This document shows positions 1 to 64,000 of a stretch of DNA of 64,000 bases, one piece after another. The stretch is taken from assembly GCA_015227615.1 (NCBI GenBank), contig JAALGZ010000040.1:269070-333069 (forward strand), given 5' to 3'. The first letter of the stretch is position 1; each line of letters starts with the position of its first letter. This DNA is from Labyrinthula sp. Ha. Lineage: Eukaryota; Sar; Bigyra; Labyrinthulida; Labyrinthulaceae. Below the pieces are notes generated by a model. That model was not told the origin of the DNA. It ran no database searches and saw only the letters and a program-made list of their open reading frames with translations. A program made the position numbers and the translations under genes.

Positions 1-1
1 T

Positions 2-304
2 GTATTTACAAACAACAACTTCTTACCTCTTGAAGTTACCTCTGTTTCAGGTACTGTGGAAGTGGAAGGAATTGAAATTGAAATAGACCTTGATGACACT
101 GTTTCTCTTAGTTCTCAAGGAGGTGGAGCAGCAACTGTAGAGTTTGGTATTGACGAAGGTGCTCTGTTTCTGTTGGCAAGCAACTTGGGTTGCTTTCTAT
201 CCATTACGTTAGATGGTTTGGTTTATGCACAAGTATCATATACATATCTTGGAATTCCATTTACTCTGGACATAGAAGGAGAGGAAGTTGAGTTAAGCTG
301 CTAA
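2..304 (+). CDS. LEA14-like (LEA_2) domain protein, C-terminal part
   Basis: The reading frame is open from the window edge to a TAA at 302-304, so this is the last ~100 residues of a gene that starts outside the window. There is no ATG; a GTG at 56 is only an internal Val. The visible protein opens with an NNNFLPLEVTSVSGTVEVEG stretch, the pattern of LEA_2 / water-stress domains (Asn-rich turn, then short alternating beta strands of a fibronectin-like sandwich), and ends in further beta strands with a hydrophobic LGCFLSITLDGLVYAQVSY segment. LEA_2 proteins are linked to desiccation or membrane stress, and some sit behind an N-terminal membrane anchor that could lie upstream. The family call rests on pattern only; the function is not established. 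Confidence 0.5.
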   Translation, partial: VFTNNNFLPLEVTSVSGTVEVEGIEIEIDLDDTVSLSSQGGGAATVEFGIDEGALFLLASNLGCFLSITLDGLVYAQVSYTYLGIPFTLDIEGEEVELSC

Positions 305-780
305 TTGCAAACGTAGCTTCGATAGTATTAAATGTCAAGTCTTATTGTATTGTGTATTTGCTTTTCTATGCTGAACTTGTTTCTTCAGTAAAGCAGATAA
401 GACTAGCAATTATTACAAGCAATTAATACAGTTTTAGACACTATGAATATCTCCAACCGTGAATAACATTTAAGATGTGAAGAACATTTAAACGTTGCAG
501 TTATTTTTTAAGGAGCTATAATACTATTTATGGGATTTTGGCACATGAGTGAATATCGTTACACTACTTACCTATCTTTCTGTACAACTTTCCACTGGGT
601 ATTATGTTAGAACAGTGTTACTAAATATTGGATCTTTAACTTTAAAAAATACCCATTTTTGTTGTAGTGGTCAAAACATCCTAAAAAAAGTGTTCTAGTT
701 TAAAATTTAGTACCTGTTCCTATTTTTTCATTCTGTATGTTAAACGAAGGTATATCTATGTCATTTAATTGGATCATCCA
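305..780. other. intergenic, no gene seen
   Basis: Between the LEA14-like stop and the promoter of the next gene. AT-rich, with stops in all frames. No RNA gene or repeat recognised. Confidence 0.6.
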
Positions 781-840
781 ACCAATCAGATGTTACATAC
801 CCAGGAACAAGAACTGTTCCAAATTATGTTCGTATATAAG
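781..840 (+). promoter_or_regulatory. CCAAT box and TATA-like core upstream of the 878 gene
   Basis: ACCAATCA at 781-788 and TATATAAG at 833-840 lie 90 and 38 bp before the ATG at 878. The same ACCAATCA 8-mer occurs upstream of KIN17 (58894-58901) and in the SPCS3/cyclo-ligase promoter (60281-60288). CCAAT boxes usually bind the NF-Y trimer; use of the TATA-like element is inferred from position only. Confidence 0.4.
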
Positions 841-877
841 TATAAAAATAGAAAAAAAATAAAATAAAACAGCAGCT

Positions 878-2290
878 ATGATTCCACCCAACAGAAAAAA
901 GAAGAATTTAAAATCAAATAATAATGGTGATAACTCTATGGAGTTACGCCATAAGACTGTTGATGGATTGCATAGTGTAGTTTCGAAAGACTATCTTCCA
1001 ACAATCACAACAAAAAGTTCGGTACATCGTAATGCTGCAGGTTCTCTTGCAGATGATACATTTCCACCTTTTAATAGAAATCACTATATTGCTCAGAAAT
1101 CAAATACAATATCTGATATTTCAATCCCAGTTCCGCTTCAACCATCTTTTCAATTTCCCAAATCAAAGAGAAAATGTACAATAGTAAGAAAACTAAGTAT
1201 TGTGTGTATACTTTTTGCATTACTCCTTATTTCCTCATATACTATATATATATATTTATATGAAGTTGATGATTCAGAAGAAGAAAACAGAACAGAAAGT
1301 GAACCTAGTCTATCTCAAGGTGTTCCTGTTGAACTACTAGAAGCATGTCAAGGGGTTGAAAAAGATGGGAACATATTTAGAATTCAACAAAGTTTAATAA
1401 TTGAAAGCAACATTATCGAAATCTCAAATGTTTCTTTAAGTTGCTTTCCAAGAGATGCACTTGCTGACTTTGCTGCAGAAAATTTAGACTTCTCGTTTGT
1501 AATCTTTACTTCTGTAAACATTACTGTTATCGATGAAAATGTATTTGATTTTGGACTTGGACTGGATAATTTAGATATTCAATTTTTCAATTCAAATGTT
1601 CAATATTTTTTAAACCAAACTCACAGTATATTTAATTTTATAGGAGTAAACACAACATTTAGTCACCTCCCAAAGAATTTCACTGCACTATCTGTTGGAT
1701 TTCAAGATACACGTCACTTCTCCATTACTGACAATTTAGTGGACTTTATGTTTGGAAATCCAAGAACTATTGTTGGATTTGTAGGAATGATTGATAATTT
1801 ACAATTGGTAGAATTAAGAGATGCGTTATTGGAAAAACCAGTAGTCTTTCAGGACCAAGGGTTTCCAATCTTTGCATTTGTTCTTGATTCTACAGAAATA
1901 ACAACTATTCCTAAAGATTTATTTTCTCCGAAAACAATGAACATAAAGGTTGATGCCTTTTGGTTAATTCTTACTGAAAATATTAACTTAGAGTTTCTGG
2001 AGCCAAATTCCTTCCAGAAAACAAATAATGTTGTTTATGACGTTAGTATAAACTCATCACCAAAACTTTCTAATCTTACTGAAGTTGGAAATCTTAATTT
2101 AAGAACACTAGATATTGTGGAAACTGGTGTTCTTGACTTAACATCTATTGATTTCTCTACTATGACAGATTTTGACTCACTTGATGTAGGAGAAACTCCA
2201 ATTGAGCCCTTATGTACTGAAATAGAAGCGTTTCGAGAGTCCTTGGGACTAGCTGACTCTGTTAAAATAGAAAGTTGTATTGAAGTATAA
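878..2290 (+). CDS. type II single-pass membrane glycoprotein with irregular leucine-rich-repeat-like ectodomain
   Basis: 470 residues in one exon, ATG at 878, TAA stop, and an AATAAA at 2333-2338. Residues 1-100 are basic and low in hydrophobicity, ending in a KRK cluster. One strong membrane segment covers about 106-128, followed by an acidic DDSEEE stretch. The positive-inside rule puts the N-terminus in the cytosol and residues 130-470 outside or in the lumen. That part holds about eight N-glycosylation sequons (NRT, NVS, NIT, NQT, NTT, NFT, NSS, NLT). It has alternating Leu/Ile/Phe-Asn-Asp patterns, and near the C-terminus three short segments (LRTLDIVETGV, TDFDSLDVGETPI) look like diverged leucine-rich repeats. 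A surface adhesion or recognition role is a guess; no named family is recognised. Confidence 0.75.
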   Translation: MIPPNRKKKNLKSNNNGDNSMELRHKTVDGLHSVVSKDYLPTITTKSSVHRNAAGSLADDTFPPFNRNHYIAQKSNTISDISIPVPLQPSFQFPKSKRKCTIVRKLSIVCILFALLLISSYTIYIYLYEVDDSEEENRTESEPSLSQGVPVELLEACQGVEKDGNIFRIQQSLIIESNIIEISNVSLSCFPRDALADFAAENLDFSFVIFTSVNITVIDENVFDFGLGLDNLDIQFFNSNVQYFLNQTHSIFNFIGVNTTFSHLPKNFTALSVGFQDTRHFSITDNLVDFMFGNPRTIVGFVGMIDNLQLVELRDALLEKPVVFQDQGFPIFAFVLDSTEITTIPKDLFSPKTMNIKVDAFWLILTENINLEFLEPNSFQKTNNVVYDVSINSSPKLSNLTEVGNLNLRTLDIVETGVLDLTSIDFSTMTDFDSLDVGETPIEPLCTEIEAFRESLGLADSVKIESCIEV

Positions 2291-4093
2291 TTTTATATAT
2301 ATATATATTCTTGGTTATATATAGTATAGTATAATAAATGCTGAGAGTAAAAAGAGTAAATCATGTTCTGTTCTTTAATTTTGTTTAAGAGTTCCTTCTC
2401 TTAATTAACTCTATCCTAACTTGGTTAATATTATATAGAAACAACTCGGTCTACCTAATACTTGTTGGAAAGTAACTAGTTTATACCTGGATTGAGAGTA
2501 GGAAAAATGGGATTAAGTTAATCATTTGTCTAAGCCGAGTACCAGACGATATTCTCACGATGTTGCTTTTGCGATTTAAATTGATTGTTATTCTACAATA
2601 ACATCAGGCTTAGCATGAGGGACTATAAGTCAAGCAGTTATCTTCCAATTCTTTATTTTTGAGATGCAAAAACTCTGACTTGATAACCTTAAGAGCTAAA
2701 CTTTTATTATTATAAACACTAACCTTTTAGGAAATGTTATCAAAGCATCCAACCTCTCGAATACTTTTCATTGGAAACAGTTCTCAGAAATATAGAAATT
2801 CAATCTTGAAAATAGTCAGTAGTGGATAAGAAACTACGTTTCGTATGACGTTATTAATTCTTTTGACTCTATCAACTAGTGTAGGTACAAAGCTATTAAA
2901 AAAATTATTTGCTGTTAAGATAATAAGATTATATTCTATTGGGGCTACGAGAATACTGAATATTAGGTTTCAACTTTTCTTCAACTCAGTATTAGTTGGA
3001 TTCTACCACTAAAGTGATGAAGTAAACAACTACAAGAGAACTTATAGTTGTACTATAGAGCTTATTATTTTTTGGTAAATGCTTACTAGATCTCTAGAAT
3101 TTTCTCTATAGTTTATTATGTAAAATATTTAAAGTTTGTTTGTCCATACCTCTTCTTGAGGTGACATTTTTGTAAACATACTAATGAAATAACAATGCAA
3201 CCAGTTGAAGGAAAAATTAAATGAGTGTATTCAAATTTCTTTTCTACATGAGTTTTAATTGACTTCTTATACGGTACCACAGCGAGAATATCGGTAAGTT
3301 TGTTTTACTATTTACTACACCCAATTTATATTACAAAAAAGTTTTCTGCTCTAGTAGATTTTTTTTTAAAGATTCTTTAAACTATTTATAGTTTTCCTAT
3401 ACAAGGGTTTGACGCAGATTTCCATCAATACTGGTTTTTACCACGAAAAAATCTTTCTTAGGTTTATTAAAGAATAATATTTCATACTGAACAGCGTTAA
3501 GCTACTCTATCTTTTTTCCAAACCCTACATTCTACAGTAATTTCTTATTTCAACTGTTTGACCTCATAAAAATTAAGAATTAGGTTTTCTTATTCAAGTA
3601 GAAAATTGAGTGTATCTAAAAAGCAAGCAGCTGATGAAAAAATTTTTAACTGTAGCTACACTCTTTAGCATAAACTCAATATTATGGTAAATTTTTGCAC
3701 TTCTAAGGAGCGTCTACCTTGAAGATCTATTGACTTCAAATCTGTTTATAAAACTACTTATCATAAATTTAACAGGAGAATATATGATCTTGCAAATTTA
3801 TTGTACTGTTATTATTTCCTAATTTTTTTATTTGAATTTTTCTTTAGAGCCTTCTTACAAATTTGTTTACGCCATATCTAAACAGAATTCTTATGAACAT
3901 AACTCCTTGTGAGAAATTAAACTAGAAATTAAACATATACTCAATAAACGAAATACACACAATTTAACTATAGCGATGGGATAAAGCTCTATTAAATACT
4001 TGGTGTTTAACATTGTAAATTAATTATTAAACCTACTCAAAGCGAAAAAAAAGCAAAAACAACCCGTTTTCTTACTTAGATGAAAATAAAAAA
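2291..4093. other. intergenic between convergent genes, no gene seen
   Basis: About 1.8 kb between the tails of the membrane glycoprotein and nitronate monooxygenase genes. It starts with a short (TA)n run and an AATAAA at 2333-2338. The rest is AT-rich and without convincing coding sequence. It is the only convergent interval in the window longer than 80 bp. Confidence 0.6.
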
Positions 4094-5077
4094 CTACAAT
4101 TTACTTTGCAGTTTCCTTAGAATATGTTCTGCTTCTTTTACCAAAGTTTTCACCAGTTCTCCTGCAGGCACTAATTTATCAATAGCACCAATACACTGTC
4201 CGACAACATATGCCTGTCTTTCTTCAACATATCCTTCTCCTACTCCTCCATGCAATATCCAGCATCCATCTGCCATAGCTCTTTTTGCAATAAGTGCACT
4301 ATTATTTTCTAATATTCTCTTTCCATCATCAAATTCTCTTACGTACTCATTGTTTAATACTCTTAATCTCTTTCCAGTATAACACTTTGTTACCACAGTT
4401 TCATCACTACTTGCTTTCAATAACCTCTCTTTATATTTAATATGTGTATTTGCTTCAGGTGTTAACATAAATCTTGTACCTATCCAAACTCCACTAGCAC
4501 CATATGCTAAAGAAGAAGCTAATCCTCTTCCATCATAAATACCTCCTGCTGCAATAACTGGAATATTTACTGCATCAATAACTTGAGGAAGAAGAACTCC
4601 AAGTTCTATTAACCCAGTATGTCCACCACCAGAATATCCCTGAACAATTATAAAATCTACACCTGCTTCTGCTGCACGGACAGCATGATCAAGCTTTCCT
4701 GCTATTGAACCCACAACCATATTGTTCTCGTGAAATAAATTTATTGTTGCGGGTTTTGGAAATCCTCTTCCAGAAATAAAAGCTTTTGCTCCACCTTCGG
4801 CAAATATTTTAATAAGTTTTCTCATCACGCCTCCAGATGCCCCGTGAACAAGTAGGTCTACTCCAAATGGTTTATTGTTGCACATTCTTTTAATTTCCAG
4901 GAGTTCTTCAAGGAGCTCTTCAGGGGTCTTGTTCATTACATCAACAGCGGAACCATAGGTACCGAAACCTCCAGATTTGGAAACTTCTGCTACTAGTTCT
5001 TTTCCTGCTATCCCACCCATACCTGCTAATAGTACAGGATACTCAATTCCAAGGAGTTCACAGATATCTGTTTTCAT
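4094..5077 (-). CDS. nitronate monooxygenase / 2-nitropropane dioxygenase family flavoprotein
   Basis: 327 residues, TIM-barrel FMN enzyme that oxidises alkyl nitronates to carbonyl compounds and nitrite; the same fold is used by FabK-type enoyl-ACP reductases. Visible family marks: N-terminal IEYPVLLAGMGGIAGKELVAEV strand-helix with GG loop (11-32), GGFGTYGS (36-43), the SGGGHTG loop (149-155) carrying the conserved His, and the FMN phosphate-binding IPVIAAGGIYDGRG (172-185) and YGASGVWIGTRF (192-203). Length is normal and there is no targeting peptide, so it is probably cytosolic. ATG at 5077 fits the family N-terminus; the stop is TAG. Upstream (5172-5203) lie two small inverted repeats (GGCT/AGCC and GAAGCC/GGCTTC) of unknown meaning. 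The exact substrate is not readable from sequence. Confidence 0.9.
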   Translation of the reverse strand: MKTDICELLGIEYPVLLAGMGGIAGKELVAEVSKSGGFGTYGSAVDVMNKTPEELLEELLEIKRMCNNKPFGVDLLVHGASGGVMRKLIKIFAEGGAKAFISGRGFPKPATINLFHENNMVVGSIAGKLDHAVRAAEAGVDFIIVQGYSGGGHTGLIELGVLLPQVIDAVNIPVIAAGGIYDGRGLASSLAYGASGVWIGTRFMLTPEANTHIKYKERLLKASSDETVVTKCYTGKRLRVLNNEYVREFDDGKRILENNSALIAKRAMADGCWILHGGVGEGYVEERQAYVVGQCIGAIDKLVPAGELVKTLVKEAEHILRKLQSKL

Positions 5078-8000
5078 TTCTCTAATTTAGAAACCCAGAT
5101 AGGACATAAATCTCTACAGTAATGGCATCTCGTGTTTTCTTTTAGTTTCCTTTTATTTGGTCTAACTCCGGGGCTAAAGCCAGAAGCCGTACATTTTGGC
5201 TTCGGAATAGTGGTAGGGATTAATTTCTTAATTATTTATCAGTAAAAATATTATTTATATTTTTCTTAGTGAAAAACTTGAATAATTCATCAAGTATCTA
5301 TGTTGCTTATTGATAATTATTAAATTTAAATGTTATTTTGGCCAAATGAACCTTTTCCAAGGATTTCAGAGGACCCAAAACTGGAAAACTTCTTCTAGAA
5401 ATTTAATGCATGTAAATAGGACCAATATTCTGTTGTGAATCAATTATTAACAATAAGCTAGCAAAGTAATTGGGGAATCATCAGCGTCTATCCGTAAGCG
5501 AAGTATAGACAAAAGTTTCGCTAATAAATTATTAATGAAAAAAATAGAACACATGGTATAAAAATAACATATATTAATAAAATTTAATAAATCTTATGTG
5601 GTATAATTAGCAACAATAAAAGTTTTAAAAATACAGAAACCTCACAGAGTAAAGCAAAACCTACTTCAATGTACCAGGTAAATAGTAAAAGGAAAAACAT
5701 TAAGCTTTATTCGCATTTTCTGTGAGTTTCATTCCGCATTGGTTCTTCTTGCCTCGCTTTGCTAGTTAGATTTGTTTCTTGACTTTAGTGGTGGTATATA
5801 ACTTTAAAGAAGGCCCCATGGTTTGGCCCTCCACCCCCCCTCCCCACAAAACCCTGAAGGATGTTATAGGTGAAGTTACATTCTTTTCGATATCTTCAAC
5901 ACAGATACATTAACATTTGGAAATAGATTTTACATGATACAATTAGAATTAAGTACTGATAGTTTAAAATACTGAAGTTTGAATATTGGATTTGAGAAAG
6001 TACTCATAATTTGCAAAGTAGAATGAGCCTAGAGGTTTCTTAACAACATAGAACACTATACTTAGATGCAAAGAAAAATACTAACAGAAAATACTACTAT
6101 AGAAAAATGACCTTCTATTACATATCTTACCATCTCAAGCTATAGCTTGCAACTACTTTGAGTATTCTTTTATGTGTTGTGGGGGGATTTTGCAGGTTGA
6201 AAGAGAGGTTTCACTGAACTTTGTAGCAGTAGAAGCTACCCAAAACAAATCAGCTACTTCATCAATATCAATAGGCTTAAGATATCTCTGTTTAAATACT
6301 TAAACACATCCACTAAGCTTAAAATACTTTAAAAAATATACATTCTGCATAAGAATATCTGGAACCATGATATATGTACTAGAACCAAATCCTGGGGTGT
6401 TTTTTTACAGGATATACTAGATATTTTTGCCTTTTAACAATTTTTACCTCTATTTGCTCTATAATTCCTATATTCATGGATTTTTACTAAGAAAAATTAA
6501 AAATTCGCAATTTAAACAAAGAGGTTTATTATACCAATTCCAAGAACAAGTAATTTCGAACTCCCCCAAATCAAAAATTGGAGGAGATTCTGGGGTAACA
6601 TATATTTGTTCCTAATAATACTTTGAAGCCAATAAGAGATACATCAAAATATCTTCTTAATCCAAAATCGAAATCTCCGTAAGTTGTATAATTTCTTCGA
6701 TTCCAAATATTAAGTTTTGGTATGCTCAACATATATTCTCTTAATTGAACTTACACAGATTTTAGTGTTTGGGCTTGGTTGCCCCATATACAAGAACAGA
6801 AAATATGACCTGTTTTGATTTTCAAATCCATATTAACAGAACGATGCATTGGTTCCAGTTAATACGGCAAATCTTTTTAATATTATTTGATCAGGGTTCG
6901 TTTCCTGAAATCTATTCCAAGTATTTTTATCACTGAATATAGTAATCAAGAGCGACAGCACAGTTGGTAAGTACACTTTCGTTGAGCACTTCAATTCTGG
7001 GTATGACTTAAAAAGATAGAAATGTTAACTTATCATAATTTCTAGCATCTACACGTCAATTTTGTACCGTTCCAACAAGTTGTAGTAAGTTCGATTAGAA
7101 CTTTACCGGTATCAACCGTGACCACCCTCACAACTGTCTATTCAACAGCATCGACCGAGTATCATATATATATATATATACTTTTAAAATAAATAGATAA
7201 TGGAAGCTTGCAAAAAACAACTATCATTCCTAGTCAGAGTCCTTCAGCTAAGATCCCGCAAGATACCTTTTTTGGTACATGTTTGCTTCAATTCTATTCA
7301 AAATTTAGCAAAGGAGACATCAATGAATTAAGCGAACAGTATTATTTGAAACCTAACATTTTCTTACGGACCCTTATTGATAAAAGAGCGCTAAATTTTA
7401 CATCATTCGTAGCAAAGTAGTTATCTGAAGAAAAAACAGCGCAGAATAGGGCTATTGATTGTAGTATGAGCGAAATCTTTGCATTCTGTCAAACTGTAAA
7501 AGTAAAATAAAACTTGAAAAACAATTAGAAAATAAGCCCATCGCTACAGAAAAGACTGTACTTGCCATTTTCTATTGTAGTAAGACATCAGATTTGACCA
7601 TTAATAGTAATACCGAAGGGTTTCCAACCTCCGAGTAGGCCCCAAAAAAGACATTAATAATATATTGGAAAGTTTTTTACCCAATTTGTTTAATGGTGAT
7701 CATTATGTACTACAATAATATTCTTAGTGATCAAGAATATTCATTAACTATCAATAGAAAAATATATTTTACTGTTCTCGGTCAACTAGGTAGCTTCCTG
7801 AATTTTGCTTCATATCGTATTATCACCTACAAAATCGAGACATGTGGAGCAAAATGATTTTAGTCCCGGACAATCCCCAGCAATATGGTTATTTTATATA
7901 GGCTTAAATGCGATGAAAAGGATTTTACTCTAATTTAAATGATTAGGAGCCACTTGTTATTTCTTAGTTTTGATAACTAAAATCAAAATAAGATACATCT

Positions 8001-9907
8001 GGGTATTGTTTTTAACAGGTTCAAGGTCTGCTTCTGGTAAACAGCTTTTGCATCTTATTTTTAAATTTTTTTGCGAAACAGAGCTTAATAATTCTTCCAC
8101 ATGTGTTTCAAATATAAATATCAGTAAAGAAAGTTTTAATGTTATTATCCAAGATGGTGTATTAGCGCATTTATCTATGATATACAGCAATTTCATCTAT
8201 CTCTTATCCCTCGGGTATCTCCTGTAATACATAAGAGGCACAAAGAAAATATAAACAAAGGATAAGAAGATTTCATCTCAAAATAAACTTTTAGACAAAA
8301 TATGTATTTTTTGTCTATACTTGACTGCAAATCCAATAATAGATAAATAACTACAGTCGAGGACTAATTCTTGTTAGAAAACTTAGGTCAGAAATCACGT
8401 GTAAACTTCGTTTTTTTTTCTAAATTTAACATGTAATATTTATAAGACACTCTAAAAATCTTTGATGTTCTTTGACTCTGGGTTGTAACAAAGGGTTTTG
8501 CTTCATATGGTTATAATAGCTTTTGCTTCTTCTCAGGGCGGTAAATAACCCTGTCTAACAATTACTTTAATCTGGCTGTTTACATTTACCAACAAATTTA
8601 GTTTCCAGAGATTGAAACTATATTTGCCATTCATGCTCCAAACCTGAATATAACTAATGTACAATAAATATGTTATAGGTAGGATATAATTGTAACTAGC
8701 TAATAGGAAAAGTTTTAGGATAACCAAGGTTTACATATACGGATATGATACACGGCATGATGCGAAGCATTGCTATGCAATTAGTATCATCAAACTGCAT
8801 AACTAACAAAAGAGGCAATATCCATGATGGCTATTTTTATAATTCAGCATATATTTATCTACTTTTACCATCTTTTCTAAATACTAGCAGTCTAATTCGA
8901 ATAATATACCTGCTCTATCAAGATGTTATGTTTTTGGAAGCGTTCTTAAGGTGCCTGCAATTAGTTGTAAGTTGTCTCATATAGATCAACCATAACAACA
9001 TATTATTTAAATTTGAAGGAAATAAACTAAAAAATTCAGGATTTTTTAAGTCTCACAATGTTCACCTCTCGAAATTAACTAGTGAGTCGTTTTCATTGAA
9101 GGAGTCGTGGAAATACGTCGACACAACAAATGTTATATATACTAATATATGGTTTCTACTTCTTTCAATAGAACAGAAACATTAACAATTTGACAGTTAA
9201 GTGCAGTTTCTGATAAGCTAGAATGACTTTGCCATTCGCCAGATTAAACTAAACTAGAGCAACCTGCCAGTAAAAGTGAATGAATCTTAGATCATGTTTA
9301 TTTAAGAGTCAATTAACTGTTGAAACAAATATAGATAGTTGCAATTTCTGCGCCACATGTTATAATTTTTCGCATTTGTTAGATATTTATAGGATGGTTT
9401 TCATTAATAATTTTCGAAAAATATTTACTGAAAAACCTTATGAATGATGATAATCACAGTGACAGTACTATCATTGAGTTATCAACGTAAGAATACCTTC
9501 CTTCGACCAAAGGTTAAAAAGTTCATGAACAAAAAAAAGCTCACCGGAAAACCTACTAAAAGGAACTGAAAATCCTTAGCAAGTAAGAATAGACCAAGAG
9601 GAGCTAAATTCGGTAATATTAAATCGACAAACTTTATCCCGAGTTAGGTATGTTAAGAAATACTTTATTCAAATCGTTATAGAGCATAAAATATTTCTTG
9701 AGTAAAATGTCAATAGAAACAACTATCTAGGCAACGAAATAGCTCTATGAAAAATATGTAGAAATGTTAAAACTGAAATTTTTGCCATCAAAAGAGCAAT
9801 GAAAAAATTATTCAAAAATTCATTTCATCTGAATCGTCTTAAATTCAGGCACTTTTAGGTGCTTAGATTTCACAAGATCTATGTCAGCGTGCAAGCTTGC
9901 TCCAATC
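5078..9907. other. long gene-poor region
   Basis: About 4.8 kb with only short, non-persuasive reading frames. There is a C-rich tract at about 5828-5848, a G-run at about 6179-6187 and a (TA)n run at about 7162-7180. Frames at 7208-7420 and 7957-8227 lack codon bias or recognisable domains; they may be relics of old inserts, but nothing identifies them. Confidence 0.5.
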
Positions 9908-10102
9908 TTAGTACATATCTGCTGACTGTCGTTGTTCAATTTCTTGGGGTGGTAGTTTAGAAAGTTTTGCCTTTTGCTTTTGAGATTTATTTAAACAGGG
10001 TTTATAGCTCCCAGCACTAGCAATATATCTGTTTCCACGTTGTATCAATGCTTCTCTGTTACTATCTCTTATGTATTCTCTATTTCCTCTTTCTTTCAAC
10101 AT
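9908..10102 (-). CDS. possible small basic protein, 64 aa
   Basis: A 64-residue frame with ATG preceded by AAATTTAA, TAA stop and codon choice like the neighbouring genes (GAA, AGA, AAA rich), unlike most short frames in this region. It is hydrophilic, with many Arg/Gln/Lys (NREYIRDSNREALIQRGNRY) and no membrane segment. I do not recognise it. It could be a small ribonucleoprotein-type protein, one exon of a larger gene, or chance. It lies about 700 bp upstream of the hAT-derived gene, on the opposite strand. Confidence 0.35.
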   Translation of the reverse strand: MLKERGNREYIRDSNREALIQRGNRYIASAGSYKPCLNKSQKQKAKLSKLPPQEIEQRQSADMY

Positions 10103-10812
10103 TTAAATTTTTACCAAGCTCGTGTAATATAAAAATCTGGGAAGTTTTTTTTCAGATGTCAAATCCACTGTATAATCTCAAGGTTCGCCTCTAGACAGAT
10201 TATTTAGACATTCAATTTTACCCCTTCTTAACGGTGTTGCGTTTTTCTTCAGAAATGTTAGAGCTTGTTTCAAAGTGAAACAGTTTAATAACAAACAAAT
10301 TTAAAGCTTAATTTATTATATCAAGTCTCGAATCCACTTCTAAAGCGCAACAAATTGATATTCTATAAATTTATTTAAATCTTTGCAGCTTACTTTTTTG
10401 AACTTTGAGATTTTTTTCTGTATCTGACTCTGTGAAGTTTAGCGAAGATTTTTACAACCTTAAAATTGTCTTCCTGAAAAATTTTGTTTTATAATTCTTT
10501 CAATAGAGTTAAATTTCTCTAGCTTTCAAGTTTCATCTAAGCTTTTTTTCTGATTGGACAAGATTCTTGTTTTGGTTTTCTAGCCTAAGGTCTCCTCTTG
10601 TTTTGATTCTAGCCAATAGGTTCTTTTATTGAAAAGAACTCTGGTTGAAAATTGTTCCCAAATTCTATTGTGATGTGAAACCTAATGCAAGTTTTGCCCA
10701 AAATTCCACAAATCTGCTCTAAGTATTATTTGTGAAATCCATACATAGATTCGATCTAGATTTTATAAGAAAACAAATTGCGTCGAGACACAAAAGACAA
10801 GTTGAGACAAGA
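10103..10812. promoter_or_regulatory. 5' region of the hAT-derived gene
   Basis: No gene. TGATTGG (reverse CCAATCA) at about 10551 and CCAAT at about 10613 could be CCAAT boxes. The frame of the next gene is open upstream of its ATG only back to a TAA at 10720-10722. No 8-bp target duplication or terminal inverted repeat typical of an intact hAT element could be found by eye. Confidence 0.3.
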
Positions 10813-12936
10813 ATGAATTACATAAGTAGAACTCATCAAGGGACAAACGAGCCACAACAGTACAGGGGGAAGACTCTTGCTGATGAATTGCTACCTGAAA
10901 TAGGTCTCACACAAAAACATTCACTGACAATACCACAACAGGTTCAAACTCCAAAGAAACCAAAGAAGAAGAAACTTCCAGGAGAAAAAACGAAATCAAC
11001 AGAGAGAAAAAAAGTGAGTAAAGCGCATAAATACTTTTTGCCTGCACCTGGAAAACCAGATTTTAAAACTTGTAGAGGTTGCGGAAATTTAATAAAGAGT
11101 AAAGATGGTAATACAAGTGGACTCCTAAGACACGCAAGAAGATGTATGAAAGTTGGAGATGATGAACTTGGATCTGTTGGAAGGGAGTCAAAGAAAAAAA
11201 AACCAAGATTAGACTCAAAGCTTAAAACAGATTATTCATCTATGAAAAAACTCTCTTTAAACCTTGTTTCCAAATCATTTGAAGAAAAGTTAGTTGATTA
11301 TTTAATTGAAGATAAGCTTCTTGTGACTGCTTTGAAAAAAACAGGTTTTATGAGATTAATTCAGTCTCAAAGGACACCTATAGAACATGTTTCAGTAAAT
11401 AACTTACATAAGATAGTGAAAGCAAGACATAAAGGAGCACTCTCGAGAGTAAACCAAGTATTACAGAATACTAAAGAAGCTTCTTCAATCTCTGTATATG
11501 TAGATTCTTGGAGTAGTTCTTTAGTTGAAGGATATGTATCTATTGGAGTACAATTTCTTACTACGGATTTCAGTCTTAAAAAACTTATTTTATCATATAC
11601 AAAACTTGATAAAAATTTAGGTGCTGAAGGTTTAGCATCGAAAATATTTTCAACATTAAAAGAATTTAGGTTATTAAAAAGAATAAAAACAATAACCTCA
11701 GCAGGAGTTGGAGATATTTATGAAGCAACTTCTATTCTAAGAAATAAGTTATTACAAGAAGTGGACAATACAATAAACAATAATAATGAACCTTCTGTTC
11801 CTTCTGCAGAAGATTTTCAATTAACTTGTATGGGGAAGATGATAAATACTTTGACTAAAGAATTACTAAATGCTTTTAAACATACTATAGAAAAACTAAA
11901 AGGCTTTGTAGGGTTTTGGAATTCTTCACAATCTCTATTGAATAGTTGGGAAGATGCAGTTGTTTGGAGTTTGCAAGAGAATGGTGATTTATTATCTTCT
12001 CTATCTGGAGTAAAGAAAGAAAAAAATAATAGTGATAGAACAACTTTACCTTTTTTCTTTAATAAAACTGATTGGATATCTACTTTAGAGTTTTTAGATC
12101 GTTTTGGAAAGAAAGGAAGTTTGTTGATGAACTCACAGAATAAAGCTCAACAAAACGTAACTATTCCTGATGATTTTGTACTAGAAGAAGAAGATATTAA
12201 AATATCAGATATCTTGGCTGGTTTACTTTCAGATTTTAGTCTCTTTGTTAGAATCAGCTCCAGTGAAGATAATGTTACTTTATCTTCTAGAAAACTTGGA
12301 TTTGATAGACTTCTTGCGAATTTGGAAAAGTCTAGAAAAGAACTGTCAGAGTTGAATAATTCAGATATATCTCAAAAATATAAAACTTATCTATCCTCAG
12401 TTGACAAATACTTAGATAAGCTGAAAAAAATAGTTCAAGAATATTCAGATTCAAGTTTGTCAAGTTTATTCTGTCAACTTGCTTATCTTTTAGATAAAAG
12501 GTTTCCACAAAATAGATATCATTCTTCTAAGGCATGGGAAAAGAATTATCAAATTTTAGTAACATATCTTCAGCAACTTAAATATACACCATTACCTCCA
12601 CAGTCTATGATCAGATCCTTGGATTTGATAAAGGTAGCTCAGCAAATGCAGGGAACACCACAACAGGAGGCTACAGATATTGCTCAAGAAATAACTGAGT
12701 TCTTGGATTTAAACTCTGTAAGTCCTCAAAGTGATATTCTAGAATGGTGGAAAATTCATTCCAAGAAATTTCCAAGACTAGCTTTGGCAGCTAGACATAT
12801 TCTTGCAAGTCCTTCTTCCTCGTGTTCAGAAGAAGCGATCAAGTCTCATGAGGAACAGAAAAATTTAGATGGAGATATAGCAAGAGACGAGACCTTTATC
12901 CAGCGCATGGAATTACGCAGTTGGGTATATTTATAA
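10813..12936 (+). CDS. hAT-transposase-derived BED zinc-finger protein, probably catalytically dead
   Basis: 707 residues from the first ATG (10813). The frame runs 27 codons further up to a GTG at 10732, so an upstream exon is not excluded. Residues ~10-65 are Lys-rich. A BED finger follows (TCRGCG...LLRHARRC; C87, C90, H107, C111). The hAT core starts with a VYVDSWSS segment matching the first catalytic Asp (D231). The second Asp block, usually T-D-N-A/S, reads ITSAGVGD, so the Asp is missing. The usual Cys-x2-His helix reads TCMGKM, so its His is missing. The C-terminus keeps the hAT dimerisation signature (LEWWKIHSKKFPRLALAARHIL...SSSCSEE). The long open frame with lost catalytic residues suggests a domesticated DNA-binding protein, or a recently dead element. 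It is convergent with the protease gene, 71 bp away. Confidence 0.75.
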   Translation: MNYISRTHQGTNEPQQYRGKTLADELLPEIGLTQKHSLTIPQQVQTPKKPKKKKLPGEKTKSTERKKVSKAHKYFLPAPGKPDFKTCRGCGNLIKSKDGNTSGLLRHARRCMKVGDDELGSVGRESKKKKPRLDSKLKTDYSSMKKLSLNLVSKSFEEKLVDYLIEDKLLVTALKKTGFMRLIQSQRTPIEHVSVNNLHKIVKARHKGALSRVNQVLQNTKEASSISVYVDSWSSSLVEGYVSIGVQFLTTDFSLKKLILSYTKLDKNLGAEGLASKIFSTLKEFRLLKRIKTITSAGVGDIYEATSILRNKLLQEVDNTINNNNEPSVPSAEDFQLTCMGKMINTLTKELLNAFKHTIEKLKGFVGFWNSSQSLLNSWEDAVVWSLQENGDLLSSLSGVKKEKNNSDRTTLPFFFNKTDWISTLEFLDRFGKKGSLLMNSQNKAQQNVTIPDDFVLEEEDIKISDILAGLLSDFSLFVRISSSEDNVTLSSRKLGFDRLLANLEKSRKELSELNNSDISQKYKTYLSSVDKYLDKLKKIVQEYSDSSLSSLFCQLAYLLDKRFPQNRYHSSKAWEKNYQILVTYLQQLKYTPLPPQSMIRSLDLIKVAQQMQGTPQQEATDIAQEITEFLDLNSVSPQSDILEWWKIHSKKFPRLALAARHILASPSSSCSEEAIKSHEEQKNLDGDIARDETFIQRMELRSWVYL

Positions 12937-13007
12937 TCCATAAAACTTTTGAGTATATTTCATTTACCTTATGTAATCCAAAACTTTAACTTTACTTGGT
13001 GTACTAT

Positions 13008-13967
13008 TTAAACCCTGTCTTCCTCCACAGCAGGGGTTTCAACAACTTTCTTACTCTTCTTATATACCATAGCAGCAACAAAAGCAGCAAGTGCAGCTAA
13101 AGCAACTCCAATAACTGCAAACTCAACAGTACTTTTACTTACTCTAGTATGTACAGTTACAGAGTCTCCATTTTCCAACCAATCACTTGTCTCTCTATAT
13201 CCTAAGTCAATCATATCAGCACCAAGTTGAATTTTTTCTCCAGTAAAAGCTTGCTTAGGTAAAGTATAACTTTCAGCAACACTCAAATCAACCTCATATC
13301 CCATATCAATAAAACTCTTGATTGTCATAATAGAAGCTGGGTTAAATACTCCAGAATTTAAGTATCCAGTCATCAACTCCTGTTCATAAGTAGTTTCATC
13401 CCAGTGTGCTCCAGCTGTTCCTGCACCTCCATCCAACTCTACTTGAATAGATCCACTTCCACCTAAATCTGCTAGACCTTCATTTCCATTTGCTCCAAGA
13501 TAATCACTTCCTCCAAAACAGATTCCAAAGAAACAGGAAGTTGATACTAATCCAAAGTTAGTCCAAGCTGATCCAAGACCAAAGGAATGTGCCATTTCGT
13601 GACGAATAACTTCTCCAAAGTTACCTCCATCCAATAAACTTTGAGAATCTGCTGTGTCAAACTGCATAACTCCCAATCTTGGAAGGTTATTGTCAAAGGT
13701 ACAAACTCCTGCTTGTGCTAGAATTGAACCAGAACCATCAATAGAGGCAAACTCTGCTAAAAGTACAGCTCCATTTACCACAAATGGACTTGGAAACGTG
13801 TAGGTGATTAGACACCCACTAGGTACTGAGGATCCACCAAGATCTACGGAACCAATTCCAGAACTTAGTAAACCTGCGTTCCAGTAATCCTGAGCGTCTT
13901 CAAAAAGAGAAAGGAAAGGTTCATCCATTCCACTAGGAAAAACTAGAGTCATATAACCGTCCGACAT
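13008..13967 (-). CDS. leishmanolysin-like (M8) zinc metallopeptidase with C-terminal membrane anchor
   Basis: 319 residues. The zinc site is H-E-M-A-H at 123-127 with the catalytic Glu, the third ligand is His188 in AGTAGAHWDE, and the Met-turn is ELMTG around Met199: the spacing of gametolysin/leishmanolysin-type M8 enzymes. One hydrophobic segment (282-302) is followed by a short basic then acidic tail. Such proteases act at cell surfaces or in the secretory path, but no signal peptide or pro-region is visible: the protein opens directly in the catalytic fold (MTLVFPSGMDEPFLSLFEDA). Either the first exon is missed, or the protein is tail-anchored. A 35-nt GT-AG candidate just upstream was tried and gives a stop. 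Spacing of Cys is sparse (C52, C89, C145, C150). Confidence 0.85.
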   Translation of the reverse strand: MSDGYMTLVFPSGMDEPFLSLFEDAQDYWNAGLLSSGIGSVDLGGSSVPSGCLITYTFPSPFVVNGAVLLAEFASIDGSGSILAQAGVCTFDNNLPRLGVMQFDTADSQSLLDGGNFGEVIRHEMAHSFGLGSAWTNFGLVSTSCFFGICFGGSDYLGANGNEGLADLGGSGSIQVELDGGAGTAGAHWDETTYEQELMTGYLNSGVFNPASIMTIKSFIDMGYEVDLSVAESYTLPKQAFTGEKIQLGADMIDLGYRETSDWLENGDSVTVHTRVSKSTVEFAVIGVALAALAAFVAAMVYKKSKKVVETPAVEEDRV

Positions 13968-16900
13968 ATTTTATATATTTCTTTTTCTTTTATTCTTTAG
14001 AGTTAGAGTTTGTTTTGAAAAAGAGTAACGCGTCGCATATTCAACGCTGCACCCTGAAAGGAAGACAATACAACCTTGAAAAGTGGTGCTATCTCCTTGC
14101 TGGTTACTACACATGTTATGTCAACAGTTTATATTTTGTATACCAGTGTCAAAATACTATCACTTACACGTATTTAGCACGTCCACAGTCCTCGAGAGGA
14201 AGATATGTTTGTTTTGAATCTTAAAACTCTCGATTCTTTTTAACATTTTACTGGCGTTTTTGTAATATGTATATCTCATATTGTCTCGAGAAATATCTCG
14301 CTAGACTAATTTTCTTATTCCTAGCTTTATATCCGAATGACGAACATTTCCAAAATAGCAGCTGGGTAAATCAAGAAGAAAATTGGATCAATAGAACAGG
14401 GTGTTGAAATAATACAATAAACCATGGGACATTACTATGAAAAAGATCGATGAAGGTTGTAACTTCAAACCCCAAAAATACAAGTCCTACTTTTGGTTTA
14501 AAACATGTAAAATAATTTAGTTTTTTTTGAGTTTTGCTAATACAAAAGGGATTTTATTTCTATTCAATCAAATTTAAATTTTATTGGCTGCTCGTATTCA
14601 ATGGATATGTTATATAATTAGAAGAAAACACTCTACTGAGTTTTAAAATCGGAGACACAGTGGGTAATTTATTCTTGCAGGTGAAACATTGATAGAAGTG
14701 AATAATGAAAGCTAGAGTTGAGATCCTTGGAAGGGCACAGATAAAATATCAGCAAATATATTAATAAGAATTAGAATTGCTTCTCTACAATTATAAGACT
14801 CTATTAGGAAAGCAAGCGTTAAGGTTCTTTTTTCGCTGCTTCCCTGAAATGTACTAAGAACGTTTTATTCATTTTTTTGACTTCAATTCTTGAACTAACC
14901 TCTACATGTTGGTACGGGATAAGAGAAGCCTCCGGTCAAGTAAACTTTCTTCAACTTCCTAGGTTCTGATTCCAAGAAAAATAAATAATCTGAGGGTTTT
15001 AGTCTACCATATATACTAAAATTCTGAGAAATCTTTTTGGAACTGCGCAAACATAAACGATTGTTGTGACACTTACAATACCTAAACGTTTCACTGAAAC
15101 TCTTCACTGGCACGTGCAATTAGAGCAATAGTAAAACACATCTACGCAGTTAGCAGTGGTGATAAAGTCCATCATAACTCTATGAGACATACTGTCATAT
15201 AATTAGGTCGATCCAAACCAGATGAGTTTCTCAATGAGGAAACTTGAAACTGTAACACCAAATGCAGCAGGTAAGTACATGGGGCCAAGTGGGTTAATAG
15301 TGGAACACTGGCTTCACAACGAAACTGTTTCCGAAAAGTACTCTTTGATACTTCTGTCAACTACTCTACCCAAAGTTTTCTTGGCATGGCTATAGAGATA
15401 AACGTTTAGTTTCTGGTATAACGAGTTCAAAAGCAGCTTTGGGCACCTTGTCGCGGCTAAGAGGTAGATAGGTGTTTTTATAAAAGGTCTCGGATTTATG
15501 GGGCAGATTCTTAGCTAAAGATCTATAATGATTAATTAAAAAATCGTTAAAACATTGCTGTCCATGTTTATAGGAAGTTTTTGTTTTAATTTTTAAATAT
15601 AGCACGAGTATTTTTTTTGCTTCCATTTTTTTTAAATGTTTAAGAAATTTAATTGTTGTTGTAGACAGTTTAGACCATTTATTGCACTGCCGTGTGGTAG
15701 TGATCGTGAGTCACTTTCTTGTAAAAGTAGAATAAAATCAATTTTATTTTGTAACCAGCACCATTCAAAATTGTTCATTGATGATTTAAGTCAAAATAAC
15801 AATATAATAATGATAGATATTAAACACCAATATGTGTATATATTAATTGGAACGCCTAATCAAAGAACAAGGTAAACATATTGACTAGCAATAACCTTGT
15901 CGCTCTCCATTTGGAGTAGTTGCTTTGCTGCCTCTGTTTTTTTCTTTCATTCTAAGAGCTATTAGAGGTAATAACATGGAACATAAACTGCAATAATAGA
16001 CACCCGGTTAGAGTGAGTCAATTTACCAGAAATATCAGTATAACAGAAATAAAATCTGTTCTTTATTTTTTAAATAGGTATAAAGCCCCAAAATTCAAAC
16101 TATATTCTAACTGTATTCAGCTAGAATTCAAGGCCTTAAAATATATTACATCACTTAGTTTTTCTGCAGTGTGCGATTCGATTTTCGAAAGGTATCTGGA
16201 AACAAATTAGGCTGAAGACAAGTACTACTAGGGTAGATTGTTTTGTTGCATTTTTTTAACATACTTTATTTAGATAGTGAGTAAGGCTAAACTTTAGGTA
16301 ATGACTCAACATGATAAAAAAAACCTCATCGCAATATGGTCCAAGGATATATAAATTAAGCTGAACCAGTGTTATGATCTTCTGTGCTGCTGAATATCGA
16401 TGCGGGAGAATACTTTTTTTCGCTACATTGCCTCTCTAAATTTAATTTTCTGATTTATGTACAGCCCTTACTTTTTCACTGAGATCTGATGGTGAGTTAC
16501 ATGGAAATTGAGGAATGAAATTACTTGGTTCTGGGCGATGGCAACAGCTGACAGAAACTAATTGGGTTTCTTCTATACAAGTTAGTAATACTTAAGATTA
16601 AGCAAGATAAATTCATGGTTCACCAGTGGATATTAGGCTTGTTTGTAACAATTTGTATATTTTCTCAAGAATTTGATATATCTAAAACTTGATTGAAATA
16701 ATTAAAGATTTCAATAACCCTGGTTAGAAGAAAAGGTGTATTTCAAAGAGCTAAGTGGTTCAAGAACTATTACTTGATATTGGTAGAACGGGAATCATTC
16801 AATAGGTATGGTACTTGACCCTTTAACTATGTGATGGTACAGTACAGCTTGGTCATCAAGCTAATTTCATTAGAATTCTAATTTACTTCAACGCCAATTA

Positions 16901-18521
16901 GTTTCAAAATACACTTCAAGTACATAAAATAAAACTGTGACTACTTGCAATATCGTGAAACCTTGTTGGTTATTTTTCAATTAAAATCTATACTTGTTTC
17001 AATCAAATAGTTGAAGCTAATGGGTTTTATTGAATTTTGATTTCTTGAACCTATACTATGGTTGTCAACACTTCCTACTAGATAGAGCAATTTTCTTTTC
17101 GTTAACTGTCACAATTCTTAGAAGACTGACTAATGACCAAGATTATATGTTGCACCAAATGATTACTGGTTTCATACCATTTTTTTATTTATGCTACTAC
17201 CGTTTTCCTACACGATGTGGATTATCAAAATTCTAGTACTTACACATTGTGTTGGTCTTTCCTTTCTTATTAGAATTATAGAGGGAAGTTTAAGGACTAG
17301 TAAGATTCTATATCTAAAGAATTTTAAATCAAAAGCTTGCTAACAATTAAATAGTAGTTATTGCATCGTTCTTGTTACGGTACGTCCTACCTCTCTCTGT
17401 CATTTTTAAGTATTTGATACTAGCTGAGGTAAGATCTCAAAATGGATAGTTTAAAGTATTTGGAAATAGTACCGGGTCAAAAGAAAAAACCCATGTATAT
17501 ATGCTGCTTCTCTCATCCAGGAACTAGAAAGTTATTTACTTTTTAGGGTGGAGAGTTTCCTTATTTTTAGAAAATTGGTAGGCCCAGTATGATATTTATA
17601 CTTATGGTTGATGCGCCATTAGACCAAGTAGTTGTAGAAAATAAAAATTGAGATCTTATTCCTTGATATTGATCAGATAGGTCAATAAATAAATAAAGAC
17701 ATTCTAAAGGTAACTAAAATGTTTAGCTCCTCAAAGAATGAAACCGCCCGTGCTAGAATGACCCATATGCACAAACTGTTAGATTAATATATATTGTAGT
17801 GAAACATTCTTAGGGACTGAGGGAAATTTTTAACCTATTGAATACATAGACCTAAGATATATGCTTTCCAATTCAACCATCAATTTATGTTACTTCTGAC
17901 GTTGATGCAATATTTGTAAGGGGGACTATTACTCTGTCTCAATAGGCAAGAAAAATGTACCATATTTGGAAACAAGGACTCTCTCCGTTCGTATCAGTAT
18001 TCTCACCAAAGTTTGCAAATGAAGCCTATTACAAGGTAGGGCCACTAAGCAAACTTTGTTTCAACAATTAAAGAACAGCGTGTCTGAAGGCACACTTGAG
18101 CCAATATTCAAGGTGACTCAAGGGCATCTTAAGTTTTTCATTTAGAAAAGACAGTTCCTCATATAGCATGAGCCTTTAAAAGAAACAACCTCTATATTCT
18201 GTGTACCAGAGTCTAGCCCCACCTATGCTAGTTAATATCTTAGATAGATACGTATTATAGTAACGGTTAGGTATTCTACCTTTATTTTAATATTTATTTC
18301 TAAATCAAACGCAGTCAATAACACCATAGAACTCAAGAGTCTAAATCTATAGCAGATTGTTCTCTTGCAGTTGGCTAAAGGCAGAAAAAATACCACTTGT
18401 GACTTAAGATTAGTAAAAAATCTGACAAATTGCTTAAATAAATTTTTCGTAAGCGAAGTAAAATCTTACGCAGTACCAAGTAAATGTAAAACTATAAACC
18501 AAACCAGTATTTACCTTACTT
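13968..18521. other. long gene-poor region
   Basis: About 4.5 kb. Several 60-80 codon frames (14015-14224, 14895-15119, 15172-15360, 15390-15875, 16013-16210, 17030-17236, 18365-18565) show no family pattern and no consistent codon bias. No RNA gene or clear repeat seen. Confidence 0.5.
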
Positions 18522-18716
18522 CTAGACATAATCAATTAAATCTACACTATCAAATAGAAACCTAGAGTATCCTGCATCAAGCAAGGAATACTGTAGTTCT
18601 TTACTTGAGCATTCTAGAGTTAAAGTAAATCTATTGTCTTTATCAGCTGTAAAGCAGCTGACAAACATAGTAGCCTTCTTGTTATATTTATACTTAAAAG
18701 GATATAAATAACCCAT
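18522..18716 (-). CDS. possible small protein, 64 aa, divergent from the glutamine-synthetase-like gene
   Basis: A 64-residue frame with coding-like composition (TADKDNRFTLTLECSSKELQ, then LLDAGYSRFLFDS), ATG at 18716 and TAG stop. It is head-to-head with the gene at 18802, separated by 85 bp that contain the TATA-like inverted repeat. Its DNA also holds a 7-bp inverted repeat (TCAGCTG/CAGCTGA, 18643-18661). Not recognised; it may be an exon of a longer gene, since frames stay open beyond the stop if a short GT-AG segment is removed, but that is speculation. Confidence 0.3.
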   Translation of the reverse strand: MGYLYPFKYKYNKKATMFVSCFTADKDNRFTLTLECSSKELQYSLLDAGYSRFLFDSVDLIDYV

Positions 18717-18752
18717 TACTACTTAAAGTACACACAATGTGATACCGTTACA

Positions 18753-18771
18753 GGTGGATATAAAATCCACC
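18753..18771. promoter_or_regulatory. TATA-like core inside a perfect inverted repeat
   Basis: GGTGGAT (18753-18759) and ATCCACC (18765-18771) are exact inverted copies around ATAAA, giving a GATATAAAATC centre. It lies 31 bp before the ATG at 18802 and 37 bp from the start of the opposite small frame at 18716. Position suits a core promoter; the symmetry could serve both directions or form a cruciform. Confidence 0.4.
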
Positions 18772-18801
18772 TTGCGTCGCCACAAAAAAATTTAAATAAA
18801 A

Positions 18802-20289
18802 ATGATCTCCAGATTAAGCAAACTCACTAAAGCAAAGAATCAATCACTCAAGGCGTTATTTTCAACTTCTGCTAAACCCACTTTACTTGGTGAATCCCTT
18901 CTATCTGAACTACAGTCTTCAAACACAGTTAGAGAAGAGTATGATACTGTCATAGTTGGTTTTTCTGATATTTATGGACGTCTTCTTGGAAAGAGGTATG
19001 ATGTTGATTACTTCCTGTCTTCTGGATACACTGGAAGTAAGGCATGTGACTACACAATGGCTGTAGATATGCCTATGAACCCACTTGAAGGTTTTAAGTT
19101 CGCTTCTTGGTCTCAAGGTTTTGGTGACCTTCATTTGAAACCTGATGTACACAGTTTACGTCCTGCTGCTTGGTTAGATAAAACTTTACTTATTTTATGT
19201 GATGTATGCAACTCAAATGGTGATTTAGTGCCTATTGCACCAAGAAGTATTTTAAAGAACTCTTTAGAGAAATTAGATTCTCTTGGATCTCCTGTAACAG
19301 TAAATGCAGCAACTGAACTAGAATACTATTTATATGAAACAAGTTATGAAGAAGCCAATGAACTTGGTTATGAATACTCAAAACTAAAACCAGCAGGATA
19401 TTATTCAGAAGATTATCATATTCTTCAAGGAACAAGAAATGAAAGTTATACACAGGCTGCAAGAAGAGCATTAACTGCTTCAGGATTAACTGTAGAAACT
19501 TCAAAAGGAGAAACAGGTATTGGACAGCATGAACTCAACTTGAAATATAATAACGCTTTATCTATGGCTGATGAACATATTTTTTTTAAGCAGTGTTTGA
19601 AAGAAGTTGCTATGGGGCAAAACAGATCTATCACTTTTATGGCTAAACCAACTCATGAAGATGCTGGAAATTCTTGTCATATTCATCTTTCTTTATTCAA
19701 CCAAGAAGGAAAAAATATGTTTTTAAAAGAAAACTCACAATCAGAACCTCCTCTAAATATCGATAATTTAGCTGCTAGTGAAACTTTCTATTATTTTCTA
19801 GGAGGCTGGATGAAGTCTGTTTTACCACTTTCTCCTTTTTTTCTTCCAACTATTAACTCTTATAAACGTCTTCAAGCTGGATCTTGGGCACCTACTGCAA
19901 CTGCTTGGGCTATGGATAATAGAACTGTTCCTTTTAGAGTTGTAGATCCTTCCTCTAAAGGTTTGAGAATTGAGTTCAGACTTCCAGGGGCTGATGTAAA
20001 TCCATATTTAGCACTAGCAGCTTCTATTGCAGCAGGAACAAGAGGCTTAAAAGATAAAATACTACCACCTGAAATCTTGGATGGAGATGGATACACAGAA
20101 TCAACAGGACAAGGATTTCCGAGTTCGTTGAGAGAGTCAGTATCACTATTTGAAAACAACCCGTGGATAAAAGAAATGTTTGGTGAGGATGTTCAAGAAC
20201 ATTATTCTAGATTCTATAAACTTGAGCAAGAAGCTTATGATTCAGTTGTAACTGACTTTGAAAGAAAAAGATATTTTGAACAAATTTAA
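18802..20289 (+). CDS. glutamine-synthetase-family ligase (GlnA/PuuA-like), probably mitochondrial
   Basis: 495 residues, single exon. Residues 1-26 are basic and hydroxylated with no acidic residue (MISRLSKLTKAKNQSLKALF), a likely mitochondrial presequence. The beta-grasp domain carries SQGFGDLHLKPD (104-115). The catalytic domain shows the metal-binding ELEYYL (172-177), GETGIGQHELNL (236-247), GNSCHIHLSL (289-298), the NSYKRLQAGSWAPTATAW loop (352-369) and RIEFRLPGADVNPYLALAAS (389-408). The loop and GQHE pattern resemble gamma-glutamyl-polyamine/amide synthetases and short glutamine synthetases more than plant-type GSII. It joins an amine to the gamma-carboxyl of glutamate using ATP; whether the amine is ammonia or a polyamine cannot be decided here. 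It converges on the exosome gene, 18 bp apart. Confidence 0.9.
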   Translation: MISRLSKLTKAKNQSLKALFSTSAKPTLLGESLLSELQSSNTVREEYDTVIVGFSDIYGRLLGKRYDVDYFLSSGYTGSKACDYTMAVDMPMNPLEGFKFASWSQGFGDLHLKPDVHSLRPAAWLDKTLLILCDVCNSNGDLVPIAPRSILKNSLEKLDSLGSPVTVNAATELEYYLYETSYEEANELGYEYSKLKPAGYYSEDYHILQGTRNESYTQAARRALTASGLTVETSKGETGIGQHELNLKYNNALSMADEHIFFKQCLKEVAMGQNRSITFMAKPTHEDAGNSCHIHLSLFNQEGKNMFLKENSQSEPPLNIDNLAASETFYYFLGGWMKSVLPLSPFFLPTINSYKRLQAGSWAPTATAWAMDNRTVPFRVVDPSSKGLRIEFRLPGADVNPYLALAASIAAGTRGLKDKILPPEILDGDGYTESTGQGFPSSLRESVSLFENNPWIKEMFGEDVQEHYSRFYKLEQEAYDSVVTDFERKRYFEQI

Positions 20290-20307
20290 GTCTGTCAAGT
20301 TGAATGT

Positions 20308-21012
20308 TTACTTCAAGTTTTCTTGTTCTTGTAAATACTCTAATAGATAGCCGTTTAGAATATGTCCATTTTTGTCACAGATATTTTTTCCAACTTTTAA
20401 GAGAGAAGAAAGATCTTGTTTTGATGTTCTAGTTCCATATCTATTAGGTTCTGTTCTTACTAGAAGAATTTTATCACTATGTAGAAGTTTGACCACTGTA
20501 ATAACACAATGAAGAATTTTTGTTTCTTCTTCTGTAACGTCAACAAAAATTCCATCTGAACCAAACCCAACAGTTGTTGCACAAACAATATCTCTCAAAG
20601 AAATTCCAGAACGAACTAAACATAGACCTAAGAGGTTAACGCAATCAGAGAAAATATTGTCTGTTACACTTAGAAGAAAGAGATGAACTTTTATTGTTCC
20701 AATAGAATCTTTTTCGAGTAATAAGTTCAAGAATAGTTCTTGTAAATTATGTGATAAAATTGTTGCTCTTCTGTCTAAGGATTTACTTGCTTGGGAAAAT
20801 ATAGATATTGTTAAAGGGTCTTGTGATCTCTGAGGAGATATAGATATACTGCATGAAAGAGACATTATGCCATGAATGTACGTAACAGGTGTTTCGCCTA
20901 GTTGAGTTTTTATTGGCAGACTATGTTCTAAGCCTCTACCATCTGCTCTTAAGTTTGCTATGGATAACACCATTTGTTGAATTTTACTTTGAATAGATTC
21001 ACCTAAGTACAT
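20308..21012 (-). CDS. exosome core subunit, RNase PH fold (Rrp41/Rrp46/Mtr3 class)
   Basis: 234 residues from the ATG at 21012. A longer frame starts at 21081, but its extra 23 codons lie largely antisense to the tRNA gene, so I prefer the inner ATG. The protein has the RNase PH N-terminal signature NLRADGRGL (20-28), a central run of alternating strands and helices, and the C-terminal strand pair ATTVGFGSDGIFVDVTEEE (145-163) followed by KILLVRTEPN. The family forms the six-subunit ring of the RNA exosome, which threads RNA to Rrp44/Rrp6 for 3'-5' processing and decay in nucleus and cytosol. The phosphorolytic residues are not all evident, as in most eukaryotic ring subunits. The exact paralogue is uncertain. 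The start codon is 25 bp from a divergent tRNA gene. Confidence 0.65.
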   Translation of the reverse strand: MYLGESIQSKIQQMVLSIANLRADGRGLEHSLPIKTQLGETPVTYIHGIMSLSCSISISPQRSQDPLTISIFSQASKSLDRRATILSHNLQELFLNLLLEKDSIGTIKVHLFLLSVTDNIFSDCVNLLGLCLVRSGISLRDIVCATTVGFGSDGIFVDVTEEETKILHCVITVVKLLHSDKILLVRTEPNRYGTRTSKQDLSSLLKVGKNICDKNGHILNGYLLEYLQEQENLK

Positions 21013-21037
21013 AGCCAATCCAAGACTTAGGTGGTAA

Positions 21038-21109
21038 TCCCTCGTAGTCCAATGGTTAGGATATGACGCTCTCACCGTCAAGATCCGGGTTCAATTCCCG
21101 GCGGGGGAA
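21038..21109 (+). tRNA. tRNA-Glu (CTC)
   Basis: A 72-nt cloverleaf without intron. Acceptor TCCCTCG (21038-21044) pairs with CGGGGGA (21102-21108) with one G-U; discriminator is A21109. The D arm includes AATGGTTAGGA. The anticodon stem TGACG/CGTCA (21064-21068/21076-21080) closes the loop CTCTCAC with anticodon CTC at 21071-21073. The T arm CCGGG/CCCGG (21085-21089/21097-21101) holds the TTCAATT loop. It closely matches eukaryotic tRNA-Glu. No T4 terminator occurs directly downstream; the first TTTT is about 200 bp away, near 21307. CCA is not encoded, as expected. Confidence 0.96.
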
Positions 21110-24100
21110 GAGAATGAATGCTTTGAAAAGTATCAACTCTAAGAAACCGATTAGAATTCGAAATTTGTCTCTGTTCTTTATCTACTCTGGATGAACTATC
21201 AAAAAGTCAGATAGTTGAGAGCGAGGCGAAGATACTAACAAGAACGTTGGACTTGTAAAATGAGTTGAATCAGGCTTCCGAGACAGACGTAAATGTTAAT
21301 TTATGTCGTTTTACTCAGAAGAGTCTTTTGGATGAGCCTCAAAGAGGTTTCTTATGTTCTATTAAGCCGAATTAACCTTATATTATATTCCTAGGGCTTA
21401 ATTCTTGAAAAATATAACTTTCTAGTATTTTTGTAGCCTGCAGTTAGCTTATCTCTATTGCTGCTGTTTTATGTTTAAGACTCTGTGATAATAATAGTTA
21501 TATCTGAATTACCTAAAATATTTCTTACTAATGTTACTAAAAATCTTTTTATAGAGAAACGATAACTGATAATCGATAACTGAGAATCGATAAATCACAA
21601 TCGATGAACATACACAGTTCTTTTATCTATGGTACAGGCTACAGAACAATTATGGACTCCTTGCTCTAATCATATTAGACACTTACAAAACTAAGAAATT
21701 TACCCGAGGTCCAATAATCTGGATTCTCCAACTGAAAAATTGTGTTATTGACAGCTAGCTGATACAATTCACTGATGATTTCAGGTTCTAATGAAATAAA
21801 TCCTATTAGTCTTATTTTTTGGTTTCTTAGCTGCATACATGTGCTTTAAATCTCATTTGCTATAAACACATTTGAAATTAAACTCTTGAAAAGGCATCTA
21901 GAATGAAGAAATAAAATTTGACGATCTTCTGCGATCCCTGTAAGATTATTCTTGGTTATAGGTTCTAGTTTTAAGTAATACTATGAACAGAGTCTTCCAA
22001 AACTTCTATGACATCAATCTGACCATGTCTTCTTTTTTTTTATTAAAACATGCTTCATTTGTACATTATAACGAATCCCGTTTCAACTACTTTTTTTCTG
22101 GACCATTTTTTTCTAGTTCCATCATAAGATTATTCATTTCTATGTCGTCAATTAGTTTTTCAGATTTATCTCAAACTAAAGCATTATTTCCAGAGAACGT
22201 TTTCTTCAGTCATTGTTGAGCTTGTTGTTGATACCTAGAGGGCATTCCAAGTAAATGATTTGATGCTCGTTCACCATATCAAACTGACCAGCAAAGTTAT
22301 GTAGAACAAAACTAGCTGGTTACTTCAGGGCAGTAAACTGAGATTTTGATTTCGAGGAATGGTAGATTATTGCTCTGATATAGATACTAATATAAGCTCT
22401 TCAAATAAGTACCGCGGCAGTTGAGTTAAGTAGGAATTTAATAAATGTTGGAGGAAGATCTTGATAATCCCTGTCAACTGCTTTAGAGTAAATTTTGTCT
22501 AGATTGGATTCTGAGTTTCCACAAATTAAATTTCAAAATCTTAAAAAACCATAAACCAGTAGTAACTCATTGAGCAAAATGAAAACCAGGGAAAACACAA
22601 ATAATGATAAAAACTGATTTGGCACTGATTGTTGCCAAGAAAATGTACTAGGAGCTAGCTACCTAACGTTACCGCAGAAAACAATTTAAGAAACTTCGGA
22701 TGCGAGGAATTTGTGATATACATCAAGCCACGGGGCTCATTTCCTGGATAATGGGTCCTTTTAGATCTCTGAGGACTAAAGAAATAACACGAGATATGAC
22801 CCAAGACACTAAACGTACTACTAATAGCGAATTGAACTATAATCAAGATTATTACGCGAAGTGAGGACAAGATTTATATTTTCGTAAAAGACTAAAACCA
22901 CTTACTTCGTTGGAACTATTAGTAGTACACAAGTTACATATAATTTTATATTTTTCCGTATTATGCACTTCCAGGGAGATGTACCTAAATATCTAGAAGC
23001 TGTCACAGATCTCATTGACTTCAGAAGAATAGGAATTTTAATACTGTTTATCGTACTTCTATCCCTCAAAACCCCTTGCTACGATTAACTCTTACTGCTC
23101 TATATAATATTTAAAAATATTTACACAGCTTTCTTTCCATCTAACAAAACTATGTATTAATAAAATTAAGACTTAGGGTGTAATGTTTCTAGCATAGCTG
23201 AAGATGAGAATATTTACTTTTCCCTATGAATTTCAGGGGAGGGGTACATAAACTACCAATACATACTTTTATAGCCGGGGTTTTCTTGCGTTATTGAACT
23301 CTCCACAAATTTGTCTAAATTGAGCAGGCCATTTTCCTCAACCAAACTGAAGATTAATACCATACACTTTGACAAAATGAACCATTCAGAGAGGAATATA
23401 TTTGCATTTTGATTCTTGGTCTATTAAGTTGACTCGTTATATTTTCGCAGGGGACTGACTTTGAAAACTTTAATAATATTGATTTGCTACTGAAACAAAT
23501 ATCTCTTCATATATTTATCATATTAAAGAAGATATGAAGGTTTATTCATGTGGTTTGCGCTACTTTTTCACATGAAAGCCTAACTTCTAGTGGTGATCGT
23601 TGTCTTTATCCCATTAATGGAGCTCAAGCTTGTTTCTGTAGCTCATTGACTGTATGCTCTAAGGAGATGTTTTATTTTGACCTCACTCAAAGAAGAACTC
23701 CTCTAACTATTTAAACTGTAATAATATACGAATCAAAACAATAATTAATATTGGTTATGTTATACTTAGTTTTATGATATTGGTAAAAATGTCACATTTT
23801 ATATTTGTATTTTTTATCCTGTATATATCTTCTAAAGACTTACATTATGAAGAATATTCGATAAAATCCCGATGAATCCTCAATAAATATATTTTGTCAA
23901 GCTTGTCATCGAGCGTTAGAACTTATATTTAGGATCGATATTTATTAGAAATCTTATGTGTTCTATCTTCAAAGAGAGTTCCTACAATGTTCAAGGAGTT
24001 TGGGTCATCTTATACCAAAACAGTTATTTTTTCTTTACAATAAAACGTTTCATTTCTACTTCTAACAAATACAGAAGCCTAGGTTATAATCAATTTTATC

Positions 24101-26754
24101 CAACATAATGAACTTAAACAGAAATCATATTCCTGTCTATACCATAGATTTGGTCATATATGTCATCCTCACTCGGACGAAACACGTTTACAGAAGCATG
24201 TTACATTTCAAGGAAGATAATTTAATGAATTATTTTTAAATATGGTACACGAGAGTATAGCGGATTTAGTTTTCAATTTCAGGTTCTCGTTTAAGCAACT
24301 CAACTTTGACATTGAAGTTCCTTTCCAGAGCCTTCAGCCAGTGAACCCCTCCTTCCAAGTGGAAATGCAACTTTTTTGTTATATGTTTCATAAAAAAGGC
24401 AAGATAGAGAATATCTGTCGTTGGATTTACTTCCATGGCTCTCGGAACCAGTGAAAAATTTAGAGGGACAGGTGCAATACTTGTTCACATCTTCTTCTCG
24501 TCGTTTGAGAAATAAATCTTGCAGTTCATGAAAGCATTTCCAGTGGAATAAAAGAAACAAAGATATCATAGAGGTTCCAAGCTTCTCTCCGAATACAAAC
24601 CCATTAATGGAATTAAAAGTAAATCAAGCCATAAATTATATTAGTTGCTATCTATTCTTCAATTCTTGAACATCATGTGTATGTGCTCTTGTCACGATGT
24701 GCTAATCAAGTCACTATTTAATGTTCGTATATTTCACTCTGGTAGTGCAATGATTAAGATACATATCACACCCAAACCAAAATAGAATTCATTTGATTCT
24801 GGAGCGAATGGTAAAATGTTCGAATCATGTAGGATGAATCTTGGTCGCTGGTATAAATCTTTGAGGTTTAACAAATATTCCATAAGTATAACTATAGAAA
24901 TTATTACTTTGAAATTTCACTAACTATTCATAGATCAAATTGACCAATTATATTTCCTGTTCTTGGAGCTTTATGAATATCTAACTACTAGAATAAAACT
25001 TCTTTCAAGCTAGCACAGCTGAAGAAAATTTTTTACTTATACAACACGGTTGTATTTTGTTAACGAAGGTATCTGTCCAACGTATCCAGGGTTGTTCTTT
25101 TAATAGGAATTAGTTTCCCATGTTAGAAGCCAAAATCATTTAAGATACTTTGGAACAATACAGTCTTGTAATAGCTCCGGGATTAGATGACCATGATATT
25201 AACTAAACCCGGTATTTCTCAATGGGAGAAAAACAAGACATGATTAGATGATTAATAATAAAACTGAATGAATTAATCTAAACAAAAAATTAAATTAGGA
25301 AATGAAGTGACATTCTTTTGCAGCGATATATTGTCTTCTCTTATTTTAACTTTCTGATAGAATATAAATTTAACAATAGTTTGTCCCTTATTAAACGTAA
25401 GAGTATAATGAATGAACTAGAGAGATTTCAGTAGGTGTTAGATACTAAGATTGTTTCTTGTCTTGAGCACTATATAAAAACCCATTAACAGGTATGTGGA
25501 ATGTTTATTTGAACAGATGGAGATGTTTCTCCTGAACTAGTTTTCTTCTCCAAGAAAATGGGAAATTGATTCTATCATACAGAAAGAGAGTAATGTAGTA
25601 TCGAATCAAAAGACGCTAAACTAAAATCAATAAATCTGATGGTAGAATAACAGGTAATATCGAACTTAGGTTGGCTTAGACAGCTTGTCTAAAATTGATT
25701 TCTGAGCTCCTATGTTTCCAGAAGATCCTTATGTGAGCAAGTTGTAGAAACAAATAATAATGGCACCTTCAGTTTTGCCATTGGTTCTCATTCTTAGCTC
25801 AACATAAAATAACAATAGTTGGGTTGAATTTCTTTCAAGAAAACTGTCCTATGAGCACAAGGCGCATTAATCAATAAATCATTATGTAAGAAGATATATA
25901 AAAAGAATATGCCATATATATGTATGAAAAAATTTTGCCCCATCGCTATAGATATGGATTTAAGCTTCATCAATATATTGTTGGTATATATGCAACTGAA
26001 TCTGTTTAGAAAAATTCTAAGAAATAACTGCTTCTGTCTCGGAAGAACTGTCTGCTGGATCTAGAATTGGTACTCTGAAAATTGAATTATTAATTAAAAT
26101 GTCCAGAGAGCTCAAGGAATATGACAACAAAATTTTCATACAGTTTGATCTTATGTTTAAAACAATCAATTAATTTAAGATTCATTTCGGTAGGAATTCA
26201 GCCTCAAAGTGTGTTTCCTGGAGTTAGGTATTACTTCTCATGAGAAGCTTACATCTCCTAAAGGTCTAGTGGCAAACATTGCAAGACTAGCTTAAGTTGC
26301 CGCTATTATTTAAAGAGTTAACCTAAATTATAGTTTGTGATATTAGTTTTCTTTGCACTATTTTAATTTGCATGGCCTGATCAGCTTTATGAAGAACTTA
26401 CTCTATCCTATCAGAAATTTTAAACCAATTAAGACAAGACAAAAGTTACCATTATGTGTTATAATCTATAACAAACTATTGTATGGAAATGTTAAGAATA
26501 TTATTTTCATCTAATCGTATTGTTTAATTATCTTGAATTAGGGTCTATTTCGAGAAATACTGACTCCAAAAAGAGATTATACCATGTAAGTTCGAATCTT
26601 CTTTGATCTTTAATGTGCATTATACAATAGACGCGTAGTTATACAACACGTTTCTATATTTCTCTAGTCCTAAAGACCATATTTGATTCTAACTAAATAC
26701 TTTTGTCTAGTTTTCCCCAGACTAGTCGTACAGAGTGAAAAATTTTTTTTCTTT
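21110..26754. other. long gene-poor region
   Basis: About 5.6 kb after the tRNA. The frames at 21983-22219, 22655-22870 and 24242-24569 have no family pattern and partly overlap on both strands. A weak tRNA-like A-box/B-box pair at about 24743-24830 does not fold. Nothing else supported. Confidence 0.5.
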
Positions 26755-27060
26755 CAGAATTGAGGATCTTCGAACTCAAACTCACTCAGAGCAATTTTCG
26801 AAGTCTTATGAATCCTAAAGACACAGTATCGAAACTAAATGCCTTCACGGAGGATAGCATTCAAAATTTTTATAAGTGCTCCGAAATTATGCTCAAAATC
26901 ATCAGCCAATTCCGCATAATTCATGGCAAATACTTCGTCTTCACTCATTCCTCACTCAGCCAAAATCAGACAATTCCACACTCAAAAATCATCAATGAGA
27001 TCCTAAATTATCATTCAATATAGTATTAAGACTTATTCAGACCCACTAAATTACAGTGAA
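26755..27060. repeat. dispersed element with degenerate 22-bp tandem repeat, copy 1
   Basis: At least six consecutive 22-nt units can be laid out between 26875 and 27006 (unit starts 26875, 26897, 26919, 26941, 26963, 26985), with loose consensus AATCATCAGYCAATTCCNCA. Older units probably extend to 26755. The array is followed by AGACTTATTCAGACCCACTA (27030-27049), which recurs almost unchanged after the second array at 51567. A 87-codon frame (26760-27023) runs through it and is regarded as a by-product. Confidence 0.55.
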
Positions 27061-27174
27061 ACTTTCTAAAAAGCCTGAAAGAGTTCTCAATGAGTACTAA
27101 ACCTGCACCCTTATCCAAGACCTCACGTTTATTTTGATTCTACTGAATTTGACATTACCACACTACCAAATAAA

Positions 27175-30100
27175 ATGATAGCAACCATTTTGAAGATATT
27201 CTTGATACCCTTTATCAGCGTTGAAACAATCGAGTCCAATGGTATATATTATCCCGTAAATTAATGAAGTTTACTTAGGTAAGTTGATAATTCGTGAAAT
27301 TAAACCAAAGAACTATTGGACCAAATATACGTTGGCGTTTCTTATGAAATTGGGAATTGAGTTAGGAGAACTCAATTTGAACATACAAGAAATAGAAGTA
27401 CAGTATGAGAATAAAAAGCTATGGAAATTACCAACACCTTTCATCACAATTCTCTCTGTTTCTATTTTGTCTCCGGAACTTTCGTTTACTTTGGTTAATG
27501 TTGATCAAGAAAAACTAAATGCTGCAGCAAATATGGCGTCCAAGGCATCAGAACAGGCGTTTCTAATAAACCTGGGGAAGAAATTACTTTTATCATTTGG
27601 ATCTTTCTTTATATCCGAAACATTTTCTTTATCTCTTGGCTGCATTTACTTTTCTTTTGGTGAGCTGTCTTTCAATCTGCATGAGTTAAGACTTCTCCTG
27701 TTCGATAAATCTGTTTCCATGGAAAAGTTTCAGCTAAGCTCATACAAAATTCAAGTTCTATCTCTTGGTTTTCTTTCAGCCGAACTAGTTGATGGTATAA
27801 GTTTAAGAACGAAACTGGTAGATGTTGAAACTGAACCTTTAACTTATTTCTTGGATGAAACTTTACCACCTATGACTTTACCTGAAATAACAGTGGAGAT
27901 GTTTGAACAAGTTCTAGAAGGTGGGATAGCAGCTGGTAAGAGTTTAGTTAATATTTTCTTTGAGTCGAATCTAGAACTCAAGGTGGAAAGATTCAAACTT
28001 ATAATTCTGAGACCAACATTTGAAGTTAGATACGAAGTTCAGATATCTTTTGATCTGGCTTTGAATTATAACAACCTAAATGTTGCGGTAGGTCCAGTAC
28101 AAATAAAAAAACTAGAAGGAATTCAAGATCAATTCCTCTTGGAACCTTTTGGAGCTGAGCTTTCGATAAGCAAACTAGATTTTGCACTTGCTCAAACAAG
28201 AGACATCTTGGAAAAGGACTTGAACTCTCATTCTCTTTTCAACTTCAAGCATAAGCGCAGACAAAACTTTACATCTATATCAGTTCTGAAGTTGGTTGAA
28301 CACCGACTTGGAGTTGAAGATGAACCTTCTGTTTTTTTTGGTTTGAATTGTGACCCAATCTCTATCGCATTAGATCCTTATGATATATCTTATTTTGCTG
28401 GTTTCTTAGGTTCTGGCACACCTGCAGAACCAACTGATAATTCAATTAACCTATATCCATTCGTAGCAGTGTTGCACCAACATATTAGACCTCTGCTTTG
28501 TGATCAGTTTATTCTAAAAGCAGATATTTATAGAGTTAATTTTACTTTGGTGCATTTCAATAGAAAAAATGAAGTTACAAACAGACTCAACTTTTATTTG
28601 GATACCCAAACCCTTTTTGGATATACTTGTCTTCGCAAGTCGTACTTAGACTTGAGATATCATTTCGCTGTTGGTTTCTTTCATGATGAAGAAGTAGTTA
28701 TCCCTAGATATTCTGTTGAAACCATTCTATCTCGTAAAAATAAAGAAGAACCAGTAAAGTTTCAACTAACAAGCCAGAAGAAAGTCAAGGTTGCTATTTC
28801 AGCTGCTTTAGGGGCTACTTTGTCTAATTTTCTCAGTTTAGTTGTCGATCACAAAGGTTATGTATTTCACCAGAAACTGTTCCCTGAGGATAGAGTGAAA
28901 AACCTAACTGGATATCCTATAGAGTTCATTAGAGATGGAAATGTTTTCTTAGAGCTGAAGCATGGTGAGGAGCACATGCTGAATACAAAATCAAAATTTT
29001 TATTGCATCAATTATCAACCGAAATCAGAATTCTTAAAGCCGATTATCTCAACTTAAAGCGACATCTGCTTGAAAAACATCTATGGAAACAACGAAAAAT
29101 GAAGCCAGTTGCTGTTGAGGACATTGAAAAAGCCACGAATGGAAAAACAGCCTTAGAGTCTACAGAATACATATGTGAGAATCTGAAACTGAATGAGGTT
29201 GTGAAGAATATGCAATTCATTCCAGTATCCTTAAGTCCCCATGCACTGCAGACATGGGTTCGGGACTCTAAATTATCTTCTGGTGCTTCCTGGGGTACTC
29301 TGTGCTCCACCATTGGGATGTCAACTACGGAAAAGCAGTCTGTGTTTAAGATTAAATCAAAGTACGCGAAAATACCTTGCCCACTGCATCTTGGTACCAA
29401 TGGAAAAATATTCAGCACCTTCTTAGTTGAAAATTTTACTGGAAGTGAGATTAAGTTGGAAGCTGGGAATATATCGCAGTATGTCAGCTCCAAAATGATA
29501 TCAAGCTTATCGCCCTCTATCTTGGTTGATAAAAAAAGTCCATTGATGTTTGACGTGGACAATAGTAACTTTAAAGTGCCATTTAGACTTGAAGTAGCCA
29601 ATGTCAAACCAAATGAATCTTTCTTAGTTCGTAATACTAGTAAGCAAAGTATTTTATGTACTTTGTTACATAAAACGATTAATCGAGAAATTGACAACAA
29701 TTCCAAGCAGTGGTGCAAAGTTGTTATAAGACAATTAGTATTGACCGCTGGGTCTACTGATAAGAAATATCAAGTTACTGTACGTACACAACGAACTACG
29801 GTTGTGAATGAAATGGTTCCAACCTCTGAGAACCCTAGTACGTTTTCGCCTCTGCATAGGCAATCATTGATACTCGAGAAACTTAAGAATGAGTCATTGG
29901 TCTTGGAACTTGTTAAGAAACCAGATTCTCACCGGAACTCCATATTTAAGAGAAACAGAATCAAAATAAAAGCATCAATTAACTTTGATTTCGATAGTCT
30001 GACCACCTTGTGCAAAGGAATAGATACATCTCAAAGACTGAGCCGTAAAATGCCACTCAAAAGTACCAAAAATAAAGAGAATATTGGATTTGTATTTTTT

Positions 30101-32467
30101 GACATCTTCCCTATAGAAAATATCGAGCCTGCATTTAGTCTTATCAACTCCAGTCCAACGTTTAAGATCTTGCGCATAAAACCTATTTTTCGGTTGGAAA
30201 ATAAGCTGCCATATAAATTGACTTGGACAAATGAGAAAGAACTAAGCAGTATAAGCCCTGGAATTTCTAAAGAAATGTTTGTTGCGGAAGATGATTGGAT
30301 CTCCCTGTTTGAATCGGGTAAGTTCTCCCTTCAAGCAGCTGATGGACAGCTTTTTGGACTGAATTTGCTTCACTACAGCGATGATGAAGCGTGTTTTGTC
30401 TTGTTCTCTGGAACTGATGCTGTAGGAAAGTTATTTGCACAGTTTGTTGGACGGAAAAAAAGGATCTTCAGATTTTTCTATGAAGGCCAACTAGAAAATA
30501 ACACAAACTTGGATCTAATTGTTGACGGAATTACGTGCGAACCAGGAAATAAAATTTTTTTCAGTAAGCCTTCCTCTGGAGAGTTATCGTTGAAGATTGG
30601 TTCAGAAGGCCTTGATATACCCCTTCAAATCTTAACTGCAGACGGACTTCCAAACGTAGCCATTGACAATCTCGCAACCAAAATCAATGGCATAAAAAAG
30701 CATTTTGCTGTGGATATAGCTACACAGAGGGTTACTGCCTCCGTTCAAGTATCAATATCGCCTCTCACAACTTTTGATTTTTCTGCTTTTGAAAGTATAG
30801 TGAAGCAAGACAATTTGGAATACAGGTTTAATGTGCACCACAAAAGAAAATCTCCCCCAAAGGTGCAACCAGTTTTTAACAGTTCCTTCGAGAATGCAAA
30901 CTTTATATTACCAGTGTACGAGAAGTTCGAGGATGAGTTTTACGTTTACGCTTCTTGTAAATATACAAAGATCAGTTTCATGGTTGGATCTATTGAAGGC
31001 AATTCAAAGTCAAACGTTTTCTACTTGCATCTTCTATCCAAAGATTTAGAGCATTCTCAAAAAGTAATGGTTAAGAGAGAGGTTTCCAGCAGTACTTGCA
31101 CCTTTCGCTTTCTCCCGTTGCTTGATAGCGAGGCACCAATCAGAATAAGAAACCTTACAGACGAGACGCTAGTATTTTATAATGATCAGAAAAAAACAAA
31201 AGCCTTGGGAAAATGTAGTGGAAAGTCTACATCAACATTAGTTCCCCCTAGTGCCGCTACTCTAGTAGCATCAAAATCCCGTCGATTTTCTTTCTATATT
31301 ACTGGAAGCCACCTCAAACCAGTTCGTATTAGCCTAAGGCACGGGTTCAGACATTCAAAGGGGAATTCTCATATTGAGGTATCTCATTACGACCAATATG
31401 TAGTAACGGTTGGGTTTCCTAAAACACTTACTGCTACCGATAAAGAAATGGTAGATTCTCATTTTAAGTTTCAGGCAACCTGCTATATTCCTGGTTTGCA
31501 TGTTGACTTCTTTGGGTTTCATGAACAACAACGTCGAAAGATGTTCGTTTTGAAACTAAGGCGTCTACTTTTGGTTGCTCAAGCGACACGAAAACCTTCA
31601 AACCTTAACTTCTCTTGTGTTACATATATGAGCTCCTTTGCACTAACAGGTTTAGACGCAAGAAATGAATTCAAGACCATTGGAAAGAAGAAAAAGAAAT
31701 CGTCAGATGAAGATGCAATTGCCACAATAGATGATCAATGGAGTCAGGAAATATTGAAAGAATTAAAGTTTCTTGTCACGCATGATACAGATCCTTTGCT
31801 ACTATTTTTCTGTCATATAAGTCTACATCTTGGAAGGTCCTCCTTTATTAAAGCAATAGTTGAATCTGTAGGATTTAGATTGGCAGACAGTGAATTCTCA
31901 ATCAATCAAACATCTATAATAAATGCTCTTCAGATGATTTCACCAGCGTTCTCAACTAATGATGTTGAATGTAGTCAGCCATCTACGGGAAGTGTTGGAG
32001 GATTTTTAGATGCTCTAGATCATATTTGGGTTAACCAGATTGTATTGCATCCGCTCGCAATCAACTTTTCCTGTTCGTTTTCACCAGCAAAAACAGGTGA
32101 GATGATGGATATTCTTGGGTTGGACTTAGGGTCATGGTTGAAATATCTAGCGATATTTGCTCAACTAAAGGATTTTCATTATGATCTAAATCGATTTCAT
32201 GTTAAAAGTGAGTCATTGAAACAGGTAGTCGAGAAATTAATACTTAGAGTTATTAAATCCGTCGCTGCCCAGTCACATGAAATTTTGTTGAATCCTGTGA
32301 AACGGCTTTCCAATGCTTTACTACGTCATAGTGAGGAAGTTACAATCCAAGAACTTGTATTTTTTCTATCCGAAGAAGTGATTAAAAGCAACCAATACGG
32401 GGGCTGGAAAGAAACGTTCGAGGTGAAAATGGCAGTCGCAAGTATTGAACGTATAAATTCGCGATAA
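27175..32467 (+). CDS. VPS13-like bridge-type lipid transfer protein
   Basis: The main exon is open from 27260 to a TAA at 32465-32467, but its first codons give only TTG (27284) and an internal ATG (27344). I propose exon 1 at 27175-27241 (22 codons from ATG plus one base), a 37-nt intron 27242-27278, and exon 2 from 27279; this joins in frame. The ~1750-residue protein is made of repeated beta-rich, Leu/Phe-alternating segments as in VPS13/BLTP rods. Near the C-terminus are a segment like the VPS13 adaptor-binding/SHR-BD region (APIRIRNLTDETLVF) and a helical tail like the VPS13 C-terminus (LHPLAINFSCSF, then LNPVKRLSNAL). VPS13 proteins move bulk phospholipid between membranes at contact sites. 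A clear chorein N-domain and a C-terminal PH domain are not seen, so it may be diverged or shortened. It converges on the RING/Tubby gene. Confidence 0.6.
27242..27278 (+). other. candidate 37-nt intron in the VPS13-like gene
   Basis: Donor G|GTATAT and acceptor TTTACTTAG|G. Removal joins the ATG frame starting at 27175 to the long frame (split Gly codon, phase 1), while the unspliced ATG frame stops at 27262-27264. The borders resemble those of the sulfotransferase micro-introns (GTATAT and ACTTATAG). Confidence 0.4.
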
Positions 32468-32547
32468 TAGTTATATTTTTAGGTTGGATTTACAACACAA
32501 TCAAAAACAGATAATAGCTACTGGAATAAACATTAAGTGCGTGATGG

Positions 32548-34446
32548 TTATGCGCAAGCTAACTTTCTGTCACAGCTGCTAATGCAAATGGAGAATGCTT
32601 GTATAGGAGAAAAGGGCCACTGAAAGTCGAGGGTATATACAGAGTATTTAGGGTCATCTCTCCTACTTTTTTCCTTGTCGTCAAATTCTGAAACTTTGCC
32701 AAACTGAAGCATGACCTCTTGCCGCTCAAACAATTTGGGAGTAGTGCCCTGAAGCTGAAAATTTTTGTTGGATGGCAGAGTGACTCTACCATTAAAATCT
32801 AATGAGTACGCCTCCAAACTTTCGACCCATATTGGTGCTTTGTTCCGGAAGAAGAAAGCTTTATTTGTTGCTAGCAACTCTTTAGTAATATTACCAAACG
32901 AGTTCTTCCCAGTTTCATGAAGCTGCTTAAGAAGAGTACCCTTCTTAAGTGGGAGATGTCTATAGTTTGAAAGATTTTGTCGTTGTTTTATATAACAGGA
33001 CTCTTCATTGGTGCTAGCTGAACAGGAGCTCACGTCGCTTTCAAAATCAGAATCTTCCTGGTCAGCATCATCATCATCCAGTGGCGCAGGAACACCAGGA
33101 AGATTAGCTTGGTTAACTCCTGGCAACAAAATACGCATTTGCCTTGGTCCTGAATTAGCTCCAAAACGATTTTGAAGATATCCAACACATCCCATATCTG
33201 TCATTTCCTTCTTTCTTTTGTCCACGTAGGTAAGAGAGCTTCCTTCAAGTTCGTCAGATTCTGGTCTCAGACAATCTGTAAACCAGTTGCTGCTTGATTT
33301 TTCTCCATTTCTATTAACACCTACCACCTTACTTTTCGTAGGGGTTGTGAATATTTTCTTTCCTCCTACCTTCCGTTGTTGATGTATATCATCATGCTCT
33401 TGCATGTTGCCTTTTCGTTTGGAAGTGCTTGCGACAGCGTGGAAAACATATTCCAAACCCCATTTGCTGGCAGCTTCAACTACGCCGAGCAAGTTTTCGC
33501 CGCCATTGTCATCCTCCGAAAATATTCTTACCCTCGAACTACCGGTAAAGTAGTCATACCAACCCTCTTTCTTTAACTTTTCACCCCGTAGAAGGAGCAA
33601 ATCAGGCTCCTCTTTTTCCTTTGGTTTCACAGGAAATTCCCCATCAGGTATTGGTCCCGCTGGATAAACAGCAGATTTCAATACAGGTTGGACATAAAAC
33701 TCGTAGCTCATAGGCGCATCAAAAGTTCCACTATGTCTAACCTTCACATATGCCCTAAGCATGCCAATCTCCTTGCGCACAGGTTCCAAAGCAAACCTTT
33801 CCCGTAGCCTTTGGTGTTCAGAAAGTGTTCTTAGATCCAAGTAATTCGGTGGCGTATAGCTAACATTGTGCAATGGGCCTCTACACAAAGGACATCCCTT
33901 CTGCTGAGCTCTTCCTTTTGCATCCAGCTGCTGCTTCCATTGATATATACATTTTCCATGAACCGGTGCATCTATATTACATTTTCTGACACAAGGTAAG
34001 AAAATAAAGGGTTTCTTGGATGTTTCGTTCTCCATGCAAATAATACAAACAGGTAGGTTGGACTTGGATAACTGTGGTGTCAACTTGGCAGAGCTTCTCC
34101 TCCTTGAACCGGTTTTTCTTCGGCCAATATCTTCCTTCAGTAGTTTTCTTGCCTCGTTACTTTCCGAGCCCGCGGCAACTTCCAGGGTGCCAGAATTTTG
34201 GGTTAACAGACCTGTAATTGCACCCTTTGCCCATGATTTTACAGATTCTAGAGAGCTTCGCTTGTTTGGTTTAATCATATCTTCGGATCCAGCAGACCCA
34301 AAGGATAAATCGGTAGAACGTAGAGAGCGTGGTCTTTTCTCTGAATCTATTAAATCTTCATTTGATGGCTCGTCATGGTTTAGATTCACTCCCGGTGCTT
34401 CGAAAATAACCGGTAAGGGTTCAGTTACAGAGTTTTCAGTTGACAT
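32548..34446 (-). CDS. RING-CH finger plus Tubby domain fusion protein
   Basis: 632 residues, single exon. Residues 1-130 are charged, Ser-rich and disordered. A zinc-binding C4HC3-type RING follows: C134, C137, C152, C156, H163, C166, C185, C188, as in MARCH-type E3 ligases but without their membrane helices. From ~228 to the end is a complete Tubby fold: opening strands GMLRAYVKVRHSG, then LLLLRGEKLKK, LLGVVEAASKWGLEYVFHAV, GPRQMRILLPG (433-443), FNGRVTLPSNKNFQL (551-565), LQFGKV (580-585) and the signature DFQWPFSPIQAFSICISS...KLACA (607-632). Two low-complexity insertions (about 343-410 and an acidic 457-495) interrupt it. Tubby domains bind PI(4,5)P2 and tether proteins to membranes; plant tubby-like proteins carry an F-box. 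By analogy this may be a ubiquitin ligase recruited by phosphoinositide; the ligase role is inferred. Confidence 0.85.
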   Translation of the reverse strand: MSTENSVTEPLPVIFEAPGVNLNHDEPSNEDLIDSEKRPRSLRSTDLSFGSAGSEDMIKPNKRSSLESVKSWAKGAITGLLTQNSGTLEVAAGSESNEARKLLKEDIGRRKTGSRRRSSAKLTPQLSKSNLPVCIICMENETSKKPFIFLPCVRKCNIDAPVHGKCIYQWKQQLDAKGRAQQKGCPLCRGPLHNVSYTPPNYLDLRTLSEHQRLRERFALEPVRKEIGMLRAYVKVRHSGTFDAPMSYEFYVQPVLKSAVYPAGPIPDGEFPVKPKEKEEPDLLLLRGEKLKKEGWYDYFTGSSRVRIFSEDDNGGENLLGVVEAASKWGLEYVFHAVASTSKRKGNMQEHDDIHQQRKVGGKKIFTTPTKSKVVGVNRNGEKSSSNWFTDCLRPESDELEGSSLTYVDKRKKEMTDMGCVGYLQNRFGANSGPRQMRILLPGVNQANLPGVPAPLDDDDADQEDSDFESDVSSCSASTNEESCYIKQRQNLSNYRHLPLKKGTLLKQLHETGKNSFGNITKELLATNKAFFFRNKAPIWVESLEAYSLDFNGRVTLPSNKNFQLQGTTPKLFERQEVMLQFGKVSEFDDKEKSRRDDPKYSVYTLDFQWPFSPIQAFSICISSCDRKLACA

Positions 34447-34556
34447 GCGGGTGTGGGTAGTTGCTTCAAGAACGTTTTATTGTGTGCTTAAAAAGGTTCT
34501 TGTCGAAAAGTTCACATTAACGAATAAAATAAACACAGAGAAACATCAGAAGAGAC

Positions 34557-35204
34557 TTATGTTTGTCTTTGATTGAAGCACTTAGACTGAATATCTAATA
34601 GTGAAGATATAAAACTCTGTTTAACACTAGAAAAGTTTTCATCTTGCGATAAGAGTTGAGACTTTGCTATACTGTTGCACTGTTCTCTAATAACTTGTTT
34701 CTGTCTTGGATCAATATAAGGAAGGCAGGAAGTTATCAAATTCAAGAGAAATGAAAAATAAGATCTCTGTTGTAATCTTGTTAGGTTTTCCACCTCTTTC
34801 AACTCTTTCAAGCAAAAGTTACTTAGTTTGAAAGCAATGAACCTAGAGTACAGGTAAAACTTCTCTAGAATGTCCAAGAAGATACACTCAAAAGAATCTT
34901 CAACAGGTGAGACAAACGTTTCAGATAATTTTCTTAGAATACAATGGAAAATGTGCTGAAGAAAAGGATTGTTAAGCCCGTCGTTAGAAGTTTTCCATGC
35001 CATCTGTTTCGTCAGGTGCAGAGGAAGTTTGGTTGGGCTGCAATACATAGTTGAATAGTGAAATGAGAGATGATTAATCCTTTCAATAAGTAAATTATTT
35101 TTGTGATTATGCTTTATGTTGCAATTTTTGCTGAAAAGAGCCAAAGCTACTGCCACAATGAATATCTTTCTGGTAACCGCTTTTTTGCTGAAGACGGAAT
35201 GCAT
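34557..35204 (-). CDS. unknown protein with N-terminal hydrophobic segment
   Basis: 215 residues, ATG at 35204, TAA stop. A possible signal anchor lies at about 12-25 (KIFIVAVALALFSK) after a basic start; the rest is mostly helical with alternating Leu/Phe and scattered Cys, and no motif I recognise. An alternative start is Met53. It lies 110 bp upstream of the RING/Tubby gene on the same strand and is divergent from NIFK, with only 89 bp between starts, which suggests a shared promoter. Coding character is moderate; a widely conserved but fast-evolving gene would look like this. Confidence 0.55.
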   Translation of the reverse strand: MHSVFSKKAVTRKIFIVAVALALFSKNCNIKHNHKNNLLIERINHLSFHYSTMYCSPTKLPLHLTKQMAWKTSNDGLNNPFLQHIFHCILRKLSETFVSPVEDSFECIFLDILEKFYLYSRFIAFKLSNFCLKELKEVENLTRLQQRSYFSFLLNLITSCLPYIDPRQKQVIREQCNSIAKSQLLSQDENFSSVKQSFISSLLDIQSKCFNQRQT

Positions 35205-35293
35205 TTAATATGTTAATACAACATTGTGATTTAAGTTCTCTGAGACCTCCTTATGGTATTACTGTATATTTTTCTTGTTATACTAAATACAAA

Positions 35294-35992
35294 ATGACCA
35301 CAGAAAAACAAAAGAGATCTTTGGAAAACACGGGGGAAAATGATAGTTCTCAAATTAGAAGAAATTCTAAATCAAGAACTAAAAAGCAAAAATTAACTGA
35401 GAAGGAGCTAAAGTTAGCTAAATTTAAAGAGGGTAAGCTTGGCGAGGAGGAAGAAAGTCATGCTTCAGAAGTTTTCGAAGAAGCTCTTTCAGAAGATGGT
35501 AAGGAAGTTGAAAATTTTAAAATTGCTTCTAAGGAAGGTATTATTAAAATATCAAATATCCCTCATGGATTCTATGAAAAAGAAATGGAAGGATATTTTT
35601 CTCAATTTGGTGAGGTGACAAATGTTCGGTGCTCAAGAGCGAGGAAATCGTTTAAACCAAGAGGATATGGATATGTTCAGTTCAAGAACCCTGATGTTGC
35701 CGAGGTAGCACAGAAATCCATGCATAATTATGTTTTATTTGAAAAAGTCGTTCGCTGTTCGCTTATGGATCCAGAAAAAGTTCACGACGATATCTTCCAT
35801 CCCTCTTTAATGAGAAGGTTTCCTATTAATTATGCACGGAAAGGCTGGATAAAAAAGAATCAACCGAAGAGTTTAGAAGAAAAGACAAAAATATTTAATG
35901 AAGTGCTTTCAAAAGAAAAGGAAAAAAAGCAAAAGTTGAAAAAGTTAGGTATAGAATACAACTTCGTTGCCCATAAGGTGGTTAAGAGCTAA
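35294..35992 (+). CDS. nucleolar RRM protein, NIFK / Nop15 family
   Basis: 232 residues from the ATG at 35294 (AAAATGACC context). The frame extends to an ATG at 35210, but the extra 28 residues match nothing in the family and would fall in the short divergent promoter. Residues 1-80 are Lys-rich then acidic. One RRM covers 81-157: RNP2 IIKISNIP (83-90), FYEKEMEGYFSQFGEVTNVR (93-112) and RNP1 RGYGYVQF (123-130), with the family-specific MHNYVLFEKVVRC. A basic tail follows with the typical DPEKVHDDIFHP. Nop15 binds ITS2 in pre-60S particles and is needed for 27S pre-rRNA processing; NIFK is its animal counterpart, which also binds Ki-67. Stop codon overlaps that of the next, convergent gene by 4 bp. 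Confidence 0.92.
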   Translation: MTTEKQKRSLENTGENDSSQIRRNSKSRTKKQKLTEKELKLAKFKEGKLGEEEESHASEVFEEALSEDGKEVENFKIASKEGIIKISNIPHGFYEKEMEGYFSQFGEVTNVRCSRARKSFKPRGYGYVQFKNPDVAEVAQKSMHNYVLFEKVVRCSLMDPEKVHDDIFHPSLMRRFPINYARKGWIKKNQPKSLEEKTKIFNEVLSKEKEKKQKLKKLGIEYNFVAHKVVKS

Positions 35993-36216
35993 GGTGAAAC
36001 AGGAAAAGCAAAATTTTTTCTGAAAGGAAAAGTAGCTGCAGAAGGCTTACTCTGAGTATCTGAAATCTCTACAACCTCTAGCTGTTGTAACTGTCTTGTA
36101 CTGTGTATTATTTCAGTTGCATGTTGTGCGACTATTAAATTTCTGCATGTACACAACATTATTACTACAAAGAAAGACAGTGGTATAGCAAGTATAAGAA
36201 GTTCAGACGTATTCAT
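35989..36216 (-). CDS. small single-pass membrane protein, 75 aa
   Basis: ATG at 36216, TAG stop at 35989-35991, sharing 4 bp with the NIFK stop. The N-terminus (ELLILAIPLSFFVVIMLCTC, 5-24) is a clear signal-anchor or membrane segment; the remaining 50 residues are polar and Gln/Ser/Thr rich. No family recognised. The coding-like composition, sensible start and exact tail-to-tail placement, as in the other pairs of this window, argue that it is real. Confidence 0.5.
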   Translation of the reverse strand: MNTSELLILAIPLSFFVVIMLCTCRNLIVAQHATEIIHSTRQLQQLEVVEISDTQSKPSAATFPFRKNFAFPVSP

Positions 36217-39200
36217 ATATATGTATACTGTTTATCTTGAAAACACAGTTTGGAAAGAGACTCAAAGTTCCAAGTTTTTTGCTTACGTATGTCGAGGCGT
36301 TCTTAGTTTTTTTATTTTCTTTGTCTCAAACTGGTTTACTCCCTCTTAAGTTAGTCTATTACTGGGTTATAGTAAATACGTTGTTACGACACACGAATAA
36401 TTCAAGATATTTATCAATATATATATTTATAATCATCTTTTTTTTTAAGCTCAATATTATAGTAATATTTCTTATAAAATATCCCGAATGTTTATATAAT
36501 TTTATATCTCGATATAATCTCATTAAATAAATATATTTTTCATGAATCGTAAATATAAATACTGAAACTATTATTACACTCATCACATAATTAAAATATA
36601 TTATATAAATAATAGACTGACTGAAATAGACATTCTAAAATATAATACATTTATTATTACGTCATTATAATATAAGTCTATTACATATATAAATATATAA
36701 TATTGAACTTTGGTATAATTTCAAGGTCTGCTTAAATTATTTTCCATGTAATAAATTAGTACTTCTGTATTAATGATGTTTTACCCATACTTGAAAAGAA
36801 AAGGTAGTTCTATTAATACTAAATTACCCGATTGTGACAACCTAAGACCGCGATTCTAAGATTCTATACCCGAAGCGTTTATGATACTGATACTCAACTG
36901 GTTATTCATTGGAATCTAATCCAAACTCTTAGTTTCTTTAAGGTGCCCCTAGTGCACTTATTATCATTTTTTGTTACTCTGCCTGCAGAGTTGCCGATTC
37001 TCTTTGCTCTGGGTCTAACCGTTGTCCTTAAATGTACTGTTCATAAACGTGAAGCTTAGAAACAAAACCAAAGCAGTATAGTTGGTAGGTACTATTTAAA
37101 ACAAAATAACTCATATCAAATCCCAAGTAGTAAAAAAATTAAAACAACAGCGAAACAAGTAAAAGGACCAAAGTGCACAGCTAACAACAAGCACATAATC
37201 TAAAACCTCAATATTAATTACATCTTTTTCCTTGGAAACTTATTAATCCTACAGATTCTTTGTATTCGCCTAATATTAATTGACTCACTGCCTTTTAATT
37301 AAACACCTTGTTTGAACAGTTTGTTAGGTTTACATTAGCTATTTAACCTTACGGACATTAGCATGCTTCTTCACAGCAGGTTCACGTCTATTGATTCTTC
37401 GGAGTGTCTATAGCATTCTCGATTCCTCTGTGTCTACAAACAAAATCAGTGAAACAAAAGAGAAGTAAAGAAATGTAGAATGGGTCTATCCGGTTAACTT
37501 CATAAAGCACGCTCATTGAGCCATACCTCTTTTTGGACTCTGTGTAGTTTTTCTGCTTACACCAAGAGGTTTTAGGACAGCTTGTATTTTGCTATAATTT
37601 GTGTCTGGATGTGCAGCCTCTTAAATCTATCGTATTGGATCTTCTTATACTCCATTCTCTGGAGCTAACTTTTAGAGACATTTTGATGTACTAAAGATGC
37701 TGATCTACCTATCTTTTCCGCCTCTCTAGATGCTCAAAATTTTGCGAAGATTATACTTAGCTAGTTCTCTCGGCGTCTTACCGTCTTCTCATGTCTTGGA
37801 TAGTGTCCTTCAAACATTTACTTGGCTTTTTGAATATTGTGGGCATTAGAAACCTGTCATGTATCTTGAGTGCTAGGTCCTGGGTTACGAAAGCTGTTTC
37901 ACGAAGTATTGTGCTGTCAGATTCATGTTGTTTTCAGCTATTTTCTTAGAGTGAATTGTTGAATTTGGAGCTCAGTCACAATAATTTTCTATCATGTCCC
38001 ACTTCTTCTAAAAGCAATAAAGGACATTCCTTCGTTTGTTGTCATTTTTCTCTATTATATCTTCTCTATGCAATTTTTTCTTGGTCTAGCAGAAACAATA
38101 ATTCTACCCCTAATTTCTGAGATGTACCCTATATTTTGCGATGTGAAAAGATTCCACCAACATTGGTACGTCATTACGCTCAAAATCACGCTTGAACAAA
38201 CGTTACAATGACTGTAAAGCTTTATATTTTGCTAACATTTTCACGGAAGATGATTTTCCTTTTGAACACAACACTTTTAGTTGGTTGTATTTGGTATACT
38301 GCCCAAAATGCAACTTAACACAGAGATTAAATTCCTTCGATGTTTTCTATGGTCTGTGACCTTATGTGAGTTGTACACAGAGTAACTATCCGGGTAGCAA
38401 TTTGCTTGTGTCATTTGGCTTACAGTCAACGCTTACTTTAATTGTGGCTCCGTTATTAGTTACATACATCATACATGACATGAAAACCATATGAAATAGG
38501 TAGTGGCCCTTCTCATGAACCACTTTCCTCTCTGTTAAGAAATATTCCTTTACATCACCAATATAGGAATTATATCTATGAATTTAAACTGCATAGAATG
38601 GTTTCAAATACTGTAAGTGTTTTTGCAAAGGCTGAAATTTTATTTAGTGTAGCTTAAATAGTGTTGGTGACACCATTTTCATTTATTCTTTTGCAGTAAA
38701 CCTTCTACAGGAGATATTTATCATTCCATTTGACACATGTTAGGACTTGATGCCGTGAATTTGAAAACAAAGTTGATTAACATACATATTGAAATTAATT
38801 CTTGGATAAGCAATTACATAGCAGGTCCTTAAGAAAGAATAAGTTTTGATTGAGCTAAATTGTTAATTCCGGTAACTAACCTGTTGAAACGTCAGGGATA
38901 TCCCTCCATATTGAAGGTGCTCCTTGGTTCAAGTTTCTAAGAAAAGTAACACATTATTTAGGTAATGTGATGCGATGTTGACAATAGCAGCATCTACAAA
39001 ATGTTAGATTTCCTAGAAAAAGAAAAAGGAGTAGGAGAACTGTTTCGGCTAATTAGAAAAATACTAGTAATATCACTCTTGCATGGATATATATATATAT
39101 GGGTACCATTATCTAGTTCTACAATAATGCCTCAGCAATCACTATAGAACACCCAAACAGGACAGAACAGAAGGAGTTTAGTGTATTAGATATCGTCGCT

Positions 39201-42200
39201 AGCGACACATGTATTAACCACAAATATGAAAAGGAAGTATGTAATGTTACATCCATTGATGTACTCTATAAGAAAAACCATTAGATTAAAAGTCTATTGG
39301 GGGATATTATAGTTTCTTGTGCTAAAAAATATGAAGAAATTGCTTGAGCATAGCTAATATGAATGGTATCTCATTTAAAACTACAATGCAATTACAATAT
39401 TTATGAAGTATGAATATAAAACCCAATAACAATGTCTAAAAAATTATAATCTGTTAACGTTTCTTTTTGGTCCAAGTTTCTTTCTGGTTGAAGGAAGTTC
39501 ATGTTGCTTAATCAGACATCCAGATGATAACGTATTTTCTTATTCATACTGTCGCAATGAAGAAAACTGTTTGAGTTAAAATCCGATAGGTTTGGACAAG
39601 CAAATACATTTTAACTTCAGATAGAACTGTGTTTTCCATGGATAAACATACTCTTTAGAGTATTTGCTCTCGAACACTCTTAAAATGACTGATAAATTTT
39701 TAATATGTAGATAAAGTTTTGTTGTCTTCCTTTTGCTTTTAGATTAATTCAAGATCCAAAGCCATTGATATATGTTGGAGTTTTGAACCAAAAGTATTTC
39801 CTTAGAAAAACTTTTATTATCGGTTTCAGATGGGCCATTTGAAGTATATTTTCACGTTGCTACTTCAATAATAAACTTTTTGGGGGCTAAAATGAGTCTA
39901 GGTTGTCAAAAACTGTTCCATAGAACAAATATCTTAGGTAAAACACGATGATGTTATGACTTCGAGCACAATAATGTGTTGTGTCTCCTTGCATCGTCCT
40001 ATTCTTTTTAGTGTCTTCTAGATTTTCAATATATATGCAGGAGTTCAATAATATTTCTAGTACTACTTGTACAAACTTTATTTTTTCTTCCGTCAACGCA
40101 ACTAATTGGAATTTATTTTGTTTAATCCTAAGGTTAGATGAGTTAAACCATCGTTGAAAATCCCAAATCTTCCTTAGAACCTTGGTACATGGTTTTGTAG
40201 TAGGGGTTGTCATATTTCTCCTTGGTTAAATTTCTGGGGGACTATTATTTTTAGCTAGATGGGAATTATACATTTATCATCAATGTATTTGTATGGTACA
40301 TATAGTATATATTCTTTGAACAACACCCTTGTTGGTTGAATATATGTGCTTCACGAATACCCATAGGTAACAAACAAAGCGATGAATATATTATGCTAAA
40401 TATAAGGGTAAACAATATTTTCCGGTAAAGATTAATAATTTTAGGTTTGAATCGTAGGGATCTTCTAAAGTTAGTACGTTGGGGTTTTACCTAGCTATGT
40501 TATCAAAAAAAACTCTTTCTAACAAGAAAATAACGCAGCTCATCGACACAATATTCACAAGGGAGACCACAAAATAGTTTAGTTCGTAATGAATATAATT
40601 TGTTACTTAATATGCAAATCCACATAAGTCCAATTCTTTCTATATGTATATGTTATTTATCCTCAGCTTGCAATTTATGCATGTAAGTTAGAAATAATTT
40701 ACAGCTTTCAACATTCAGTAGAAGTACTGTAATATATATATTATGCTTAAAGATACGACTAACTATAAGTTGGATCAAAAGCTTCATAATGAAAAAAAAT
40801 ATGCAATAGACTTACCCCTGCCTAGGATATCTTATTAGTTTTTAATTCTTATTGTAGTCATGCACCTATGATATCCATATTTGCACTATCTTCCTGAAAA
40901 GAACACCGAAGCTGCAGGCAACATAGAATGAAGTGATTTGATTACGGATTGCCGTTTCACCGGGAAATTCTAGTAAGAATTAGTTAAGAAAATTTGTTTA
41001 TAGCTTATATTTTGTGAGAAAGTATGTCGCTCTGAAGCAACTAAAGAAGTTGTACTTCCGTATATACACTTTTTTAGAGAGAGAAATACACTCTTCATAT
41101 GTGTCCAGTATATAGAATTGCAATTGTTTTATGGTAGAAAAAACTTAACAAAAGAGAGATTATTCTGTTTACTTCTCAACTGTCTATATTTTAATTGCCA
41201 AGAACTAAACATATATTGATTATTACCACACTTTAATCGAATTAATTGAAATGGTAGAAAGTTTTGTATTGGATAGTATAAAATGGTATCCGACAAATTA
41301 ATTTTCGGTATTGCACAAATCTCCAGCCATTGATTACAAATATTACATGGAAGAATATCATAGCAAAGCCACCAAATTAGCCATATAAATATTTTAATCT
41401 CAACATCTTATAGATACTCTTGGTAGAAACTAAGATTTTTTGTAAGCTTTGAGAAAAAAAGAATTCATTAATATGAAAATCTAAAGGATAAGGCAACAAT
41501 AATTCCCACCATGCAAGGATAGACTTATTTTTTTTCTGTATTTAGTTCTTATTGAGAGTGCTTATGATAAGAACAATTTGTTTGTGTTTTCTATCAGGTG
41601 ATAGCAAAAACACTATGAGAGAGAGTAGCGCAGTTTCAAAATAACAACTAATATGCCAAAGAGTGATAATGTGATTAAACTAGCCCAAATAACAGTTGAT
41701 GTCAATTCATATAAATACTTTAACAAATTCAGTCAAATGGCCAGGTATAAAGAAATATTGAAAGTATTTTTGTGCGATTCAGGAAATTTAGTGTTGAGAA
41801 GCAAAATGTTGTATATACTGAAAAATTCCCATTAATGAGCAAGAATTGGCTACATATATGCTTTTAACTGTATTATTTAATTTGAAATTAAATCCTTTTC
41901 CTTGTAACAAATTTTCTAAGCTAAGAAAACACAATGTAGAATGTTGTCCACATTTTAAATGATACCCAGTTGTGCTATAACAAAATATTAGAGTTAGTTG
42001 TATAGGGTTCAAACTTAATAATTGAGTCTATTCTCTTTCCATACCTTCAAGAAGTGTTGATACCATTTTCTTGACGTTATCTTGAAGGATATTTTTTTTT
42101 ACCTACACAACACTTACATGACTAAAAGATATTATTTTCACCTCCATCGTTTTGAAATTCATCTTGCCAAGGAACTAAAGATAAAGTAAAAAAATATAAG

Positions 42201-45200
42201 AAAATCAACAATATCATTCTAGCAATAAAGCATATTCAAAACCCTGCAAAGAGTAACACTGAAAATAGGACAATCCACATCTGCATCAATTTTATCGCCA
42301 AATGAGATAATACTTCAAACATATGCCGATAACAAAAATCTAAAAAATGTTCTTGTTGCAAAATGTTGCAATTGGATTTTGTTGAGATACTGAAGATATA
42401 TCTAATCATTCATTAGTATTGTTGGTAGCATCGGTTGTGTAATTTATACGGAATGAAGAAGGCAAACGATTGACATTTCTCCTTCTAAGACTCTCTTCCA
42501 CATTTAAAGATAGGAAAGTAGATATTTGGATATTGGTTTTCACTTCTATGTTTTCATGCAATGTTGTAAATTTTGTTGTCCCGATTAAACATATTTGAAT
42601 GAAGCATGATGAGAAACTGAGAATCTATTATTGGATTTTCCTGATAAATGGCTGTGAATTTTTGTGGCTAAGCAAGGTAGTGAAAAGTTAAGGGTTAATT
42701 CGAAAAGCTTCAGTAGATTGTATTTGTTGCTAAATTTTGTTAAAACTGCCTCTAAATCTCATTTGTCTAAGTCTAAGTCTTTGTCTATGATAAGGTGACT
42801 GTGCTTGGAACCGGTTTCCCTCACAGCTTATTCTCATCTGAGGTATAAAAAGTCAGTATTACTCTAGAGCAATATATATTTAAAGTATCTTAATTCAGTA
42901 AAGTTTTTGTCATTTAAAACCTTACATAGGGTTTGCTCAAGAGTTTATCGCTTGCTCTTGAGTCTAGGTCCCACTGTTTCTGGAATAAGAATCAAAGGTC
43001 TGTATAGACGTTGTATTATTTCTACCAAGTCGCTAAAACTTGAGAAAGCGTTTTTAAAGTCAATTCTAAAGCTGCGCAAAACTGAGATCAAAGTTATAAT
43101 TCACCTTATTTAATAAGGTTCATCTGATATGTAAGTAAGAACAATACGAAGAATTAATGTGAAGTTTAAAGAAGAAAAAAAAAGGCTGAAAAACATTAAT
43201 AATAGCTGAACAACAGTTAAAATTGGATCTCTGTATTCTTTCTATCTAATGAGATTTTAATAAAATGTTGTGAAAAAAACAATCTATGATCCAGTATAAT
43301 TTGCATGGTTGATTCCCCCGTTGTATCGGTTTTATACCATTTTTGCCATTAGAATGGTTTCTCTTGTCTAACCTTAATAATACATGACCAAAATTAAGTT
43401 CCACCGCAACTGATTCTTTTTCAAGTTTCGAGAAAATATAGTTAGGGTTCAAAGGACTAACATAGTGTTAAGATCATAGACGGTTGTTTTAGTGCTGAGT
43501 ATTTTATAAGTAGAGATCTAATGCAGAGATATTCATGGTGATTAAGTGCTTGATTTTGGCAAAAAGTATATAGAAACATAAACCATTCCTTATATATCTA
43601 GAGAAAATAGTTATATTCTATATTTTCTCACTGGCACAATTTCTATCTTTAGTACTTTGCCTGTTATTTCTTGCTTCTTGGGTAGGCTCAGTAATTTTTA
43701 TAGAGTTCTGTCCGTAGTATTATCCTGTGCCTGGTACTTAGGATCTTAATAATTCCACCTGTGCTTATACAAAATATCATTTAAGCAAACCAGCATTTTA
43801 TTGCTGAAAATGAAGTAAGGCCACGGTGTTATTTATATTCCCTCTCAAATGTGTTAAAATACCATAAATTCAAATGAAATAAGTGGAAACGTATCGATTC
43901 CATGAACTATGAATCATACGCTAGCCAGATACTCTCGGACTTATACCAAGGTTTGTTGAAGAGCCTGGACCATGGGCAATTGTAACTGAACAGTAACAGA
44001 TATAATGTCTAATAAGCTTAATTAAGTTTCTGGGCATCTGAATAATCTAACAAAGTTTTGTACAGCTTGTCGCTAGGACACACCATGTTGCAAGTTAAAT
44101 TTACGGCTAGTGCATAAGAATTAGAAAAATTTTAACAACTATGTGGCCAGTCAAGATTATTATGGGAAAACCTGTTAGAAAACGTTTAGTGGATTACTTT
44201 CTGTCCTAAAGCGATGAGATCCTTTGGTAAATTATTATCTACAGTATTTTCTAGCTAACTGAACTTGCTGCGAAATGATTCTACCTAAAGTGTCATAAGC
44301 TTGAATGATACGAACAACAAACCGATTTCAATCGTTTTTAGTGTTGTTGCTATATCTCAGGGAAACAAAATAGATACCTTGATTTACCGGTTATTATTAA
44401 CGTGCAACGGAAATATGATTGCATAAGTCAAATCTATTAATTTTTTCTACAGCCCCCTTAAGAATTAAAGTAAAGTTTAGTATTAAAAAAGCACCGTAGT
44501 TGATGAAGGACTGGAAATTGAATAATCTGGAGCTATAAAAAATCATGCGACCAGATAAGTTTTGTGGTTGTATTTGCCGTAAAACAATACAAGCTAGACC
44601 TAGGCTACGAACCGGGTAAGATTACTAGCTACAAGAATAGTAATATGCAGTTAATCTCTTGATATAACCAAAGTTAATGGGACATATTGCACACAAATCT
44701 ACACAGACATATGAAGATATTCTACAGAGGTAATCTATAGAACGGAAAGGTGAGTTGATATTGATCTAGTGATCGATCTGTGAAGAAGATTCCATAAGTA
44801 CAAATAAAATGACCAGGACAACAGTCTTGGTTTTCGTGGATCAAAATTTGCAGGTCATTAAACCCCATTGCTTGAACCATAATAGGAACATTTTTTTTTT
44901 AGTTTGAAGTATGCGTTGTTAAAGAAGCATTACTTTCAAAATAATCTAAAAGAAACTTAGATGTCATTGTTGCTAATGACAGCTGGGAAACTCTTTGTAC
45001 CGACGGGAAGCATCTTAACCATGGAAGTTTGTTTTCGCAGATCCTAGGCAGTTTTAACTTCATACGATAAACTGAGTTAATATATTTTCCAAAGGAAGTG
45101 GATTATACAGCAATTTATTAGGAAAATTATAAGCGTTGCATAAACGGAGAGTTTGTTTCCTAGATTAAAAGTTTTCACAAGAAAAATACTACACATCTCG

Positions 45201-47451
45201 CTGGAAGATCAAGTACAGGATAATCTAGTCTTGGATATATGTATATCTAGAATCAACGGGAAAAATATATTCAGGTAGGATATCTAATGAAAAAAAATTT
45301 AACACATCGTTCATTCTCTAGATATTTGGACTCTCAACAATAGATGCCTAGTATATCAGGCATATTTCTCTTAGTGTTGCTTGTTGGAAATTACGTCTTC
45401 ATCTACTGGAGTTGAATCGAATTTCTCGTGATCAAATTTGCACACTCTCTTCTTCGCAATCAAGTTTCAGTTCACCAAAGTTACAACATCTTTGTTTGCC
45501 AGGTAAGTTAGTGCAATCGAAGTCTAAGAAACTGAAAATACATATACTTAAAGCAATTCAAGTAGAAGGATGGTCAGATCCTTTTCTTACACGAGTGTAA
45601 ACTGTGAACTTAAGAATCTGACTCTTTTTCAAATGTTTTATAGTGCTATTTGGCTATTTAGATATATTGGATGAGTAAATATTAACCCCGTAGCGTTGAA
45701 TTGGCCGTTTTTGTTGTAAAGTAAAAAGTCCTTTATCGGATCTAACGTTCGAATGACCTCAAAGATAATTTAAACTTAGCCTATTCTAACTGCTGATGCG
45801 CTTATATACTTTTTGGATAGTTACTTGAGTGATAATTTTCTGTTTTGTGACCTTGACGGGTTCTACTGGTAACTTGGATCGCGTAATCAAGACTTGTTCT
45901 CTTTTTTTCTTGTTGTGGTGGCTATTATAACTTGACACTTAAATACCCAAAATTCTTATGTACAAAGATTCTCTTAAAGGGCTACCCAGTGTTCTAGCTA
46001 TAAGCTAACGACTTCCCTTCTATAAATATCAGTTTACTCATAACCATGGAGGTGGTTGTACATTTGCCGCATAATACGTGAAAAAAACTCCGTGGATACC
46101 TTATTCAAACTGTTAGCTCTTCTTTCTCAAATATTGTTAAAAAATCTAAGTAACTATCATCTTAAGTGTACAATTATTCTTACAGGTTCTCTCCCAAGCT
46201 AGGCATCTACTCAACAAGAAATATATTGTTCTTAAGTTTGTTTTAGATTAGATTTTAAGGGAGTTCCTTGGCAGTGCCAATTGAGTCCAAGGACGAAGGT
46301 TCTAACTATGCATGAAGCTTGTGTTGCTTCGTCTGTTGCTATAGACAGTTGTAGGCGGACTTTCTACTTTTGTTTTTTTACACCATGGGTCATGTATCCA
46401 TCTATAAGAGATACCCTCCCGAGTTTAGTTTTCAGGCATACTTTGTTCAAATAGAGCTCCTTAAGACATACAAGTTGCTTACGGGACTGGTTTAAGAACC
46501 CGTCCTGAAAAGTTCTTACGATATTCTCATCTATCTTTTCATTCTTTTCCCCTCAATACATATCCTGTCATTCTTTATTTCTAATGGCTCTTGTGACAAA
46601 TTGCATTTTGTCTAGAGTTTTCTTGACTACCTTATATTCAATCAAAATCTCAATATATGTGTATAATCTCATAATATTGTGTTATACGTGGGGTTCTGCA
46701 GCTACACAAAAATTGTTTTGCCAACCCCCCTTCCCTTTTTCAAGCCCCATCGCAAATTCTGCGAAAGGGGCAAATTTACGTTTTAGAGAATAAAGTTGGA
46801 GTTTTGAAAGCGGAAAAGTCTGAATTCCGTTTCATATGGTATCCAATTCTTTCGGAGGATGGAATTTCTACTGAGTCTGTTTTTTCTGAATAAACTTATT
46901 AAGACATTACTTTTCCTTTTATGACTGAACCGCACTTTGCCCTTACGACAGTACTTTTGACGTTGTTGTTCAAATCACATGTGAAAACCTCCCTCAATTA
47001 AAGCTGCCCCACAGAAGCTTTTTTTCAAGTACTTTAAATTTAAGAAAAACACATACAATGCTCAACTTCTTTTAGCCTTATAACTTTGTTTTCTTGGTTA
47101 AAGCTTTAGAATGAGTTCCTTATTAAAAAACATTTCTCTTTTGGTAATATTAGAAATGAGAATCATTAGATGATCAATCTTGTTTCCATGATATCCCATG
47201 AATATTTTATTTCTTTAAATTATAATCCAATCTTTAATTATCAAACATAGGACTTAAATATACGATAGAGTTATTATTTATTGTACATTTATTTATATAA
47301 TGTCTGATGATATCTGATATTATTTTTTTCGTAAATATATATTTATTTAATGGTAAATCGAATTTATTCTCAAATTTAAGTCGGGTATATTAAGAAGGAA
47401 AAAAACCAATTTTAGAAAAAAAAAAATTTCATATAAAATTAATTCAAAACA
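36217..47451. other. longest gene-free region, with very AT-rich ends
   Basis: About 11 kb. 36400-36720 is extremely AT-rich, as is 47200-47440 just before the sulfotransferase start. Short frames inside (36237-36530 from a TTG, 39887-40213, 42907-43113 from a TTG behind a TATAAAA at about 42843, 43246-43452, 45412-45600) lack ATG starts or domains. No RNA gene or structured repeat found by eye. Confidence 0.5.
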
Positions 47452-48718
47452 ATGCCTTGGCTTGAAAAAAATAAAGTTCTTTTCATTCATGTACCAAGAT
47501 GTGGTGGAACTAGTATTACTAAACACCATCGTGTAGGTCAAAAAGCACAACAAGGGAAAAATATAGTTCAAAGGTACCCTTTCTGTTTTACTCTTACTTC
47601 TTAGACTTGCAATTCAATACTATTACTATCGATACCAAATACTTGAAACAGCAAACTTTCCTTTTGTTACCTATGAAAATTTATTTGCACTTTGCCAGTA
47701 TGTCGTAGCAACTGTAGTTTTCTTCTTTGTTCCTGGTTTGTTTCTCCCATATATGATGTGGTCTACTGCAACTTTCCTTTTCATAAGTTCTACTTTTATT
47801 GAAACTGCACCAATTCTTATGAGAGTTGATATTATTAGAACTGCTTTAATGGTTTTTCTCGGTACAATATTAAGAGGATTAGGAAGTGATACTGAATATT
47901 TAGTAGGAACTAATGAAAAGGGATATTTGTTTCACTTAACAGCAGAAAGATGTATAAGATATGGATATGTTGAAAAAGAACTTGTAGAAAACTGTAGTTT
48001 CAGTATTATAAGAAACCCATATTCAAGAATGGTATCTATGTATGAATATAATAAAAGATTGGGTGAAACTTTTGAAGCTTTCGTTAAAGACTTTTATAAA
48101 ATATATATGAAACAATATGCTGAAAAGAAAAGAACTGATTCCAAATATATATATTGTCATGTACTTCCTATGCATGCATATACACATGGTTTTTCAGGAG
48201 AACAACTAGTTAATACTATTATTAAACAAGAACACTTGAAAAAACTTGTTGCAACAAACTGGGAAAACTCAAATATTCCAGAAGAAATACAACAAGCACT
48301 AACAGGAATACCTCACGCAAATAGGAGAAAAAGAAAGAAAACTTGGCAAAACTATTATAATCAAGAAACTATGGACTTATGTTTGGAAATGTATTTGAAG
48401 GATTTCGAGTTATTTGGATATGATATTCATATTCCAAATAGAACTGATTTAATACCAAAGTTTCAATTAGAAGAAACAACTGATATAAGAGAACAACCAC
48501 CTATTGGGGTAGAACAGACTTCAAAAGTAAAGAGAAGAGCAACAACAACTGGAGAAGAAACAAGTGAAACTAGTTATTTCAAGGTTCAAATAACAGAAAA
48601 GGATAGAAAACCCTCTATTTCAGGAGAGTCTGTATTGGTAGAAAAAGATAATATTATGAGAAAACGTAGAGCAGCAAGTGCTTTTGTCATAAATCACGTA
48701 CATTTGGAAGTTGCTTAA
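47452..48718 (+). CDS. PAPS-dependent sulfotransferase with internal membrane segments, two exons
   Basis: Exons 47452-47573 and 47605-48718 (411 residues). Read straight through, the ATG frame stops at 47599-47601 and the main frame lacks a start; removing the 31-nt GT-AG segment joins them in frame and aligns without gaps to the neighbouring paralogue spliced at the same point. The 5'-phosphosulfate loop is VLFIHVPRCGGTSI (9-22), with Arg in place of the usual Lys. The 3'-phosphate motif is IIRNPYSRMVSMYEYN. Between them lie a Tyr-rich strand and about 50 hydrophobic residues (ATVVFFFVPGLFLPYMM through ETAPILM), enough for two membrane helices. The rest matches Sulfotransfer_2. It should move sulfate from PAPS to a glycan or other hydroxyl acceptor; the acceptor is unknown. 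The C-terminal tail is charged. If the splicing is wrong, this is a single-base frameshift. Confidence 0.8.
47574..47604 (+). other. 31-nt micro-intron
   Basis: AAAG|GTACCC at the 5' end and a pyrimidine-rich run to ACTTCTTAG|A at the 3' end. Phase 2 (AG|A makes Arg). Its presence puts a stop and a frameshift in the unspliced frame. Position and phase equal those of the 30-nt segment in the paralogue at 49809-49838. Confidence 0.7.
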
Positions 48719-48757
48719 CTTTGTAAAACAATATTCTTATATAAAGCATTTGTAAAG

Positions 48758-49960
48758 CTATGCATGAATAATAGTTTCGACATTTCTAGGTTCCAAAAGT
48801 TGCCCAGGCTTCCCTGTATTGATAGAATCAGAGCTACCTGTCTCATAAGTTTCCTCACCAGCACAAGAACTTTTTCTTCTAGATACCAAAGGCGTAGAAA
48901 TTTTGACTACTTGTGGTTCTCTTTGTTTTAGAACTTCTTGTTCTGTTTGAACCTTTGGTACAAGATCAGTTCGTCTTTGTATTTTAACATCATAATTAAA
49001 CTGCTTAAAGTCCTCCAAATACATTTCCAAACACATATCCATAGTTTCTTGGTCATAAAACTGTTGCCAAGGAAGTTTTCTTACTCTTTTATTCGCATGA
49101 GGAATACCAGTTAGTGCTTTTGCAACATCTTCTGGAACTTCAGAGTCTTTAAATTCAGTTGCCATAAGTTTCTTTAGTTGTTCTTGTTTCAGAATAGTAT
49201 TCACAAGTTGGTTTCCTTCTTTATCATAAATATATGCTGACATAGGTAATACGTGACAATATATATCTCTAGTATCTGTCTTTTTATTAACTGAGTAAGT
49301 ACTCTTCCACTTCTTATAAAAACTCCTAACAAAATGAGGAAAACTCTCTCCTAGTCTTTTATTATAACCATACATAGATACTAGTCTTGAATACGGGTTA
49401 CGAACTATTGTGAACGATTTCTCTTCCAACTGTTCTCTTGTTACATACCCATAACGTAAACATCTTTCAGCTGTTAGATGCCAAAGAAACCCTTTCTCAT
49501 TTGAACCAACTAAGTATTCTGTTGAAGCTGGCCAACTAAAAAGGATATATCCGGTTAGAATAGAACCTGCTCTTCTTACAAGATCACACCTCATCAAAAT
49601 AGGAGCAGTAAAGATAAACGTCGAAGTAAAGAACAGCATGGTTGCATTTGCCCAAAGGAAATATGGCACTAACAAGCCAGGTACAAAGAAATACAAGCAT
49701 AAACCAAGAAGGACTTCGAACAAAACAATACAGTTTTCATATGATACCAAAGGGAAGTTTGCCTTCTCCAACAACGCATATCTGTAGTGAACATAGGTCA
49801 GGAAAAGCCTATAAGTAATAAGAAGTCCAAACATATACCAGTTCATAAAAAACTTTCCCTTTTTAGCTTTGTTTCCTACCCGATGATGTTTTGTTATACT
49901 AGTTCCACCACATCTTGGAATATGGATAAAGAGTACTTTATCTTTCTCAAGCCAAGGCAT
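48758..49960 (-). CDS. PAPS-dependent sulfotransferase, paralogue of the adjacent gene
   Basis: Read straight it is 400 residues; with the 30-nt intron 49838-49809 removed it is 390 (exon 1 is 49960-49839, exactly 122 nt as in the sister gene). Motifs: VLFIHIPRCGGTSI (9-22) for the 5'-phosphosulfate, FTIVRNPYSRLVSMYGYN for the 3'-phosphate, and GSNEKGFLWHLTAERCLRYG between them. A hydrophobic block (CIVLFEVLLGLCLYFFVPGL, then MLFFTSTFIFTAPILM) separates the two PAPS motifs, as in the sister. TAG stop. Convergent with the sister at 39 bp: an inverted tail-to-tail duplication. The proteins are highly similar through the catalytic part and diverge in their Ser/Thr-rich C-termini. Likely Golgi or ER membrane, but which face the active site is on is unclear. 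Confidence 0.85.
   Translation of the reverse strand: MPWLEKDKVLFIHIPRCGGTSITKHHRVGNKAKKGKFFMNWYMFGLLITYRLFLTYVHYRYALLEKANFPLVSYENCIVLFEVLLGLCLYFFVPGLLVPYFLWANATMLFFTSTFIFTAPILMRCDLVRRAGSILTGYILFSWPASTEYLVGSNEKGFLWHLTAERCLRYGYVTREQLEEKSFTIVRNPYSRLVSMYGYNKRLGESFPHFVRSFYKKWKSTYSVNKKTDTRDIYCHVLPMSAYIYDKEGNQLVNTILKQEQLKKLMATEFKDSEVPEDVAKALTGIPHANKRVRKLPWQQFYDQETMDMCLEMYLEDFKQFNYDVKIQRRTDLVPKVQTEQEVLKQREPQVVKISTPLVSRRKSSCAGEETYETGSSDSINTGKPGQLLEPRNVETIIHA
49809..49838 (-). other. 30-nt micro-intron (silent in the reading frame)
   Basis: Reading on the minus strand: TG|GTATATG at the 5' end and TTACTTATAG|G at the 3' end. Being 30 nt without a stop, it hides in the open frame. Splicing gives TGG (Trp) and makes the region align residue for residue with the spliced sister gene. 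Confidence 0.6.
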
Positions 49961-51020
49961 TATTTTTTATTTATTTCTACTTTGATTACAAACGGCCCAA
50001 TTATTTTACCTATTAATTTGTCATGTACCAGCGGGTTTCCGGGATTATTAAGAACATAATATAAACGATGTTATTAAGAAATATAATAGAAATTTATTAA
50101 AATTACAATAAACAATATCTATATAATAAATTATATAAATACTTATAATTGTAATTATAATTGGAATGGAAATTATTACGGGAAAATGTCTAAGCCTGAG
50201 AATTTGAGTGTCTTTTAAAATGTCTGATATACACAGTGCGATTAGTTCTTATTTATATTCTCACTCTGGAAATTCTAATAGGAGATAGAAATATATATAT
50301 ATAATTGATGCAGTGTTACTTCTTCTATTCCTAGCTTCTATAATCGCAATCTATTCTTATACGTGTGTCGTAACCCAAGAAAAAATTAAGTTGGTTATAA
50401 GTACAAAAAGTTGAGACTGGTTACGCTCACTCTGAGTTTAAAGACTTCGAGATAATATGCTAAGAAAAGAAATTATCTTTCAGTTCTTCATCTGTATCTG
50501 ATGGAATATTCTTAAGGGAAACTAAGAAAGTACAGAGCTAATCTAACGGGAACTACAGCTGTTGGAAAACCAAGATAGTTGTTGACTTTTGAAGCTTAAG
50601 TAAATGCACCACTGAGCACTTCTCTTGTAGGTTTTCTTCCTGCTTTCTCTTGAATTCATTTAACCATGAAAAACATTGTAGACTACTTTTACGCAGTTTA
50701 TCACTTTTATATGTTTGCGCCATTAATATCTCTGTTTAAGGCAACATGCAGTTAATAATACCTAGGTGCATTTTGTCTTCTAATCTGTAAGGTTTTGCAG
50801 CTAGCGGATGAATCTGTAGAAACTAAGTTTTCTCAGTATAAATTTCACTTTGGTAAAAGAGAGGTCGTAAAACTTCAAGTATCTTTCTGAAAACTTAGAG
50901 TCCTAGAACACTGTAGGTACAGGAAAGGGCCTTTGATAAAACCTGAATATTCCAACTAAGGAAGCATCACTAGGATTTATGTCTTAATTGAATCTCTTTG
51001 TTAGCTTATTGCTCCTAAGC
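49961..51020. other. intergenic, AT-rich near the gene
   Basis: 50040-50170 is extremely AT-rich, mirroring the AT-rich stretch before the sister gene's start at 47200-47440. No gene or RNA seen. Confidence 0.5.
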
Positions 51021-51025
51021 CCTGT

Positions 51026-51108
51026 TTTGCACCCTTTGGAACTTGGTCCGGTATTGAAACAGTCGTGACACTGTATTTCGAAATGCAGCATAGAGACAAG
51101 GGTGCAAA
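51026..51108. repeat. nested inverted repeat (hairpin-forming)
   Basis: TTTGCACCCTT (51026-51036) and AAGGGTGCAAA (51098-51108) are exact inverted copies, enclosing a second pair ACAGT/ACTGT around CGTGAC near 51060-51075. It sits 130-230 bp before the 22-bp repeat array and may belong to the same element. Confidence 0.5.
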
Positions 51109-51176
51109 CGGAGGATAATCCCTTGTTAGGAATTACGGGTCCCTAAACTCAGGCCCACTTTAATTAAATAATGGAA

Positions 51177-51194
51177 CTTTCAGGCTCCTGAAAG
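51177..51194. repeat. 18-bp palindrome
   Basis: CTTTCAGG-CT-CCTGAAAG, arms of 8 bp. CCTGAAAG also occurs after the other 22-bp array (about 27076). Confidence 0.6.
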
Positions 51195-51234
51195 CCCCGT
51201 CTTCAAAATTAAAATTTGCAAAGACTAGCTTTTT

Positions 51235-51590
51235 CAGTATCCCCAAAACTACTAAAAATCCTTAGTCTATTGCTCAAGAATTGTCCCTCAGATTCTCGGA
51301 TATCCTTAGTTAATTCCTCCATAGTTCAAGTGAATATCTCAAAAATCATCATCCAACTTCTCGGAATCACCCAGTCAATTCCTTAGAACTTTCCATCTGA
51401 TTCCTAAGAATTTTCCAATAATCCATTAAAATCCTATGATATTTCCTCATAAATCCTCAGTCACCTACTTAGAAATTTTAAATAAAATACTAATAAATCT
51501 TCAATCTATTACCAAGAAATTCTCAAACATGTCAGATTAGGTTCCTTATTCCTCAATGTGGTTTAGAGACTTACTCAGACTCACTGAGTG
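51235..51590. repeat. dispersed element with degenerate 22-bp tandem repeat, copy 2
   Basis: Thirteen to fourteen consecutive units of 22 nt (two of 21) can be laid out from 51235 or 51257 to 51540, e.g. starts at 51257, 51279, 51301, 51323, 51345, 51366, 51387, 51409, 51431, 51453, 51475, 51497, 51519. Loose consensus AATCCTCAGTCAATTCCTCA. The array is followed by AGACTTACTCAGACTCACTG (51567-51586), matching 17 or more of 20 positions of the sequence after copy 1. Units are strongly diverged, so the array is old. Confidence 0.7.
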
Positions 51591-54500
51591 ACCCAGTTAA
51601 TAGCAAGAAAATCCTTATGAGTATTCAAGCAGGTTTCACTATGCTGTCCTTAGAAAGTTATGCCTTAGAAAAAGGGATTTACATTTGAATAATCTAGAGG
51701 CGTTTTTTCAATCGTTTTGAAGTTTGTATTTCTTAATTCTTCATCAACAATATTCCCAAGATCAAGTAGCACTTAAAGTAATATATTTTTTGTTCTTAGA
51801 GTTGATAGGAATGAATAAGCCAAATCTGCAATATGGTGTTTTTTTGAAAGCGCAAATTTCTTTTGCCTTTGTTTTTTGCGTAAGACAATGCAATGGTAGT
51901 ACTCTTCGAACTGATTATATTGATATAAATACTTTATTCTCAGGAAAAAATATATTACATTTCCATTCATGAAAACTCTTTTAGGTGAATTGCAATTTTA
52001 TTTTAACTTAATTAATGGTCGTCACGTACCAGTTCTACAGTTGAGTACCGATTCAACAGAGTTGATATTGAACATGTTTTTGACTTTAGGCTATTTAAGA
52101 GAATTGTCAACGAAACAAAATTAATTGATCACAGTTAAAGTGTGAATAGTTAATTGAACTTTGCTCTGTATTGATAATACAAACCGTACCTCTACTCAAC
52201 TCAGATCTGATAAGGTTAATCTAGAGCTCTAGAAATTGTCCTCTGTAACGCTTAAGAGTAAGTCTATGATGAAAAAACTACACTTCATATCTTACATTTA
52301 TATTTAAGAAATGAGATTTTTCCTTTTCATGAAGTCATTCTAAAGTTTTCATAGCTTAACAAAATTTAGCACCTTAAGAGATTGGCATAATTCGTTAGTA
52401 TTATACCATAAGTTCTTTTAGTATCATTACCTAAATTTGAGCTCCCTTAGGACCGTTGCCGCGCAGATGGTGATACTGTGAAGATAATTTAAGTTCCAAC
52501 CTTCTATCCTTTTGTTTCTCTTTTTATAATTGTTATTAATGCACATCTACATAACTATAGTTCCAGAAATAGATATTGGCTATTATTAGCCTGACTGTGT
52601 ATTTTCCAGCTACAATATGAATATCATTGTAACATAATGCCATAACTCGGTAAAAGTCACAAATATTAGGCAAAAAATATACAAATACTGATTCGGGAGC
52701 CTTAGTTTCCCATGAATAGAAGAATTTATGTTTCTGGAGCTGAAAGCTTTCCGTTATTCGAACCCTAGATGCAAGTACTCTGGACCCTCTCGGCTTTCTT
52801 CTTTGTTCTTATTCTTTGAGTTACCTAACAAAAAATTGATAACTCTATATAACTAAATAATATTGCTTAGACATTGTGATACAAAGTACCTAAGCATTGC
52901 CTAAGTTAATAGAATAAAATTTTAGTTCCACTCTATTGAAGGATAAACTCTCCGAATTGATGAAATAATGTCTTTAATGCGTATGAAGATTTGAAATCTA
53001 ATACATTATCATTTTTTTTAGATTTTCGACTGCAATTACTTTAGAGTTATAATATATTTAGTGATCAGAGAAAGATTTGTGAAAGGAATGATGCCACATA
53101 AATAAAACTTACTTGCTATAAACGAGAACAAAGATACTAACCATAGATCAAAGTGATTGAGTCATGGTATGGCTGATATAATCCCAATAATACGGAATCT
53201 TTTTTAATGTTGCCCTTAGCAATAAGACTCGCTTAGTATGTAATAGTAAACTTCAATTTCAATTCCAATCCAACTGAGTGAACTGGCTCTAATTTGTAGG
53301 TGATTGTTTGCTATCTCTGGAGATCAATGTTAGGAAAACTTTCTGTTTACCTCTGTAGGTGTCATGGCACACTGGTTGAGTACATGAAATTGGCTGGGAC
53401 GAGAAAGAGTAAGAATTAATACACCCCACCTCTCCTTCACCATATATATAGGGATTTGTTTTCCGGTACTGAATAAGGTGAATATATTACACTTAATGTT
53501 TTAGCACATAGCCTTGATAAACTCTGTCTCACTAAGGGATGCTGCTCTCTATCTGTAGCAAAATATAATAATATATACCCCATATATCCAAATAATACAA
53601 AAAATATACTAATCTATGGGGCTCAGTTTAGTTTTTAAAGGTTATTCAGATATTTAAACACAAAGTTTTAATGAATAAACTTTCTTTCAGTTTCCAAAAT
53701 AAGGAGAAAGGTTTTATTAATATATTTAAGAATAAAATTTTTGGTGGGAGCTATAAAGGTTTCGTTTACCTGCAAAGTTGGTAATCTTGCTAAGTGCCTA
53801 AGTCTAGAATATATACCTTCTACTAACTTGCACTTAAGATTAAAAATAGGAATATACTAAAATTAAATAAAAAAAATGTATTGTGGTATATTAGATAGCA
53901 ATCTGTAAAGAACAAGTTATTGACTTTTATAAGTAGAGTTAAGTATAACTTTCTCGATTGGCTTGCTCGCTTTTGAATTACTTTCCAACTTGTTTATAAT
54001 ATATTCAGTTCACTCTAAGGTAAGTGATCAAGAATCAACTTGGTAAAATTGTTAGTTTGTTGAAATAATTTGTTTTAATTATGGTAATATGCCTTTTTCA
54101 TTTTTGGTATTTCCAACTAGGTAAGATCATAAAAATATTTATTATTGGATTGTACTTTTAGGGTTTATTTTTCTGAGTTCTGATACATCAAGGTTACTAT
54201 AATAGGTTGATACTATGAATTAGGTGAATCACGATATGACATATAATTGTTCTTTGTACGAGTCAATAGAATCTAAACTTATATCTTTGGTTATTAAAGA
54301 AAAAAAATAAGAAAAATGTTATGTATGACAATATATCTTGAATATGTTTTACCTACCTGTTGAGGAGAGGTATCTAGCCACCCAACATGGGAAAAGAATG
54401 CTAATGTAATAACCAAAACAATATTCACTGCATAAAACAAACTTCTTGATAATTCTCACGATAAAACATCTTAAATTTTTTATCAGTTTCGAGTTTTATC

Positions 54501-56880
54501 ACAAAAAAATAATGAGAAGAAAAAATATAGCATAAATAAATTTGGTTCGATCTGTTAAAGTCTTTTCCGGTCTGCTCAGTGCTTTCTAGAATATTTTTTA
54601 TTTAGGATGCTCAACGGATTTTCTGAAGCGTAAGCAACATTATCAACGATAAAAGATACAAGATATTCTAATCAGTTTTATACCTAATTAACTTACTAGA
54701 AGGCACTTCTACCTCTACTCTTACCAATGGTGTTACCCATATGTTGTTACAAGTTATTCTCGTGGAGTAACTATACTGAAAGCTTGAAAACCTATGGGAA
54801 ACATATATAAATACAACTCTGTGTAAAATAGCCATGGTCTCATTATGAAAATAAATCTAGAATATGATCTTTATCGCCCCTGAAATCACTTTCATATATA
54901 TTTTCTTGAGATCGCATAGGCTTTTCGAACTGCCTCTCTAAACATAATTACCGATTATTTTTAAATGATGGTCATCAAGTTTAAGATCAATTCATGGTTG
55001 ATTTAATTTACGAAGAAAATGTACGGGGAGGAAATCCTTCCGTGGAGTTGCATTCATAATGAGACTAAGTCAAGAGCATATTTATGTATTTTTTGGCCCC
55101 CAGCTTCAGCCCCGGATGCAACTATGTTTTCTGGCTTCAAGATCCAGAATAAAATTCAAAACAGAGCAACTAGTAGTTATTAAAAATCTACTTAAATTGA
55201 TAAGATCTTGTGAAGGTTTTGCGCTATTACTCCAGTATAGTCTGTGGACATGCAATATCCCATGGCTAAATACTGAGTAGATGGCTTGACTGATTGCTAT
55301 TAGTAAGATTTTCTTTGAACACTTTTAATTGTTCGAGAGGAGAATTTAATTTATACCAAAACAAACTTTTTAATACTTAAGTTATTTTGTCTACAACAAG
55401 AAAAATTGTACATTCCTAAATTATTTTCATTTCTTCTAATTTATTTCGTGGGGACTTTATTTAAACACGTACATTTCAACTATGAATCCACAGACTTTAC
55501 TTAAGAAAAACCAAACAATGTCTCTATGTATCTAAACTGAGCTAGCACTCTACATTCACTCTACTTAAATCCAATCTTATTTGTATTTTCACCTTTAGAA
55601 TAGGTGCAATAGTGCGTTGGCTCTCTCTGATCGGTCTCTAACAAGTTTCCCAAGAGCTTAAAACACCGAATTCAGTATAGACCATCTACATAAAAGCTGT
55701 TTTCTCTTTGACTTTTTTACTTCTTGTAATGAAAAACTATTGGTGGATTTACCTAACTCTTTTGACTAGATTTGGTTTGTGTATTTTTCATTTTAGTAGA
55801 TATATCAAGATTTAAGCAGCAAAGTTGCACAATCAATCAGAAAAGGTGGTGTATGTTATACCGTCATGGATAAAGTCAACGACATAACCTTTTCAGACTC
55901 TGTATTCAAATATTCTAGTTTCTAATTGGTAATTACAGATTCCTAATAATTAAGTCTCCAAGAATTTAATGCATTAATAGTCAAACAAATATAATTATAA
56001 GAAAAGTAAACCTTTTCGATATCTTTTTATTTCCACTTGAGAAAAAAAGTATTGCTAATTAACTTAAAGGTACTAAAAATTTATTATATGTTCAGTATAT
56101 ATTAGTTTTTGTATACACATAACTTTAAGCTTAAAGTGAAATAGTTAAACAGAAAACCAAGGAATGTAAATATCAAAAAAAAATACATTTTTCTTGAAAC
56201 AGTATAAAAGCACCGTTGAAGTTCAATATGACTAAGAATTCTTCAGTTAAAAAAAATTAATTGTCTGTTTACGTGCACAACAGTTTCAATTAAAACCCAG
56301 TTGACTGAAACAAAAAAAAACGATCCAGAAACCACTAATAAGAGAAATATATTTGTAGGCTCGGTTCATTTATACTCATGCAAATTTTAGAATGCACACG
56401 TTTGTTTCTTTTCCTTCTTATGTTGTACTTTTGAAGTTCTAAAATCAAATACACAGGTGGGGATTAAGTTTAGATTTGCGTTCATATAGCTTTCCTATAT
56501 GGACTCAAGGTTCTTGAGGATTTAAGGTGTTGAATTTTGATACTATTTTTGGGTTTGGATTAAGGTTATTCAAGTTTTGCTTCAAATTTAAAAGGAAGGG
56601 TGAGGTCAATATTTATTGCTGGATATACAGATTCATTGTTCTGCAATTTAAAATAAAAACAAGGTAGTGTTTGAATTAAGGGTCTTGACGCGCTCGAATT
56701 ATGCTATACTGTGAGTTCATAAACTTGAAGATTCAACAATAGGTCTTAAATTTTATATTTGGTGTTTATGAACTTAAAGTATTGACCTAGTATCTTATAT
56801 TGAAGAAGTATATGTTACGAACAGAATATTTGCACTTATCATCCTGTACATTATGCTTTTCTTTGGTGACTCTAAGCTAT
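51591..56880. other. long gene-poor region
   Basis: About 5.3 kb. Frames at 51724-51972 and 55059-55280 have no family pattern. A 10-bp inverted repeat GTTCATAAAC/GTTTATGAAC lies at 56715-56773. A tRNA-like fragment on the minus strand near 52741-52800 is too short to fold. Confidence 0.45.
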
Positions 56881-57240
56881 GTAACCGATCTCAATTTATT
56901 GAATCCACTTCCTTAAACTTCTCATCTATGTTGTTGCTCAGTATAATTCAGACCCTAAGTAGGGCAAAATATGTCTTCCACTAGCCATTTTCCGATTGTT
57001 TGCTTCCACATATAACTGTTCATATTCGGCTAACAGCGTTGTGTACGCTACCTGTAATCATCTAAGAGTATTGTGTATATTGATTCCAGTTAGTCATATC
57101 ATGAGATCAAACATTGTTTATGCTCCCAGTATATCTACCCCCTCGCTATCTAGGCTTAGTTTCATACAGAGTATTTCTCTGATGTTTCCTTCTGTTCATC
57201 AACCCTTCTTTTTTTCAATTTGTACTTGATCCTAGGAGTA
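56881..57240 (-). pseudogene. possible relic of a Ty1/copia-type RNase H region
   Basis: On the minus strand, around 57051-56941, the DNA translates to VAYTTLLAEYEQLYVEANNR followed by RHILPYLG, which resembles the copia RNase H block (V-A-x-S-T-x-E-A-E-Y-x-A-L-x-E-A then L-L-x-x-L-G). Flanking codons contain TGA, TAA and TAG stops, so it is dead. No terminal repeats or other retroelement domains could be traced, and the match is short. Confidence 0.3.
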
Positions 57241-58890
57241 TATGCTAAGGAAAATTTAATAATTTTTGTGTTGATTTGTCCAAGATGATCAATTTTACAC
57301 TTGATGTAATCCTCCTAGCTCTTTCTTAAGTCTGAAGAAATGTGTTTATGTCGTGATGTGGTATCAGAAACTTCATCTTTGCTGTTGCTAAGACCCTTCG
57401 AAACTCACCAACCATACACAAACTCCATTTCAATTAAAAAGCAGGGTCATCCCTTTACAAATATTTTCACATGGATATCTTTTAACTTTATTGTTTTCTA
57501 AGCAGTGGTTTTAATATATCAACGTACATTCAGTTCATGAGGAGGTAAGAGCTGATCAAACATCATAAGTCTAATTGTCTGCTTAATTGTGCCCCTCCTT
57601 TCGTTCGAAATATAAAAAAACCTAACTTGCTATATTCCTCTATGAGCTAATTTCAACGAAGTTTGAGTCTCGGCCGGAATATATTCTTTATCTCTTTCTA
57701 ATATTATTGGCTAATCCTGGTGGGATTGTTCACAATATAAATCAAGCATACCCTCGAGAAATAAACCGAAACAAGTTGTCACAACAAAGTTTAGAGTGAC
57801 AATTTCTCATAAATTTTTTCTAAGCTCCGTAGAGGCTTTATCTTTTAAACTGGTACAGATGGAAGTTAGTAACACCATAGGTTACTTCGTACATCTTACA
57901 CAAGAGATTTTATCCTCTGCAAAAACTTTAGATAATGCAACACTGCCACCTAGAATTTTTACTTAACACTTTGATAGTCCAGGTAATTTAATGTTTAGTA
58001 TAAATTGTCTTAGATTTTTGCTCAACTAGAGTACACACAACTTGGTTGTTCTAGAGAAACGATCGAAACCAGGGAAAACATAACACGGAGACGATACTAG
58101 GTAAACCTATCACCTGTGTAGATTTAAATACAGTCCCAATACATATTTTAATCGTTTAATACTGGAGGTATTCCTGAAAGAGTATTTCATTTGCTTTAAC
58201 CTTCCCAGCGCTATAGTTATTATAATAAAATTTAAGTATTTTAACCCTTTGTGGTTACCTGTTGCCTACAGTATTTAAGTGCCAATATTCTTATCCCCTG
58301 ATTCTCATGGCGTATTTGTAGAATTATAGATTTCGTAATAATAAGATGCTTAGAAAGAAATGCAAGAATTATTCTGTATACCACCACGTGTTCTGCTCAA
58401 ATGCCCCTGACAGCCCTGCCAATATTTCTAATGAAGTAAAGCCCTTCCTCAGTTAGTCGCTGTAGTTATTTCTCCATACCCTCTATTGGATTTACTTCGT
58501 ACTCTACATAGTTTTTGGATATAATGATAAGGTAATATTCTTTTTTTTCAACATTTAACTTTAGATTTAAAGAATGTGTGAAAGATCTTGAATAGGTTTC
58601 AACAATTTTACTTCTATAATTTCTTAATGTCCATATTCTGCTCTACTTGAATTAACCATGGTAAAAAATAACATCTTATAATTTTTCCATCTTAACTCAT
58701 CTTAAAATAAACCCAAGAGGTGTTGAAAAGCTTCTTATTCTGTGCTGCAGTGGAAATTATTGTATAGTTCTATCTCAACTCAATTTTGACTATTTCCAGT
58801 GCTCGTCGTTGGACTCTGGTCGTTCTTTTTCACATCTTCTTAGTTCTCTTTACTTTTTTTATAATTTTCGTTCTTGTGGTCGACGGGTGT
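57241..58890. other. intergenic, nothing recognised
   Basis: Gene-poor stretch between the possible retroelement relic and the KIN17 promoter. Stops in all frames; no RNA gene or repeat seen. Confidence 0.45.
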
Positions 58891-58893
58891 CTA

Positions 58894-58901
58894 ACCAATC
58901 A
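58894..58901 (+). promoter_or_regulatory. CCAAT box upstream of KIN17
   Basis: ACCAATCA, 138 bp before the ATG at 59039; the same 8-mer as at 781-788 and 60281-60288. Confidence 0.35.
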
Positions 58902-59038
58902 TATTCGGTGGCATTTCTGGCTCTGGATTCTATAAGAATGAATCCAAGACATAACCCCACTACTTATTGTCCTTCTTTGGTGGTAATGTGACATTACCAC
59001 AAGATGTTAATTCTAGAAGTGAAAGAAATTTTATTAGC

Positions 59039-59731
59039 ATGGGTAAGAACGGCGGGTTTCTTACTGCAAAGTCAATCTCAAATCGACAAAAATCTCGTGG
59101 ACTTCAAAAGCTTAAATGGTGGTGTCAGATGTGCTCTAAGCAATGTAGAGATGAAAATGGTTTCCAATGTCATATCAGGTCTGAAGGGCACATGAGACAA
59201 ATGTCAATATTCAAAAAATCACCAGGAAAGTATTTATCTGCGTTTTCAGGTCAGTTTGAAGCTCAGTTCATGAGAGTTTTATCCGGTCATAATGATTGTT
59301 GGGTTGACGCAAATACGATATATAGAGGTGTTATCAGTGACAAGAATCATGTTCACATGAATGGAACACATTGGAGTACTTTAACAGGGTTTGTTGCTTA
59401 TCTGGGAGAGAGTGGAAAATGTGAAGTTGAAGAAAGTGATAGAGGTTGGAGAATAAGATTAATAAATCAAAAGGATCCTGAGTACTTTGAAAAGAAAAGA
59501 AAGTTAGATGAAGAAGAAAAACGAAAAGAAGGAGAAGAAGCAAGGAGAGAGAGAGAAATTAAAAGGGCAAGAAAAGCAGAACTAAAATTGAAGAAAGAAT
59601 GTATTCAAATAAATGATAAAGAAGTGAAACTAAATGAAATTAATTTAAATATGACACTTGGAAATAAAGGGAATAAAAAGAAGAAAAAGAAACTTATATC
59701 AAGGAAAAAGAAACTTAAAAATATTCCTTAG
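59039..59731 (+). CDS. KIN17: DNA/RNA-binding protein KIN17, short form
   Basis: 230 residues from the ATG at 59039, where the protein aligns with the family start (MGK...FLT.K.I.NR.KSRGLQKLKW). The frame extends 24 codons to a TTG, which I reject. Zinc finger C29-x2-C32-x12-H45-x5-H51 in WWCQMCSKQCRDENGFQCH. The Kin17 winged-helix domain follows (about 52-150), with DANTIYRGVISDKNHVHMNGTHWSTLTGFVAYLG. The C-terminus is a charged Lys/Glu coiled coil. The C-terminal KOW domains of the longer animal and plant forms are absent, as in yeast Rts2. KIN17 is a spliceosome-associated nuclear protein also tied to DNA replication and repair. The stop (TAG) lies 17 bp inside the coding end of SPCS3. Confidence 0.95.
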   Translation: MGKNGGFLTAKSISNRQKSRGLQKLKWWCQMCSKQCRDENGFQCHIRSEGHMRQMSIFKKSPGKYLSAFSGQFEAQFMRVLSGHNDCWVDANTIYRGVISDKNHVHMNGTHWSTLTGFVAYLGESGKCEVEESDRGWRIRLINQKDPEYFEKKRKLDEEEKRKEGEEARREREIKRARKAELKLKKECIQINDKEVKLNEINLNMTLGNKGNKKKKKKLISRKKKLKNIP

Positions 59732-60236
59732 GTAGTTGAAAACTATGGTCGATTGGAAGTTTTACCCACTTTGTAAATCCAAAATACGGCATGATTTCCA
59801 GCTGTACGGATAAATGAACATCTTGTTCTTGAAGTCCAGTTGAAACAGCACGTAAAGGATATTTATTGTACTTTTTTTTTATGTTAATTTGTTCCAAACC
59901 TTCTTCTTCTGTATTTTCAATAATAAGATCCCATAAGGTAACCTGGTTAAACTGTTCTTTTTCTGTCTTATAATCTGCAACTATACTTACAAATATTTGC
60001 CTTGTATTCCAGGAGAAATAATCAAGCTTCGAGTCAAGGTCTAAAGAAATAAGTGCTTGTTCAGTTCCACGTGACTTGAAAAAACGATTTAGTTTAGAAA
60101 CAGATAGAGTCCCTGCAGGTTTAGGCGGTGGTAGAATGAAAGTAGATACATAAGCAAAAGAAGAAAGTACAAAGAACGAACTGAGGATTGTGAATATCAA
60201 TGAATTAGAGCGAGCATAAAGAGAATGCATATTCAC
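59715..60236 (-). CDS. SPCS3: signal peptidase complex subunit 3 (SPCS3 / Spc3)
   Basis: 173 residues. N-terminal membrane segment at about 12-33 (SLIFTILSSFFVLSSFAYVS) after a short YARSNSL start, as in SPC22/23. The lumenal domain shows the family strings LISLDLDSKLDYFSWNTRQIFVSIVADY, FNQVTLWDLII and, after a diverged stretch, VHLSVQLEIMPYFGF...LP. The subunit is a type II ER membrane protein essential for cleavage of signal peptides together with Sec11. Its coding end overlaps KIN17 by 17 bp, and its start is 62 bp from the divergent cyclo-ligase gene. Confidence 0.92.
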   Translation of the reverse strand: MNMHSLYARSNSLIFTILSSFFVLSSFAYVSTFILPPPKPAGTLSVSKLNRFFKSRGTEQALISLDLDSKLDYFSWNTRQIFVSIVADYKTEKEQFNQVTLWDLIIENTEEEGLEQINIKKKYNKYPLRAVSTGLQEQDVHLSVQLEIMPYFGFTKWVKLPIDHSFQLPKEYF

Positions 60237-60264
60237 GTATCTTTTTTCTAGTATTGTGTAATAA

Positions 60265-60289
60265 TTGATTGGGTAGATGAACCAATCAA
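60265..60289. promoter_or_regulatory. two opposed CCAAT boxes in a 62-bp divergent promoter
   Basis: TTGATTGG (60265-60272) and CCAATCAA (60282-60289) are exact inverted copies, 9 bp apart, within the 62 bp between the SPCS3 and cyclo-ligase start codons. A third CCAAT lies at 60296-60300, at the cyclo-ligase ATG. This fits a bidirectional NF-Y-type promoter. Confidence 0.5.
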
Positions 60290-60298
60290 ATTAGACCA

Positions 60299-60910
60299 AT
60301 GAAACAGATTCTAAGAAAAGCAACGAAGCAAAAACTAAGAAATCTTTCCAATGAATATATAAGAGTACAAAGTGAGAAGTTATTCCATAATTTCAAAAAA
60401 ATAGATGGTATTGATAAATTTTCTACATTTAGTATATATTTGGCAATGGAAAAAGAAGCACAAACCAACCTCATTCTAGACTGGCTTAACGCGTTTAAGA
60501 AAACTGTGTTTGTGCCAAAGCTCATAGGCGGAAAAGAGAAAGTTATGATTATGGTAAAAATATCAAAAGATACAGTTTTCAAACCTTCAGCATGGGGCAT
60601 TCCTGAGCCTCAGTTTCTAGAAGAAAGCAAAACTGAGGACGATAGCAGCTCTGTAGAATGTGTCTTGGTTCCTTGTGTCTTACTAACTAGTTCATTTGAT
60701 AGATTAGGTCATGGAAAAGGGCATTATGATAAATATCTCTTAGATTTGTTCCAACAAAGAGATAAATTAAAGCTCCCAAAACCGAGACTTATTGGGTTGT
60801 GCCTTGATGAACAACTGGTAGATCCTGGTTCTTTTCCAACGGAGGCCCATGACATGAAACTTGACTGCATAGTTACACCTACGAAGACTTTATTTTCGCA
60901 AGAAGAATAA
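60299..60910 (+). CDS. MTHFS: 5-formyltetrahydrofolate cyclo-ligase
   Basis: 203 residues, the usual length. It converts 5-formyl-THF to 5,10-methenyl-THF with ATP. Motifs: KQILRKATKQKLRNLS...QSEKL at the N-terminus, FSIYLAMEKEAQTNLIL, FKPSAWGIPEP (94-104), the phosphate-binding FDRLGHGKGHYDKYL (133-147) and the C-terminal HDMKLDCIVTPT (184-195). No targeting peptide, so probably cytosolic. The stop codon sits inside an AATAAA (60906-60911), which could serve as poly(A) signal. Divergent from SPCS3. Confidence 0.95.
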   Translation: MKQILRKATKQKLRNLSNEYIRVQSEKLFHNFKKIDGIDKFSTFSIYLAMEKEAQTNLILDWLNAFKKTVFVPKLIGGKEKVMIMVKISKDTVFKPSAWGIPEPQFLEESKTEDDSSSVECVLVPCVLLTSSFDRLGHGKGHYDKYLLDLFQQRDKLKLPKPRLIGLCLDEQLVDPGSFPTEAHDMKLDCIVTPTKTLFSQEE

Positions 60911-63900
60911 ATTTCCAAATGAACGGAATTATATTTCTATTGCTCTGGTTTGTGCTCTCGATTTCGCAAAAACGATATACCGTTGCCAGGTTTTCACTAG
61001 TTCATACTAGGTAAACTTTGAATCTTTCAATTTTTGTTATTTCAACAATAAGCAAAACATGGAGATATACCGAGTTCATTTCTATGCCTTAACCAGATAG
61101 CTATAAATCTTGTAGTTGTTTATTCCAGGAAGTTTTTCTTTGAGATATGCTCTGTCTAGAGGAAGCCGAATCTAACGACTTTGTGTATGTTAACATCAGA
61201 ATACTAGGAGAAGAAAATTTAATAATCTCAAGAGTATGAACCATTATATATACGAAGGCTCTTTCGATCTCCAATAACTGTTTCTGAATCCTTCAAGAGC
61301 CAATAAAGTACTTAAGCAGTTGTGATACAGCTGTGCTCGGTATTATTCTACTACTGACTAAATGATAGAATTTAATACTAAGTTAGTGCTTTAATTTTTA
61401 TTTCATTAGGTTAATTCTAGAAAAGAATTTGCAATGATAAACTAAACAATCATGCAAAAAAACACCTACTAGTATTTAGAATTGTTCTTTTGCTTGCATG
61501 TCTAAACTCCATAGGGCTTGAGATATTAAAATGCAGCCGCTAGGATATAAGCTAATTAACTAGTCTTCGCTATAATTTTCGAATTACTAATTATTACTAT
61601 CTCTTATAAGTGTAGATGCAGGCCTGTACCTCTTATCTAATATAATGCTTAGTTTGTGGCTGATGTATAATATTGTTCCGTACACATACGGATTATCGCC
61701 CATAAAAATTGTCTCGAAAGCCCATAATCCATAAGTGTTCTAAGGCTTTGGCTGTAATAATTGCGATTTATATGGAATCCCATTTTCTGAGCATACTTGC
61801 CTCATATAGTTCTAACTATTAGTTGACTCATAGTTTTATGACAGCCTTCGGCAAAATCACATAGGCGTGTTAATGTCATATGAACTTATTGTTCTATTTA
61901 TGAACCATTCATTATAATTGTTATATAATTAAGTCAGAGTTTCTTAAATCATGTAGTGTAGAAACTTGATCTTTATTTGCGCAAAATACTCAACTAAAAC
62001 TAGCTAGTCTTACGGGAATAGAAGGCGAATGAAAGAGCATTGTTGATCTTGGGGTTAACAGACATGACCAGCTGCTTTGTATTTTCCAATAAAGGGTTAA
62101 AGCAGAAAATATCCAGTTATTCCCAAGATATAGGCTTCAACTAGGGATATCAAGATTTTTAAATATAAAGTTTAAAATGCTAAAGCCATACATTTCCTAG
62201 GGCTTGTAACTAGGCATATGGTTTGATTTTTTTGCAATAATCATTTGATGATTGTTTGATTCTGGTGCTCCATGAGAATAGAAACCTTGATTCGTATCTA
62301 ATGATTCTGATTCCATTCTTCTAATCAATTGATTGTCAAAATTGAATCAAAATGAATGCGGAATCAACAGAAGCATTTAATAAGAAAAATATACGTAGGA
62401 AATTCAATGATAAATTATGAATAAATTAAGTCAGACTCCTGTTTCTAACTGGAAAGGAATCATTCTTAGACTTAATCAACGATGACATTGTTATATTAAA
62501 AAATGAACTAAAAAAAGATAGCAAAGTGCTGAATATCTTGGTAGCGAGGAGAAATTTTATTTTTCCTAGTAAAAAAAGTTAGCGCTATTTTCCACTTCCC
62601 AATTTCAAACATTATGGAAATTAAGTTCACTGAAACGAGAGAATTTAAACATATATATATCTCCCTAAGCGCTTAATAGTACTTTCGCTGCTTGACCGAC
62701 ACCTCAAATATGTAAATAATTTCCCTTTTCCCAATAATGGGAAAGAATACAACCCATACCGTAAATGTACTCTCAATGGCATAACATCATGCATATAGTC
62801 ATTTCTTTTACTAAAAGACAATATAAAGCATCTACGATTGGGCCTAGCATGGATCAGTGAGAAAGAGACTGCTCAAATCCTTACAATACAGAATTATTGT
62901 TGTGTTGGTGCACATTGCATAGAATGCTTGTGCCACATGGGGTATACATTTCACCCAAGCAATTACTACAGTACAAGATGAGCATAATAGTGGCTATTAC
63001 AGCAATATTTCTTAGCCTGAAGACATTTCCTATTGAAAAAGATAATTATACTTCCTAATAGCACTCAATTGTAGTATTACACTTTGAAATAAAACATTGT
63101 TGCTTAATTCACCTTTTCACTGATTTTTCTAAACTTTGACAGAGCTATTAGATGCATATTTTATTGCTTGGATGGATAACCCTATATTGTTAAACTAGAA
63201 AACCCTTAATCACTTCATACTCTTTTTTAACTAGTTTTTCTCATTTTTTCGCATTAGGTATTCTTAGTACGCAATCTTATTTAAATCGATTCATTTCATA
63301 TTCATAATACAAATAATAAAGAAACAGTTCTTAGATTCAAATCTAAGTGCATTTCTGCAACCTTGGGAATATGATTAGATGCCATAATCTTTTGAATTAT
63401 TAGCTAGATTAATCTTTGTCTGTTTTTTGTACTACATGAGACCTTTTAAGGTTTTGTTGTCGAAAGTCATTTATTAGAATCATATCAGTAAGTTGAATTA
63501 ATGAAACTTCTATGCAGTTATTGGTAAAAATATATTTTGTTGCAGTCATTAAATTTTTCTTCATTGTAAATTAGATAAACTTGACCACTTCAATGATAAC
63601 GAGTAAATCAAATCAATATTAATATTGGTAAATTAGAAAATTATGTTTTATGTCTTAACTGTATGCCACTCTCCTCATTACTCGTCCGCCATAGAGATGA
63701 CTTTATCGGAAAAACTTGTAAATAAGAACTTAATAGGCTTCCTACGAAAATTTCAACTCATCACAATATTGTGCACCTTCCACATGTTAGTCTTCTAGTA
63801 AAAACTGTAGATATGAGTGCTAGGGAGATTCCTGTTTAGGGTAAGCCGAAAACTATTCTGTAGCTTTCCTAGAATATTTGGTGTCATTGACTTTGCTGTT

Positions 63901-64000
63901 AGGTTTAAATAGTTTTTTACTTATTTTGAACTAGGGCTTAAGCTTGTGGATAATCTAAGCTTAATACCTAAAATCGGGTAACTGGTGCTCCTTGGCGTTT
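60911..64000. other. gene-poor region to the window end
   Basis: A 31-codon frame starting at 60919 (MNGIIFLLLWFVLSISQKRY) 8 bp after the cyclo-ligase stop looks signal-peptide-like, but stands alone. Otherwise AT-rich DNA with no gene, RNA or repeat recognised. Confidence 0.45.

Follow-up and report, generated by a model that had tools for sequence, protein, structure and literature searches.

Very short GT-AG introns as the best reading of two segments in a convergent sulfotransferase gene pair of Labyrinthula sp. Ha

Two neighbouring sulfotransferase genes of Labyrinthula sp. Ha each carry, behind a first coding stretch of equal length, a segment of 31 or 30 nt that begins with GT and ends with AG. 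One of these segments breaks the reading frame and the other leaves it open. The locus raises the question of whether segments this small are removed from the transcript or form part of the coding sequence. Both are most probably (roughly nine chances in ten) ordinary tiny GT-AG introns, inherited from a common ancestor, removed by the major spliceosome and belonging to a genome-wide class of about 27-32 nt. Sequence and annotation together point to this reading through the match to a public gene model (P0002), the gap-free fit to the protein family, the introns of other genes and a motif excess that is specific to one spacing.

The gene pair and its two short segments

The window, which is the whole stretch of 64,000 nucleotides that was analysed, forms the end of contig C89 in a genome of 50.84 Mb and 153 contigs. 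Its G+C content is about one third, and inspection by eye of its last 300 bases, which are also those of the contig, found no telomere-like repeat. Other features of the window include a 734-residue open frame on the plus strand (10732-12936) with a BED zinc finger and a hAT dimerisation domain, resembling a hAT-type transposase, a minus-strand open frame (13008-13967) with a partial match to leishmanolysin (peptidase M8), and a plus-strand open frame of 1727 residues (27284-32467) that has no Pfam match at E 0.01. A search of solved structures returned no more than three matches, each weak and each to GpsB, the best at E 0.015.

The sulfotransferase genes are convergent, one spanning 47452-48718 on the plus strand and the other 49960-48758 on the minus strand, with 39 bases between their stop codons. 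Both products match the sulfotransferase family 2 profile, PF03567 (34.4 and 35.7 bits, curated cut-off 22), and are predicted enzymes.

In the plus gene, the frame opened by the ATG at 47452 ends at the TAG that closes the 31-nt segment; the next frame is the long one. Removal of this segment (47574-47604, phase 2) joins a 122-nt first exon (47452-47573) to a second exon (47605-48718) that carries the profile match, and yields a single open frame of 411 residues; the first-pass annotation had rightly proposed that the removal cures both the frameshift and the stop. Retention leaves a TAG stop within the intron. A protein search returned two public gene models, P0001 and P0002, evidently from this strain or one almost identical to it. 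P0002, whose start corresponds to exon 1, is identical to the spliced product at 411 of 411 residues, and its header reads QI 314/1/1/1/1/1/2/73/411. These fields follow the MAKER format, and we take them to describe two exons with every splice site supported by transcripts (value 1). As P0002 has two exons and its coding sequence requires this junction, the reported splice support must refer to the 31-nt intron.

The minus gene is less constrained by its frame, which is open either way. Its first exon lies at 49839-49960 and its second exon, with the profile match, at 48758-49808; the 30-nt GT-AG segment between them (49838-49809, also phase 2) is free of stops and divisible by three. The product has 400 residues with the segment and 390 without it, the ten added residues being hydrophobic. 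The first-pass annotation had held this copy to be invisible to frame-based gene prediction, a claim contradicted by P0001, which is the public model for this gene and does place an intron here. That intron, however, is 45 nt long (49853-49809) and takes 15 residues out of the open frame. The second QI field in the header of P0001 is 0, which we read, again assuming the MAKER format, as no splice support.

The coordinates, letters and shared phase 2 of both segments are as first described, and each 5' exon is 122 nt long. The first exons had also been called identical; this stands for their length and fails for their sequence, as 92 of 122 bases and 21 of 40 third positions agree. An alignment of the letters of the two introns is no better than chance (389 of 2000 shuffles were equally good), as expected for old intron sequence. 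The two paralogues would have received the intron from their common ancestor instead of gaining it twice. The PRCGGTS motif of the plus gene lies in exon 1 and is presumably the PAPS-binding loop, in which case splicing would join the exon that encodes it to the remainder of the enzyme.

The sulfotransferase homologues provide a measure of the junction, as the distance between the GGTS and RY motifs hardly varies across the family. A YRY pattern matched 19 of the 118 proteins examined (P0003-P0120) and gave 27 residues in 18 of them and 25 in one. The products spliced at the 31-nt and 30-nt introns both measure 27, the unspliced minus product 37 and the 45-nt model 22. With a looser pattern, 77 of 96 proteins (P0003-P0098) were measurable and 19 unmatched. 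The spliced spacing was found in 69 of the 77, 66 by pattern and three by eye; P0006, P0061 and P0071 are clipped by the pattern and by eye have the spliced rather than the 45-nt spacing. No measurable homologue has the unspliced spacing and, once these three are corrected, none has the 45-nt spacing. The other eight deviate by -2 (P0022), -1 (P0098, by eye), +1 or +2 (five proteins) and +8 (P0015). Both spliced proteins fit the family without gaps. The relatives include Hondaea, with diatoms further down the list, and some come from transcript collections (P0004, P0006 and P0010 carry an MMETSP source). Four models, P0008, P0013, P0014 and P0017, begin downstream of the intron position and do not contain the PRCGGTS exon; a small intron may be the cause of its loss there as well.

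These spacings bear on two alternatives. That the real intron of the minus gene is the 45-nt form, with the same 3' site and a different 5' site, has the public model on its side and is nonetheless distinctly unlikely: this form deletes five residues that the plus paralogue and the family retain (22 versus 27), the header of P0001 provides no splice support for it, and it is the 30-nt form that matches the supported paralogue in exon-1 length and phase. The minus gene thus appears to use the 30-nt intron, and the 5' boundary of P0001 is judged wrong by comparison with the family. The second alternative treats both segments as coding, the 31-nt one with a one-base sequencing error or frameshift and the 30-nt one as a plain coding, membrane-like stretch. 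The single base by which the segments differ in length is consistent with this, as is the open, hydrophobic reading of the minus gene through its segment. It is nevertheless highly improbable given the exact agreement of P0002 with the spliced product and its reported splice support, the ten extra residues that none of the 77 measurable homologues has against the spliced spacing in 69, and the presence of the same kind of intron in other conserved genes of the genome. GT-AG spliceosomal introns, as the first-pass annotation had it, are the best reading of both segments in view of the P0002 match and the family spacing.

Short introns of similar size elsewhere in the genome

The expectation of more such introns in the genome was borne out from sequence in the genes for CCT-alpha, CCT-beta and CCT-eta and in chaperonin genes on contigs C66 and C13, and by an estimate from exon gaps only in kinesin and myosin genes. 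A whole-genome search with the Pfam chaperonin profile found genes split into exon matches, with gaps between neighbours of 14-34 nt in eight of ten cases and of 130 and 233 nt in the others.

CCT-beta (C99) has six introns, read as 29, 28, 31, 29, 28 and 30 nt. Compared with 106 homologues of 480-560 residues among the best 120 listed, junctions 1 to 4 are length-neutral in 103, 106, 106 and 106, respectively. At junction 5, the 28-nt reading leaves the protein three residues longer than all 106 homologues and is therefore doubtful; the sole alternative considered, a 46-nt form, leaves it three shorter. At junction 6 (30 nt), the protein is length-neutral against two of the 106 homologues and two residues long against 104; P0126 and P0132 have equal length by eye. 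CCT-eta (C57) has introns of 30 and 31 nt; of 117 homologues (520-620 residues, from the best 120 listed), 109 show no length change at the first junction and all 117 none at the second. The introns of CCT-alpha (C121) are read as 30, 28, 31 and 32 nt after correction by eye of the gene-finder output, the last two lengths replacing introns of 61 and 44 nt, and a 27-nt intron of the C66 chaperonin gene could be 30 nt. These re-readings in CCT-alpha and C66 relied on the expected CCT sequence, and the intron lengths in CCT-alpha, C66 and C13 are putative, the comparison with fetched homologues having covered CCT-beta and CCT-eta.

The nearest named labyrinthulomycete proteins among the best 120 listed are from Aplanochytrium stocchinoi, at 73% for CCT-beta and 63% for CCT-eta, and Aplanochytrium sp. 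PBS07 appears at 70%, also among the best 120 listed; an affinity with Labyrinthulomycetes is indicated. In the CCT-beta list, two longer plant proteins score above Aplanochytrium but have lower identity (61% and 59%). The best 120 listed for CCT-beta and for CCT-eta contain no near-identical protein of the same species, the highest identities over the query being 72% and 64%, respectively. In contrast, same-species sulfotransferase models were found, which suggests that the annotation may have missed or broken genes with several introns.

For the exon-gap estimate, neighbouring CCT, kinesin and myosin matches were paired if they lay on the same contig and strand, at most 1000 nt apart and in profile order, and each gap was corrected for the profile positions on either side. 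Among 33 gaps that change the frame, 20 are estimated at 25-37 nt, five at 68-127, one at 19 and seven at 2-11. Three of the seven belong to weak, stop-containing matches and four to two myosin copies on C75. Fifteen same-frame pairs, estimated at 81 to 603, are probably loop insertions and were left out of the tally. The two C75 myosin copies (339024-340497 and 361758-363771) share two profile positions with estimated gaps of only 11 and 2 nt; their frame changes are either small introns accompanied by residue losses or something else. Longer introns exist too, for example one of about 127 nt on C132 in an Hsp60-like gene. The 14 listed proteasome matches, some of them partial, are all unsplit and free of stops, and the DEAD-box matches are single stretches with an internal stop in three of 35 (35 of 61 candidates were scored). 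Thus, intron density is uneven.

Splice signals, retention and genome-wide counts

A set of 15 introns of 27-32 nt was used to describe the splice signals; it contains those corrected by eye and leaves out the doubtful fifth intron of CCT-beta. Exact restoration of the frame with GT...AG ends holds for both window introns and for the 13 others, which had been selected as GT-AG. All 15 end in TAG, 11 begin with GTA and 12 have T at position +6. A YTNAY motif, chosen after inspection of the same 15 introns, starts at position -11 in six and within -12 to -10 in ten. When the intron interiors were shuffled, the mean counts were 0.8 and 2.3, respectively; of 20000 shuffles, 2 matched or exceeded the first observed count and none the second, while 24 reached a count of six at any single position. 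This motif, with its start 10-12 nt ahead of the 3' end, would represent the branch site. Both window introns would be removed by the major spliceosome, with recognition presumably by intron definition and a branch site that almost touches the TAG end. A U5 RNA model found no match in the genome and likewise none in any control genome, and is uninformative.

Early stops arise on retention in 13 of the 15 introns. Six are divisible by three, and two of these, the intron of the minus sulfotransferase gene and the sixth of CCT-beta, are also free of stops, so that their retention would escape surveillance based on stop codons. This property, shared by only two of the 15, would suit a regulated 30-nt intron whose retention gives a second isoform with ten extra residues. 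Such regulation is unlikely: a ten-residue insertion occurs in none of the 77 measurable homologues, P0015 alone having eight extra residues, and the other intron of this kind lies in CCT-beta, where an insertion would hardly be wanted. The reading as an ordinary intron is preferred for the 30-nt segment.

The abundance of such introns was approached by a pattern count that needs no gene model. The pattern GTATNT-N-TTNAYNNNTAG occurs 592 times in the genome at a total length of 27-32 nt, 297 times at 17-22 and 275 times at 37-42, an excess at 27-32 nt of about 306 over the mean of both flanking counts. The reversed pattern, used as a control, gives 271, 340 and 243 at 27-32, 17-22 and 37-42 nt, respectively. 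Some matches are copies in repeated sequence and hence are not all independent. This strict pattern matches none of the 15 introns in the set and therefore probably captures only a small share of the introns, and a total cannot be computed from the count; a genome total in the thousands is a guess.

The gene finder gave mixed results. A strict first run predicted 47 introns of scattered lengths. With matrices seeded from eight hand-picked introns, a flat length prior and the CCT loci included, 27 of 77 introns fell at 25-35 nt. With flat matrices, 20 GT-AG introns fell at 25-34 nt versus 4-12 for eight nonsense boundary pairs. Outside the CCT loci, the self-trained finder with a length prior showed no enrichment (15 GT-AG introns at 26-33 nt versus 7-18 for eight nonsense pairs), and nothing beyond the CCT genes was therefore rested on its output. 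A scan of GT...AG motif spacing over 238 kb on both strands gave no clear peak. In practical terms, standard gene finding can misread introns this small, which puts gene models at risk.

Short introns in other lineages

The titles and opening lines of abstracts in the open-licence literature yielded no report of such introns in labyrinthulomycetes. The main text of one genome paper on the group (PMC10101102), as far as it was covered, does not mention introns, and the parts consulted of another (PMC12258536) give only exon counts and the exon/intron patterns of two gene families. The first-pass annotation had confined introns this short to a few lineages such as ciliates and nucleomorphs; this is too narrow, as Blastocystis (PMC5608401) is reported to have them too, and Trichomonas (PMC12316389) and mikrocytids (PMC10245619) to have shorter ones.

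Blastocystis, a stramenopile that likewise belongs to Bigyra, provides a close parallel in having GT-AG introns near 30 nt. One account places the mode at 30 bp, with 54%, 36% and 21% of introns in ST1, ST4 and ST7, respectively, and assigns 98.3% of ST1 introns to the GT-AG U2 type (PMC5608401), whereas another gives a median of 19 nt (PMC12817076). The Blastocystis genomes are reported to span 12.9-18.8 Mb and to carry introns in 85-95% of their genes (PMC5608401); the Labyrinthula genome, in contrast, has 50.8 Mb and several uninterrupted gene families. A labyrinthulomycete regime of micro-introns, probably thousands of them at 27-32 nt, with the branch site beside the 3' end and a Blastocystis-like optimum of 30 nt, is a tentative proposal to which we give about one chance in three. 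If true, it would point to an old minimum of intron size in Bigyra that a large genome and a reduced gut symbiont have both preserved, with micro-introns partly hidden by wrong gene models. With a second Bigyra lineage near 30 nt, an ancestral fixed minimum intron size becomes a testable question, which extends to what the spliceosome requires for such introns.

Narrow length classes of tiny introns are shared with ciliates, where Paramecium and Nyctotherus have introns of about 25 bp and Oxytricha and Stylonychia a class of 33-35 bp (PMC5014332). Paramecium introns divisible by three are rich in stops (PMC5014332); here, two of six such introns are stop-free, a number too small for comparison. 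The spliceosomal introns of heterotrich ciliates, nucleomorphs and mikrocytids are also very uniform in size but measure 15-21 nt (PMC10245619), in contrast to 27-32 nt here. Trichomonas vaginalis, an intron-poor genome, has short introns as well, in which a fused 12-nt motif unites the 3' splice signal with the branch site (PMC12316389), in place of the loose YTNAY ... TAG arrangement seen here. Set beside these systems, the short introns of Labyrinthula represent a new lineage for a known kind of intron, not a new mechanism.
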